Shown: positions 1 to 44,747 of the stretch, one piece after another
Layout: every line of letters starts with the position of its first letter
Position numbering within the stretch: position 1 is the stretch's first letter
NCBI GenBank assembly: GCA_019119235.1
Contig: DWXL01000008.1
Location: 1 to 44,747, forward strand
Direction: 5' to 3'
Length of the DNA: 44,747 bases
DNA from: Candidatus Blautia excrementigallinarum
GTDB taxonomy: Bacteria > Bacillota > Clostridia > Lachnospirales > Lachnospiraceae
Notes under the pieces: model-generated
Seen by the model: only the letters and a program-made list of their open reading frames with translations
What the model was told of the DNA's origin: nothing
Database searches by the model: none
Program-made: the position numbers and the translations under genes

Positions 1-1848
1 GCTGGTAAGGGTAAGTTCTTTCATCGCCCTTGTGATCCCCACATAACAGAGCCTTCGCTCCTCCTCCATGTCAGAAGGATCTGCCGAAAACACGCTCATG
101 CTTCCGGGAAAAATGCCGTCCTCCATCCCGGCGAGGTACACGTTGGGAAATTCCAGTCCCTTGGCGCTGTGCAGCGTCATCAGGAGCACGTAATCCTGCC
201 CCGGATCCACCGTGTCGATATCCGCGATCAGCGCGATCTCCTCCAGAAATCCGGAGAGCGAGGCCTCTGCTCCCTCCGCGGATCTTAAGTCCTGATAGGA
301 CACGGTCTTGGAGATAAGCTCGTCGATATTCTCGATCCTTGCCCTGGATTCTTCCGTATCCTCCGCCTTCAGTTCATCCACATATCCGGTAAGGTCGATG
401 ATCTCCTCCAGGATTTCCTCCACCGTATAGGCCTGGGCCTTGCTCTTGAGAGACTGGATAAAAGATACGAAGCCTTTTATCTTCGACGCAGCCCTGCCGA
501 TGGACGGGATCTCCCCTGCGTTTTGCAGAGCCTCATAAAAGCTCATCTGCATGCTGTCCGCGTAATCCTGCACCCTGGTGATGGTCGTGGCTCCGATCCC
601 TCTTTTGGGAACGTTCAGGATCCTCTTTACCGCCAGATCGTCCGCGGCGTTGTCAACAGTCTTCATATAGCTGAGAAGATCCTTGATCTCTTTGCGGGCG
701 TAGAAATTCACTCCGCCCACGATCTTATACGGAATGTTTGCCAGCAGGCACTTTTCCTCGAAAAGACGGGACTGGGCGTTTGTTCGGTACAATACCGCGC
801 AGTCGCGGTACTGAAATCTCCCTTCCCGCCGTCCTTTCGCAATATCTCCCACCACATATTCCGCTTCCTCGAATCCGTTCATAAACTGTCGGAAATGGAT
901 CTTATCCCCTTCCGGATTCTCCGTCCACAGTCTCTTCGGTTTTCGCTCCGCGTTATTGGCGATCACTTCGTTGGCCGCGTTCAGTATGTTCTGGGTGGAA
1001 CGATAATTCTGTTCCAGGCGGATCACTTTGGCGCCGGGAAACACCCTCTCGAATCCCAGGATATTGCCGATATTGGCTCCCCGGAACTTGTAGATAGACT
1101 GGTCGTCGTCTCCCACCACGCAGAGGTTCTCATATTTGGAAGCCAGAAGACTGACGAATTTAAACTGGGCGGTATTGGTATCCTGGTACTCGTCCACCAT
1201 GATATAGCGGAATCTGTCCTGCCAGTATTCCAGCACTTCCCCGCATTTCTGGAACAGTTCCACCGTCTTCACGATCAGGTCGTCAAAATCCAGCGCGTTG
1301 TTCCGCCGGAGGGAGGCCTGATATTCCCTGTAGATCTCCGCGATCCTTTTCTCCCGGAAGTCGCCCCCGGCGTTCCGCTCCATATCATCCGGAGTGAGCA
1401 GCTCGTCTTTGGCGTGGGATATGGCCGCCAGGAGAGCCCGCTCCTTATACTGCTTCGTGTCCACGTCCAGCCTTCTGCACACGTCTTTCATCAGCGTTTT
1501 CTGGTCGTCTGTATCGTAGATGGTAAAATTGTTGTCGTATCCCAGCCGGTCGATATACCTGCGCAGGATCCGGACACAGGTGGAGTGGAAGGTGGATACC
1601 CAGACGCTTCCGCCGTCGTTCCCCACGATCTGGTCCACTCTTTCCCGCATCTCCTGGGCCGCCTTATTGGTAAAGGTAATCGCCAGGATATTCCAGGGAT
1701 TTACCCTTTTCTCTCCGATGAGATAGGCGATCCTGTGGGTGAGCACCCTCGTCTTGCCGGAGCCAGCCCCCGCAAGGATGAGAAGGGGACCTTCTGTATG
1801 GTAAACAGCTTTCTGCTGCATGTCGTTCAGTGTTTCATATATACTCAT
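1..1848 (-). CDS. pcrA: ATP-dependent DNA helicase PcrA/UvrD, C-terminus cut off by window edge
   Basis: Superfamily 1A 3'-5' DNA helicase for nucleotide-excision repair, rolling-circle replication and removal of RecA or stalled polymerases. I translated the minus strand directly: 616 codons are visible and the C-terminal 100 or so are missing. Seen in order: a Q-motif-like N-terminus (LNDMQQKAV), Walker A AGAGSGKT near residue 27, motif Ia ITFTNKAAQEM, Walker B with VDEYQDTN, motif III VVGDDDQSIYKFRGA, motif IV QNYRSTQNIL, motif V TLHSAKGLEFPNV and motif VI RRLCYVGITRA close to the edge. The ATG at 1848 follows an AGGAGA Shine-Dalgarno. It has its own promoter and lies downstream of the terminator that closes the alpha-galactoside operon. 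PcrA is preferred to UvrD or Rep because of the Gram-positive setting; the family call is firm. Confidence 0.96.
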   Translation of the reverse strand, partial: MSIYETLNDMQQKAVYHTEGPLLILAGAGSGKTRVLTHRIAYLIGEKRVNPWNILAITFTNKAAQEMRERVDQIVGNDGGSVWVSTFHSTCVRILRRYIDRLGYDNNFTIYDTDDQKTLMKDVCRRLDVDTKQYKERALLAAISHAKDELLTPDDMERNAGGDFREKRIAEIYREYQASLRRNNALDFDDLIVKTVELFQKCGEVLEYWQDRFRYIMVDEYQDTNTAQFKFVSLLASKYENLCVVGDDDQSIYKFRGANIGNILGFERVFPGAKVIRLEQNYRSTQNILNAANEVIANNAERKPKRLWTENPEGDKIHFRQFMNGFEEAEYVVGDIAKGRREGRFQYRDCAVLYRTNAQSRLFEEKCLLANIPYKIVGGVNFYARKEIKDLLSYMKTVDNAADDLAVKRILNVPKRGIGATTITRVQDYADSMQMSFYEALQNAGEIPSIGRAASKIKGFVSFIQSLKSKAQAYTVEEILEEIIDLTGYVDELKAEDTEESRARIENIDELISKTVSYQDLRSAEGAEASLSGFLEEIALIADIDTVDPGQDYVLLMTLHSAKGLEFPNVYLAGMEDGIFPGSMSVFSADPSDMEEERRLCYVGITRAMKELTLTS

Positions 1849-1981
1849 GTTCTCTCCTGTTTATCCTGAAACTCTTTTTTATTCTGTTTCTGTAACGCCA
1901 ATGCGCCAGGCGCCGCACGCTCTGCACACTGACGCCGGCGGCAGTGTATTTCCCTGCACACCTCCGCCGCGCATATGCTAC

Positions 1982-2010
1982 ATTATAACGGAAAACATCA
2001 GTTCCCACAA
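1982..2010 (-). promoter_or_regulatory. Sigma-A type promoter of pcrA
   Basis: Reading the minus strand, TTGTGG (2010-2005) is followed after 17 bases by a perfect TATAAT (1987-1982). Transcription would start near 1975, leaving a leader of about 127 bases, rich in G and C, before the pcrA start. I see no recognised leader family in it. The rest of the pcrA-aga gap (1849-2114) holds only this leader and the terminator at 2031-2083. Confidence 0.6.
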
Positions 2011-2030
2011 GTTCTGCCGCAAAATAATAT

Positions 2031-2083
2031 ACAAAACAGAAAAGCTGCTTCCCCGGCATAGAAATCTTCGCCGGAAAAGCAGC
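2031..2083 (-). terminator. Intrinsic terminator of the alpha-galactoside operon
   Basis: Inverted repeat GCTGCTT (2044-2050) with AAGCAGC (2077-2083), continued inward by CCGGC (2053-2057) with GCCGG (2070-2074) across a small internal loop. On the minus strand the 3' arm is followed by TTTTCTGTTTTG. It lies about 30 bases after the alpha-galactosidase stop and separates that operon from pcrA. Confidence 0.8.
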
Positions 2084-2114
2084 CGTGTCACTGTTTGCCT
2101 TACATGATTCCGTT

Positions 2115-4304
2115 TTATTTTCTCACGAAATGGAACATCCAGCTCTGGTATTCCTCTTTCGCCTCGGGAACAGGAAAACCACCGTGGATAAGCGCGCCTC
2201 CGGGATATACTTTTCCCTCCGCTTCATAGAGCACGCCCTCATCAAGTCCCCGGAGGAGCATTCTGGTGGGCGGATCGTTGGTCCTTGCTCTGGACGCCAC
2301 CACACAGAGAAGCGCTTCGCTTCCGTCCTCTTTCGCGAACTCCCAAGCAGCGTAATGCTCGTCCCTGGCAGGATCGGTCAGACGGTAATACCGGCCTTCC
2401 TGGATCAGGTCATAATATTCTTTAAACAGTGCGATCTGTTTTCTCACTTCGTCCTTCTCTTCTTCCGTGAGTTTGCCCGGGTCAAGTTCATAACCGAAGG
2501 TTCCCGCCATAGCCACCACCGCCCTTGTGTTAAGGGGAGTGGTTCTCCCGGTCTGGTGATTGGGGCAGGCGGAAACATGAGCTCCCATGGTGCTTACCGG
2601 ATAACAGAAGGAGGTTCCGTACTGGATCTCAAGACGCTCCACAGCGTCCGTATCGTCGCTGCACCAGATCTGCGGGGTATAATGCAGCATACCCGCGTCG
2701 AATCTTCCGCCGCCGCCGCTGCATCCTTCCAGAAGGATATCCGGATATCTCTTTCCCAGACGCTCCAGGAACTCGTAGAGTCCCAACACATATCTGTGGG
2801 GAACCTCTCCCTGCCGGTCGGCCGGAAGCTGCGCGGAGTAAACGTCGCTGATACTGCGGTTGAAATCCCACTTCAGATAATCCACTTTCGCTCTGTCAAG
2901 GACACTGCACATCTGATCAAAGATATAATCCCGCACGTCCGCTCTGGAAAAATCAAGGACCAGCTGATATCTTCCCCTCATGGGATTTCGTCCCGGAACC
3001 CGGAGCACCCAGTCGGGATGTTCCCGGTAGAGGCTGCTGTCCTCGGAGATCCCCTCCGGTTCATACCAGATACCGAACTTCAGCCCCATGGCATGGATTC
3101 TGTCGGAAAGCTCGGCGAGCGTACAGCCCAGCTTTTCCTCGTTTACATGCCAGTCTCCAAGGCCGCTGTTGTCCGTATCTCTGTTTCCGAACCAACCGTC
3201 GTCCATCACAAAAAGCTCCACGCCGAGATCCGCCGCCTTCTCCGCCATCCGGAGGAGTTTTTCGCCGGTAAAATCAAAGTACGTTCCTTCCCAGTTATTG
3301 ATAAGGACCGGTCTCCTTGCGTGTTTAAATCTTCCCCTGCAGAGATTGTTCCGGAAAGCCCTGTGATAAATATGGGTCAGCTTTTCAAAACCGCCGTCGC
3401 TGTACACCATGGCCGCTTCCGGAGCCCAGAAGCTCTCTCCCGGTTCCAGTTTAAAGGAAAAGTTCTCCGGATGGATCCCCATCAGTACTCTCGTCTGATC
3501 AAACTGGTCCTTCTCCGCCTCGGCCAGGAAATTCCCGCTGTAGAGAAGGGAAAATCCATAGCACTCTCCCTGCGTCTCGGTTGTATTTCTGTCAGAAAGC
3601 ATGACAAAGGGATTGTACTGGTGGCTGGAGGCGCCTCTCAGGCTTCCCACCGCCTGAACGCCATGATGAACGGCAGTTCTGGAAAGCTGCCGTTCCATCT
3701 CGTGTTTTCCGTAAAATGTGATCCAGTCGTAGTTTCCATAGGGCTTATCCAGACACATGGACATCACACGTTCCAGGAAAACAGGGGCGGCGCCCCTGTT
3801 TTCCACGCACACTGCCCTGGTGATCAGATCCAGATCCTCCAGAACACCGTAATAAAGTTTCACACACACATCTTCTACATCGTCTTTCATGGTGATCACC
3901 AGGGTATCCGCCCGGTTCCCGTCCTCCGCGTAGATGGAGGGAAGCCCCGGGATCCTGTACTTGCCTTCCAGGATCTCGAAGTCTTTCACACGCAGTTCCA
4001 GCGCCCTGGCTCCTGTCTGGTATCTCACAGACAGGGCGCTCTGCCGGTAATCACCGCTTCCAAAGCAGGAATACTCCTGGGGAAGCGTATCCAGAGAATA
4101 GGTTCTGTCGTTGCCCGCCTGATAGGGATTTCCGGAAAAACCGTGATCCCTTCTCTGGATCAGATAGGAATAGTCAAAAATCTCTGTTTTTTTTCCGTAA
4201 TAGGTATGAAGCAGAACTCCGTACTGGTCTGTCTTCATCTGATACATACTGGTTTTCGTACACAGTGTAAATAAGGATTTCTGTTCGTTGAGTACTATTG
4301 ACAT
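2115..4304 (-). CDS. Alpha-galactosidase, glycoside hydrolase family 36
   Basis: Hydrolyses terminal alpha-1,6-galactosyl residues of raffinose, stachyose, melibiose and similar plant sugars. The protein has 729 residues, the usual size of bacterial GH36 (AgaA, RafA, MelA). Family motifs: KWDFNRS with the predicted nucleophile Asp480, CSGGGGRFDAGM near 530, and SDDTD at 549-553 with the predicted acid/base Asp550. Their spacing agrees with characterised Lactobacillus enzymes. No signal peptide is seen, so the enzyme should be cytoplasmic and act on imported oligosaccharide. The ATG follows AAGGAGA. It is the last gene of the operon after a binding protein and two permeases. Preference for raffinose over melibiose cannot be read from sequence. 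Confidence 0.95.
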   Translation of the reverse strand: MSIVLNEQKSLFTLCTKTSMYQMKTDQYGVLLHTYYGKKTEIFDYSYLIQRRDHGFSGNPYQAGNDRTYSLDTLPQEYSCFGSGDYRQSALSVRYQTGARALELRVKDFEILEGKYRIPGLPSIYAEDGNRADTLVITMKDDVEDVCVKLYYGVLEDLDLITRAVCVENRGAAPVFLERVMSMCLDKPYGNYDWITFYGKHEMERQLSRTAVHHGVQAVGSLRGASSHQYNPFVMLSDRNTTETQGECYGFSLLYSGNFLAEAEKDQFDQTRVLMGIHPENFSFKLEPGESFWAPEAAMVYSDGGFEKLTHIYHRAFRNNLCRGRFKHARRPVLINNWEGTYFDFTGEKLLRMAEKAADLGVELFVMDDGWFGNRDTDNSGLGDWHVNEEKLGCTLAELSDRIHAMGLKFGIWYEPEGISEDSSLYREHPDWVLRVPGRNPMRGRYQLVLDFSRADVRDYIFDQMCSVLDRAKVDYLKWDFNRSISDVYSAQLPADRQGEVPHRYVLGLYEFLERLGKRYPDILLEGCSGGGGRFDAGMLHYTPQIWCSDDTDAVERLEIQYGTSFCYPVSTMGAHVSACPNHQTGRTTPLNTRAVVAMAGTFGYELDPGKLTEEEKDEVRKQIALFKEYYDLIQEGRYYRLTDPARDEHYAAWEFAKEDGSEALLCVVASRARTNDPPTRMLLRGLDEGVLYEAEGKVYPGGALIHGGFPVPEAKEEYQSWMFHFVRK

Positions 4305-4373
4305 CGTCTTCTCCTTTATACTGGAATTTTTATGATCAATCCACTCCAGCCTGCATACGCAACTCCGGCATAC

Positions 4374-5225
4374 TTATTTTACAGCGCCGTTTACCACACC
4401 GTTCAGGATCTGTTTCTGGCATACCAGATAGAAGATCAGGATCGGGATCAGCGCCAGCAGGTAGGACGCGAACGCCAGGTTATAGTTTGTACCAAACTGG
4501 GTCTGGAAATTCAGCTGTGCCAGAGGCAGGGTGTTTTTTCCTGTGCCGGACATGATAACAAGGGGTGTCATAACGTCGTTCCAGGTTCCCAGCGCTGTGA
4601 GTACGGCTACCGTGGCATGCATGGGTTTCATAATGGGGAAGATAATGCTCCAGTATGTTTTCCATGTGCTTGCGCCGTCCACTTTGGCGGCCTCTTCCAG
4701 TGCCAGCGGTATGTTTTTCAGATAACCGGAGTACAGAAGCAGGTTCATCGGCATATAGAATACCACATAAAGAACGATTACACCAGCCCTGTTTCCGATT
4801 CCCATCTGTGACGTCTGTTTTACCAGAGGCATCATCAGGATCGCGAAGGGTACGAACATACCGCTTACGATATAAAGGTATGAAAATTTATAAAATTTGC
4901 TGTGCCCCATGTTTCTTCCGATGGCATATCCGGCCAGCGAATGAAGGAGGATAGCGATCACCACGGTCAGGATCGTGATCAGAAGAGAGTTTCCAAGGGA
5001 GTTCCAGAAGTCCGTGACTTCCATCGCCTGGGTAAAGTTGCTGAGGCTCCATTTGGACGGGAAGGAAAGCGCTCCCGCAATATCGTTTGTCATTTCCGTC
5101 GGCTGTTTAAAGGCAATAATCACTGCCATGTACAGCGGGAAGAAAATTGTGATACATCCGATGATCAGCAGAATGGTAACCGGCCAGTTGGTTCCGCCGA
5201 CCCCATGACTTTTCTTTTTCATCAT
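4374..5225 (-). CDS. CUT1 sugar ABC transporter permease, MalG/RafG-like
   Basis: Inner-membrane permease of a carbohydrate ABC importer, 283 residues. It has about six hydrophobic segments and the MalG-type EAA loop near residue 190 (EEAAKVDGASTWKTYWSII), which contacts the ATPase. The N-terminus is basic and enters a first membrane segment near residues 16-38. It overlaps the upstream permease gene by four bases (ATGA), so translation is probably coupled. The genetic context (GH36 enzyme, AraC regulator) points to alpha-galactosides of the raffinose family. No ATPase gene is present in the locus. Confidence 0.92.
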   Translation of the reverse strand: MMKKKSHGVGGTNWPVTILLIIGCITIFFPLYMAVIIAFKQPTEMTNDIAGALSFPSKWSLSNFTQAMEVTDFWNSLGNSLLITILTVVIAILLHSLAGYAIGRNMGHSKFYKFSYLYIVSGMFVPFAILMMPLVKQTSQMGIGNRAGVIVLYVVFYMPMNLLLYSGYLKNIPLALEEAAKVDGASTWKTYWSIIFPIMKPMHATVAVLTALGTWNDVMTPLVIMSGTGKNTLPLAQLNFQTQFGTNYNLAFASYLLALIPILIFYLVCQKQILNGVVNGAVK

Positions 5226-6103
5226 AACTGCTCCTCCTTCTTATTCATAAACGAAAGCTGGAACACAGAGATCGCCACGATCACTACGAAGAACAGTACC
5301 GCATTGGCGCTCTGGAAGCCGAACTGTCCGCCGTCCATACCGTTTCTGTAGATCAGGTAGGAGATAGATTCCGTACTCTGTGCGGGACCGCCTTTGGTCA
5401 ACGCCATGATCTGGTCGAAAGCCATCAGGAAGTTCTTCATGCAGAGTACCATGTTAATGGTGAAAAACGGGATGATCAGAGGGAAGGTCAGGCTTTTGAA
5501 CTTCGTCCAGCCTGTAGCCCCATCGATGGAACCGGCCTCATAAACATCCTCCGGCACTGTCTGCAGACCAGAAATATAAATAATGGTGTTCATCGCTATG
5601 GACTGCCATGCGGCAACGATCACAATAGCGAACCATGCGGTTTTGGTGCTCGCCAGCATACTTCCGCTGAGGGCTTCGATGCCCAGAGCCTGTCCCACAG
5701 CGGGGATGATGTAGGTAAAAATAAAGCTGAAGATATAACCTACAACCAGTCCGCCCAGAACGTTGGGGATAAAGTAGATGCCTCGCAGCGCGCTCTTCGC
5801 GCGGATCTTGCTGTTCAGTCCCAGCGCCAGGATCAGGCTGACCACGTTAACAATGATCGTTGAGACAATGGCAAACTTAAAGGTAAACAGATAGGATTTT
5901 CCCACGCGGGCGTCCTGGAACAGATCGATATAGTTCCGGAATCCTACCCATTCATAACTTCCATATCCTTTGAAGTTGGTAAAACTGTAAATAAAACCTT
6001 TGATCAGAGGCAGTGTGTTAAATGCGAAAAACAGCACCAGGATCGGGATTGTGATCAGAAGAAACGTGCGTTTTCTTTCATTGCCCTTTGCCTTATCCAT
6101 CAT
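5222..6103 (-). CDS. CUT1 sugar ABC transporter permease, MalF/RafF-like
   Basis: Partner permease, 293 residues, with an N-terminal membrane segment (LLITIPILVLFFAF) and an EAA loop near residue 195 (YEAGSIDGATGWTKFKSLTF). The loop sequence is typical of the MalF-type half of CUT1 importers and the following gene supplies the MalG-type half. Its start overlaps the end of the binding-protein gene by four bases and its stop overlaps the next permease by four, making a tightly coupled block. Substrate assignment to raffinose-type sugars is inferred from the neighbouring alpha-galactosidase. Confidence 0.92.
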   Translation of the reverse strand: MMDKAKGNERKRTFLLITIPILVLFFAFNTLPLIKGFIYSFTNFKGYGSYEWVGFRNYIDLFQDARVGKSYLFTFKFAIVSTIIVNVVSLILALGLNSKIRAKSALRGIYFIPNVLGGLVVGYIFSFIFTYIIPAVGQALGIEALSGSMLASTKTAWFAIVIVAAWQSIAMNTIIYISGLQTVPEDVYEAGSIDGATGWTKFKSLTFPLIIPFFTINMVLCMKNFLMAFDQIMALTKGGPAQSTESISYLIYRNGMDGGQFGFQSANAVLFFVVIVAISVFQLSFMNKKEEQL

Positions 6104-7398
6104 GATTCCTCTCCTCCTTCCCCGTGTTCTGCTTCATACTCCTGAACCTTGCGGATCAGGTCACGGTTGTAGCGCGCCCAGTCAGTGTCAAACTTCTCAA
6201 GGAATGCGTCTGTATCCCCGTCCATGATATAAGTCTGGATCATGGCATCCACCGCCATCTCTGTGGGATAATGATGATCCTGATAGTCAACCATCTTACC
6301 TTCTTCGATATACTCTGTCATGCCTTCCAGCTGCTCCGGAAGATTGAACTCACCCTCTTTACAGGGGATCGCGTTCTGATCGTCCAGATAGATCTGGATA
6401 TTCTCATCTTCCATCATAAAACGGAGCACCTCGTAGGCTGCTTCTTTGTTCTCGCAGTCTTCCATCACAGAAAACAGAAGGTCGACGCCGGAGTTGAGGA
6501 CCTGTCCCTCCGCCTCGTCGTTTGCCGGGAATACAAAGGAATCGATGTTCATATCCGGGTTTACGGACAGGATCTGCGGAACCGCGTAGCTTCCGATGCA
6601 GTACATCGCGGATTCGCCTCTGGCGAATGCGGTACACGCGTCGTTGTAGCTGTAAGCTGTGGGATCGGGCTGCGCGTAGGGCAGAAGCTGAAGGATCTTC
6701 TCCGCAGTCTCCCTGTATTCTTCCGCAAAAGTGGTCTCGCCCCTGTTCACCTGCTGGCATACATCCGCCGGCGCAAGATCGCAGGCCATAGCGTTCCACG
6801 GCGCCAGACAGGTCCAGGTATCCTTGAACCCAAAGTACAGCGGCTGCTGGCCGGAAGCCTGGATGGTATCGAGAAGCGTCAGGAATTCATCCCATGTGGT
6901 GGGAATCTCCCATCCGTTCTCCTCAAACATATCTTTGTTGTAAAGAATGCCGGCGGCGTTGGCCACATAGGGAACCGCGTATGTACCTTCTGTGGGTACG
7001 AATTCCAAATTCTCGAGAATATCCAGATAGGACTGCTTCACATCCGCGAGGCCGTCAAAATCCGAGATATCCATGAGCATGTCGGAATCCAGGAAGTTGG
7101 AGTAGTTGATATCTCCTCCGATACCGATGATGTCCGGCTGGTCTTCCTTGATAAAACGTGTCTTCAGAATCGTCATGGCTTCATTGGGCGACTCGATGGT
7201 CAGCTCAATGTCGTCGTGGGTGGCATTGAACTTCTCTTCCATCTGCTCAAAAGCCTTGACGGCTTCCGGCTTGTACTGGACCATCTCGATCTGGACTTTC
7301 CCGCTGTCTGAGGAAGAATCCCCGCATCCTGTCAGCGCGACTCCCGCACCCAGAACCACGGCGCCAAGTCCCACGGCAACTAATGCTTGTTTTTTCAT
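6100..7398 (-). CDS. Sugar-binding lipoprotein of the alpha-galactoside ABC transporter
   Basis: Extracellular solute-binding protein, family 1 (MalE/MsmE/RafE type), 432 residues. The N-terminus is a lipoprotein signal: basic MKKQ, a hydrophobic stretch, then lipobox LTGC with Cys25, followed by a Ser/Asp/Gly linker. The mature part carries the usual cluster B pattern (AFEQMEEKFNATHDDIEL, later YAVPYVANAAGILYNKDMF). First gene of the operon, with SD GGAGAAG before the ATG and a good promoter upstream. It should capture alpha-galactosides at the cell surface and deliver them to the two permeases. Confidence 0.94.
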   Translation of the reverse strand: MKKQALVAVGLGAVVLGAGVALTGCGDSSSDSGKVQIEMVQYKPEAVKAFEQMEEKFNATHDDIELTIESPNEAMTILKTRFIKEDQPDIIGIGGDINYSNFLDSDMLMDISDFDGLADVKQSYLDILENLEFVPTEGTYAVPYVANAAGILYNKDMFEENGWEIPTTWDEFLTLLDTIQASGQQPLYFGFKDTWTCLAPWNAMACDLAPADVCQQVNRGETTFAEEYRETAEKILQLLPYAQPDPTAYSYNDACTAFARGESAMYCIGSYAVPQILSVNPDMNIDSFVFPANDEAEGQVLNSGVDLLFSVMEDCENKEAAYEVLRFMMEDENIQIYLDDQNAIPCKEGEFNLPEQLEGMTEYIEEGKMVDYQDHHYPTEMAVDAMIQTYIMDGDTDAFLEKFDTDWARYNRDLIRKVQEYEAEHGEGGEES

Positions 7399-7437
7399 TG
7401 CTCTTCTCCTTTCCCTCTATCAATATTCGGTAAACTT

Positions 7438-7466
7438 ATTGTAGCATTGGCCTGTTCCACTGTAAA
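7438..7466 (-). promoter_or_regulatory. Promoter of the alpha-galactoside operon
   Basis: Minus strand TTTACA (7466-7461), 17-base spacer, TACAAT (7443-7438). Predicted start near 7431, giving a leader of about 33 bases before the binding-protein ATG at 7398. The likely operator for the divergent AraC regulator lies upstream of it in the 245-base intergenic region, but I cannot identify the site with confidence. Confidence 0.7.
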
Positions 7467-7517
7467 TATTTCTACGGGTTTCGTTTTATACCCAAATGCT
7501 GTTTTTCAAGAAAATAG

Positions 7518-7547
7518 TTGAAGTTACTACTCATAATGATATATAAT
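7518..7547 (+). promoter_or_regulatory. Promoter of the AraC-type regulator gene
   Basis: TTGAAG (7518-7523), 18-base spacer, TATAAT (7542-7547). The leader of about 90 bases is extremely A/T rich and contains ATTTTTTTGT twice, 12 bases apart (7582-7591 and 7594-7603). The nonamer ACTCATAAT occurs in the promoter spacer (7529-7537) and again just before the Shine-Dalgarno (7609-7617). Confidence 0.55.
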
Positions 7548-7643
7548 AATATAAAAGCGGCAAATTTCGTTTATTTTGTACATTTTTTTGTCGATTTTTT
7601 TGTATAAAACTCATAATTCAGGTTTTTGCAGGGAGAAATAAAT

Positions 7644-8495
7644 ATGGATAAATTCGCTTTTCACATTTTTTCGGACGACCGCTTTATGGATCTCACTCTG
7701 TACCAGTACGGCTACGAGAAATGCCAGCCCCTTCATTCTTTCGGTCCGGCTGTAAGGAACCATTATCTCTTTCACTATATCGTCTCGGGAAAGGGTACCC
7801 TGTCGGTGGACCACAATAATGTATCCCGGGAATATCCGCTCCAGGGCGGCGCCGGCTTTCTCATTGAGCCCGGAAGGATCACCACCTACACCGCGGACCT
7901 TCACGATCCGTGGGAATACTGCTGGATCGAGTTTGACGGTCTGAAGGCAAGGGAGATCCTTGAGGGAGCGGGACTGTCTTCCGACTCGCCGGTCTTCACT
8001 CCCCAGACAGAGCAGGCCGGGGAAATCCTCCGTAAAGAAATGGTGTATCTTTCTTCCTGCAGCGTGTCCTCCTCCTATCATCTGATCGGGCACCTGTTTC
8101 TGGTCATGGACGCGATCCTTACCGGAGCCGCCACCCGCAGGAAAACACAGAACGGAAAAAGGACACAGTTCTACACCAATGAGGCAATCTCGTTTATCTA
8201 CGCGAATTACGCGCTTCCCATAACCGTGGAGGATATAGCGAAACGGCTGAATCTGGACAGAAGTTATTTCGGCAAGATTTTCAGAGAGACCATGGGACAG
8301 TCCCCCCAGGAATTTCTGATCCGCTACCGGATGTCAAAAGCCGCCGAACTTCTCAAAACAACCGACATTTCGATCAAAGACATCAGCGTCAAAGTGGGCT
8401 ATCCCAACCAGCTCCATTTTTCCAGAGCTTTTAAGAATGTGTACGATCAGTCTCCCCGCAGTTACCGCCAGAATAACAGGATCATAAAATCCTGA
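7644..8495 (+). CDS. AraC family transcriptional regulator of the alpha-galactoside operon
   Basis: Sugar-responsive regulator of 283 residues from the ATG at 7644, which sits 8 bases after GGGAG. A longer reading from a TTG at 7626 would run over that ribosome site and is rejected. The N-terminal half is a cupin-like AraC effector domain (HYIVSGKGTLSVD, FLIEPGRITTYTAD, WEYCWIEFDG). The C-terminal 100 residues form the two helix-turn-helix motifs of the AraC fold (ITVEDIAKRLNLDRSYFGKIF, then ISIKDISVKVGYPNQLHFS and FKNVYDQSPRSYR). It is divergent from the transporter operon, like MsmR/RafR-type activators. That it activates in response to raffinose or melibiose is inference. Confidence 0.93.
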   Translation: MDKFAFHIFSDDRFMDLTLYQYGYEKCQPLHSFGPAVRNHYLFHYIVSGKGTLSVDHNNVSREYPLQGGAGFLIEPGRITTYTADLHDPWEYCWIEFDGLKAREILEGAGLSSDSPVFTPQTEQAGEILRKEMVYLSSCSVSSSYHLIGHLFLVMDAILTGAATRRKTQNGKRTQFYTNEAISFIYANYALPITVEDIAKRLNLDRSYFGKIFRETMGQSPQEFLIRYRMSKAAELLKTTDISIKDISVKVGYPNQLHFSRAFKNVYDQSPRSYRQNNRIIKS

Positions 8496-8536
8496 AAGCA
8501 AAACGACACAAAACCGCAGGGCAGGACAAAAAAATG

Positions 8537-8565
8537 TTTACAAGTAGTTTTGAAAACTATATAAT
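8537..8565 (+). promoter_or_regulatory. Promoter of the DUF1836 gene
   Basis: TTTACA (8537-8542), 17-base spacer, TATAAT (8560-8565): close to ideal. The start of transcription, near 8572, falls on the Shine-Dalgarno itself, so the leader is only about 15 bases. Confidence 0.75.
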
Positions 8566-8586
8566 AGAGCAGAGGTGATAAAGGAA

Positions 8587-9210
8587 ATGACAATTGACAT
8601 ACACGACATGATGAACAGCATCATCCGGAGCGTTTCCCGGATCGACTATATCAAACCGGAGGATATCCCGGGAATCGATCTCTATATGGATCAGGTGACC
8701 ACCTTCATGGAATCCCATCTTGCTTCGTCCAAACGGTATCCGGACGACAAGATCCTGACCAAGACCATGATCAACAATTACGCCAAAAACAATCTGCTCC
8801 CCTCCCCGGAAAAAAAGAAATATTCCAGAGAGCATTTGCTTCTGCTGATTTTTATTTATTATTTCAAGAGCATACTTTCCATCAACGATATCCAGACCCT
8901 TCTCAGCCCCATTACGGAGAAATATTTCAAGTCCGACTCTGAGATGGATCTTACCTCTGTCTACAATGAGGTATTCAGCATGGAGAAGGGACAGATCGAA
9001 TATCTGACGAAGGATCTTCTCTCCCGGTACAAAACAGCGCAGGCAACCTTTCAGGACGCCCCGGAGGAAGATCAGGAATTCCTGAAACTGTTTTCCTTTA
9101 TCTGCCTTCTCAGTTTCGACGTATACATGAAAAAAATGCTCATAGAGCATCTGATCGACGAACTCCGCCCGGCTCCCGCAGATGACAAAGAGAAAAAGCA
9201 CCGGAAATAA
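8587..9210 (+). CDS. DUF1836 domain protein, putative DNA-binding regulator
   Basis: Small cytoplasmic protein of 207 residues belonging by pattern to DUF1836, a family common in Firmicutes with a MerR-like N-terminal helix-turn-helix. Visible support: TKTMINNYAKNNLLPSPEKKKYSREHLLLLIFIYYFKSIL, described here in two halves: a motif like the MerR 'itkrTInnYvk..ll.p' helix near residues 55-70, followed by a leucine-rich helical region. I chose the ATG at 8587 (after AGAGGTGATAAAGGA); a GTG at 8575 is possible but overlaps the ribosome site. The gene has a strong promoter and a terminator of its own. Its function is unknown to me. Confidence 0.8.
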   Translation: MTIDIHDMMNSIIRSVSRIDYIKPEDIPGIDLYMDQVTTFMESHLASSKRYPDDKILTKTMINNYAKNNLLPSPEKKKYSREHLLLLIFIYYFKSILSINDIQTLLSPITEKYFKSDSEMDLTSVYNEVFSMEKGQIEYLTKDLLSRYKTAQATFQDAPEEDQEFLKLFSFICLLSFDVYMKKMLIEHLIDELRPAPADDKEKKHRK

Positions 9211-9224
9211 AATCCGGTGCTTTT
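9194..9224. terminator. Bidirectional terminator between the DUF1836 and SH3 genes
   Basis: Perfect 12-base inverted repeat AAAAGCACCGGA (9194-9205) and TCCGGTGCTTTT (9213-9224) with a 7-base loop. The stop codon of the DUF1836 gene (9208-9210) lies inside the loop. The A/T ends give a U-tract in either direction, so it can serve both convergent genes. Confidence 0.88.
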
Positions 9225-9241
9225 CACGTCTTCAAAGATCA

Positions 9242-10180
9242 TCAGTAAAGATAATTCCTGTTTACATAGCCGTTCTTATTCAGTTTCGGAGAGTATACAT
9301 ACCAGTAACCGTTATCGCTGGAATCGATCACCTGTACCGTATCTCCGGTATAAAGTTCTCCGATCTCATTGCGGGAATCATAGGCCTTCGCTGTCCGCAG
9401 CGCCAGGTAGCCTTTGCTCACGCTCACCGTATAGGTAGGATAGGACGGCCCTCCTGAAAGATACTCTCTGTTGACATAACCGTTTCTGTCATGCTTGGGG
9501 GAATACACATACCAGTATGTACTGTCACTGGTATCAATAAGCTGCACAACGTCTCCTGTGTACAGTTCCCCGATCTCATTGGCGGAATCATAGGCCTTCG
9601 CTGTCCGCAGCGCCAGATAGCCGCTGCTCACACTGACAGTCCTGACGTCTCCGGAAAGAGTGGGCGCAATCAGATAATCTCTGTTCACATAGCCGCATCT
9701 CCCATGCTTCGGGGAATATACATACCAGTAAGTACCGTCGCTGGTATCCGTCACCTGAACGGTATCCCCTGTATACAGTTCGCCGATCTCGTTGCGGGAA
9801 TCATAGGCTTTCGCCGTACGCAGCGCCAGATAACCTTTGCTCACGCTCACCGTCCAGGTATTGGACGCGCCCACAAGATAATTCCTGTTTACATAGCCGG
9901 ATTTCCCGTACTTCGGCGAGTATACGTACCAGTAAGTGGAATCGCTGGTATCCGTTACGTCTACCGTATCTCCGGTGTAAAGCTCTCCGATCTCGTTGCG
10001 GGAATCGTAAGCCTTCGCCGTCCGCAGAGCCAGATAACCCTTATCCACGACTACGGTATAGGTACTGGCCGCGTAGCTGTCCTTCGCCGTAACCGGCAGG
10101 GAAAGAACAAATACAAAGACAAGCAGCGCCGCCCACTTCAGAAGAGAAAATCCGTTCTGTCCTTCCATTTTCTTTTTCAT
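9242..10180 (-). CDS. Secreted protein with four SH3b repeats
   Basis: Extracellular protein of 312 residues. A signal peptide at residues 1-37 (KWAALLVFVFVLSLPVTAKDSYA) is followed by four nearly identical bacterial SH3 units of about 65 residues (roughly 40-103, 108-172, 178-242 and 247-312), each with GYLALRTAKAYDS, EIGELYTGD, YWYVYSPK and GYVNR-YL. No catalytic domain is attached, so binding to cell wall or to peptide stems is the likely role; this is inferred from SH3b domains in general. I start it at the ATG at 10180 behind AAAGGAGG, not at the earlier in-frame start. It lies after the beta-lactamase-like gene in the same direction. Confidence 0.9.
   Translation of the reverse strand: MKKKMEGQNGFSLLKWAALLVFVFVLSLPVTAKDSYAASTYTVVVDKGYLALRTAKAYDSRNEIGELYTGDTVDVTDTSDSTYWYVYSPKYGKSGYVNRNYLVGASNTWTVSVSKGYLALRTAKAYDSRNEIGELYTGDTVQVTDTSDGTYWYVYSPKHGRCGYVNRDYLIAPTLSGDVRTVSVSSGYLALRTAKAYDSANEIGELYTGDVVQLIDTSDSTYWYVYSPKHDRNGYVNREYLSGGPSYPTYTVSVSKGYLALRTAKAYDSRNEIGELYTGDTVQVIDSSDNGYWYVYSPKLNKNGYVNRNYLY
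9246..10069 (-). repeat. Four tandem DNA repeats encoding the SH3 units
   Basis: About 205-210 base units. The segment encoding TAKAYDSRNEIGELYTGD recurs almost unchanged near 9350, 9560, 9770 and 9980 on the plus-strand coordinates, with only scattered third-position differences. Such arrays can gain or lose units by recombination. Confidence 0.85.
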
Positions 10181-10260
10181 AGTGAAAACCTCCTTTACTT
10201 TAAAATATTTGCCGCACATCCGCCTTCCCCCTGCGGCTGCGCTTAACCCCCTGTAATTAT

Positions 10261-11337
10261 TTAACTGTTATAAAAGTCATAGATCTGGCGGCTGAGAGAT
10301 GCGATGGTACTCTGAGCTGATCCCGCCTCGGTCAGATTCTCCGACATAAATACAATGATCAGTTCATTGGACACATTATAGATGATCCCCGCGTCGTTCT
10401 CCACATCTCCAAGTTCTCCCGTCTTATTCGCCACGCTGACGCCCGCCGGCATCTGCGCGGGAATCTTGTTCCGCCTGGTCTGTGCCGCCAGAAGCTGGAA
10501 TTCTGCCGATGCGACGGAGTCTCCCTCCCTGTGCCCCTGGTAGACACGTTTCAGGAAGTTTCCGCAGTCCATAACAGAAGTGTAATTATCGTCAAATTCA
10601 TTGCTGTGCAGAAGAAGCCTTCCCATGTGGGTGTCATTGTATCCGTTAGCCATACAGTATTCATTGACCACGCTCATTCCGGCGTTCCCGTCTCCGCTGC
10701 CCAGATAGGATGTAAGCGTATTGGCGGCGTCGTTATCGCTGACCGTGATCATGGAATACAGGTTGGAATCTACGCTGTCCTGCCCGTACTGGGAGATCAG
10801 AAGATCATAATTCTCATAGACAGCTCCCATGATATAAAGCTTGATCAGGCTGGCAGCCTGCATCTGGTGCGAGTTGACGCTTCCCTCTGTGTTACCTGAT
10901 ATATTGCAGATATACGCGGACCAGCTCCCATTAGCTGACGGAAACGCCAGGCTGGACAGAAGTCCCTGCATCCGCTCATCGGTTACCGGTTCTGAACTCT
11001 GCTGCCCGAATACGCTGCCTTCCTCCGACGGAGGCGAAAGCGTTCCCGCTTCCCCGCCAGTCTCTTCCCCGCTGCTCACATCCGGCGCCGGTGAAACACT
11101 GACCGTTGGCGCCGGCTCTGCCGTGTCTGCCTCAGGCGACTGCGGCGCGGGGCCGAACACTTCGCCTGTTCCGCCGGTCTCCTCCTCCGCTTTCTCCTCC
11201 GGTGTGGGAGTCACGCCGGCGTCTACCACCTTCACATCTGCTTCCTCCTGTTTCCCGGGGACGCATCCGCCCTGAGCCAGAAGCAGCAATATACTTAGAC
11301 CGAAAATACCTGCCTTTTTTAATGATGATCTGCACAT
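10261..11337 (-). CDS. Class A beta-lactamase-like serine hydrolase, lipoprotein
   Basis: Surface lipoprotein of 358 residues. The signal ends in LLLLAQGGC (Cys near residue 24), followed by a Pro/Glu/Thr-rich linker of about 100 residues and a serine-hydrolase domain. Active-site motifs: SLIK (Ser163, Lys166), SDN (200-202), EFDDN (Glu247-Asn251, in the position of the class A omega-loop Glu) and KTG (305-307). The distance from SxxK to SDN is 37 residues, shorter than the 60 of classical enzymes, so antibiotic hydrolysis is uncertain; it may be a wall-modifying hydrolase. The ATG at 11337 is about 12 bases after AAGGA, a loose spacing. It may be co-transcribed with the SH3 gene. Confidence 0.82.
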   Translation of the reverse strand: MCRSSLKKAGIFGLSILLLLAQGGCVPGKQEEADVKVVDAGVTPTPEEKAEEETGGTGEVFGPAPQSPEADTAEPAPTVSVSPAPDVSSGEETGGEAGTLSPPSEEGSVFGQQSSEPVTDERMQGLLSSLAFPSANGSWSAYICNISGNTEGSVNSHQMQAASLIKLYIMGAVYENYDLLISQYGQDSVDSNLYSMITVSDNDAANTLTSYLGSGDGNAGMSVVNEYCMANGYNDTHMGRLLLHSNEFDDNYTSVMDCGNFLKRVYQGHREGDSVASAEFQLLAAQTRRNKIPAQMPAGVSVANKTGELGDVENDAGIIYNVSNELIIVFMSENLTEAGSAQSTIASLSRQIYDFYNS

Positions 11338-11390
11338 AATGGTTATTATTCCTTTTCTGAATGTAGCGTTAGTATACAATATTTGTTAAT

Positions 11391-11419
11391 ATTATAAATT
11401 TATTTCACAGCCCCTGCAA
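11391..11419 (-). promoter_or_regulatory. Candidate promoter of the serine hydrolase gene
   Basis: Minus strand TTGCAG (11419-11414), 17-base spacer, perfect TATAAT (11396-11391). The -35 is weak. A second -10-like TATACT lies slightly downstream. Confidence 0.42.
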
Positions 11420-11429
11420 GTATTTTCAC

Positions 11430-11458
11430 TTTTCAAATTCTTTATTTTAGATTATCAT
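11430..11458 (+). promoter_or_regulatory. Candidate promoter of the amidase gene
   Basis: TTTTCA (11430-11435), 17-base spacer, TATCAT (11453-11458), followed about 50 bases later by the amidase start. It overlaps no coding sequence and is divergent from the hydrolase promoter. Confidence 0.4.
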
Positions 11459-11506
11459 ATAGAATGTACCAATTTGTAAAATACAGATTCCGAGGGAGGA
11501 ACATCA

Positions 11507-12538
11507 ATGCAAAAATATTTATACATATTTCTTTTTATCCTTCTGCTCCCGCTTAATGCCTTCTGCGTATCCGCCGGCGAACAGAACACATACGAAAGCG
11601 AAAAAGGCCAGGCTGTGATCGGGCCTCCTGATTCCGAAACCGGTGCGGATGAAAACGGCGACGCTGAGGCCGGTTCCTCCGGCGTGGACTGGGAAGCCGC
11701 CAACACAGCCGCTTCTCCCGCCGGGAACGGCGGCTTTACAGTGGTCATCGATCCCGGGCATCAGGGCTCCTGGGTAGATATGAGCGCTCAGGAACCCATG
11801 GCTCCCGGCTCGTCCCAGACCAAAGCCAAGGCCACTTCCGGCACCCAGGGTTTATATTCCGGCGTACCGGAATATGAGGTCAACCTTCAGGTCGCCCTTG
11901 TACTTCAGGATGAATTAAACGCCAGAGGCTACAGAGTCATAATGACCAGGACGGATAACGATACCGCTATCAGCAACAAAGAACGGGCAGAACTGGCAAC
12001 ATCCGAAAAAGCGGATATCACCGTACGGATCCACGCCAACGGCTCCGACGACACATCCGCCTCCGGAACGCTTACCATGGCTCCAACCTCTGCCAATACT
12101 TATCTGGATGCTGATATAATTGAAAAAAGCGGCACTCTGGCTTCCTGTATCGTCAACCATTTCAGCACTGCCACAGGGCTCAAAAATCTCGGCGTTATCT
12201 CCGCTGACGATATGACCGGCACCAACTGGAGCACTGTTCCGGTAGCCATTCTGGAAATGGGATTTATGAGTAATCAGAATGACGATCTTTATATCACGAA
12301 CACAGCCAACCATGCTGTCATGGCCCAGAGCATCGCAGACGGGATCGACGAATATTTCAGTATCGTAGAGCCTCAGGCTGTTGCCGCCATGGCGCTGGAG
12401 GCCGAAAAAGAAGAAGCAGAAAAAACCGGAGACACGGAGACGGAAGAGGAAGAGAAAACAACCTCTCAGGAAGCCTCTGATAAAAAGAATGCGGAACAGC
12501 CGTCCAGACCTGCCGTTCCCCCGACTCCCGCCCCGTAA
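11507..12538 (+). CDS. N-acetylmuramoyl-L-alanine amidase, Amidase_3 family
   Basis: Zinc amidase that cleaves the bond between N-acetylmuramic acid and L-alanine in peptidoglycan. 343 residues: signal peptide about 1-22, a Glu/Ser/Ala-rich linker to residue 75, the catalytic domain about 77-290 and a charged tail (EEAEKTGDTETEEEEK) ending in prolines. Zinc and catalytic residues are all visible: IDPGH (His85), EYEVNL, RIHANG and ILEMGFMSN. SD GGGAGGAA precedes the ATG. It is probably secreted or loosely wall-attached, since no wall-binding domain or sorting motif is present. The acidic tail resembles those on other envelope proteins in this window. Confidence 0.93.
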   Translation: MQKYLYIFLFILLLPLNAFCVSAGEQNTYESEKGQAVIGPPDSETGADENGDAEAGSSGVDWEAANTAASPAGNGGFTVVIDPGHQGSWVDMSAQEPMAPGSSQTKAKATSGTQGLYSGVPEYEVNLQVALVLQDELNARGYRVIMTRTDNDTAISNKERAELATSEKADITVRIHANGSDDTSASGTLTMAPTSANTYLDADIIEKSGTLASCIVNHFSTATGLKNLGVISADDMTGTNWSTVPVAILEMGFMSNQNDDLYITNTANHAVMAQSIADGIDEYFSIVEPQAVAAMALEAEKEEAEKTGDTETEEEEKTTSQEASDKKNAEQPSRPAVPPTPAP

Positions 12539-12550
12539 ACAATCAGGTAC

Positions 12551-12592
12551 AAAAAGAGCAGTAGGCCGGCTCATCCCCGATATACTGCTCTT
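12551..12592. terminator. Hairpin terminator between the amidase and yerC-like genes
   Basis: Inverted repeat AAGAGCAGTA (12554-12563) and TACTGCTCTT (12583-12592) with a 19-base loop. On the minus strand it is followed by TTT, giving a usable terminator for the yerC-like gene; on the plus strand the tail is TTCTATTCTA and weaker. Confidence 0.6.
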
Positions 12593-12608
12593 CTATTCTA
12601 TAGACAGA

Positions 12609-12932
12609 TTATTCTGTTTCTTTGTTATTGTTCTCTGCAGCTTCTTTCTCCCGCAGTCTTGAAAACACCATCTCATATCCGTCATTCCCGTAATTAAGAG
12701 AACGGTTCACTCTGCTTATCGTAGCTGTGGACGCCCCTGTTTTCTCAGAAATATCCAGATATGTACGCTTATCGGTAAGCATCTTCGCAACCTCGAAACG
12801 CTGGGACAGAGAAAGAAGTTCGTTGATGGTACACACATCCTCAAAAAATGTATAACATTCTTCCCTATTTTTCAGGCAGAGAATTGCATCAAATAGATGA
12901 TCCACCTCTTCTGTTCTGATTTTCTTGCCCAT
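12609..12932 (-). CDS. YerC/YecD family TrpR-related regulator
   Basis: Cytoplasmic DNA-binding protein of 107 residues in the TrpR superfamily (TIGR02531, YerC/YecD). The family signature is visible: a helical N-terminus (LFDAILCLKNREECYTFFEDVCT), then a helix-turn-helix with MLTDKRTYLDISEKTGAST and ATISRVNRSLNYG. SD AAAGGAGC lies 9 bases before the ATG. In the family the regulated genes and any co-repressor are largely unknown. It is convergent with the amidase and divergent from rarA. A set of tandem octamers overlaps its promoter and could be an operator for autoregulation, which is speculation. Confidence 0.92.
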   Translation of the reverse strand: MGKKIRTEEVDHLFDAILCLKNREECYTFFEDVCTINELLSLSQRFEVAKMLTDKRTYLDISEKTGASTATISRVNRSLNYGNDGYEMVFSRLREKEAAENNNKETE

Positions 12933-12960
12933 AATGTCAGCTCCTTTATTTTATTTCACT

Positions 12961-12984
12961 TTTAACATTTTAACACTTTAACAC
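12961..12984. repeat. Three tandem octamers over the yerC-like promoter
   Basis: TTTAACAT, TTTAACAC and TTTAACAC occupy 12961-12984 head to tail with no gaps. They cover the predicted -10 of the yerC-like gene. Confidence 0.85.
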
Positions 12985-12995
12985 ACGATAAGCAA
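12967..12995 (-). promoter_or_regulatory. Candidate promoter of the yerC-like gene
   Basis: Minus strand TTGCTT (12995-12990), 17-base spacer, TAAAAT (12972-12967). The -10 lies inside the octamer array. Confidence 0.5.
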
Positions 12996-13072
12996 GTTCT
13001 TTTTTACTTCACAGAGTTACAGCGGGTTGCCTGTACTTTCTTTAGCGTCAGTGTACAATACACTCTTTGCAG

Positions 13073-13101
13073 TTGAATTTATGCAAAAAATGAAGTATAC
13101 T
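13073..13101 (+). promoter_or_regulatory. Promoter of rarA
   Basis: TTGAAT (13073-13078), 17-base spacer, TATACT (13096-13101). Predicted start near 13108, 45 bases before the rarA ATG. Confidence 0.6.
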
Positions 13102-13152
13102 GAGAAATAGAACAAATGTACGATTACAGAGATTCAGAACGGAGCTATTATT

Positions 13153-14472
13153 ATGGACTTATTCGAATACGCGAAAACCAAAACCCTGGACAGGGAATCC
13201 CCTCTTGCATCCAGAATGCGCCCTTCCACTCTGGATGAAGTCGTGGGGCAGGAACATATTGTGGGCAAAGACAAACTGCTGTACCGCGCTATCAAAGCCG
13301 ACAAACTTACTTCTGTAATTTTCTACGGCCCTCCCGGGACCGGGAAGACCACCCTCGCCAGGGTGATCGCCAATACCACCAGCGCCAGTTTCACCCAGAT
13401 CAACGCCACCTCCGCCGGCAAGAAAGATATGGAAGCTGTGGTCAAAGAAGCGCAGGATACGCTGGGTATGTATGGGCGCAAGACGATCCTGTTCATCGAT
13501 GAGATCCACCGGTTCAACAAGGGCCAGCAGGACTATCTCCTGCCTTTTGTTGAGGACGGGACCATCATTCTTATCGGCGCCACTACAGAAAATCCGTACT
13601 TCGAAGTAAACAGCGCACTTCTGTCGCGTTCCATCATCTTTGAACTGAAAGCCCTCACCACCGAAAACATCCGCACCCTGATCCTCCGGGCAGTCAACGA
13701 CTGTGAGAAGGGAATGGGCAATTACCGGGCTGTGATAGATGAAGACGCGGTGGAATTTCTCGCGGATATGGCCGGAGGGGACGCCAGGAACGCCCTTAAC
13801 GCCGTAGAACTTGGAGTCCTCACGACTCCCAGAGGAGAGGACGGATATATCCACCTGACCCTGGAGGTCGCCTCCGAATGCATCCAGAAGCGGGCCGTCC
13901 GCTATGACAAAGACGGAGACAATCATTACGACACCATCTCCGCTTTTATCAAGAGCATGAGGGGATCCGATCCCGACGCGGCGGTTTACTATCTCGCCAA
14001 GATGCTTTACGCGGGAGAAGATGTGAAATTCATCGCCCGCAGGATCATGATCCTGGCCTCTGAAGACATCGGGAATGCGGATCCGCAGGCTATCTGCGTG
14101 GCCGTGGCGGCCGCCCAGGCGGTAGAACGTGTGGGAATGCCGGAGTCGCAGATCATTCTGTCCCAGGCCGCGGCTTATATGGCCTGCGCGCCCAAGAGCA
14201 ACTCTGCGGTAAACGCCATCGCCGCCGCCATGAACTCCGTCCGCAATATCCGGACTACTGTCCCTGCTCATCTGCAGGACGCCCATTACGGAGGCCATGA
14301 GAAGCTTGGGCGCGGGATCGGTTATAAATACGCCCACGATTATCCCAATCATTATGTGGAACAGCAGTATCTTCCCTCAGAGATCCTGGGCACCCGTTTC
14401 TATGAGCTGAGCGATATGGGATATGAAAAAGAACTGAAAAACCATATGAAAAAAATAAAGGGAGAATCCTAG
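13153..14472 (+). CDS. rarA: Replication-associated recombination protein RarA (MgsA), AAA+ ATPase
   Basis: Clamp-loader-like AAA+ ATPase that acts at stalled replication forks, 439 residues, the normal length. Seen: RPSTLDEVVGQEHIVG near the N-terminus, Walker A GPPGTGKTT (about 58-66), Walker B ILFIDEIHRFNKGQQD, sensor 1 LIGATTENP, a conserved SALLSRS segment with the arginine finger, sensor 2 GGDARNALN, then the MgsA C-terminal tetramerisation domain (DPDAAVYYLAKML, YKYAHDYPNHYVEQQYLP). SD GGAGC stands before the ATG. The last codons overlap the stop of the convergent DUF4364 gene and carry that operon's terminator. Confidence 0.96.
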   Translation: MDLFEYAKTKTLDRESPLASRMRPSTLDEVVGQEHIVGKDKLLYRAIKADKLTSVIFYGPPGTGKTTLARVIANTTSASFTQINATSAGKKDMEAVVKEAQDTLGMYGRKTILFIDEIHRFNKGQQDYLLPFVEDGTIILIGATTENPYFEVNSALLSRSIIFELKALTTENIRTLILRAVNDCEKGMGNYRAVIDEDAVEFLADMAGGDARNALNAVELGVLTTPRGEDGYIHLTLEVASECIQKRAVRYDKDGDNHYDTISAFIKSMRGSDPDAAVYYLAKMLYAGEDVKFIARRIMILASEDIGNADPQAICVAVAAAQAVERVGMPESQIILSQAAAYMACAPKSNSAVNAIAAAMNSVRNIRTTVPAHLQDAHYGGHEKLGRGIGYKYAHDYPNHYVEQQYLPSEILGTRFYELSDMGYEKELKNHMKKIKGES

Positions 14473-14484
14473 ATCAATTCTCCC
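14443..14484 (-). terminator. Terminator of the minus-strand liv-to-DUF4364 unit, embedded in the rarA 3' end
   Basis: Perfect 8-base stem GGGAGAAT (14460-14467) with ATTCTCCC (14477-14484) and a 9-base loop holding CTAG (14469-14472). On the minus strand the 3' arm is followed by TTTATTTTTTTC, encoded on the other strand by lysine codons of rarA. On the plus strand no U-tract follows. Confidence 0.75.
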
Positions 14485-14981
14485 ATGATAGCTGTATAAA
14501 TGTCCGGGCTTTTCTTCGGCCAGTTCCGGCAGATAGCCCGGGCAGCTTCCAGATTCGGCGCGTTCAGCGTCAGATCCAGTATTGTGGTATCCTTTTCTAT
14601 ATACTGGCAGCGGACCGCATATCCCCCCTGCGGCGTTGTAAAATAATCAGCCGGAGTCTGGATTCTTTTTTCCACCTGCACTCCCCTGTCCGCAAGAAAC
14701 TCGTCTATCTCTTTTTTTATTTCCGCAGACAGATCTTTTTCAAAATAATAAAAAGTCCTGCTTCCTTCTTCCGTGATCTCATAATGAGAACTGTTGGAAA
14801 CTGTACGTTTTTTCAGAAGCCCTGTTTCTACCAGTTCAGAAAGTACCTGCTGCAGATGAAAATAATCCGTATACTCTCTGTCCAGCACGAATTCCGAAAT
14901 CTGGGAATTCGTAAGTTCCTCCTTCGACTGCTGCGCCATATACAGAACGATCAGTTTATAAAGAGTAAACACATCTGCCAT
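14469..14981 (-). CDS. DUF4364 family protein
   Basis: Cytoplasmic protein of 170 residues, a family I recognise from Clostridia. It looks like a winged-helix protein: TLYKLIVLYMAQQSKEELT, SQISEFVLDREYTDYFHLQQ and LVETGLLKKRTV followed by YEITEEG, the layout of a PadR/MarR-like wing. A mixed alpha/beta C-terminal part follows. The start is the ATG at 14981, which shares a base with the TAA of the preceding gene (TAATG) behind AAAGGGGC; the longer reading through the upstream gene is rejected. It is last in a long minus-strand unit, and its role is unknown. Confidence 0.85.
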   Translation of the reverse strand: MADVFTLYKLIVLYMAQQSKEELTNSQISEFVLDREYTDYFHLQQVLSELVETGLLKKRTVSNSSHYEITEEGSRTFYYFEKDLSAEIKKEIDEFLADRGVQVEKRIQTPADYFTTPQGGYAVRCQYIEKDTTILDLTLNAPNLEAARAICRNWPKKSPDIYTAIMGELI

Positions 14982-15934
14982 TATTCTGCCCCTTTCTCTT
15001 TGACATAAAGTCTTCCCTGATATCTCCCCTCCTCCTTCATACGGTGATGAAGAAGATTCAGCACTTCTCTTTTCCTCGACGCCCACAAAGGCGCTATGAG
15101 AAGTTCTTTCGGCCCGTCCCCGGTGATACGGTGGATCACAATGTCCGGATTCAGATGTTCCAGACAGCCGATCAGAATATCCAGATATTCTTCCCGTTCA
15201 TATACCCTGAATTTGCCTGCAAGATAATCATATGCAAGATCCGTTCCTTTTAGAACATGAAGAAGCTGGAGTTTGATCCCCTGCACCTTTTTTCTGTTCA
15301 GATATTCCATGGTGGCCAGGATATCTCTTTCCTTCTCCCCCGGAAGCCCCAGTATGGTGTGCACGATCACTTCTATTCCCCGCGCCCGAAGATTTTCCAC
15401 AGCCGCATCGAAACAGGAAAGGGGATATCCCCTTCTGATATACCGGGCTGTTTCTTCGTGGATCGTCTGCAGTCCAAGTTCCACCCATACCGGTTTCCGC
15501 CTGTTCAGGCTTTCCAGCAGGTTCAGCACGTCTTCTCCAAGGCAGTCCGGACGCGTACCTATGGAGATGGCGCAGATCTTCGGATGTTCGATCGCCTCTG
15601 TAAAAATCTTTTCCAGATATTCCACCGGCGCGTAGGTATTGGTATAAGCCTGAAAATAGGCGATGAATTTCCGGATCGGTCTTTTTTCAGAAAGGATCCT
15701 GATTTGATACTCAATCTGTTCTGTAATGGAAAGAGCCGCGTCCGCGGCAAAATCTCCGCTCCCGCCTGCGCTGCAGAAAATACATCCTCCTGTCCCCAGC
15801 GTGCCGTCCCGGTTAGGACAGGACATTCCGCCGTTCAGCGTCACCTTATAAACCTTTTCGCCAAAACGCTCTCTGAGCATATAGTCCAGAGAGCGGTAAG
15901 GTTTTCCATTCCAGTTTTTCTGCGGTATTTCCAT
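14981..15934 (-). CDS. Radical SAM protein, TIGR01212 family (YtqA/YhcC-like)
   Basis: Radical S-adenosylmethionine enzyme of 317 residues. The iron-sulfur cluster motif is in the unusual spaced form of this family: CPNRDGTLGTGGCIFC near residues 39-54. Further conserved pieces are FQAYTNTYAP, ISIGTRPDC, WVELGLQTIHEETA, HTILGLPGE and IHRITGDGPKELLIAP. The family resembles the Elp3 catalytic core. Some members have been linked to tRNA modification, but I cannot assign a substrate here. The ATG at 15934 overlaps the preceding TGA by one base and the stop overlaps the next ATG by one base, so translation should be coupled on both sides. Confidence 0.93.
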   Translation of the reverse strand: MEIPQKNWNGKPYRSLDYMLRERFGEKVYKVTLNGGMSCPNRDGTLGTGGCIFCSAGGSGDFAADAALSITEQIEYQIRILSEKRPIRKFIAYFQAYTNTYAPVEYLEKIFTEAIEHPKICAISIGTRPDCLGEDVLNLLESLNRRKPVWVELGLQTIHEETARYIRRGYPLSCFDAAVENLRARGIEVIVHTILGLPGEKERDILATMEYLNRKKVQGIKLQLLHVLKGTDLAYDYLAGKFRVYEREEYLDILIGCLEHLNPDIVIHRITGDGPKELLIAPLWASRKREVLNLLHHRMKEEGRYQGRLYVKEKGAE

Positions 15935-16596
15935 CAGGATCTGCCTCCGTCAGCATCTACCTCGCTGTTTTCCGGTATATATTTATCAAAAATCTTCACC
16001 AGGAAAAACGAGTTCAGATACGCGATCACCGCCATCCCGAACAGAAGAAGCAGAAGGATCAGAGTCATCTGCATCTGAAGGGACGGAAAAAAAAAGATCA
16101 GCAGCGGAAGCGCGCAGATAATCAGCATGATGATCGTATACGGCAGATGGCGGATCGCCATCAGGACCGCGTTGGTGAAAGTGTTCTTCACAGAATTATA
16201 GAACTTGGCCAGGATCGGATACAGATACAGGAGGATCATCGCATATACAAGCGTAAACACCGCGAAGATCACCGACATGATCTGCGACATGGGTTCTCCC
16301 ATCGCCTTTACAATATTGGTGTCCAGATAAAGAAGAACAGCCGCAGCGACCATGATCAGATGAATGATCGTAGCCTGTCTGAAATTCTGTTTAAATGATT
16401 TGAAGAAACTTTTGAAGATATAAGATTCTTCATTCCGCACCATTTTCAGAGTCACATAGTAGAGCGCCGTAATGGAAGCTCCCGCTGTGACAATGGGAAT
16501 ACAGCATGCCAGGCAGACCAGGTTCAGAAGACACAGGTCCGCCACTTTTCCCATAAATACAAAGAATTTATTGTCCATACTGAAAAAGCGGTTCAT
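15934..16596 (-). CDS. YesL family (DUF624) membrane protein
   Basis: Integral membrane protein of 220 residues with about five hydrophobic segments (VADLCLLNLVCLACCIPIV, ATIIHLIMVAAAVLLYL, VIFAVFTLVYAMILLYLYP and two more). The opening pattern FFSMDNKFFVFMGKVADL and the AGASITALYYVTLKMVR block are characteristic of YesL/DUF624. In many Firmicutes such genes sit beside sugar transporters, but here it lies between a cytidylate kinase-like and a radical SAM gene. The ATG at 16596 follows GGGAGGAAT; an upstream TTG start is rejected. Function unknown. Confidence 0.88.
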   Translation of the reverse strand: MNRFFSMDNKFFVFMGKVADLCLLNLVCLACCIPIVTAGASITALYYVTLKMVRNEESYIFKSFFKSFKQNFRQATIIHLIMVAAAVLLYLDTNIVKAMGEPMSQIMSVIFAVFTLVYAMILLYLYPILAKFYNSVKNTFTNAVLMAIRHLPYTIIMLIICALPLLIFFFPSLQMQMTLILLLLLFGMAVIAYLNSFFLVKIFDKYIPENSEVDADGGRS

Positions 16597-16625
16597 CAAT
16601 ATTCCTCCCGACAAAGTACAGTGTT

Positions 16626-17249
16626 TTACTTATCCAGCATAATCTTCAGCTGTGCTTCAATGGATTCCACACATTTTTCAAATCCCAGCTTGCCGCTGTT
16701 CAGGCACAGATCATAATTGGTGGCGTCATTCCATACGCCGCCGGCAAATTTGCGGTAATAATCTTTTTTCCTCTTGTCATCCTTCAGAAGGAACTTCTCA
16801 ATATCCTCCCTGGAACCGGATATTTTCTTGGAAGCCTGCTCCACACGGAACTCCCATGGAGCATGGATAAACACACGAAGAGTATTGGGACGGTCTTTCA
16901 GCACATAGTTCACACACCGGCCCACGATCACGTAGGATTCTTTTTCCGCCAGGTCTCTGACAATCTTGGCCTGATAGTTAAAGAGATTCTCATCAGAGAT
17001 GAATTCCCTGCTGTCCGGCTGGATCAGGTCTCCCTTATATAATCCGGTCCTGCTGAACAGTGAAGGTTTTACCTTTACTCCGCCCTCTACTTTGCCAAAC
17101 AGGCTGAGATCGATCCCGCTCTCATCGGAAGCCATACGGATGATCTGTTTGTCATAATAGGAAATCCCCATTTTTTTCGCCAGCATTTCTCCCACGGTGC
17201 GCCCTCCGCTTCCATACTGTCTTGCAATTGAAATTACAATATGATCCAT
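16626..17249 (-). CDS. Cytidylate kinase-like family protein
   Basis: Protein of 207 residues of the cytidylate kinase-like group, a P-loop nucleotide or nucleoside kinase fold separate from true Cmk. Seen: ISIARQYGSGGRTVGEMLAK at residues 6-25, a Walker A-like loop (QYGSGGRT), KMGISYYDKQII, VGRCVNYVL near 105 and a basic lid region (DDKRKKDYYRKF). Real substrates are not known for most members. SD GGAGGAGAG precedes the ATG, 23 bases after the livF stop, so it may be read with the liv genes. It is not the essential housekeeping Cmk judged from its divergent loop. Confidence 0.88.
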   Translation of the reverse strand: MDHIVISIARQYGSGGRTVGEMLAKKMGISYYDKQIIRMASDESGIDLSLFGKVEGGVKVKPSLFSRTGLYKGDLIQPDSREFISDENLFNYQAKIVRDLAEKESYVIVGRCVNYVLKDRPNTLRVFIHAPWEFRVEQASKKISGSREDIEKFLLKDDKRKKDYYRKFAGGVWNDATNYDLCLNSGKLGFEKCVESIEAQLKIMLDK

Positions 17250-17272
17250 CTTCTCTCCTCCTCTTGCCTGAT

Positions 17273-17983
17273 TTATTCTCCGAGATAAGCCTTCTGGACA
17301 GATTCGTCGTTCAGAAGATCCTCTGCCTTTCCGCTGAGGGTAATATTACCTGTTTCCAGAACATACGCCCTGTCCGCGATGGATAACGCTTTTTTCGCGT
17401 TCTGCTCCACCAGAAGAACGGTAGTCCCGCCTTCGCTTACTTCTTTGATAATATCAAAAATTTCATTTACAAAAATCGGGGAAAGTCCCATGGACGGTTC
17501 ATCCATAAGAATGATCCTCGGTTTGCTCATCAGCGCACGTCCCATGGCCAGCATCTGCTGCTCGCCGCCGGACAGTGTACCCGCCCGCTGGTTCTTACGT
17601 TCTTCCAGACGGGGGAATCTCTTGTATACGTTTGCCAGGCTCTGGACGATCTCATTCTTATCTTTCCGGGTATATGCTCCCATAAGCAGATTCTCGTATA
17701 CTGTCATATCCGCAAACACACGCCGGCCTTCCGGCACATGGGCCATCCCCATCTCCACGATTTTGTGGGCAGGGATTTTTGTGATATCTTTTCCTTCAAA
17801 AGTAATACTTCCCGCCTTGGATGGAATGATTCCTGTAAGTGTCTGCAGAGTCGTTGTTTTTCCCGCGCCGTTGGCGCCGATCAGGGCAATGACTTCGCCC
17901 TGGTTTACCTCAAAAGATATTCCCTTTAAGGCCTGGATGACTCCATAATATACCTGGAGATCTTTTACTTCAAGCATTGCCAT
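17273..17983 (-). CDS. livF: Branched-chain amino acid ABC transporter ATP-binding protein LivF
   Basis: Cytoplasmic ATPase of a high-affinity branched-chain amino acid importer, 236 residues, the family's normal size. Walker A GANGAGKTT near 35, signature LSGGEQQMLAMGRAL near 138, Walker B RIILMDEPSMGLSP near 157 and switch His replaced in the usual LivF way (VLLVEQNAKKAL). SD AGGAGGAGC lies before the ATG, 14 bases after livG. It pairs with LivG below LivH/LivM. Confidence 0.95.
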   Translation of the reverse strand: MAMLEVKDLQVYYGVIQALKGISFEVNQGEVIALIGANGAGKTTTLQTLTGIIPSKAGSITFEGKDITKIPAHKIVEMGMAHVPEGRRVFADMTVYENLLMGAYTRKDKNEIVQSLANVYKRFPRLEERKNQRAGTLSGGEQQMLAMGRALMSKPRIILMDEPSMGLSPIFVNEIFDIIKEVSEGGTTVLLVEQNAKKALSIADRAYVLETGNITLSGKAEDLLNDESVQKAYLGE

Positions 17984-17997
17984 TGTTCCGCTCCTCC

Positions 17998-18756
17998 TTA
18001 TTCTCCCAGATATGCAGTGATGACTGCAGGATCTTTCAGCACGGCCGATGTCTCGCCTTCTGCCAGGACCTGTCCGAAATTCAGCACAGTCAGCCTTTCG
18101 CAGATACCGCCTACCAGTTTCATGTCATGTTCGATCAGAAGAATGGTCATATGGAAATGTTCTCTTACAAAACGTATCGTATCCATCAGTTCCTGGGTCT
18201 CGTTTGGATTCATACCTGCCGCCGGCTCGTCCAGAAGCAGAAGCTTGGGATCCGTGGCAAGGGCGCGGGCGATCTCCAGCTTACGCTGCTTGCCGTAGGG
18301 AAGGTTCCCGGCAAGCTGGTCCGCCTCTTTGTCGAGATCGAATACCTTCAGGATCTCCATGGCTCTTTCGTTCATTTCCTTTTCCACTTTGAAATACTTC
18401 GGCAGACGGAGAATTCCGGTCAGTGTGGAGTAGGGATGATGGTTGTGCAGGCCTACCTTAACGTTATCCAGAACCGGCATATCCTTAAAAAGACGGATAT
18501 TCTGGAAAGTACGGGCAATACCCGCCTTATTGATCTCAATGGTGCTTTTTCCCGTGATATCCTGGCCATCCAGCTTAATGATCCCCTCGTTGGGCTTGTA
18601 TACGCCGGTGAGAAGATTGAATATGGTTGTTTTTCCCGCTCCGTTGGGGCCGATCAGGCCATAGAGCTCGCCTTTTTCAATATTTACATGAAAGCTGTCC
18701 ACCGCCCGAAGACCGCCGAACTGAATGGACAGATGATTTACTTCCAGCATCGCCAT
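17998..18756 (-). CDS. livG: Branched-chain amino acid ABC transporter ATP-binding protein LivG
   Basis: Second ATPase of the Liv importer, 252 residues. Walker A GPNGAGKTTIFN near 38, the divergent LivG signature LPYGKQRKLEIARAL near 150, Walker B LLLLDEPAAGMNP and switch ILLIEHDMKLV. The AAGMNPNET stretch is typical of LivG and separates it from LivF. SD GGAGGCGG precedes the ATG and the gap to livM is one base. Confidence 0.95.
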   Translation of the reverse strand: MAMLEVNHLSIQFGGLRAVDSFHVNIEKGELYGLIGPNGAGKTTIFNLLTGVYKPNEGIIKLDGQDITGKSTIEINKAGIARTFQNIRLFKDMPVLDNVKVGLHNHHPYSTLTGILRLPKYFKVEKEMNERAMEILKVFDLDKEADQLAGNLPYGKQRKLEIARALATDPKLLLLDEPAAGMNPNETQELMDTIRFVREHFHMTILLIEHDMKLVGGICERLTVLNFGQVLAEGETSAVLKDPAVITAYLGE

Positions 18757-18757
18757 A

Positions 18758-19831
18758 TCAAGCCGCCTCCTTTTTCTTATTTCCGCCTCTGATCTTCTCC
18801 ATCACGCGGCTTCTCCAGTTCCGTGCCGCGGGGGCCCAGTTAAAGAGCATCATGATGATCAGGACAATCGCGTAGATCAGCATACGATAGTTCGAGAAAC
18901 CTCTCAGAAGCTCCGGAAGGGCGTAGAGGATGATCGCCGCGATCATAGAACCTCTCAGGCTTCCGATACCTCCAAGTACAACGTATACCAGGATCAGGAT
19001 CGACATATTGTAGTCAAATACCGACACCTTCAGCATGGACAGGTTATGGGCGTAAAGCACGCCGGCAACTCCCGCCAGAGCCGCAGATACGGTGAAGGCA
19101 AGAAGCTTGTATTTCGTAACGTTGATTCCCACGGATTCCGCCGCGATACGGTTGTCCCTTGTGGACATGATCGCGCGGCCGCTTCTGGAATTCACAAGAT
19201 TCTGCACAATAAACAGTGTAAGCAGAACCAGTACGACTCCGATGGGGAAGAAATAATCCTTGATGTCTTTATAGAGAGTGGCTGTTCCTGAAATACCAAG
19301 GGCGCCCTTCAGGATCTGCTTGCCGCCGGCTTCCAGTTTAATGCCCGCAGAAGTGGTGGCCACATGGATACCGTGTCCGTCCACACCCACATATAGGATA
19401 TTGATCAGGTTCTTAATGATCTCGCCGAAAGCCAGTGTTACGATAGCCAGATAATCGCCGCGGAGCCTCAGTACGGGAATACCGATGATAATACCGAAAA
19501 CGCCGGCTACAGCCGCGCCCACAAAGATCGCAAGGATAAATCTCGGCACTGAGGGAATGGCGTCTGCCGCTATATGGGAAAACAGCGCGCTGGAATACGC
19601 GCCCACGCACATGAAGCCTGCATGGCCAAGACTCAGCTCACCGGAAAATCCTACCACAAGGTTCAGAGATACCGCCGCGATCACATATACGCAGAGCGGA
19701 ACAAGGAGTCCTGTAAGAAGTCTGGACAGATTGCCCGTAGAGGACAGAATCTGGACCACTACAAACATCAGGATCACAATTCCATAAGTAATAAAGTTGT
19801 TTTTTGATGTTTTGCTTATTTTTCTGTTCAT
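18758..19831 (-). CDS. livM: Branched-chain amino acid ABC transporter permease LivM
   Basis: Membrane permease of 357 residues with 8-10 hydrophobic segments. LivM-type landmarks: LVVGFSGELSLGHAGFM near 60, IIIGIPVLRLRGDYLAIVTL near 120 and VVLGGIGSLRGSM near 300. The chosen ATG at 19831 follows GAGGTGG; an in-frame GTG nine bases upstream has no proper ribosome site. It forms the membrane channel with LivH. Confidence 0.94.
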   Translation of the reverse strand: MNRKISKTSKNNFITYGIVILMFVVVQILSSTGNLSRLLTGLLVPLCVYVIAAVSLNLVVGFSGELSLGHAGFMCVGAYSSALFSHIAADAIPSVPRFILAIFVGAAVAGVFGIIIGIPVLRLRGDYLAIVTLAFGEIIKNLINILYVGVDGHGIHVATTSAGIKLEAGGKQILKGALGISGTATLYKDIKDYFFPIGVVLVLLTLFIVQNLVNSRSGRAIMSTRDNRIAAESVGINVTKYKLLAFTVSAALAGVAGVLYAHNLSMLKVSVFDYNMSILILVYVVLGGIGSLRGSMIAAIILYALPELLRGFSNYRMLIYAIVLIIMMLFNWAPAARNWRSRVMEKIRGGNKKKEAA

Positions 19832-19841
19832 ACCGGCCACC

Positions 19842-20726
19842 TCATACTTTCTCCTGGATGTTCTTTCCGAACAGTCCGGTTGGTTTTACAAGAAGGACGA
19901 TAATCAGAACGCCGAAAACAATGGCGTCCGCCACCTGCGAAGAGATATAGGCTTTTCCGAAAATCTCGATAATACCCAGAAGGATTCCGCCGACCATGGC
20001 TCCGGGAATAGAACCGATCCCGCCGAATACCGCGGCGACGAAAGCTTTGATTCCGGGCATGGCCCCGGTGTACGGAGTCAGAGTAGGATACACGGAACAG
20101 AGCAGAAGGCCGGCGATGGCCGCAAGTCCTGAACCGATAGCAAATGTAAGAGAGATCGTGCCGTTTACGTTCACGCCCATAAGCTGAGCCGCGTCGCGGT
20201 CCTCAGATACCGCCTGCATGGCCCGCCCCGGTTTCGTCTTCTGCACGAAGAAAGTAAGACCGACCATGATAATGATACAGGTCACCACCGTTACGATCGT
20301 GATTCCCTTGATCACCAGTTCACCCCCGAAGAGGTTCAGGTCCGGAACATTGATCACGGATACGAAGCTCTTTGCGTCCGCGCCGAAGACGAGCAGCGCA
20401 AGATTCTGGAGCAGATAACTGACGCCGATAGCCGTGATCAGCACCGCCAGATTGGAGGACGCCTTTCTAAGAGGACGGTACGCCACTTTCTCAATGACTA
20501 CGCCCAGAACTGTACAGAATACAATGGATAAAAGCACTGCCAGGACAGGAGACATCCCCGCTCCGGTGATCGCTGTAAGGATCACAAACGCTCCAACCAT
20601 GATTACATCGCCGTGAGCGAAATTAAGCATCTTGGCAATACCATACACCATCGTATAACCAAGGGCAATGATCGCGTAAATACTGCCCAGGTTGATTCCA
20701 TCTTTCAGATAGGATAAAAAACTCAT
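19842..20726 (-). CDS. livH: Branched-chain amino acid ABC transporter permease LivH
   Basis: Membrane permease of 294 residues. LivH landmarks: NLGSIYAIIALGYTMVYGIA at the N-terminus, LNFAHGDVIMVGAF, YRPLRKASS and VFGGIGSIPGAMVGG near 230. The ATG at 20726 follows AAAGAGGTG, while an upstream in-frame start lacks a ribosome site. It is separated from livK by a hairpin at 20766-20800, which could keep permease expression below that of the binding protein. Confidence 0.95.
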   Translation of the reverse strand: MSFLSYLKDGINLGSIYAIIALGYTMVYGIAKMLNFAHGDVIMVGAFVILTAITGAGMSPVLAVLLSIVFCTVLGVVIEKVAYRPLRKASSNLAVLITAIGVSYLLQNLALLVFGADAKSFVSVINVPDLNLFGGELVIKGITIVTVVTCIIIMVGLTFFVQKTKPGRAMQAVSEDRDAAQLMGVNVNGTISLTFAIGSGLAAIAGLLLCSVYPTLTPYTGAMPGIKAFVAAVFGGIGSIPGAMVGGILLGIIEIFGKAYISSQVADAIVFGVLIIVLLVKPTGLFGKNIQEKV

Positions 20727-20765
20727 AGTGCACCTCTTTAAGTAAATTAATCGCCGCATAGAGAA

Positions 20766-20800
20766 GGAGGACGGTCCTTCATCGCAGGAAACCGTCCTCC
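20766..20800 (-). terminator. Intercistronic hairpin between livK and livH
   Basis: Ten-base perfect stem GGAGGACGGT (20766-20775) with ACCGTCCTCC (20791-20800) and a 15-base loop. On the minus strand only TTCTCTATG follows, so it is a weak terminator at best. A role in partial termination or in stabilising the livK message is plausible and would fit the need for more binding protein than permease. Confidence 0.55.
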
Positions 20801-20832
20801 GTCCCCATTACAGACAGTAATCTGTCCTCTTA

Positions 20833-21996
20833 TTATTCTACCTCTACATATACGCCGTCCTGGATAACGAACGCTCTCGGCTCTTTATCACACTCGCCGT
20901 CCTCTGTCCATTTCGCTGTTCCGGTAAGGCCGTCAAGCTCGATGTTCAGCATGGAAGCGGACATTGCCGCGCTGATGTCCTCGTTGGACATATCCGGTGT
21001 GATGGCTGCGTCGTCAGCCGCAAGTTTCATTGCCTGGATTACGTCATAGGCATCAGCTGCGAACTGGTTCGGTGTCTCGTTGTTGTATGCTTCATTGTAA
21101 GCCTTAACGAAGTTCTGGGTAGCTTCGTCCTCGCCTGTCGCGGAGAACGGAGTCAGAAGCATAACGCCTTCTGCCAGGGAAGTATCAAAGTTCTCAACGC
21201 TGAGGATACCGTCCATACCGTCTACACCGAAGATTGTCATATCATCCATGCCTGCTTCAGACGCCTGCTGAAGGATCAGGGCATTGTCAGAATAGTAGTT
21301 CGGCAGGAACAGAAGCTCTGCGCCGCTGTCTTTGATCTTGGAAAGCTGTACGGAGAAGTCGGTGTTGGAGTCTGTAGTATAGGCCTCGTCTGCTACTACT
21401 TCCAGTCCGTATCCCTCTGCCGCTGCAACAAAGGAATCATGGATACCTACGTTGTAGTCAGCCATGGAATCGTAAAGCACAGCCACTTTTGTCGCAAGCT
21501 CATGCTCGGAAATGAACTGTGCGGATTTCTCTCCCTGCATGGGGTCTGTGAAGCACATACGGAACAGGTTGCTTCCTGCTGTGATACAGTCTACTGCTGT
21601 TCCGGAAGGTGTGAACAGGAAAGTGCTCTCTGCCGCCTCAGCGCCTACTGCGATACAGGGTGCGGAGGTTACGGTACCACAGAGCATCTGCATCCCGTTG
21701 TCCAGAAGATCGTTGTAAGCGTTGACAGCTTTCTCCGGATCTCCCATATCATCGCCGGCGTCCAGGATCTCGATCTGATATCCGTTGAATCCGCCGTTCG
21801 CGTTAACATCCTCTGCAGCAAGTACCGCTGCGTTATATACGTTGGTACCGTACTGTGCGTAGTCACCGGTCATAGGTCCGATAACACCGATCTTGAAGGT
21901 TTCCTCTTCTTCTGCAAAAACAGTTGTGGGTACCATTGCCGCTGCAGCCATGGCAACTGCGGCAGTCACGCCGAATGCTTTTTTCCAGTTTCTCAT
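20833..21996 (-). CDS. livK: Branched-chain amino acid ABC transporter substrate-binding protein LivK
   Basis: Periplasmic-binding-fold protein (Peripla_BP_6 type) of 387 residues. The ATG at 21996 follows AAGGAGGAG; the much longer upstream reading is rejected. The signal is basic (MRNWKK) with a hydrophobic AVAMAAAAMVP stretch and ends in VFA before EEEE, a signal peptidase I pattern. I see no lipobox cysteine, unlike the sugar-binding protein in this window. The mature part starts FKIGVIGPMTGDYAQYG, with later ILDAGDDMGDPEKAVNAYNDLL and PNYYSDNALILQQASEAG, typical of Leu/Ile/Val receptors. Exact ligand cannot be read from sequence. Confidence 0.92.
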   Translation of the reverse strand: MRNWKKAFGVTAAVAMAAAAMVPTTVFAEEEETFKIGVIGPMTGDYAQYGTNVYNAAVLAAEDVNANGGFNGYQIEILDAGDDMGDPEKAVNAYNDLLDNGMQMLCGTVTSAPCIAVGAEAAESTFLFTPSGTAVDCITAGSNLFRMCFTDPMQGEKSAQFISEHELATKVAVLYDSMADYNVGIHDSFVAAAEGYGLEVVADEAYTTDSNTDFSVQLSKIKDSGAELLFLPNYYSDNALILQQASEAGMDDMTIFGVDGMDGILSVENFDTSLAEGVMLLTPFSATGEDEATQNFVKAYNEAYNNETPNQFAADAYDVIQAMKLAADDAAITPDMSNEDISAAMSASMLNIELDGLTGTAKWTEDGECDKEPRAFVIQDGVYVEVE

Positions 21997-22077
21997 AACA
22001 ATTCTCCTCCTTAAAAATACTAACGACCGCCATCGGTTCCCCGTTCTTCTGTAATTATTCTTACCATAAATAAGGGT

Positions 22078-22108
22078 AAAAAAGCCCACTGGAATCCCAG
22101 CCGGCTTT
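22078..22108 (-). terminator. Terminator-like hairpin in the livK leader (candidate attenuator)
   Basis: On the minus strand a 12-pair arm AAAGCCGGCTGG / CCAGTGGGCTTT (one mismatch, one G-T pair) closes a GATT loop and is followed directly by a run of six T (plus-strand 22083-22078). It lies between the promoter at 22153-22181 and the livK ATG at 21996, so it would stop transcription before the gene unless relieved. A second AAAGCC just upstream could compete for the GGCTTT arm. Confidence 0.6.
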
Positions 22109-22152
22109 GGCTTTCCCTCTGACTTTCGTTTGCTAATGCTTTAATGTATTTG

Positions 22153-22181
22153 ATTATAGCATTATGTATTTTTGATTGCAA
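22153..22181 (-). promoter_or_regulatory. Promoter of the liv operon
   Basis: Minus strand TTGCAA (22181-22176), 17-base spacer, perfect TATAAT (22158-22153). Predicted start near 22146 gives a leader of about 150 bases that contains the hairpin above. Confidence 0.75.
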
Positions 22182-22228
22182 GTAAAATTTATATAATCTT
22201 TATAATTTCACTCCTCTATAACAGAAGA

Positions 22229-22253
22229 CCGCGGCATCCCTTCGGTGCCGCGG
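22229..22253 (-). terminator. Hairpin downstream of rplT
   Basis: GC-rich stem CCGCGGCA (22229-22236) with TGCCGCGG (22246-22253), loop of 9; extra pairs extend it outward. The minus-strand tail is TCTTCTGTTATAG, only moderately U-rich. It is the only candidate terminator for the infC operon. Confidence 0.55.
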
Positions 22254-22276
22254 CCTCTCATAAGGCATAATCTCTC

Positions 22277-22633
22277 TTATGCCACTGCTTTCTTTGCAAT
22301 CTCTGCCAGTGCTGCGAATCCTTCTGCATCGTTTACTGCCATCTCTGCAAGCATCTTTCTGTTGATGTCGATGTTTGCGACCTTCAGGCCGTGCATCAGT
22401 CTGCTGTAAGATAATCCGTTCATTCTTGCAGCAGCGTTGATACGAGCGATCCAGAGCTGTCTGAACTGACGTTTTTTCTGTTTTCTTCCTGCATAGGAGC
22501 TTGCAAGAGCTCTCATTACAGACTGTTTTGCGATTCTGTACTGTTTGGAACGGGCGCCTCTGTAGCCTTTCGCCAGTTTCAGTGTACGGTTATGTCTTTT
22601 CTTTGCGTTTAATCCGCCTTTAATTCTTGCCAT
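22277..22633 (-). CDS. rplT: 50S ribosomal protein L20
   Basis: Large-subunit protein required for early 50S assembly, 118 residues. Typical sequence: [49 protein letters not shown] and [19 protein letters not shown]. In Firmicutes L20 represses its own operon by binding the leader RNA. SD GGAGGAATTTGAGAA before the ATG. Third gene of infC-rpmI-rplT. Confidence 0.98.
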
Positions 22634-22668
22634 TTCTCAAATTCCTCCTGTTCTTCTTCTCTTATTTC

Positions 22669-22866
22669 TTATAAATAAGGCAGTGATTTCCTTACGTTCT
22701 TAAGGTTTGTAGAATCAACAACAGTGGCTTTTCTCAGATTTCTCTTTCTCTTCTGAGATTTCTTTGTTAAGATATGGCTCTTGTAAGCTTTGTTTCTCAT
22801 GATCTTTCCGGTACCGGTTTTTTTGAAGCGCTTTGCTGCTGCTCTGCATGTTTTAATCTTAGACAT
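22669..22866 (-). CDS. rpmI: 50S ribosomal protein L35
   Basis: 65 residues, the normal length: [40 protein letters not shown] and ends in LPYL. Very basic. SD AAGGAGGAAAT precedes the ATG. Sits between infC and rplT as in most bacteria. Confidence 0.97.
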
Positions 22867-22953
22867 TTCTATTTCCTCCTTAATTCAATGGTTCTGTTTT
22901 TATTTCACACTACCGCCGCTCCGGGGACCCTGTCCCGGATCTGCAGTAACTGC

Positions 22954-23460
22954 TTAACGTTTTTCACTGAGAAACATGGTCATGCTTCTGCCTTCCACCT
23001 TCGGCGCTTTCTCCACCACTGCCACGTCTGCCAGCAGTTCGGCGAAATCATCCAGCACATGTTTGCTGCTTGCCATATGCGCCATCTCTCTTCCGCGGAA
23101 ACGAAGAGTGACTTTCACGCGGTCTCCCTTGCTGAGGAATTTCCTCGCCGCGTTTACCTTTGTCTTCAGGTCGTTGGTATCAATATTCGGAGAAAGACGT
23201 ACTTCTTTGATATCGATGGTCTTCTGTTTCTTCTTGGCTTCTTTCTCCTTGCGGGAAAGTTCATAACGGTATTTGCCGTAATCAATGATCTTGCAGACCG
23301 GAGGCTTCGCCTGCGGCGCGATCTTTACCAGATCAAGTCCGGCTTCCTGGGCCTTGAACATTGCTTCTCTGGCAGACATGATGCCAAGCTGGGCGCCGTC
23401 CGCACCGATCAAACGTACTTCTTTGTCTCTGATTTGTTCGTTAATCATTAAATTGCTAAT
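22954..23460 (-). CDS. infC: Translation initiation factor IF-3, ATT start
   Basis: Binds the 30S subunit, prevents premature 50S joining and checks the start codon. From the ATT at 23460 the protein has 168 residues: ISNLMINEQIRDKEVRLIG, the linker LSRKEKEAKKKQKTIDIKEV and the C-domain with RKFLSKGDRVKVTLRFRGRE, GREMAH and a final MTMFLSEKR. The ATT lies 7 bases after GGAGGTG, an ideal distance, whereas the first ATG (23448) would be 19 bases away. AUU starts are known for infC in other bacteria and serve autoregulation, because IF-3 itself rejects non-standard starts. First gene of the operon. Confidence 0.95.
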   Translation of the reverse strand: MSNLMINEQIRDKEVRLIGADGAQLGIMSAREAMFKAQEAGLDLVKIAPQAKPPVCKIIDYGKYRYELSRKEKEAKKKQKTIDIKEVRLSPNIDTNDLKTKVNAARKFLSKGDRVKVTLRFRGREMAHMASSKHVLDDFAELLADVAVVEKAPKVEGRSMTMFLSEKR

Positions 23461-23698
23461 TGTAGTACACCTCCATACCTGATAAATGAAAAAACCATGA
23501 CTGTCTGTCACCCTCAAATACGCCGACTAAAGACTGCCGCATTTTTCCAAAAGAAAAAGGTGCGGAGAGATCCACACCTGATTATACCCACTGATACACG
23601 GAAAACAAATAAAATATTTCCATGTGTGCATATAAACCCGAGTCGCATCTTAAGTGCGCTGAGGTGAGAGCGGAACTCTGCTTTATTTTCTAACGTAC
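23461..23698 (-). promoter_or_regulatory. infC-rpmI-rplT mRNA leader, L20-leader type
   Basis: Roughly 238-base untranslated leader between the promoter and infC. It contains a run (23640-23690) with several short pairing segments and then a standard terminator at 23554-23579. This layout fits the L20 leader of Firmicutes, in which L20 binds the RNA and favours termination. CACCT (minus strand, 23666-23662) can pair with AGGTG of the terminator's 5' arm (23579-23575), a possible antiterminator contact. Identification is from position and layout, not a covariance model. Confidence 0.65.
23554..23579 (-). terminator. Leader terminator upstream of infC
   Basis: Minus strand AGGTGTGG, loop ATCTCT, CCGCACCT, then TTTTC: an 8-pair stem with one G-T pair and a U-tract. 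It lies about 95 bases before the infC start, so it acts as an attenuator rather than an end-of-gene terminator. Confidence 0.75.
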
Positions 23699-23704
23699 TG
23701 TATT

Positions 23705-23733
23705 ACAATATCATGCTTCCCGCCGGAAGTCAA
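23705..23733 (-). promoter_or_regulatory. Promoter of infC-rpmI-rplT
   Basis: Minus strand TTGACT (23733-23728), 17-base spacer, TATTGT (23710-23705). Predicted start near 23698. Confidence 0.6.
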
Positions 23734-23805
23734 GCATTTTCTGAATAAGTTTCTCTCCATCTGTAAATACTAATTCTGCAGATCATAAATAAGGAGGAAA
23801 CGATT

Positions 23806-24129
23806 ATGACAATTCTGAACTGCAGCGCTACAACATGCGTATACAACAAAAACCAGCTCTGCTCCAGAGGCGGCATTGAGGTTACCGGTTCCGGAGCCCG
23901 CCACGCGGACGAGACATGCTGCGGAAGCTTCCGGGAACAGGGAAGTGATTCTGTTACCAATTCCACCGGAGAACAGTGCGGCTGCGAAAAGATCGATATC
24001 GACTGCAAGGCAAATGAATGTACCTACAACGATCACTGCCGCTGCACCGCAGCCGCCATCGACATCGCAGGCCCAAATGCCTGTTCCTGTCAGGATACGA
24101 AATGCAGCACCTTCGCGTGCAGGTGCTGA
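23806..24129 (+). CDS. DUF1540 cysteine-rich protein, two tandem domains
   Basis: 107-residue soluble protein with 17 cysteines and no signal peptide. Two copies of the DUF1540 pattern are visible: LNCSATTCVYNKNQLCS with ETCCGSF, and IDCKANECTYNDHCRC with CSCQDTKCSTFAC. The cysteine arrangement suggests metal binding, probably zinc or iron; this is inference, and the family's role is unknown to me. SD AAGGAGGAAA precedes the ATG. It is divergent from infC and convergent with ftsZ, and stands alone. Confidence 0.88.
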   Translation: MTILNCSATTCVYNKNQLCSRGGIEVTGSGARHADETCCGSFREQGSDSVTNSTGEQCGCEKIDIDCKANECTYNDHCRCTAAAIDIAGPNACSCQDTKCSTFACRC

Positions 24130-24150
24130 TCATCCTGAAAGCTCTCAGAA

Positions 24151-24172
24151 GGGCGCTGCAGATGCAGCGCCC
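24151..24172. terminator. Shared hairpin between DUF1540 and ftsZ genes
   Basis: GC-rich stem GGGCGCTGCA (24151-24160) with TGCAGCGCCC (24163-24172). On the plus strand TGTGCTTTT follows; on the minus strand TTCTGAGAGCTTTC follows. It can slow or end transcription from either convergent gene. Confidence 0.6.
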
Positions 24173-24190
24173 TGTGCTTTTCAGAATATC

Positions 24191-25351
24191 TTATCTGTTT
24201 TTCAGGAAATCCGGAATCTGGATATCCTTCTTCTGTACCGTGCTGGACGGAACCTTGGTTCCGAATGAAGAATTCATTGTGGGCATATTGAATGTAGGCA
24301 TATTCATTCCCGCAGAAGATGAAGTGCTTCCTGTGGAAGCCGGTCTCCTCACGCTGAACGGGGATGAACTTCTTCCTCCCAGACCTGCCGGCTTGGATGA
24401 CGCATCGGTAAGACCGGTTGCGATCACAGTAATGCGGGCATAATCAGCCACAGAATCATCATACATCGCGCCGAAGATAATATTCGCATCGTCTCCAGTC
24501 AGCTCCTGTACATAGCTTGCCGCGTCGTTGGCATCCATAAGAGAGATGTCTCCGGAGATATTGATGATCACATGAGTAGCGCCCTTGATGGTTGTCTCCA
24601 GAAGCGGGGAGGATACCGCCTGCTGTACTGCCTCCATGGCCTTGTCGTCTCCTCTTGCTTCGCCGATACCGATATGGGCAATTCCCTTGTCTGTCATAAC
24701 TGTCTGCACATCTGCAAAGTCCAGATTGATAAGAGCCGGCAGATTGATCAGGTCTGTGATGCCCTGAACTGCCTGCTGGAGGACTTCATCCGCCTTGCGC
24801 AGTGCCTCCGGCATGGTGGTCCGGCGGTCAACGATCTCCAGAAGCTTGTCATTGGGAATGACAATAAGTGTATCCACTGCCTTCTTCAGATTCTCAATTC
24901 CGGCAAGAGCATTGTTCATTCGGGTCTTCGCTTCAAAACGGAACGGTTTGGTAACAACGCCTACCGTAAGGATTCCCATCTCCTTTGCTGCTGCTGCGAT
25001 CACAGGCGCCGCGCCGGTTCCGGTACCGCCGCCCATTCCGCAGGTGACGAATACCATATCCGCGCCTTCCATGATCTGTTTCACGTCTTCTATGCTCTCC
25101 TCAGCGGCCTTCTGCCCAACTTCCGGCTGTGCTCCCGCACCAAGGCCCTTCGTAATCTTCTCACCGATCTGAAGTACAGTTGGAGCTTTACACAGAGTCA
25201 GAGCCTGCTTATCAGTGTTGACACCTACAAACTCAACTCCTCCGATGGTCTCTTCCACCATTCTGTTTACAGCGTTATTTCCGGCCCCGCCCACGCCAAT
25301 GACTATAATCTTGGCAGAAGACTCGGCTTCATTTGACATGATCTCTAACAA
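24191..25351 (-). CDS. ftsZ: Cell division protein FtsZ, TTG start
   Basis: Tubulin-like GTPase that forms the division ring. From the TTG at 25351, 7 bases after GGAGG, the protein has 386 residues and begins [15 protein letters not shown]; longer readings run through the leader. Seen: [24 protein letters not shown], the tubulin signature [15 protein letters not shown] near 107, [20 protein letters not shown], the T7 loop region with [11 protein letters not shown], and the C-terminal anchor peptide [10 protein letters not shown] after a Ser/Pro-rich linker. Last gene of the dcw cluster with its own promoter. Confidence 0.97.
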
Positions 25352-25411
25352 TGTACTTCCTCCTTTATTTCCCCGATTATTATCGTATATATACAAACCT
25401 GCATATAGTAT

Positions 25412-25440
25412 ATCATATATTTTTTTTTTGAATTAATCAA
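25412..25440 (-). promoter_or_regulatory. Candidate promoter of ftsZ
   Basis: Minus strand TTGATT (25440-25435), 17-base A-rich spacer, TATGAT (25417-25412), giving a leader of about 53 bases. It would let ftsZ be made independently of ftsQ. Confidence 0.5.
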
Positions 25441-25514
25441 CCACTAATTTCGTTTTTTTATACTTTTTTCACGAATTTTCGCCACATACGGCGCCCCGGC
25501 GCCTGCTTCCGGCA

Positions 25515-26795
25515 TCAGTAATATTCCTCGTAGAAATCTTCATCGTAAAGCTCATTGTATCCGGAATCGTCATAACCGGAATCTTCATCATAATATTCCT
25601 GATCTTCACCGGCAGATTCGTCATAATACTCTTCACCGGAACCGTCCTCCGGATATTCTTCCGGATACTCTTCGGAATCCTCGCCTCCCCCGCCGCTTTC
25701 ACCCGATTCGCTTTCATTGGGATTAGGGCCGACGTAATTGCCTTCCCGGTCATACTCGCCGGTTCCGGTAAATCCGCCGTCCTCATTATAGCCGCCCGTC
25801 CAGTCTCCCATGGCGTCTATCGTCTCCTGTGTCGGCGGCGGTCCCACATAATTCATGTAGACGTCGTACTCGCCGGTGCCTGTGTAATCCCCTTCTTCAT
25901 CATAGCCGCCCACCCAGCTTTCCAGGGCATAATCCAGGGCGGTCATGGGTTTGGGCCCTACATAGTTGCCGTTTTCGTCGTATTCGTCATAACCGGTATA
26001 ATCGCCGTTCTCATCATAGCCGCCTGTCCAGTTCTCCGCCGTCACCGGCTCCACTTCAGCCTCAAAGGTTATTGTCTTCACTGAATCCGTTACATTCTCC
26101 AGATGAAGGATTCCCTTCTGGCCGCTCAGCTGAGGCAGGATAGCGATCACCCGGGTCATTTTATCCTCCAGGAACTGGTCTCTTCCCAGCCGCACGGTTA
26201 TATCTCCATACAGGAGGCTGATGCTGCCCTTTTCATCAAACTGGATATGGTCCGGCGTGTTGTCGTTCTTGGCAAAGATCGTAGACAGGGCCACGGCAGT
26301 ATTCAGCACAGTGTCCTCTATGGGAAGCTTCTCATCCTGCACCACCCGATCCACCTCAATGCCGTCAAAAAAAGGCACGCTTTCATCTCTGATCTTGTCC
26401 CCTTCGATGAAGATCCCGTTCCGGTCGAAATATATAAAACTGTCAAGATAGGGAATACAGCCCACTGCTTTCTTCTCCTTGATGCTGACGACAATCGTAT
26501 CTCTTGCCGTCCTGGTAACGGAAAACGCTTCCACAAAGGGAACATCGTCCGTCTTATCCTTCGAATAAAGGACAGGGGCCAGAATGGAATTGGTTGCCAT
26601 CGGCCCCCTCAGGATCATCTCTTTGATTTCATCCTCCGTGTAATGCTCGCTGCCCATAACTTCCACGTTCTCCACATGAAAATATGTAAAGAAGAAGATA
26701 ATGGCTCCCAGAAGGCATACAACCGCACATCCTGCCGTGATTTTTTTCTGTTTTTTTGTCAAGGAAATTTTCTTTCTGTATTTGGATGTTCTCAT
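25515..26795 (-). CDS. ftsQ: Cell division protein FtsQ/DivIB with repetitive C-terminal extension
   Basis: Bitopic division protein of 426 residues; normal DivIB has about 260. Basic cytoplasmic start (MRTSKYRKKISLTKKQKK), membrane segment about 21-38, POTRA domain from VENVEVMGSEHYTEDEIKEM, then the FtsQ beta domain to about residue 250. Three repeats of exactly 38 residues start at Trp256, Trp294 and Trp332, each with W-GGY-E-G and EYD---NYVGP. An acidic Tyr/Glu/Asp tail ends in FYEEYY. The extension is outside the cell. Start overlaps murA by four bases (ATGA). Division role is known for the family; the tail's role is unknown. Confidence 0.92.
   Translation of the reverse strand: MRTSKYRKKISLTKKQKKITAGCAVVCLLGAIIFFFTYFHVENVEVMGSEHYTEDEIKEMILRGPMATNSILAPVLYSKDKTDDVPFVEAFSVTRTARDTIVVSIKEKKAVGCIPYLDSFIYFDRNGIFIEGDKIRDESVPFFDGIEVDRVVQDEKLPIEDTVLNTAVALSTIFAKNDNTPDHIQFDEKGSISLLYGDITVRLGRDQFLEDKMTRVIAILPQLSGQKGILHLENVTDSVKTITFEAEVEPVTAENWTGGYDENGDYTGYDEYDENGNYVGPKPMTALDYALESWVGGYDEEGDYTGTGEYDVYMNYVGPPPTQETIDAMGDWTGGYNEDGGFTGTGEYDREGNYVGPNPNESESGESGGGGEDSEEYPEEYPEDGSGEEYYDESAGEDQEYYDEDSGYDDSGYNELYDEDFYEEYY
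25716..26030 (-). repeat. Three 114-base repeats in the ftsQ 3' region
   Basis: Units begin at 26030, 25916 and 25802 (minus strand), each starting with a TGG codon for Trp. The third is incomplete and runs into the acidic tail. Each codes for 38 residues. Confidence 0.85.
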
Positions 26796-28060
26796 ATAAA
26801 ACTGTTCCTGTTTATTTCTCTGATCACGGCTCCAAGCCCGGCGAGATCGCTGCAGATATGCTCATATCCTCTCCGGATATAGGAATATCCTCTGATCACG
26901 GTATCTCCCCTGGCAGCCAGGGCGGCCAATACGAGAGCGGCTCCTCCTCTCAGCTCACAGGCCGTCACCGGACAGCCCTGCAGAGTTTCCGTGCCTCTGA
27001 TCCACGCATCCTTTCCGGATACGCGTACAGCGGCTCCCATTTTATTCAGTTCGCCAGCCAGCCTGAAACGGTCCTCGAATATATTTTCCCGTATATGGCT
27101 TTCTCCCGGTATCGTCGCGAGTACAGCCATTACCGGCGACTGCAGATCTGTGGGAAATCCCGGATACGCTTCTGTCTCCAGAAACGTGACCGGAAACCGT
27201 ACATTTCTGCCGTCCGCTATTAGTTTACCACTCTTACCTTCATATTGTCCACCTATTTTCCTGTACAGATCCAGAAAAGCGTCCAGTTCCCCCTCCGGCG
27301 GATTTTCAATAATGATCCTGCCTCTGGTCGCTGCGGCGGCACAGAGATAGGTTCCTGCAACGATCCTGTCTGCCGGAACTCTCAGATCGCCGCCATTCAG
27401 GGTACCGACTCCCTGAATGCGGATACAGCTGCTTCCCTCTCCCGTGATGCAGGCTCCCATTCCTCTCAGATATCTGCAGAGCCATACAATTTCCGGTTCA
27501 CGGGCACAGTTTTTCAGCACGGTCTCCCCATCCGACAGAACAGACGAGAGCACCGCCTGTTCCGTCGCGCCCACACTCTTTTTCGGAAAAACGACTGTTC
27601 CTCCTGTGGACCTCAGACGGCGGGCGGTTATGCCGTTTTCTTTTTCCTGCACAGACACTCCGAGACATCTCAGCGCAAAGACATGGATATCCACAGGCCT
27701 TTTTCCAATCACGCATCCTCCGGGATATCCCACCGTCCCTCTCCCGCTCCTCCCCAGCATCGCGCCCAGAAGGATCACAGAGGAACGCATACGCCCGGTA
27801 CTGTCTCCGCAGATCTCCGTTCCGTCCGCCCGTGTACAGTCCAGATAAAGGTCTTTCCCTTCCCAACGGCTTACGGCCCCCAGTTTTTTCAGAATTTCTT
27901 CCATACAGTAAACATCTGTGATACGCGGGCATCCCCGGAGCACACTGACCCCCCTGTGGAGCAAAGAAGCTGCCATCATGGGCAGCGCGGCATTTTTGGA
28001 ACCCTGCACAATGACACTGCCCTCAAGCGCCCTGCCACCTGTAATCTGAATCTCATCCAA
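26792..28060 (-). CDS. murA: UDP-N-acetylglucosamine 1-carboxyvinyltransferase MurA, TTG start
   Basis: Transfers enolpyruvate from PEP to UDP-GlcNAc, the first committed step of peptidoglycan synthesis and the fosfomycin target. I take the TTG at 28060, 8 bases after GGGAG, which gives 422 residues beginning MDEIQITGG and puts the catalytic cysteine (PGGCVIGKRP) at 116, next to Cys115 of E. coli. The longer GTG reading has no ribosome site and overlaps ftsW. Also seen: QGSKNAALPMMAA with the catalytic lysine, PADRIVAGTYLCAAAAT and PGFPTDLQSPVMA. It stands where MurG or MurB is usually found in dcw clusters. Confidence 0.93.
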   Translation of the reverse strand: MDEIQITGGRALEGSVIVQGSKNAALPMMAASLLHRGVSVLRGCPRITDVYCMEEILKKLGAVSRWEGKDLYLDCTRADGTEICGDSTGRMRSSVILLGAMLGRSGRGTVGYPGGCVIGKRPVDIHVFALRCLGVSVQEKENGITARRLRSTGGTVVFPKKSVGATEQAVLSSVLSDGETVLKNCAREPEIVWLCRYLRGMGACITGEGSSCIRIQGVGTLNGGDLRVPADRIVAGTYLCAAAATRGRIIIENPPEGELDAFLDLYRKIGGQYEGKSGKLIADGRNVRFPVTFLETEAYPGFPTDLQSPVMAVLATIPGESHIRENIFEDRFRLAGELNKMGAAVRVSGKDAWIRGTETLQGCPVTACELRGGAALVLAALAARGDTVIRGYSYIRRGYEHICSDLAGLGAVIREINRNSFI

Positions 28061-28106
28061 GCTGTTCACTCCCGAAAGGGCTCTTACATACATCTTATGC
28101 AGATGT

Positions 28107-29198
28107 TTATTTTCTGCTACTACTGACACTTAACGCCAGCCCCATCTCTGCCAGAAGGAACACGACCGAAGTGCCTCCGTAGCTTATAAAAGGCAGCGTG
28201 ATCCCTGTATTGGGTATGGTATTAGTGACCACCGCGATATTCAGGATCACCTGGATCGCCAGATGTCCCATGATCCCCGCGCTGATCAGCGCGCCCTCGA
28301 GATCCCGGCAGTGGGAGGCGTTCACACAAAGCCTCCACAAAAGAAGGGCAAACACCATAAGCAGGCAGCCCGCGCCCGCCAGTCCCAGCTCCTCACATAT
28401 CACAGAAAAAATCATGTCATTCTGAGCCTCGGGAACAAAGCCCAGTTTCTGGAGACTGCTTCCCAGGCCCCGCCCGAACAGGCCGCCGCTTCCAATAGCA
28501 TACAGTCCCTGGATCGTCTGGAAACCTTTTTCATATTTCTCCGGGTCGCGCCAGATAGCCAGCCGCTCCAGCCGGTAGCTTTCCGCCGCCAGAAAAACGG
28601 TTATAAAAGCGGCTGCAGCAGCCCCCATACCCACAAACGGAAGATATCGCGGATTGGACACAAAAATAAGAAGGCCTCCGGTTCCCAGAATGATCACCGC
28701 CGTGCTGAGATTATTGGAACCTACCAGGCCGACAACAGGAAAAAGTGTAAGCATTGTCCGGCACATGATCCATATATGAGAGGTATCTCCCTTTGTCCGC
28801 CCGATCTGCCATGCCAGAAACAGGATCACTGCCACTTTGGCAAACTCCGACGGCTGAAAAGAAAGGGGACCCAGGCTCAGCCATCTCCGGGAACCGTTTA
28901 TTTCCTGCCCCGCAAAAAGAACTGCCGTAGAAAGGATCAGCGACAAAAGATATGCCCAGGGCGCCAGCGCAAGAAAACAGTGATAATCGATCCTGGAAAC
29001 ACCGTACATGACAAGCAGCCCCAGAGCAGCCGCAAACAGCTGCTTTTTGAAATAATAAGCCGGGTCGCCGAACCGGACGCTCCCGTTATAGGAGCTGGCG
29101 CTGAACAGTATTACAAGTCCGGATACTGTCAGTACCAGTACCGCCGCCAGAAGGATCCGGTCCGGTTTTCCTGTTTTTTTCTGCTTTATCCTCTCCAC
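28107..29198 (-). CDS. ftsW: FtsW/RodA/SpoVE family peptidoglycan glycosyltransferase
   Basis: SEDS polymerase that makes glycan strands at the septum with a class B PBP, 363 residues and about ten membrane segments. Family motifs: LFSASSYNGSVRFGDPAYYFKKQ (shown here as the S-S-Y region plus FKKQ), GSRRWLSLGPLSFQPSEFAK, VGSNNLSTAVII, GLYAIGSGGLFGRGLG and LPFISYGGTSVV near the C-terminus. The GTG start follows GGGAGGGA. A terminator lies between murD and this gene, so it may depend partly on its own promoter. FtsW is preferred to SpoVE by cluster position only. Confidence 0.93.
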   Translation of the reverse strand: MERIKQKKTGKPDRILLAAVLVLTVSGLVILFSASSYNGSVRFGDPAYYFKKQLFAAALGLLVMYGVSRIDYHCFLALAPWAYLLSLILSTAVLFAGQEINGSRRWLSLGPLSFQPSEFAKVAVILFLAWQIGRTKGDTSHIWIMCRTMLTLFPVVGLVGSNNLSTAVIILGTGGLLIFVSNPRYLPFVGMGAAAAAFITVFLAAESYRLERLAIWRDPEKYEKGFQTIQGLYAIGSGGLFGRGLGSSLQKLGFVPEAQNDMIFSVICEELGLAGAGCLLMVFALLLWRLCVNASHCRDLEGALISAGIMGHLAIQVILNIAVVTNTIPNTGITLPFISYGGTSVVFLLAEMGLALSVSSSRK

Positions 29199-29257
29199 GA
29201 AGATCCCTCCCGGACTGCATTAGTAATAATTATGAATCGCTGCCGGGATATTATGAC

Positions 29258-29300
29258 AAAAAGAGTCTGATACCAGGCAGGCCGCCGTGATATCAGACTC
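29258..29300 (-). terminator. Terminator between murD and ftsW
   Basis: Ten-base perfect stem GAGTCTGATA (29263-29272) with TATCAGACTC (29291-29300), 18-base loop; the minus-strand 3' arm is followed by TTTTTG. A typical intrinsic terminator in the middle of the dcw cluster. Confidence 0.78.
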
Positions 29301-29309
29301 CGGTCCTGT

Positions 29310-29330
29310 CCGGATATGGAGCATATCCGG
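29310..29330 (-). other. Second hairpin directly after murD
   Basis: Perfect stem CCGGATATG (29310-29318) with CATATCCGG (29322-29330) and a 3-base loop, six bases after the murD stop. No U-tract follows, so it may protect the 3' end of the upstream message. Confidence 0.6.
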
Positions 29331-29335
29331 GCGGT

Positions 29336-30691
29336 TTACAGTTTTTTTACATACTCTTTAAACATATCTCCCCGCTGTTCGTAATTATCGAACTGCCCCC
29401 AGCTGGCACATGCAGGGGAAAGAAGAACCGCCTCTCCCGGCTCCGCCTTTTCCGCACAGACCTTCACCGCCTCTTCAAGATCCTCACAGAGGATACACGG
29501 GCAGACGCCAAGCCGCTCCGCCGCATCCCGGATCTTTTCCTTTGTCTGGCCTATCAGAACAAGGTACTTCACTTTTCCGTCGAAGGAATTCAGCCATTCA
29601 TCGTAACTCGATCCTTTGTCATATCCTCCGCCGATCAGAAGCGTGGGGCGGTTCATCGCCTGAATCCCCTTGATGGCGGCATCCGGATTCGTTCCTTTGG
29701 AATCATTATAATACACAACTCCGTTTTTTTCTGTCACATATTCGATCCGGTGTTCCACCGCCGTAAATTCACAGATGCTTTTCCGTATGCTGTCCATGGG
29801 GACGCCGGCGTAATAGGCCATCGCCACTGCAGCCATCACATTTTCGAAATTATGCTGTCCCAGAAGCTTAAGTTCATCCGTGCGGACTACAGGAATCTCC
29901 TCTTTCTCCGTCTTCAGAACGATCACTCCGTTATCCAGATAAATTCCCTTCTCCAGTTTTCTTACGCTGGAAAAATAAACTGTTTCCGGAACGATATCCC
30001 GGCCGAATTCGCGGAGTACCTCGTCTTCATAATTCAGTACACAGTAATTCTCCGGCTTTTGATTTTTTATGATAAGCTCCTTGACCCGGATATATTCCTC
30101 CATCGTATGGTGACGGTTCAGGTGATCTTCTGTGATATTCAGAATCGCGCTGACCTCAGGAGCGAATCTGTCAATAGTTTCCAGCTGAAAACTGCTGATC
30201 TCCGCCACTGTCACGGAAGTTTCTTTCATCTCCAGCGCTTTGGAGGTATAGGGCGTTCCGATATTTCCCACTACGAACACAGAATCTTCCGCGTCGCTCA
30301 TGATTTTCCCAAGAAGGGCCGTCGTAGTAGTCTTTCCGTTAGTTCCTGTGATCGCCAGCACTCTTCCCTTTCCGGTACGGTATGCAAGCTCCACTTCTCC
30401 CCAGACAGGAAGCCCCTGCCCGTAAAAACTTCTGACCAGCGGAAGGTCTGTGGGCACTCCCGGACTCAGGACCACAAGATCCAGGCTTTTCCGCACTTCT
30501 TCCGGCAGCTCGCCCGCATAGACTTCCACATTTTTTGCGTGTGATATTTTATGTACAACAGCTTCTTTATCGATTTCCGGGTTTCCGTCGTAGATCACCG
30601 GACAGGCGCCGACCTGTCCCAGCAGATCGGCAGCTCCCGTGCCGCTCTTTCCGGAACCGAAGACCAGTACTTTTTTACCTGTTAAATCCAT
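29336..30691 (-). CDS. murD: UDP-N-acetylmuramoyl-L-alanine--D-glutamate ligase MurD
   Basis: ATP-dependent ligase that adds D-glutamate to UDP-MurNAc-L-Ala, 451 residues. Seen: an N-terminal Rossmann-like VLVFGSGKSGTGAADLL, LSPGVPTDLPLV, the ATP loop ITGTNGKTTTTALLG near 110, NITEDHLNRH with the metal-binding His, EHRIEYV, NDSKGTNPDAAIKGI and the C-terminal LLSPACASWGQFDNYEQRG. SD GAGGAGGAT precedes the ATG. It follows mraY by 13 bases. Confidence 0.97.
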   Translation of the reverse strand: MDLTGKKVLVFGSGKSGTGAADLLGQVGACPVIYDGNPEIDKEAVVHKISHAKNVEVYAGELPEEVRKSLDLVVLSPGVPTDLPLVRSFYGQGLPVWGEVELAYRTGKGRVLAITGTNGKTTTTALLGKIMSDAEDSVFVVGNIGTPYTSKALEMKETSVTVAEISSFQLETIDRFAPEVSAILNITEDHLNRHHTMEEYIRVKELIIKNQKPENYCVLNYEDEVLREFGRDIVPETVYFSSVRKLEKGIYLDNGVIVLKTEKEEIPVVRTDELKLLGQHNFENVMAAVAMAYYAGVPMDSIRKSICEFTAVEHRIEYVTEKNGVVYYNDSKGTNPDAAIKGIQAMNRPTLLIGGGYDKGSSYDEWLNSFDGKVKYLVLIGQTKEKIRDAAERLGVCPCILCEDLEEAVKVCAEKAEPGEAVLLSPACASWGQFDNYEQRGDMFKEYVKKL

Positions 30692-30704
30692 ATAGAATCC
30701 TCCT

Positions 30705-31661
30705 CTACAGAGCCAGCAGCGCGATCAGGCACATGATTGCCGTAACCACGGAAAACACCGCCACTACCCGGGTCTCCGACCATCCGCACAGTTCAAAATG
30801 ATGATGGATCGGCGCCATCTTGAAAATTCTCTTTCCATGGGTGGCTTTGAAATAGCTGACCTGAAGCATTACAGAAAGGACTTCGATCAGATAGATCAGT
30901 CCTACCAGGAGAATAAACAGCGGCATTTCCAGCACATAGGCCGTTCCCGCGACAAATCCTCCCAGCGCCAGGGAGCCTGTATCACCCATAAATATTTTCG
31001 CCGGATAAACATTGAACAGAAGGAATCCCATAAGTCCGCCTACCACGGCTCCCGTCATGGGCTCCACGCCGCCCCCGAGTCCTATGGACACAACTGTAAA
31101 AAATACCGCCACGATCAGGGTAACACTGGACGCGAGACCGTCCAGTCCGTCGGTAAAGTTCACTCCGTTTACCGTGCCGATCACGGCAATAAAGAGAACC
31201 GGCACCGCCAGCCAGCCAAGATTCAGATAATGATCCGGCCAGAAGGGGATCCGCATGGACAAGGAAATATCCGTATAATTTATAAGATAATAAGCAAACA
31301 CCCCTGTCACCACAACCTGAAGCAGGAACTTCTGCCAGGGCAGAAGACCGTCGGAACGCTTCAGGACCACTTTCAGATAATCGTCAAGAAATCCGATGAT
31401 ACCGAAGCCCAGGGTCAGAAACAGGACCGGAATCACCGCCGGATAATCCTTTACATAAAAAAGGGCTGTCACAACCGCCGCGATCAGAAAAATGATCCCG
31501 CCCATCGTCGGCGTACCGGCTTTTTTCAAATGAGACTGCACGCCCTCCACTCTCTCTGTTTGTCCCATCTTGAGTTTTCTCAGAAACGGGATGATGACAG
31601 GCCCCAGAACCACGCTGATCGTAAAAGAGATCAGCACCGGGATTACAACTTGAAAATCCAT
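30705..31661 (-). CDS. mraY: Phospho-N-acetylmuramoyl-pentapeptide transferase MraY
   Basis: Membrane enzyme that makes lipid I from UDP-MurNAc-pentapeptide and undecaprenyl phosphate, 318 residues with about ten membrane segments. Signature motifs: GTPTMGGIIF, the acidic FLDDYLK, NFTDGLDGLASS, FMGDTGSLALGG and the HHHFE loop near 290. The ATG at 31661 follows AGAGGTG; a GTG six bases earlier is the alternative. A candidate promoter lies at 31703-31731. Confidence 0.96.
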   Translation of the reverse strand: MDFQVVIPVLISFTISVVLGPVIIPFLRKLKMGQTERVEGVQSHLKKAGTPTMGGIIFLIAAVVTALFYVKDYPAVIPVLFLTLGFGIIGFLDDYLKVVLKRSDGLLPWQKFLLQVVVTGVFAYYLINYTDISLSMRIPFWPDHYLNLGWLAVPVLFIAVIGTVNGVNFTDGLDGLASSVTLIVAVFFTVVSIGLGGGVEPMTGAVVGGLMGFLLFNVYPAKIFMGDTGSLALGGFVAGTAYVLEMPLFILLVGLIYLIEVLSVMLQVSYFKATHGKRIFKMAPIHHHFELCGWSETRVVAVFSVVTAIMCLIALLAL

Positions 31662-31702
31662 CCTCACACCTCTTATCCATTCTTTTGTTTTTATTCCGTT
31701 TT

Positions 31703-31731
31703 AGTATAAAGCTTTTCCTCCGTTTTCGCAA
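31703..31731 (-). promoter_or_regulatory. Internal promoter upstream of mraY
   Basis: Minus strand TTGCGA (31731-31726), 17-base spacer, TATACT (31708-31703), about 35 bases before the mraY ribosome site. It would supply mraY-murD regardless of the attenuating hairpin upstream. Confidence 0.55.
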
Positions 31732-31758
31732 CCCTATCCTTGCTGTATACAGTCCGGG

Positions 31759-33489
31759 TTAACCGGAAAAAGCAATCCCCAGATAGGGAAGGACATTCTC
31801 AAAAATACCGCGCACTACCGGCGCCGCGACAGTACCTCCGTAGTAAACGCCCTGAGGATCGTGGATAATGCACAGCGCGAGCACCTGCGGGTCTTCTGCC
31901 GGCGCAAAACCCAGGAAAGAAGAAATATATCTGTTAGCGCTCCGGGGCAGCGTCTGTGATGTGGCTGTTTTTCCGCCTATGGAATAGCCTTCAATCCCTG
32001 CATTTCTGCCTGACCCCACCGATACCACCTGCTCCAGGATATACCGGACTGTCTCTGACGTCTCCTCTGACACAATCCCGTCTTCGGCAGGATATTCCAA
32101 TTCCCGCACAACACTCCCGTCCGTACTTTCCACCGCCACGCCGAAATGAGGCGTGACTCTGATCCCCCCGTTGATCAGAGAACTTACCGTAACCGCCAGC
32201 TGAATGGGCGTGATCTGAAAAGACTGACCGAAAGAAACTGTGGCAAGCTCCACATTCCCCATATTCTCTTTCTTATGCATGATTGTCCCCGCCTCTCCCG
32301 GAAGATCCACACCGGTCTCTTTCAGCAGACCGAACTGTGTAAAATAATGATAATATCTGTCCACACCCAGGCGCATCCCCACTTCAATGAAAACAGGATT
32401 GCAGGAATTTTCCGCCCCTTCCACAAAAGTCTGCGACCCGTGTCCCCGCCGGTTGGAGCAGTGAATCCTCCTGTCATCCACCAGCCTGTATCCCGGACAG
32501 TAAAAAGTGTCCCCGGGCGATACCACGCCTTCTTCCAGTCCGGCCGACATGGTAATGATCTTAAAAGTGGAGCCCGGTTCATATGTGTCGTTCAGGCAGG
32601 GATTTCTCCACATCTGATTCAGAAGATCCTGTTTTTCCTCTTCATCATAAGAATCTCCGCCATATTCCGCAGTGAGAGTGAAGGGGGCGTTCAAATCGAA
32701 TTCCGGGACATTCACGCAGGCGTAGATCTCGCCATTCTGCGGATTCATCAGCAGAATGGACACTCTTTCCGCCTGTTTTTCCTCCATGACTTTCATCGCC
32801 GCCTGCTGTACGAATTCCTGTATATCCGCATCCAGACTGATCCTCAGATTATTCCCGGCCACCGGTTCCGTCCTGCTCTCTCCCACAGAGTCTATCTCGA
32901 TCCCTCTGGCATCCGTTGTCGTCAGGATCTTACCCGGAGTGCCGGCAAGCACCTCTTCATATTCCACTTCCAGACCTATAATGCCCTGATTGTCTCCACC
33001 AGTAAACCCCAGCACCTTCGATGCCAGAGTTCCATAAGGATAATATCTTTTGTAATCCTCATCCACCTTCACTCCCGCAAGCCCCGCCCTGCGGATGGCG
33101 TCTCCTGTTTCTTTTTCCACATTTGTCCTGATCCTCTCAATGGAGGAAACCTTTTCTACTTTTTTCCGTATTTCATCCTCCTCCATATCCAGCTGTTCCG
33201 TCAGAAGGCGGATCACTTTTTCCGGTTCTTCTATCTGATTGTGGATGACAGAAATCGTACACACCGTTCTGTTCGCGGCAAGAACCTTTCCTGTCGCATC
33301 CAGGATCTCTCCTCTTGCCGCTTTTATATCGCGCTCTCTTTCATGAAGATCCTCCGCTTTTTCATAGTAATAATCCGACCGGAATCCCATCAGATAGACC
33401 AGACGTACCAGAAGACCCATGAGGATCGCCATACAGCCGAAAAAAACTACCCAGATTTTCTTTTTATGTGATGTCTTTGTGGTTTTCAT
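31759..33489 (-). CDS. Class B penicillin-binding protein, SpoVD/FtsI-like
   Basis: Peptidoglycan DD-transpeptidase of 576 residues: basic N-terminus, one membrane segment (about 12-32), a dimerisation domain, and a transpeptidase domain with STFK (Ser307, Lys310) and SCN (362-364). The third motif is KTA (507-509) instead of the near-universal KTG. No PASTA domain. It is the second of two tandem PBP genes, the place of SpoVD in Bacillus, but a sporulation role is only suggested by position. The ATG at 33489 directly follows a strong hairpin that holds its Shine-Dalgarno AGGG. Confidence 0.92.
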   Translation of the reverse strand: MKTTKTSHKKKIWVVFFGCMAILMGLLVRLVYLMGFRSDYYYEKAEDLHERERDIKAARGEILDATGKVLAANRTVCTISVIHNQIEEPEKVIRLLTEQLDMEEDEIRKKVEKVSSIERIRTNVEKETGDAIRRAGLAGVKVDEDYKRYYPYGTLASKVLGFTGGDNQGIIGLEVEYEEVLAGTPGKILTTTDARGIEIDSVGESRTEPVAGNNLRISLDADIQEFVQQAAMKVMEEKQAERVSILLMNPQNGEIYACVNVPEFDLNAPFTLTAEYGGDSYDEEEKQDLLNQMWRNPCLNDTYEPGSTFKIITMSAGLEEGVVSPGDTFYCPGYRLVDDRRIHCSNRRGHGSQTFVEGAENSCNPVFIEVGMRLGVDRYYHYFTQFGLLKETGVDLPGEAGTIMHKKENMGNVELATVSFGQSFQITPIQLAVTVSSLINGGIRVTPHFGVAVESTDGSVVRELEYPAEDGIVSEETSETVRYILEQVVSVGSGRNAGIEGYSIGGKTATSQTLPRSANRYISSFLGFAPAEDPQVLALCIIHDPQGVYYGGTVAAPVVRGIFENVLPYLGIAFSG

Positions 33490-33490
33490 A

Positions 33491-33541
33491 AAAAATCCCT
33501 GCAGAGAATGTCATAACAGTATATGACACTTCTCTGCAGGG
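33491..33541 (-). promoter_or_regulatory. Long hairpin over the ribosome site of the second PBP gene, with U-tract
   Basis: CCCTGCAGAGAA (33497-33508) pairs with TTCTCTGCAGGG (33530-33541) and, past one bulged base, TGTCATA pairs with TATGACA, giving 19 pairs around a 6-base loop. On the minus strand the 3' arm ends CTGCAGGG, is followed by ATTTTTT, and then the ATG. The same segment can thus work as a terminator and can hide the ribosome site. Confidence 0.8.
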
Positions 33542-33583
33542 TATGAATCTTACAGAACTGCACTGAATTCTTCGGAACAGGAT

Positions 33584-35854
33584 CTATTCCAGACCTGCCT
33601 CTTCATTAGTGATCCCTTCGCTCTCCATATCGTTTCCCACGATGGGATCCTCGTCGTTCTCCGGAGGTTCCGGAGCGTCAGGATTCGACACAGAATCTTC
33701 GGAAACACTGTTGCCCTCATCCTGTAACGCCGTATCGCCGCCCTCTTCCTCAAGCGCCTCCAGATTCTCGGACATCATATATTCCCCTTCATCATTCAGG
33801 ATATGATTGCCCTCTTCATCCAGAAGATAGCCTTTTTCATCGATCCGGTTTCCCTCCATATCGATCAGGTTGCCTTCCGCATCCACCAGATTTCCTGCTT
33901 CGTCAACACTACTTCCGGAAACATCCTCGAGAACTCCGTTGAAGCCTTCCCACAACTCGGTTTCCGGAACATATCCGTCTTCCGCCTCATCCGGCGCAAT
34001 GTTAAGATAGGGAAGAAGCTCGGAGAGAATTCCCTGGGCAATATACTGAGGATATTTACTGTCAGCCTGTTCTTCTGCATTAGGCTCGTCCACTACAACA
34101 TAAATCACTACCTGGGGATCGTCAACCGGCGCAAATCCGATAAAGGAAACAAGATATTTGCCGTTTCCTCGGGGAAGTTTTTCCGCTGTTCCCGTCTTAC
34201 CGCCAGAGCTGTATCCCTGTACCTTGGAATGACGGCTGGTACCTTCCTGCACGCTGGCTTCCATGTAGGAACGGATATTGGCAGATATCTCAGACGATAT
34301 TGTCTGCTTCAGGAGTACCGGCTCGATACTTCTCAAAGTATTTCCGCTGCTGTCCAGGATCTCTGTCACCACATGAGGCTGATAATAATAACCGCCGTTG
34401 ATCACAGAACACATGGCGTTGATCTCCTGGAGCATGGTGCAGGTAAATCCCTGGCCGAACGCAGAACATGCAAGCTCTGTCGGTCCCATAGTATCCGTGG
34501 TATGGATGATACCGCTTCCCTCGTTGGGAAGATCGATACCCGTTCTCGTTCCGAAATTAAAAAGACTCTGGGCTTTGATGAACTGATCCGCGCCCATGGC
34601 TGACGCGATCTGCATCATACCGTCATTACAGGAATTGGCGATAACTTCCCTTGGACCCTGGGATCCATGAGCGCTGGGCCACACCGCACATTTGATGTAG
34701 GGCTCGCCGTTGGCTCCGAAGGCCTGTCCGCCGTCGCACTCAAAAGTATCGTCCTCTGAAATCGCGCCTTTCTCCATGGCCCCCGCCATAACGATAGGTT
34801 TCACAACAGATCCCGGCTCATAGGCGTCTGTCACACAGAAATTACTCCACATGGCGTTCAGAGCGTCCACCGTCTCCTCGTCGTTCATTGCCTTGATCTC
34901 TTCCTCGGTATGCACGCTGGACATATCCCGGGGTTCGTTAAGATCATACCGGTCGCCTCCGTCCATGGCAATGATCTCGCCAGTATTGGGATTTTCCACG
35001 ACTACGCCGATATTCTTGGCGCCCATTCTCTTATTGAAGCCGTTCACATATTTTTCTACGATCTGCTGGGCTCCCACATCAAGAGAGGTCACGACACTGT
35101 TGCCGTCCGTAGGCTCTATAATCGTCTGTTCCACGCTGGAATTACTGTTCACATATCCGTACTGGCGTCCGTCCGTTCCCATCAGGGTGCTGTTGTAATA
35201 GCTTTCGATCCCCACGTCCGCCACATCCCTGGCAAGGGTAAAGCCGATCGTGTCGCAGGCCAGCGCCTTGAAAGGATAAGATCTGAGGTAATCTTCCTCA
35301 AACCATACGCCTTTTACATTTTCTCGCTCTGTCTTCTCAGATTCAGAAAGTGTGCTGTCTTCCGTTACGGTAGTATACTCTTCAAAAGCATTCTTCTCAT
35401 CCATGGAAAGCTCTTTTTTCAGGATCTGATACTGGCTTTCCTTGGTATCGCTGTCTGTGAGACGGTCGCGGATATCCGCTTCGTCCAGCCCCAGAACTGT
35501 GGTCAGGGCCCGGATGGTAGGTTCGATGTATTCCGCATCCGAATTCACTGTCTTACAGTCCAAGATCACATTATATACTTTATTGCTGGTGGCAAGGATA
35601 TTGCCGTTCTTATCATAGATATCGCCCCGCCTTGCCGGCAGCACACTGTTCTCATACCGCTGCTGCGCCTGGGAAAGCACCTGACGGGAATATCTGTTTC
35701 CGCTTGTGGCATTGATATAAGTGATCCTTGCCAACAAACAAACTAAAGCCAGCAGCACTACTCCGAATAGTCCCACCAGCTTTCCTCTCATCTGATAATT
35801 CAGTTTTCTGACCGGTTTTCTGCGTCTGCTCCGTCTGCCGTTACTGCTCAACAT
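33584..35854 (-). CDS. Class B penicillin-binding protein FtsI/PbpB-like with heptad-repeat acidic tail
   Basis: Septal DD-transpeptidase of 756 residues. Basic start, one membrane segment (about 26-46), a dimerisation domain beginning LPARRGDIYDKNGNILA, then the transpeptidase domain with SVVK (Ser349, Lys352), SCN (408-410) and KTGT (553-556). After about residue 625 comes an acidic extension with heptads of the type D-x-E-G-N-x-I/L (for example DAEGNLI, DMEGNRI, DEEGNHI), then a Glu/Asp/Ser/Pro tail. The extension is outside the cell and not part of usual FtsI. Its ATG lies one base after the ftsL stop, so translation is likely coupled. The FtsI/PbpB role is assigned by position. Confidence 0.93.
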   Translation of the reverse strand: MLSSNGRRSRRRKPVRKLNYQMRGKLVGLFGVVLLALVCLLARITYINATSGNRYSRQVLSQAQQRYENSVLPARRGDIYDKNGNILATSNKVYNVILDCKTVNSDAEYIEPTIRALTTVLGLDEADIRDRLTDSDTKESQYQILKKELSMDEKNAFEEYTTVTEDSTLSESEKTERENVKGVWFEEDYLRSYPFKALACDTIGFTLARDVADVGIESYYNSTLMGTDGRQYGYVNSNSSVEQTIIEPTDGNSVVTSLDVGAQQIVEKYVNGFNKRMGAKNIGVVVENPNTGEIIAMDGGDRYDLNEPRDMSSVHTEEEIKAMNDEETVDALNAMWSNFCVTDAYEPGSVVKPIVMAGAMEKGAISEDDTFECDGGQAFGANGEPYIKCAVWPSAHGSQGPREVIANSCNDGMMQIASAMGADQFIKAQSLFNFGTRTGIDLPNEGSGIIHTTDTMGPTELACSAFGQGFTCTMLQEINAMCSVINGGYYYQPHVVTEILDSSGNTLRSIEPVLLKQTISSEISANIRSYMEASVQEGTSRHSKVQGYSSGGKTGTAEKLPRGNGKYLVSFIGFAPVDDPQVVIYVVVDEPNAEEQADSKYPQYIAQGILSELLPYLNIAPDEAEDGYVPETELWEGFNGVLEDVSGSSVDEAGNLVDAEGNLIDMEGNRIDEKGYLLDEEGNHILNDEGEYMMSENLEALEEEGGDTALQDEGNSVSEDSVSNPDAPEPPENDEDPIVGNDMESEGITNEEAGLE
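33795..33910 (-). repeat. 21-base heptad-coding repeats in the first PBP gene
   Basis: Five consecutive heptads (DEAGNLV, DAEGNLI, DMEGNRI, DEKGYLL, DEEGNHI) followed by a degenerate sixth. Each is 21 bases; DNA is diverged more than the protein pattern. Confidence 0.75.
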
Positions 35855-35855
35855 C

Positions 35856-36407
35856 TCACCTCACGCTTCCAGGAACATCCTGATACTGCCTTACATAACT
35901 GTTGCTCGACATAGTATATGTCTTCTTCTGCGCGTCAGTGGGATAATTCATCCCCAGACGTCCGATAGCAATCCTTTTGATCTTGTTAAGATCCACATTG
36001 GACGTAACCTGGCTGTAATACGCATCGTTTTCTTCCTTGATCTGGGAATATTCCGCTTCCAGAGACGCCACTTCGCTGATCCTGCCGGTAATATCCGACT
36101 TCAGCTGCAGATAACTCACCGCAAAAAACATGATTGCCGCGCACACTACTGTCAGGAATAATACAAATCCCTTCCCCATGCTCATTGCTTTCTCACGGTT
36201 TCTGATCGTTTCCCTGCTTGTCTGACGGACACGTCTCTCTGACTGTGACGCGGGTTTCGCCGCAGCTGTCCTGCGCCTGGCAGGATACTGTCTCTGAGGT
36301 ACTTCCTGCAGCCTTCTTACAGTATTTCCGTCCACATACATACCACGGACATTTCTGGCATTTGTTCTTGCTTTTCTGGATGTTACTGCCCTGTTTGTCC
36401 TCTCCAT
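35856..36407 (-). CDS. ftsL: FtsL-like septum formation protein
   Basis: Small bitopic division protein of 183 residues. A long basic Arg/Thr-rich cytoplasmic part (about 1-75), one membrane segment (GFVLFLTVVCAAIMFFAVSYL near 80-100), then a coiled-coil (ITGRISEVASLEAEYSQIKEEN) and a short end with IAIGRLGMNYPT, the typical FtsL/DivIC finish. I prefer the ATG at 36407, 7 bases after GGGAG; an ATG at 36428 overlapping the rsmH stop is the alternative. Lies between rsmH and pbp as in Bacillus. Confidence 0.88.
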   Translation of the reverse strand: MERTNRAVTSRKARTNARNVRGMYVDGNTVRRLQEVPQRQYPARRRTAAAKPASQSERRVRQTSRETIRNREKAMSMGKGFVLFLTVVCAAIMFFAVSYLQLKSDITGRISEVASLEAEYSQIKEENDAYYSQVTSNVDLNKIKRIAIGRLGMNYPTDAQKKTYTMSSNSYVRQYQDVPGSVR

Positions 36408-36424
36408 CGCCTGACTCCCTCTGA

Positions 36425-37366
36425 TCATTCATAACGCCGTTCAAAAATGCGAAGTTTTGCACTCTTCGAACGCGGATTTTCTTCCTGCTCCTGTCTGCCC
36501 GGCAGGATCGGTTTCCTTGTGATAACCTTTCCCCTGGACTTCTTTCCGCACACACATACCGGAAAATCCGGCGGGCAGGTACATGGATTCTCATTCTTAC
36601 GGAAGATCGTCTTCACGATTCTGTCCTCCAGTGAATGAAAAGTGATCACACAGATCCGCCCTCCGTCGCTGAGAATGTCGATCATTCCGTCCAGGGATTC
36701 CCTCAGTACGTCCAACTCTCTGTTCAGCTCGATCCTTACCGCCTGAAACGTTCTCTTGGCAGGATGTCCGCCGGTCGCCTGGACCTTCATGGGAATGGAC
36801 TGACGGATGATCTCGGTCAGTTCTCCGGTTGTGCGGATCGGCGCCTTCTGTCTCGCCGCCACAATGTGTTTTGCTATATTTTTCGCGAATTTATCTTCAC
36901 CGTAATCCCGGATGATCCGGTACAGTTCTTTTTCTTCATAACCGTTAATGATATCTGCCGCCGTCCGGGTCTGCCGCTGATCCATACGCATGTCAAGAGG
37001 CGCGTCTGTCCTGTAGGAAAAACCGCGCTCTCCATTATCCAGCTGATAGGAGGAAACCCCCAGATCCAACAGTATTCCGTCCACCTGGCGGATACCAAGT
37101 TTCTTAAGTTCATCCACCATGTAACAATAATTGCTGCGGATGACCGTCACCCGCTCCCCATAAACAGCCAGCCGTTCACCCGCAGCAATTATCGCATCTT
37201 GGTCCTGATCTATGCCAATAAATCTCCCCTTGGCAGAAAGTCTGCGGCACACTTCACCCGCGTGCCCTGCACCTCCCAGAGTTCCATCCACGTAGATCCC
37301 GTCGGGTTTTACCCTTAAACCCTCGATGGTTTCTTCCAGCAATACAGATTTGTGTTTGAATTCCAT
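36425..37366 (-). CDS. rsmH: 16S rRNA (cytosine(1402)-N4)-methyltransferase RsmH (MraW)
   Basis: SAM-dependent methyltransferase for C1402 of 16S rRNA, 313 residues. Seen: [13 protein letters not shown], the SAM loop [13 protein letters not shown] near 28, [48 protein letters not shown] and [12 protein letters not shown]. Second gene of the dcw cluster, 36 bases after mraZ. Confidence 0.97.
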
Positions 37367-37402
37367 ATCCGTCTCCTGTTGGATTTCCTTCCAGCGTAAC
37401 TC

Positions 37403-37834
37403 TCAGATGATGATACCCATGTCCTGCATACCCTCTGCAATACTGTCCATATCATCATAATTGCAGTTCTCGCTCCACTTATCCTTGCTCCAGACCTCAA
37501 TCCTGTTCAGATTACCGGTCAGAACCACATCTTTCTCCAGACCCGCAAATTCCCGAAGCGTCTGAGGCACGAGAATTCTCCCCTGCTTGTCCAGTTCACA
37601 TGTAGTGGCTCCTGCTACAAAGAATCGTGAGAAGGTTCTTGCATTCTTATTTGTAAGTGGTAAGGCTCTGAGTTTCTCTTCAAAGGCCGTCCATTCGTCC
37701 ATGGGATATATGGAAAGACAGCCATCCAGTCCCTTCGTCAGAACGAACTCTTCTCCCAGCTGTTCTCTGAACCTGGAAGGAATGATCAGACGCCCCTTCG
37801 CGTCTATTGTGTGACTGTATTCGCCCATGAACAT
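37403..37834 (-). CDS. mraZ: Transcriptional regulator MraZ
   Basis: DNA-binding regulator of the dcw operon, 143 residues with two SpoVT/AbrB-like MraZ repeats: [19 protein letters not shown] with RFREQLG, and [20 protein letters not shown]. The DxKGR motif appears as DAKGR and DKQGR. The ATG at 37834 follows AGGTGAG; an in-frame GTG nine bases upstream is less suitable. MraZ forms ring oligomers that bind direct repeats in its own promoter, and a matching array lies upstream. Confidence 0.97.
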
Positions 37835-37914
37835 GTTACTCACCTACTCTCACAAAGTACGATTCTCCCCTTCGTACTTTCCGGCAGAGATGAAACTACT
37901 CTCCCACAAGCCCT

Positions 37915-37971
37915 CCATTCTCTACCACTATTCACCACTTTCTACCACTTATGAACCCATTCTAAACCATT
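37915..37971 (-). promoter_or_regulatory. MraZ box array (six units)
   Basis: Minus-strand units AATGG or AGTGG, given by plus-strand CCATT/CCACT at 37915, 37925, 37935, 37945, 37957 and 37967. Four are exactly 10 bases apart; then a 12-base step and another 10. Known MraZ operators are short G-rich repeats at about this spacing, so the identity is likely. Confidence 0.75.
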
Positions 37972-37987
37972 TATGGCAAAAAAACAA
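37959..37987 (-). promoter_or_regulatory. Promoter of the dcw cluster (mraZ)
   Basis: Minus strand TTGTTT (37987-37982), 17-base spacer, TAGAAT (37964-37959). The -10 overlaps one MraZ box, another lies in the spacer, and four follow the predicted start near 37950. The leader is about 115 bases. Confidence 0.55.
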
Positions 37988-38019
37988 GTGCAAATATCAG
38001 ATTTTTTTTGATTCAATTC

Positions 38020-38053
38020 AAAAAAAAGCTCTCTGGTCACAGGCCAAAGAACT
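38020..38053 (-). terminator. Terminator of the ychF-lgt unit
   Basis: Ten-pair stem AGCTCTCTGG (38027-38036) with CCAAAGAACT (38044-38053), including two G-T pairs on the minus strand, followed there by a run of eight T (plus-strand 38027-38020). It lies 15 bases after the lgt-like stop and isolates it from the dcw promoter. Confidence 0.85.
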
Positions 38054-38067
38054 TTTTCTTCCCCACA

Positions 38068-39270
38068 TTATTCATTTTCAGTCTTTGTATCTTCAGGATC
38101 AGTCTGTCCATCCTGCGGCTGAGCCTCAGATTCCGGGACAGATCCGTCCTGCACCGGATCCTCCGGTCCATTTTCTTTCTCAGCCGTCTGATCTTCCGGC
38201 TGAGATTCCGGATCTTTCGCTGATTCCGCTGTTTCTCCCGCATCGTCGCTGTCTGTACTCTCTTCTTTACTGTCAGGAGTTCCCGCTGCATTCTCTGCAG
38301 TTTTTTCTTCGCTTTCAGGAGTTTCACCTGCGTTCTCTCCAGTTTCCGGTTCATCGATTCTCTGTTCTTCTGCGGCATACAGTTCCCCTCTTCTGCGTTT
38401 ACTGAGGGCGCTGCGTTTTTTCGCCATTACCCTGCGCACAACCGCCGATATTCCACAGCCGAGGAACAAAAGCGCGTACACAGAAACAAACACCGGAAAA
38501 TCGGTTCCGGGTATTTTCAGAGAATCCCGGCGGAGCCATTCTGTTACTGTTCCGCCCAGACCGATCCCGGCCAGGTACCTGAGAAAAATCTCGCCCTGGT
38601 ATTTCTTTCTTCTCATATAAATAAGAAGAATAAAAAACAGGAATAAATACCAGACGCCAGCGTACAGAAAAAGCGGATGCGCCTGAATGTACGCCGTATC
38701 GCCCACTGTAACAAGATGTTCCTTAAGGCCTCCTGTGAGCAGGCTCTCCGGAACAACTTCCGCGGGAATCTGCATGGCGGCCAGGTTATCTGTATAGGAA
38801 CCGAAAAATTCTCTGTTGAAAAAGCAGCCCCATACTCCTATTATCTGCACGATCAGAAGTCCCATACTGGCAGTATCTGCCACCTTCATAAACGATACTC
38901 TGCGCAGCTTCAGATACAGCGCCGTAAGGAACACGCCGCCCAGAAGACCGCCCAGGAAAGACAGACCTCCGTTTCTGACGTCGCAGAGCTCCTGCAGCGT
39001 TTTCCCGCTGTAAAGATCCCATGACAATAGCACATAAAAAAATCTTCCCCCGGCAATTCCGCCCAGAAGCGCCGGAATCACTATCTCAAGATAAATATTC
39101 TGATTTTCTTTCTGACGTTTTGCCTGAAGGATCACAAAAGCAAGCGCCAGCAGCATTCCCACTGCCACCAGAATGCCGAACAAGGTGATCTCGTATCCCA
39201 TAACAGAAAAAGATACGGGCACACGGGCAAGTTCCAGTTTAAGATTTGGAAACCGAATTGACATATCCAT
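38068..39270 (-). CDS. lgt: Prolipoprotein diacylglyceryl transferase (Lgt)-like protein, divergent, with acidic tail
   Basis: Membrane protein of 400 residues. Lgt normally attaches diacylglycerol to the lipobox cysteine and has about 270-300 residues. Residues 1-285 match the family: about seven membrane segments, GGLSFLGGLLGG at 101-112, GVWGCFFNREFFG at 145-157, AHPLFLYAG near 197 and EWLRRDS at 244-250. Position 146 is Val where E. coli has the essential Arg143, and 149 is Cys for Asn146. Residues from about 300 on are an acidic Glu/Asp/Pro/Ser tail. ATG at 39270 follows AAGGGG; an ATG at 39288 overlapping ychF is possible. It may be a paralogue or inactive. Confidence 0.85.
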   Translation of the reverse strand: MDMSIRFPNLKLELARVPVSFSVMGYEITLFGILVAVGMLLALAFVILQAKRQKENQNIYLEIVIPALLGGIAGGRFFYVLLSWDLYSGKTLQELCDVRNGGLSFLGGLLGGVFLTALYLKLRRVSFMKVADTASMGLLIVQIIGVWGCFFNREFFGSYTDNLAAMQIPAEVVPESLLTGGLKEHLVTVGDTAYIQAHPLFLYAGVWYLFLFFILLIYMRRKKYQGEIFLRYLAGIGLGGTVTEWLRRDSLKIPGTDFPVFVSVYALLFLGCGISAVVRRVMAKKRSALSKRRRGELYAAEEQRIDEPETGENAGETPESEEKTAENAAGTPDSKEESTDSDDAGETAESAKDPESQPEDQTAEKENGPEDPVQDGSVPESEAQPQDGQTDPEDTKTENE

Positions 39271-39284
39271 AGGCGGCCCCTTCA

Positions 39285-40382
39285 TCATACGTTAAAACGG
39301 AACAGGATCACATCGCCATCCTGAACCACATAGTCTTTTCCTTCCATTCTCACAAGGCCTTTCTCTCTCGCTCCCGCATAGGAACCGCTGTCAAGAAGGT
39401 CCTGGTAATTCACAACTTCCGCTTTGATAAAACCTCTTTCAAAATCCGTATGGATCTTGCCGGCAGCCTGCGGCGCCTTCGTGCCGATTTTGATCGTCCA
39501 GGCTCTTGTTTCATCTTCACCTGATGTAAGGAAGCTCATCAGCCCCAGCAGCCGGTAACTTGCCCGAACCAGCTTCTCAAGGCCGGACTCTTCAAGCCCC
39601 AGATCCTCAAGGAACATCTTCTTCTCATCATCGTCAAGTTCAGAAATCTCTTCTTCAATCTCGGCGCAGATCACAAACACTTCGCTCTTCTGTTCCGCCG
39701 CGTATTCTTTGACCGCCTTTACATTCTCATTGGAAGCCCCGTCGTCTGCCAGTTCATCCTCCGCCACATTGGCCGCATAGATGACCGGTTTCCATGTGAG
39801 AAGATTATAAGAAGGCATCCACGCTTCCTCATCCTCGTTCTCCGGTTCCAGTGTGATTGCCATCTTCCCGTCTTCCAGATGCGCCTTGATCTTCTGAAGG
39901 AAATCCAGCTCCTTCGCCGCTTCCTTATCCATTCTCGCCGCCTTGGTCACTTTGGCGATCCGGCGCTCCAGTATCTCCAGATCCGAAAAAATCAGTTCCA
40001 GATTAATCGTCTCAATATCGCGAAGGGGATCAATGCTTCCGTCCACATGGATAACATTGGGGTCCTCGAAGCAGCGGACCACATGAACGATGGCGTCTAC
40101 TTCACGTATGTTGGCCAGGAACTGGTTGCCCAGGCCTTCGCCTTTGGAAGCTCCTTTCACAAGACCGGCAATATCTACAAATTCGATCACTGCGGGAGTG
40201 ACTTTTTTTGAATGATAAAAGTCGCCCAGAAGCTTCAGTCTCTCATCCGGCACTGTAACCACTCCCACATTGGGATCTATGGTACAGAACGGATAGTTTG
40301 CAGATTCCGCTCCTGCTTTTGTCAGTGAATTGAACAGTGTACTTTTTCCCACATTGGGAAGGCCAACGATTCCTAATTTCAT
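39285..40382 (-). CDS. ychF: Redox-regulated ATPase/GTPase YchF (Ola1 family)
   Basis: Obg-related P-loop NTPase that prefers ATP and binds ribosomes, 365 residues. Seen: [18 protein letters not shown] (G1 at about 8-15), VPDERL, G3 [19 protein letters not shown], the coiled insert [16 protein letters not shown], and the C-terminal TGS domain ([48 protein letters not shown]). SD AGGAGGAA before the ATG. Followed by the lgt-like gene. Confidence 0.97.
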
Positions 40383-40448
40383 CTCTCTGTATTCCTCCTG
40401 AATTCTGAAACCGGGACTGGCGGCCCGTTTTCATTTCATTTTATATCC

Positions 40449-40468
40449 AAGACCCTTCGGGTCTTTTT
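40449..40468 (+). terminator. Small hairpin with a plus-strand U-tract, no plus-strand gene
   Basis: AAGACCC, loop TTC, GGGTCTT, then TTT on the plus strand. The neighbouring genes thiN and ychF are both on the minus strand, where no U-tract follows. It might stop antisense transcription or act only as RNA structure. The rest of 40383-40513 holds the ychF ribosome site and another short inverted repeat (GGTAA/TTACC). Confidence 0.45.
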
Positions 40469-40513
40469 CCATCTGGTAACCATCTTACCATACCGGTTCC
40501 GAAAAGTCCACAA

Positions 40514-41173
40514 TCAGTCCCGGGTCATGAGCATTAAAAGGCTGCCGCTTTCAAACTCCACCTTTGCAGAACCCTCTGTGATCTCATTGCTCACAGTGAG
40601 ACCGCAGTCCTCCGCTTTCAGGCAGTGCCGCCGGAGAGGGTATCTGAACCCGGTCAGGGTAAGCCCCGTCACATCCCCGCCCAAGGGGAAGAAAGACACA
40701 TATGTCCCGAACTGCTCCTCTTTCTGCAGGACTGTCCCGCTTTTTATCAGTGTAATATAATTGTTTTTGTCCACAAGGGAAATTTCTGCCCCCTTCTTTT
40801 GTCCCAGAAGAAGAAGCTCCAGATTTGCCAGAAGATGGTCGATACGGCTTCCCGTAGCGCCCAGTATCAGGATCTTTTCCGCTCCTTTCTCTATGGCATA
40901 GTTTACCGTATGCTGGGTATCGGAATCGTCTTTTTCCGGCTGGAGCCTGCATATTTCTGTGTTTTCAAGGCTTTCCAGGTATGCGAGCCCTTCCGGGGAA
41001 AGACTGTCGAAATCCCCCACCGCCGCGTCCGGGACAAGTCCGGTTTCCATAAAAAATTCCAGACCTCTGTCCGCCGCGATCATATAATAATCTTTATTTT
41101 TGTTTTTTCTCAAAAAATCGAGGGCAAAATCTTTCTGGATATTGCCCCCGCTTACGATAACCGCTTCCGTCAT
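40514..41173 (-). CDS. thiN: Thiamine diphosphokinase
   Basis: Transfers pyrophosphate from ATP to thiamine, giving thiamine diphosphate; 219 residues. Seen: VIVSGGNIQ, MIAADRGLEFFMETG, VGDFDSLS with the catalytic acidic residues, EKDDSDTQHTVNYAIEKGA, ILGATGSRIDHLLANLELL and a C-terminal beta domain (LTLTGFRYPL, TVSNEI, GSLLMLMTRD). The ATG at 41173 follows GAGGCGG, just after the rpe stop. Gene order prkC-rsgA-rpe-thiN is the same as in Bacillus. Confidence 0.94.
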   Translation of the reverse strand: MTEAVIVSGGNIQKDFALDFLRKNKNKDYYMIAADRGLEFFMETGLVPDAAVGDFDSLSPEGLAYLESLENTEICRLQPEKDDSDTQHTVNYAIEKGAEKILILGATGSRIDHLLANLELLLLGQKKGAEISLVDKNNYITLIKSGTVLQKEEQFGTYVSFFPLGGDVTGLTLTGFRYPLRRHCLKAEDCGLTVSNEITEGSAKVEFESGSLLMLMTRD

Positions 41174-41180
41174 TTCCGCC

Positions 41181-41855
41181 TCACTGAACCGTTTCTGCGA
41201 TTCTGCGCATTTTTTCATTTATTTTTCTTACATTCGAGGCCAGATCCCCTTTGAAAACATAGGATCCGGCTACAAGGAGATTCGCGCCCGCCCGGATAAC
41301 CGTTTCAAGAGTATCCTCATTGATTCCTCCGTCCACCTGGATATCCACATCCAGATCGTCTTCCTCGATCAGTTCCCGCAGCTCCCTGATCTTCTCTGTG
41401 CAGTCCTCAATGTATTTCTGGCCGCCAAAGCCCGGCTGCACTGTCATTACGAGAACCATATCCACATCTTCCAGAAGATGGCTGATGTCATTTACCGGAG
41501 TTGCCGGTTTAATGGAAACCCCCGCTTTTACACCGGCGTCATGGATCAGTTCGATCGCACGTTCCAGATCCTCGCACGCTTCTGCATGTACCGTAATGGA
41601 ATCCGCCCCGCAGTCCACGAAATCCTGTATATACCGTTCCGGTGCGGATACCATCAGATGAACGTCAAAAAACATATCCGACTCTTTTCTGATAGAACGG
41701 ATCACCGGCATTCCGAAAGAAATGCTGGGAACGAAATCACCGTCCATGACGTCAATATGAAGCCACTTTACGCCCTCTCTTTCCATAATTTTTATCTGCT
41801 CGCCCAGACGGTTGAAATCTGCCGACAAAATCGAAGGGCACAATTGATATTCCAT
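41181..41855 (-). CDS. rpe: Ribulose-phosphate 3-epimerase
   Basis: Interconverts ribulose 5-phosphate and xylulose 5-phosphate in the pentose phosphate pathway, 224 residues, TIM barrel. Metal and active-site motifs: CPSILSADF, LHIDVMDGDFVPSISFG, FDVHLMVSAPER, MTVQPGFGGQKYIE and VDGGINEDT. The ATG directly follows the rsgA stop (TAAATG) behind AAAAGGAG. Confidence 0.97.
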   Translation of the reverse strand: MEYQLCPSILSADFNRLGEQIKIMEREGVKWLHIDVMDGDFVPSISFGMPVIRSIRKESDMFFDVHLMVSAPERYIQDFVDCGADSITVHAEACEDLERAIELIHDAGVKAGVSIKPATPVNDISHLLEDVDMVLVMTVQPGFGGQKYIEDCTEKIRELRELIEEDDLDVDIQVDGGINEDTLETVIRAGANLLVAGSYVFKGDLASNVRKINEKMRRIAETVQ

Positions 41856-42734
41856 TTAATATCTCCTTTTCTCTTTTAACTCTTCATACAGACAAAGGTA
41901 ATCCTCATACCGCTGTCTGCTGATCTCTCCCTGTTCCAGAGCCTCTTTCACTCTGCAGTCCGGCTCATGGATATGGCTGCATCCCTGGAATCTGCACTGT
42001 CCTTCATATTTACGGAATTCTCTGAAATATGACTTCAGTTCCTCCGGTTCCATATCGCTGATATAAAGAGAGGAAAATCCCGGCGTATCCATCAGATATG
42101 TGTTTTCGCCCACCGGGATCACCTGGGAATGCCGGGTGGTATGGCGTCCTCTTTTCAGCTTTCTGCTGATCTCCCCGGTCTCCATCTGAACCTGATCCTG
42201 AAGAAGATTGGTAAGAGAAGATTTCCCCACCCCGGAAGGCCCCGCCACAACTGTGGTTTTTCCTTTCAGAGTCTCCCGGACATCTTCCACGCCGATTCCT
42301 TCCCGGGTGCTGGAAAGGATGACCCGGTATCCGCAGTTACGGTATAAAGCGCCTAGCCTTTCACATTCTTCCCGGTCGGCCAGATCCTGCTTGTTAAAAC
42401 AGATCACTGCAGGAATTCCCGCCTGTTCCATCATGATCAGAAAGCGGTCCAGGAGAAGGAAATTCGGGCTGGGATCCTCCATGGCAAAGATCACAAAAGC
42501 CTGATCCACATTAGCCACTGCAGGGCGTATCAGAAAATTCTTTCTCGGAAGGATGCGGATAAGATTTCCCTCTTTCTCTTTCGCATCCAGGACGGTGATC
42601 TCCACATTGTCCCCCACCAGAGGTTTCTGATTATCTTTCCGGAAGATACCTTTTGCCCGGCACGCATAGATGATCCCGTCCTTTGCATGGACATAGTAGA
42701 AACCGGCAATACCCTTTATGATTTTTCCTTCCAT
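41856..42734 (-). CDS. rsgA: Ribosome small-subunit-dependent GTPase RsgA
   Basis: Circularly permuted GTPase for 30S subunit maturation, 292 residues. OB-fold at the N-terminus (GIAGFYYVHAKDGIIYACRA), G4 CFNKQDLA, G1 GPSGVGKSSLTNLL near 165, G3 DTPGF, and the zinc knuckle CRFQGCSHIHEPDCRVKEAL near 245-264. Lies three bases after the prkC stop, the usual arrangement in Firmicutes. Confidence 0.97.
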   Translation of the reverse strand: MEGKIIKGIAGFYYVHAKDGIIYACRAKGIFRKDNQKPLVGDNVEITVLDAKEKEGNLIRILPRKNFLIRPAVANVDQAFVIFAMEDPSPNFLLLDRFLIMMEQAGIPAVICFNKQDLADREECERLGALYRNCGYRVILSSTREGIGVEDVRETLKGKTTVVAGPSGVGKSSLTNLLQDQVQMETGEISRKLKRGRHTTRHSQVIPVGENTYLMDTPGFSSLYISDMEPEELKSYFREFRKYEGQCRFQGCSHIHEPDCRVKEALEQGEISRQRYEDYLCLYEELKEKRRY

Positions 42735-42737
42735 GGA

Positions 42738-44747
42738 TTATTCAGCCTTTTCGAAAGTAAGCGGATAGGATCCCAGCTGCTGATAATTGCCGTTCACCAT
42801 CTCGTATACATATAAGGTTCCCTCGCTCACGCCGGGAATTCCCGTGATATCCAGCTGATACGGGAATTCCAGAACCTGTCCGTCCACAATATTGGTGGAT
42901 TCCGATTCACCGCCGGACTCCTGAACAAGTTCCAGTCTGAGGGCACTTCCCTGATATCCCTGGGGAGCGTTCAGAGTCTGGGTACATTTCCATACTTCAC
43001 CGCTGGCTGCTGCCGCATTCTCCAGTTCTGTATCATTCACATCCTGAGCTGTTTCCTCCTCTGCCGCGCCGGGTTCCTGATCTCCGCTGCTGACAGTAAT
43101 GCTGATGGGTTCATCCGGATCAGCATAGGAATACGCTTCAATGCTCTGATCGATTACTTCTCCTGCAGGAGCTTCCGCATTCTGCTCTTCCACAACTTCA
43201 ATATCGATCCATTTGCCGAGGGTGGTAAGAGCGTCGTCTTCAGACATCCCGATCACACTGGGCACCTGGGCTCCGTCCGCAAAATCCAGCCCGCGGCTGA
43301 CTGTAAGAGTAACACTTTCGCCGGAATTTACCGTACTTCCCTCTTCCGGAGAAACCGCCAGTACGTATCCGGGTGATACTACCGGATTGCCGCTGCCGTC
43401 ATCCTCGCAGTATTCCTTCTGTACGGTCACAGTAAGTCCCATATCCTCCAGCATCCGCTGGGCGTTGATTCCGGTTTCCTCAGAAAAATCCGGGATCGTC
43501 ACGTCCGCGCCGGAACTGATATAATATTTCAGAGTCGTGTATGCCTCTACCCTGGTCCCCGCCGGGATATCCTGAGATGAGATCCTGCCCTTTTCCTGAG
43601 TGGAAGGTTCTTCACCGATCATCTGTGTTCCCAGATTCACTTCCTCCACAAGTTCCTTGGCTTCTTCCTCTGTTCTTCCCACAAGGTTCGGGACTTCCAC
43701 CAATCCGTCGTTTTCATCTTCTGTCTGCTGCTGTTCCTGTTCCGCGGGAGCTGTGCCGCCTCCAAGCAGTCCGGCTGATCTGACGACAAAGAAGATTACC
43801 GCTATGAGAATCAGCGCGCCGCCGAGGAACGCCGCTATGGTCACTGTCCTGCTGACCGCTCTTCTCTGTCTGTTTTTCTTTTTTCTTCTCTCCAGGGACC
43901 GTCTCCGCTCATATTCGTCGTCGTCATCCCCGTCATCATAATCTGTATCGATTTTTTCTTCCTCAAGAGCCGCCGCGTCTGTTTTTCTCTGGCCGGTTCT
44001 TGCTTTTGGCGTATGTTTGATCTCTCCAAGTTCTTCATCGGAGATTATCACCGTCTTGGCCTCGTTATCCACATCGCTGAGTTTGACAAAATCGCCGGAG
44101 GGATCGATCAGGGAATGTTTCAGATCCGCGATCACATCCTCCATTTTTGCGTAACGCCGGCCAACACTTTTCTGTGTGCATTTGAAAATGATCTGTTCAA
44201 GACTGTAGGGAAGATCCGGCGTATAAACACTGGGCGGGATCATTTCCTCCTGAAGATGCTTGATGGCAATGGCAACTGTGGTATCTCCGTCAAAAGGCAC
44301 TCTTCCCGTCACCATTTCATACAGAGTGATACCCAGAGAATAGATGTCTGACTTTTCGTCACTGTATCCTCCCCTTACCTGTTCCGGGGAGCTGTAATGG
44401 ACAGATCCCATTACGTTGGAGCTGATGGTATTGGAGGATGCAGCTCTGGCAATTCCGAAATCTGTCACTTTTACCTTTCCGTCTGTGGAGATGATAATAT
44501 TCTGCGGCTTTACATCCCTGTGGACAATGCCGTGATTATGGGCGGCCTCCAGTCCCATGGAAACCTGGATGGCAATACTGGTGGCCTCCTTAATGGAAAG
44601 CTTGCCTTTCTTGGCAATATATTCCTTAAGGGTAATACCCTCGATCAGTTCCATGACAATATAGTAAACGCCGTCGTCGTCGCCCACGTCAAACACATTT
44701 ACGATATTCGGGTGCGTCAGACCGGCAGCCGCCTGGGCTTCGCTGCG
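42738..44747 (-). CDS. prkC: PASTA-domain Ser/Thr protein kinase PrkC, N-terminus cut off by window edge
   Basis: Membrane kinase that senses muropeptides or lipid II and phosphorylates division and wall proteins. 670 codons are visible in frame to the window end; the glycine loop and the catalytic lysine are missing. Seen: EAQAAAGLTHPNIVNVFDVG (aC helix Glu), HRDVKPQNIIIS, TDFGIARA, an activation loop with Thr/Ser-rich SSNTISSNVMGSVHYSSPEQ, then an Asp/Arg-rich linker, a membrane segment (TIAAFLGGALILIAVIFFVV) and three PASTA repeats (VPNLVGRTEEEAKEL, IPDFSEETGINAQRML, VPSVIGMSEDDALTTL). An extra C-terminal beta domain follows. Kinase-associated phosphatase prpC is expected just outside the window. 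Confidence 0.96.
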   Translation of the reverse strand, partial: RSEAQAAAGLTHPNIVNVFDVGDDDGVYYIVMELIEGITLKEYIAKKGKLSIKEATSIAIQVSMGLEAAHNHGIVHRDVKPQNIIISTDGKVKVTDFGIARAASSNTISSNVMGSVHYSSPEQVRGGYSDEKSDIYSLGITLYEMVTGRVPFDGDTTVAIAIKHLQEEMIPPSVYTPDLPYSLEQIIFKCTQKSVGRRYAKMEDVIADLKHSLIDPSGDFVKLSDVDNEAKTVIISDEELGEIKHTPKARTGQRKTDAAALEEEKIDTDYDDGDDDDEYERRRSLERRKKKNRQRRAVSRTVTIAAFLGGALILIAVIFFVVRSAGLLGGGTAPAEQEQQQTEDENDGLVEVPNLVGRTEEEAKELVEEVNLGTQMIGEEPSTQEKGRISSQDIPAGTRVEAYTTLKYYISSGADVTIPDFSEETGINAQRMLEDMGLTVTVQKEYCEDDGSGNPVVSPGYVLAVSPEEGSTVNSGESVTLTVSRGLDFADGAQVPSVIGMSEDDALTTLGKWIDIEVVEEQNAEAPAGEVIDQSIEAYSYADPDEPISITVSSGDQEPGAAEEETAQDVNDTELENAAAASGEVWKCTQTLNAPQGYQGSALRLELVQESGGESESTNIVDGQVLEFPYQLDITGIPGVSEGTLYVYEMVNGNYQQLGSYPLTFEKAE

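Follow-up and report, generated by a model that had tools for sequence, protein, structure and literature searches.

The window (the whole stretch of 44,747 nt analysed here, from Candidatus Blautia excrementigallinarum) carries on its minus strand a dcw cluster in the order mraZ, rsmH, an ftsL-like gene, two genes for class B penicillin-binding proteins (PBP1 and PBP2), mraY, murD, ftsW, murA and divIB. The genes were named from sequence and gene order, and library searches were made for the PBPs and the FtsW-like and MurA proteins only. The first PBP gene (33584..35854, minus strand) encodes a protein of 756 amino acids with a C-terminal extension, and has a homologue in nearly all of 60 Blautia genomes, including those that lack sigma-E; PBP1 is presumed to be the growth-phase FtsI-type enzyme, and its gene the source of read-through into the next. 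The second (31759..33489, minus strand) encodes 576 amino acids, beginning with an N-terminus (MKKNxTFHKKK) conserved across same-genus loci, which supports the assigned start codon. The best NCBIfam match of PBP2 is to TIGR02214 (spoVD_pbp), but as the score of 540 bits falls short of the cut-off of 688 (the C-terminal part of the model being unmatched), we refer to it only as SpoVD-like.

What links PBP2, the second class B enzyme encoded in the dcw cluster, to sporulation is the distribution of its gene. Among the 60 Blautia genomes, the SpoVD-like gene and sigma-E occur together in 41 and are both absent from 15, while three have only the gene and one only sigma-E (Fisher p 2.3e-10). These four mixed cases are draft assemblies, and the three gene-only drafts have no full-score sigma-E match. 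The genes spoIVA, spoIIIAA, yqfC and TIGR04086 (for a membrane protein) are split across the genomes in the same way.

Downstream lies mraY (30705..31667, minus strand; assigned from sequence and dcw gene order), the first gene of a growth-phase block. It is preceded by a sigma-A-type promoter, TTGCGA-N17-TATACT (31703..31731, minus strand; genus consensus TTGATA-N17-TATACT), whose match at this position is 9–11 of 12 where the SpoVD-like gene is present, vs 7–9 of 12 where it is absent. With this promoter, the dcw cluster would be transcribed as two separate blocks. The promoter is strongly conserved across Lachnospiraceae, with flanking AAAAGCC/TT.

The hairpin between the tandem PBP genes

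The two PBP genes are separated by a hairpin of 19 pairs with one bulged G (33541-33497, minus strand; 5' arm 33541-33522, 3' arm 33515-33497), which reads CCCTGCAGAGAAgTGTCATA-TACTGT-TATGACATTCTCTGCAGGG and is followed by an A (33496), a terminator-like tract of six T (33490..33495, minus strand) and the ATG of the SpoVD-like gene (33489). Its local fold of -35.3 kcal/mol compares with -15.6 +/- 3.0 for dinucleotide shuffles (z about -6.5; none of 200 shuffles equalled it). A stable G+C-rich stem and a U-tract, as of an intrinsic terminator, are thus present, although a simple terminator scan of the window did not list the hairpin, probably because of the bulge and the scan's loop limit. The base of the 3' arm is AGGG (33497..33500, minus strand), the sole sequence resembling a Shine-Dalgarno (SD) site ahead of the ATG. 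The first-pass annotation had already described a 19-pair, one-bulge stem of terminator shape between the tandem genes, whose 3' arm was the only SD of the second, and all of this holds; its account of the stem's end (AGGG, six T, ATG) needs amending only in that the stem stops at 33497, one A before the T-run.

The hairpin sequence is single-copy in the genome, which rules out a repeat or mobile element. Scanning against Rfam gave no known RNA for the hairpin; elsewhere in the window it placed an int-alpA RNA (RF02996) at 1662-1733 (minus strand), which suggests that part of an integrative element survives near the window start.

Conservation was followed in 44 PBP2 loci of the same genus (Blautia), and in a second, overlapping sample of 80 named loci, many from other genera of Lachnospiraceae. 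Hairpin, T-run and start codon recur in Blautia and in many of the other Lachnospiraceae, the T-run in nearly all aligned relatives. In 36 aligned Blautia sequences, standard pairs fill 81.1% of the pair cells, and 14 of the 19 pairs show double-sided changes, the kind of paired change in relatives by which the first-pass annotation had proposed to judge the stem. The covariation score is 0.280, vs 0.185 +/- 0.011 for shuffles (0 of 500), a comparison that is inflated by the relatedness of the sequences; versions with slid partners, which have equal relatedness, score only 0.07–0.17. The pairing is confirmed as not due to chance. It is the pairing, and not the letters of the arms, that is conserved, with G-U pairs accepted, and such letters as are conserved belong to the promoter described below. 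The stem has decayed in a few Blautia loci (L025, L038 and L046). Ahead of the SpoVD-like gene of L038, the hairpin region has gained an insertion of about 100 nt, and a longer imperfect inverted repeat has re-formed around a retained CATATATT.

A proposed sigma-E-type promoter within the hairpin

The proposed promoter comprises a -35 element, TCATACC (33540..33546, minus strand; ATA core 33544-33542), and a -10 element, CATATACT (33518..33525, minus strand; genus consensus CATATATT), which occupies the upper 5' arm and the loop. The CATA of the -10 is invariant (36/36 aligned Blautia sequences), within an almost invariant CATANNNT in the upper stem and loop. In 39 of 43 Blautia loci, 19–20 nt separate the -10 from an ATA upstream (a count that discounts one spurious match in L038), the spacing in the window being 19 nt; the combination of ATA and CATANNNT at fixed spacing was found in 1.1% of dinucleotide shuffles and in none of 384 coding windows. 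The nucleotides that follow the ATA core vary (ATAcc, ATAgc, ATAtc, ATAac). In other Lachnospiraceae, ATA with [CA]ATANNNT is present in 40 of 48 loci, nearly all with a spacing of 14 (shuffles, 3%), and 36 of these 40 also fold significantly. The -10 is kept while the arms vary. It also persists in L025, L038 and L046 despite their decayed stems, and this speaks for its being read as DNA.

With its ATA-core -35 and a CATACAnT-type -10 about 19 nt from the ATA, the hairpin holds the layout of a promoter for sigma-E, a sigma factor of mother-cell sporulation genes, and dependence on sigma-E is predicted. The genome of the window encodes sigma-E (G000 C209; TIGR02835, 372.7 bits, above the cut-off of 348.6). 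The sigma-E logo of B. subtilis has a spacing of 12 +/- 1 between boxes of 8 and 10 nt (PMC517825), and the sigma-E -35 of C. difficile is ATA (PMC3789822). In B. subtilis, spoVD, spoIVA and yqfCD are sigma-E genes (PMC517825), as are spoIVA and a yqfC-like gene in C. difficile (PMC3789822). For spoVD of C. difficile, expression is reported to begin as sporulation sets in, earlier than sigma-E (PMC10693644), so timing may differ between lineages. In Blautia, CATATATT is also found ahead of spoIIIAA and spoIVA. Upstream of spoIIIAA it is directly adjoined by TTGTCC (L176-L205), which resembles a SpoIIID site (GGACAA).

From the position of the -10, transcription is predicted to start about 7 nt beyond it, at about 33511 (minus strand), inside the 3' arm. 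The resulting RNA, ACAUUCUCUGCAGGGAUUUUUUAUG, would be without the 5' arm, and the predicted leader, ACAUUCUCUGCAGGGAUUUUUU-AUG with the first codons, has a fold of only -4.3 kcal/mol. The modelled cost of opening the stretch from SD to AUG is 15.3 kcal/mol in read-through RNA vs 4.3 in the predicted sigma-E RNA, and the means for 37 Blautia loci are 19.6 vs 6.7 kcal/mol. The mean probability of an unpaired SD, 0.07 in read-through RNA vs 0.24 in the sigma-E leader, points in the same direction less sharply, the leader being only partly open in the models. As judged by folding, then, the SD is paired in the long RNA and freed in RNA from the gene's own promoter. The first-pass annotation had held that expression of the second PBP gene would need something to open the stem, such as a protein, an antisense RNA or a ribosome, there being no room for a separate promoter after it. 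This is not supported: a sigma-E-type promoter lies inside the hairpin, its transcript would be without the 5' arm, and neither a protein or antisense opener nor an upstream riboswitch would be needed.

Similar layouts at other sporulation genes

The same layout, a promoter within an SD-covering hairpin, also occurs at spoIVA (in many genera), yqfC, the TIGR04086 gene and a gene for a VanY-like carboxypeptidase, the last two in the window's own genome (L286, L259), so it is not special to the dcw cluster. The spoIVA element of Blautia reads CCCCCTGCATATATT...ATATGCAAGGGGGCATTTTTATG, and in other genera very different sequences ahead of spoIVA have the same layout (e.g. ACCCCATTCCCATATATTTAGAACAAACAGGGAATGGGGTATTTTTATG in L414). 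Under a strict filter (opening cost of at least 12 and relief of at least 6 kcal/mol), the layout was counted at 21 of 30 yqfC and 20 of 29 TIGR04086 loci, and at spoIVA in 12 of 30 cases from Blautia (an undercount due to the strict -10 filter, as many copies read CATATANAT) and 18 of 30 from other genera; errors of the start-codon picker in some rows mostly lowered these counts. The layout is not universal among sigma-E genes: at spoIIIAA, only one of 28 loci passed the strict filter. For SpoIID, all matches stayed below the cut-off of the family.

Across the genus, a pattern made up of CATANNNT, GGG and TTTTATG gave 4.29 matches per sigma-E genome vs 1.33 for the reversed control, and 0.87 vs 0.73 per genome without sigma-E. 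In an unbiased scan of 1.2 Mb of stretches (one complete relative), the -10 motif by itself showed no enrichment among 123 SD-covering hairpins (8 forward vs 10 reversed), and the link to sigma-E appeared only when a T-run was included: 11 starts then remained, three of them at sigma-E genes (spoIVA, yqfC and the spoVD-like gene). The others include an IS256-type transposase, a recombinase and a ClpP-like gene, and the rest mostly look like start codons within, or misplaced in, coding sequence. At the ClpP-like protease gene (G028:C2 at 309003; L251), an SD-covering stem, AATACCTTCATG-AATGTA-CATGGAGGTATT, stands directly before the ATG and has no sigma-E promoter.

From these sequence comparisons, the layout appears to have arisen or been kept at the spoIVA, yqfC, TIGR04086 and VanY-like genes as at the SpoVD-like gene. 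We lean, with some reserve, towards a rule for the Lachnospiraceae by which mother-cell sporulation genes prone to read-through hold their sigma-E promoter in a hairpin that hides the SD and often terminates transcription.

A probable read-through insulator and its alternatives

We consider it very probable that the hairpin is an insulator against read-through with a built-in promoter for a sporulation gene. During growth, transcripts from the ftsL-PBP1 block would enter the hairpin and many would be terminated, while any RNA extending past it would have the SD of the SpoVD-like gene hidden, so that no SpoVD-like protein would be made; structure and conservation are the basis for this step. 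During sporulation, sigma-E polymerase would recognise the -35 and -10, which between them span the 5' arm and the loop, and would start within the 3' arm, giving an mRNA that, as it has no 5' arm, would have its SD exposed and be translated. Sequence conservation is what identifies the promoter; the start site, its use and the effects on expression we infer. The downstream sigma-A promoter, itself conserved, would restart the essential mraY-murD-ftsW block, so silencing of the SpoVD-like gene would cost growth nothing. Insulator with sigma-E promoter, SpoVD-like gene and sigma-A restart may thus form a cassette, with functions proposed on sequence grounds. Of 13 genomes that have neither the SpoVD-like gene nor sigma-E, 12 have no hairpin between PBP1 and mraY, and in these PBP1 almost abuts mraY. 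In the remaining one, L134 (G018), the PBP1-mraY gap contains a different hairpin, a terminator of ordinary type with T8, which may be left over from a lost cassette.

Termination and SD hiding seem, from natural variants, to be separable. Two Blautia loci (L030, L034) retain stem, T-run and promoter but rely on another SD, some 60 nt further downstream; in Blautia parvula and two other loci (L091, L093, L103) an ordinary terminator lies upstream of the promoter; and four copies of the TIGR04086 gene (L382, L384, L385, L392) have an SD-hiding stem with no T-run. The outcome common to these variants would be that read-through is not expressed, and this we take to be the function. It is conceivable, though unlikely, that genome economy alone is at work, a plain terminator for PBP1 overlapping a sporulation promoter and its 3' arm serving as an SD by chance and with no benefit: intergenic gaps are short (60–180 nt), the 3' arms of terminators are G-rich, and in some relatives (L030, L034, L091, L103) the parts are separate. 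The same overlay, however, is seen at five unrelated gene families, and termination alone does not explain the TIGR04086 stems that are without a T-run.

That the promoter is read by another sigma factor, either sigma-K, which has the same -10, or sigma-A, with TATATT/TATACT as its -10, is quite improbable. A sigma-70-type match of 9 out of 12 does overlap the site, but the conserved -35 core is the ATA of sigma-E and not AC, the genus consensus GAATAC/GCATAC agrees with TTGACA at no position, and the B. subtilis orthologues are under sigma-E (PMC517825). There is still less reason to favour control in trans, with a protein, a ligand, an antisense RNA or a ribosome in the act of translation opening a terminator or attenuator. 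A stable stem that covers the only SD and ends in a T-run would suit such control, but no partner is conserved upstream, between 23 and 142 nt lie from the preceding stop codon to the -10 with a spacer sequence that is also variable, Rfam has no match at the site, and the arms are free to change provided that they pair, the conserved letters being those of the promoter. An upstream riboswitch, a T-box, an antisense RNA and fixed ribosome coupling were ruled out because of the same variation in the spacer. Finally, a DNA operator for a dimeric repressor, suggested by the overlap of a long inverted repeat with the promoter, is scarcely credible when the arms change freely as long as pairing (G-U included) is kept and are entirely different between genes.

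Elements of the insulator arrangement have precedents. The FtsI-SpoVD pair of spore formers is likewise a tandem of class B PBPs, and loss of spoVD together with sporulation is known in other Firmicutes; the passages of that work drawn on here describe gene content and not hairpin or promoter placement (PMC10693644). In B. subtilis, a large hairpin upstream of sigG (spoIIIG) has been proposed to block translation of read-through from spoIIG, whereas RNA begun at the sigG promoter is unable to fold into it; the logic is alike, but that case, in the passages of PMC5942855 drawn on here, concerns one gene with a forespore sigma-F/G promoter, and neither a T-run of terminator type nor reuse at further genes is mentioned there. 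In phage T4, genes e, soc, 49 and I-TevI have their ribosome site hidden in early read-through RNA, and for e and I-TevI a late promoter within or beside the hairpin's 5' strand gives late RNA that is free of it; early RNA of gene e is translated about 100-fold less (PMC3014915). Here the differences are that the promoters are phage late promoters, the block is translational only and no terminator tract is described. Transposase and recombinase genes protected by SD hairpins (IS10 and IS50 are parallels) also have the SD hidden in read-through RNA, but these hairpins guard mobile elements against outside promoters and have no sigma-E promoter inside. As far as literature searches show, the fusion of an intrinsic-terminator shape with a sigma-E promoter, and its reuse across genes and genera, is new; a phrase search for promoters inside terminators found no paper, which is weak evidence of novelty as subscription journals were mostly outside its coverage.

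Mistimed sporulation enzymes could harm growing cells, which are always exposed to the risk that transcription of growth genes reads through. In the case described, one element of 55 bases would combine promoter, terminator and ribosome site, with the start of the RNA deciding whether it can be translated. Such an element might serve synthetic biology as a compact insulator, and its signature could help to locate sporulation promoters in little-studied gut Lachnospiraceae; as a caution, RNA-seq reads from these genes during growth would be no sign that they are translated. If the rule proposed for the family is true, this is not a one-gene curiosity but a modular insulator across a developmental regulon, limiting translation to RNA born at the element itself.
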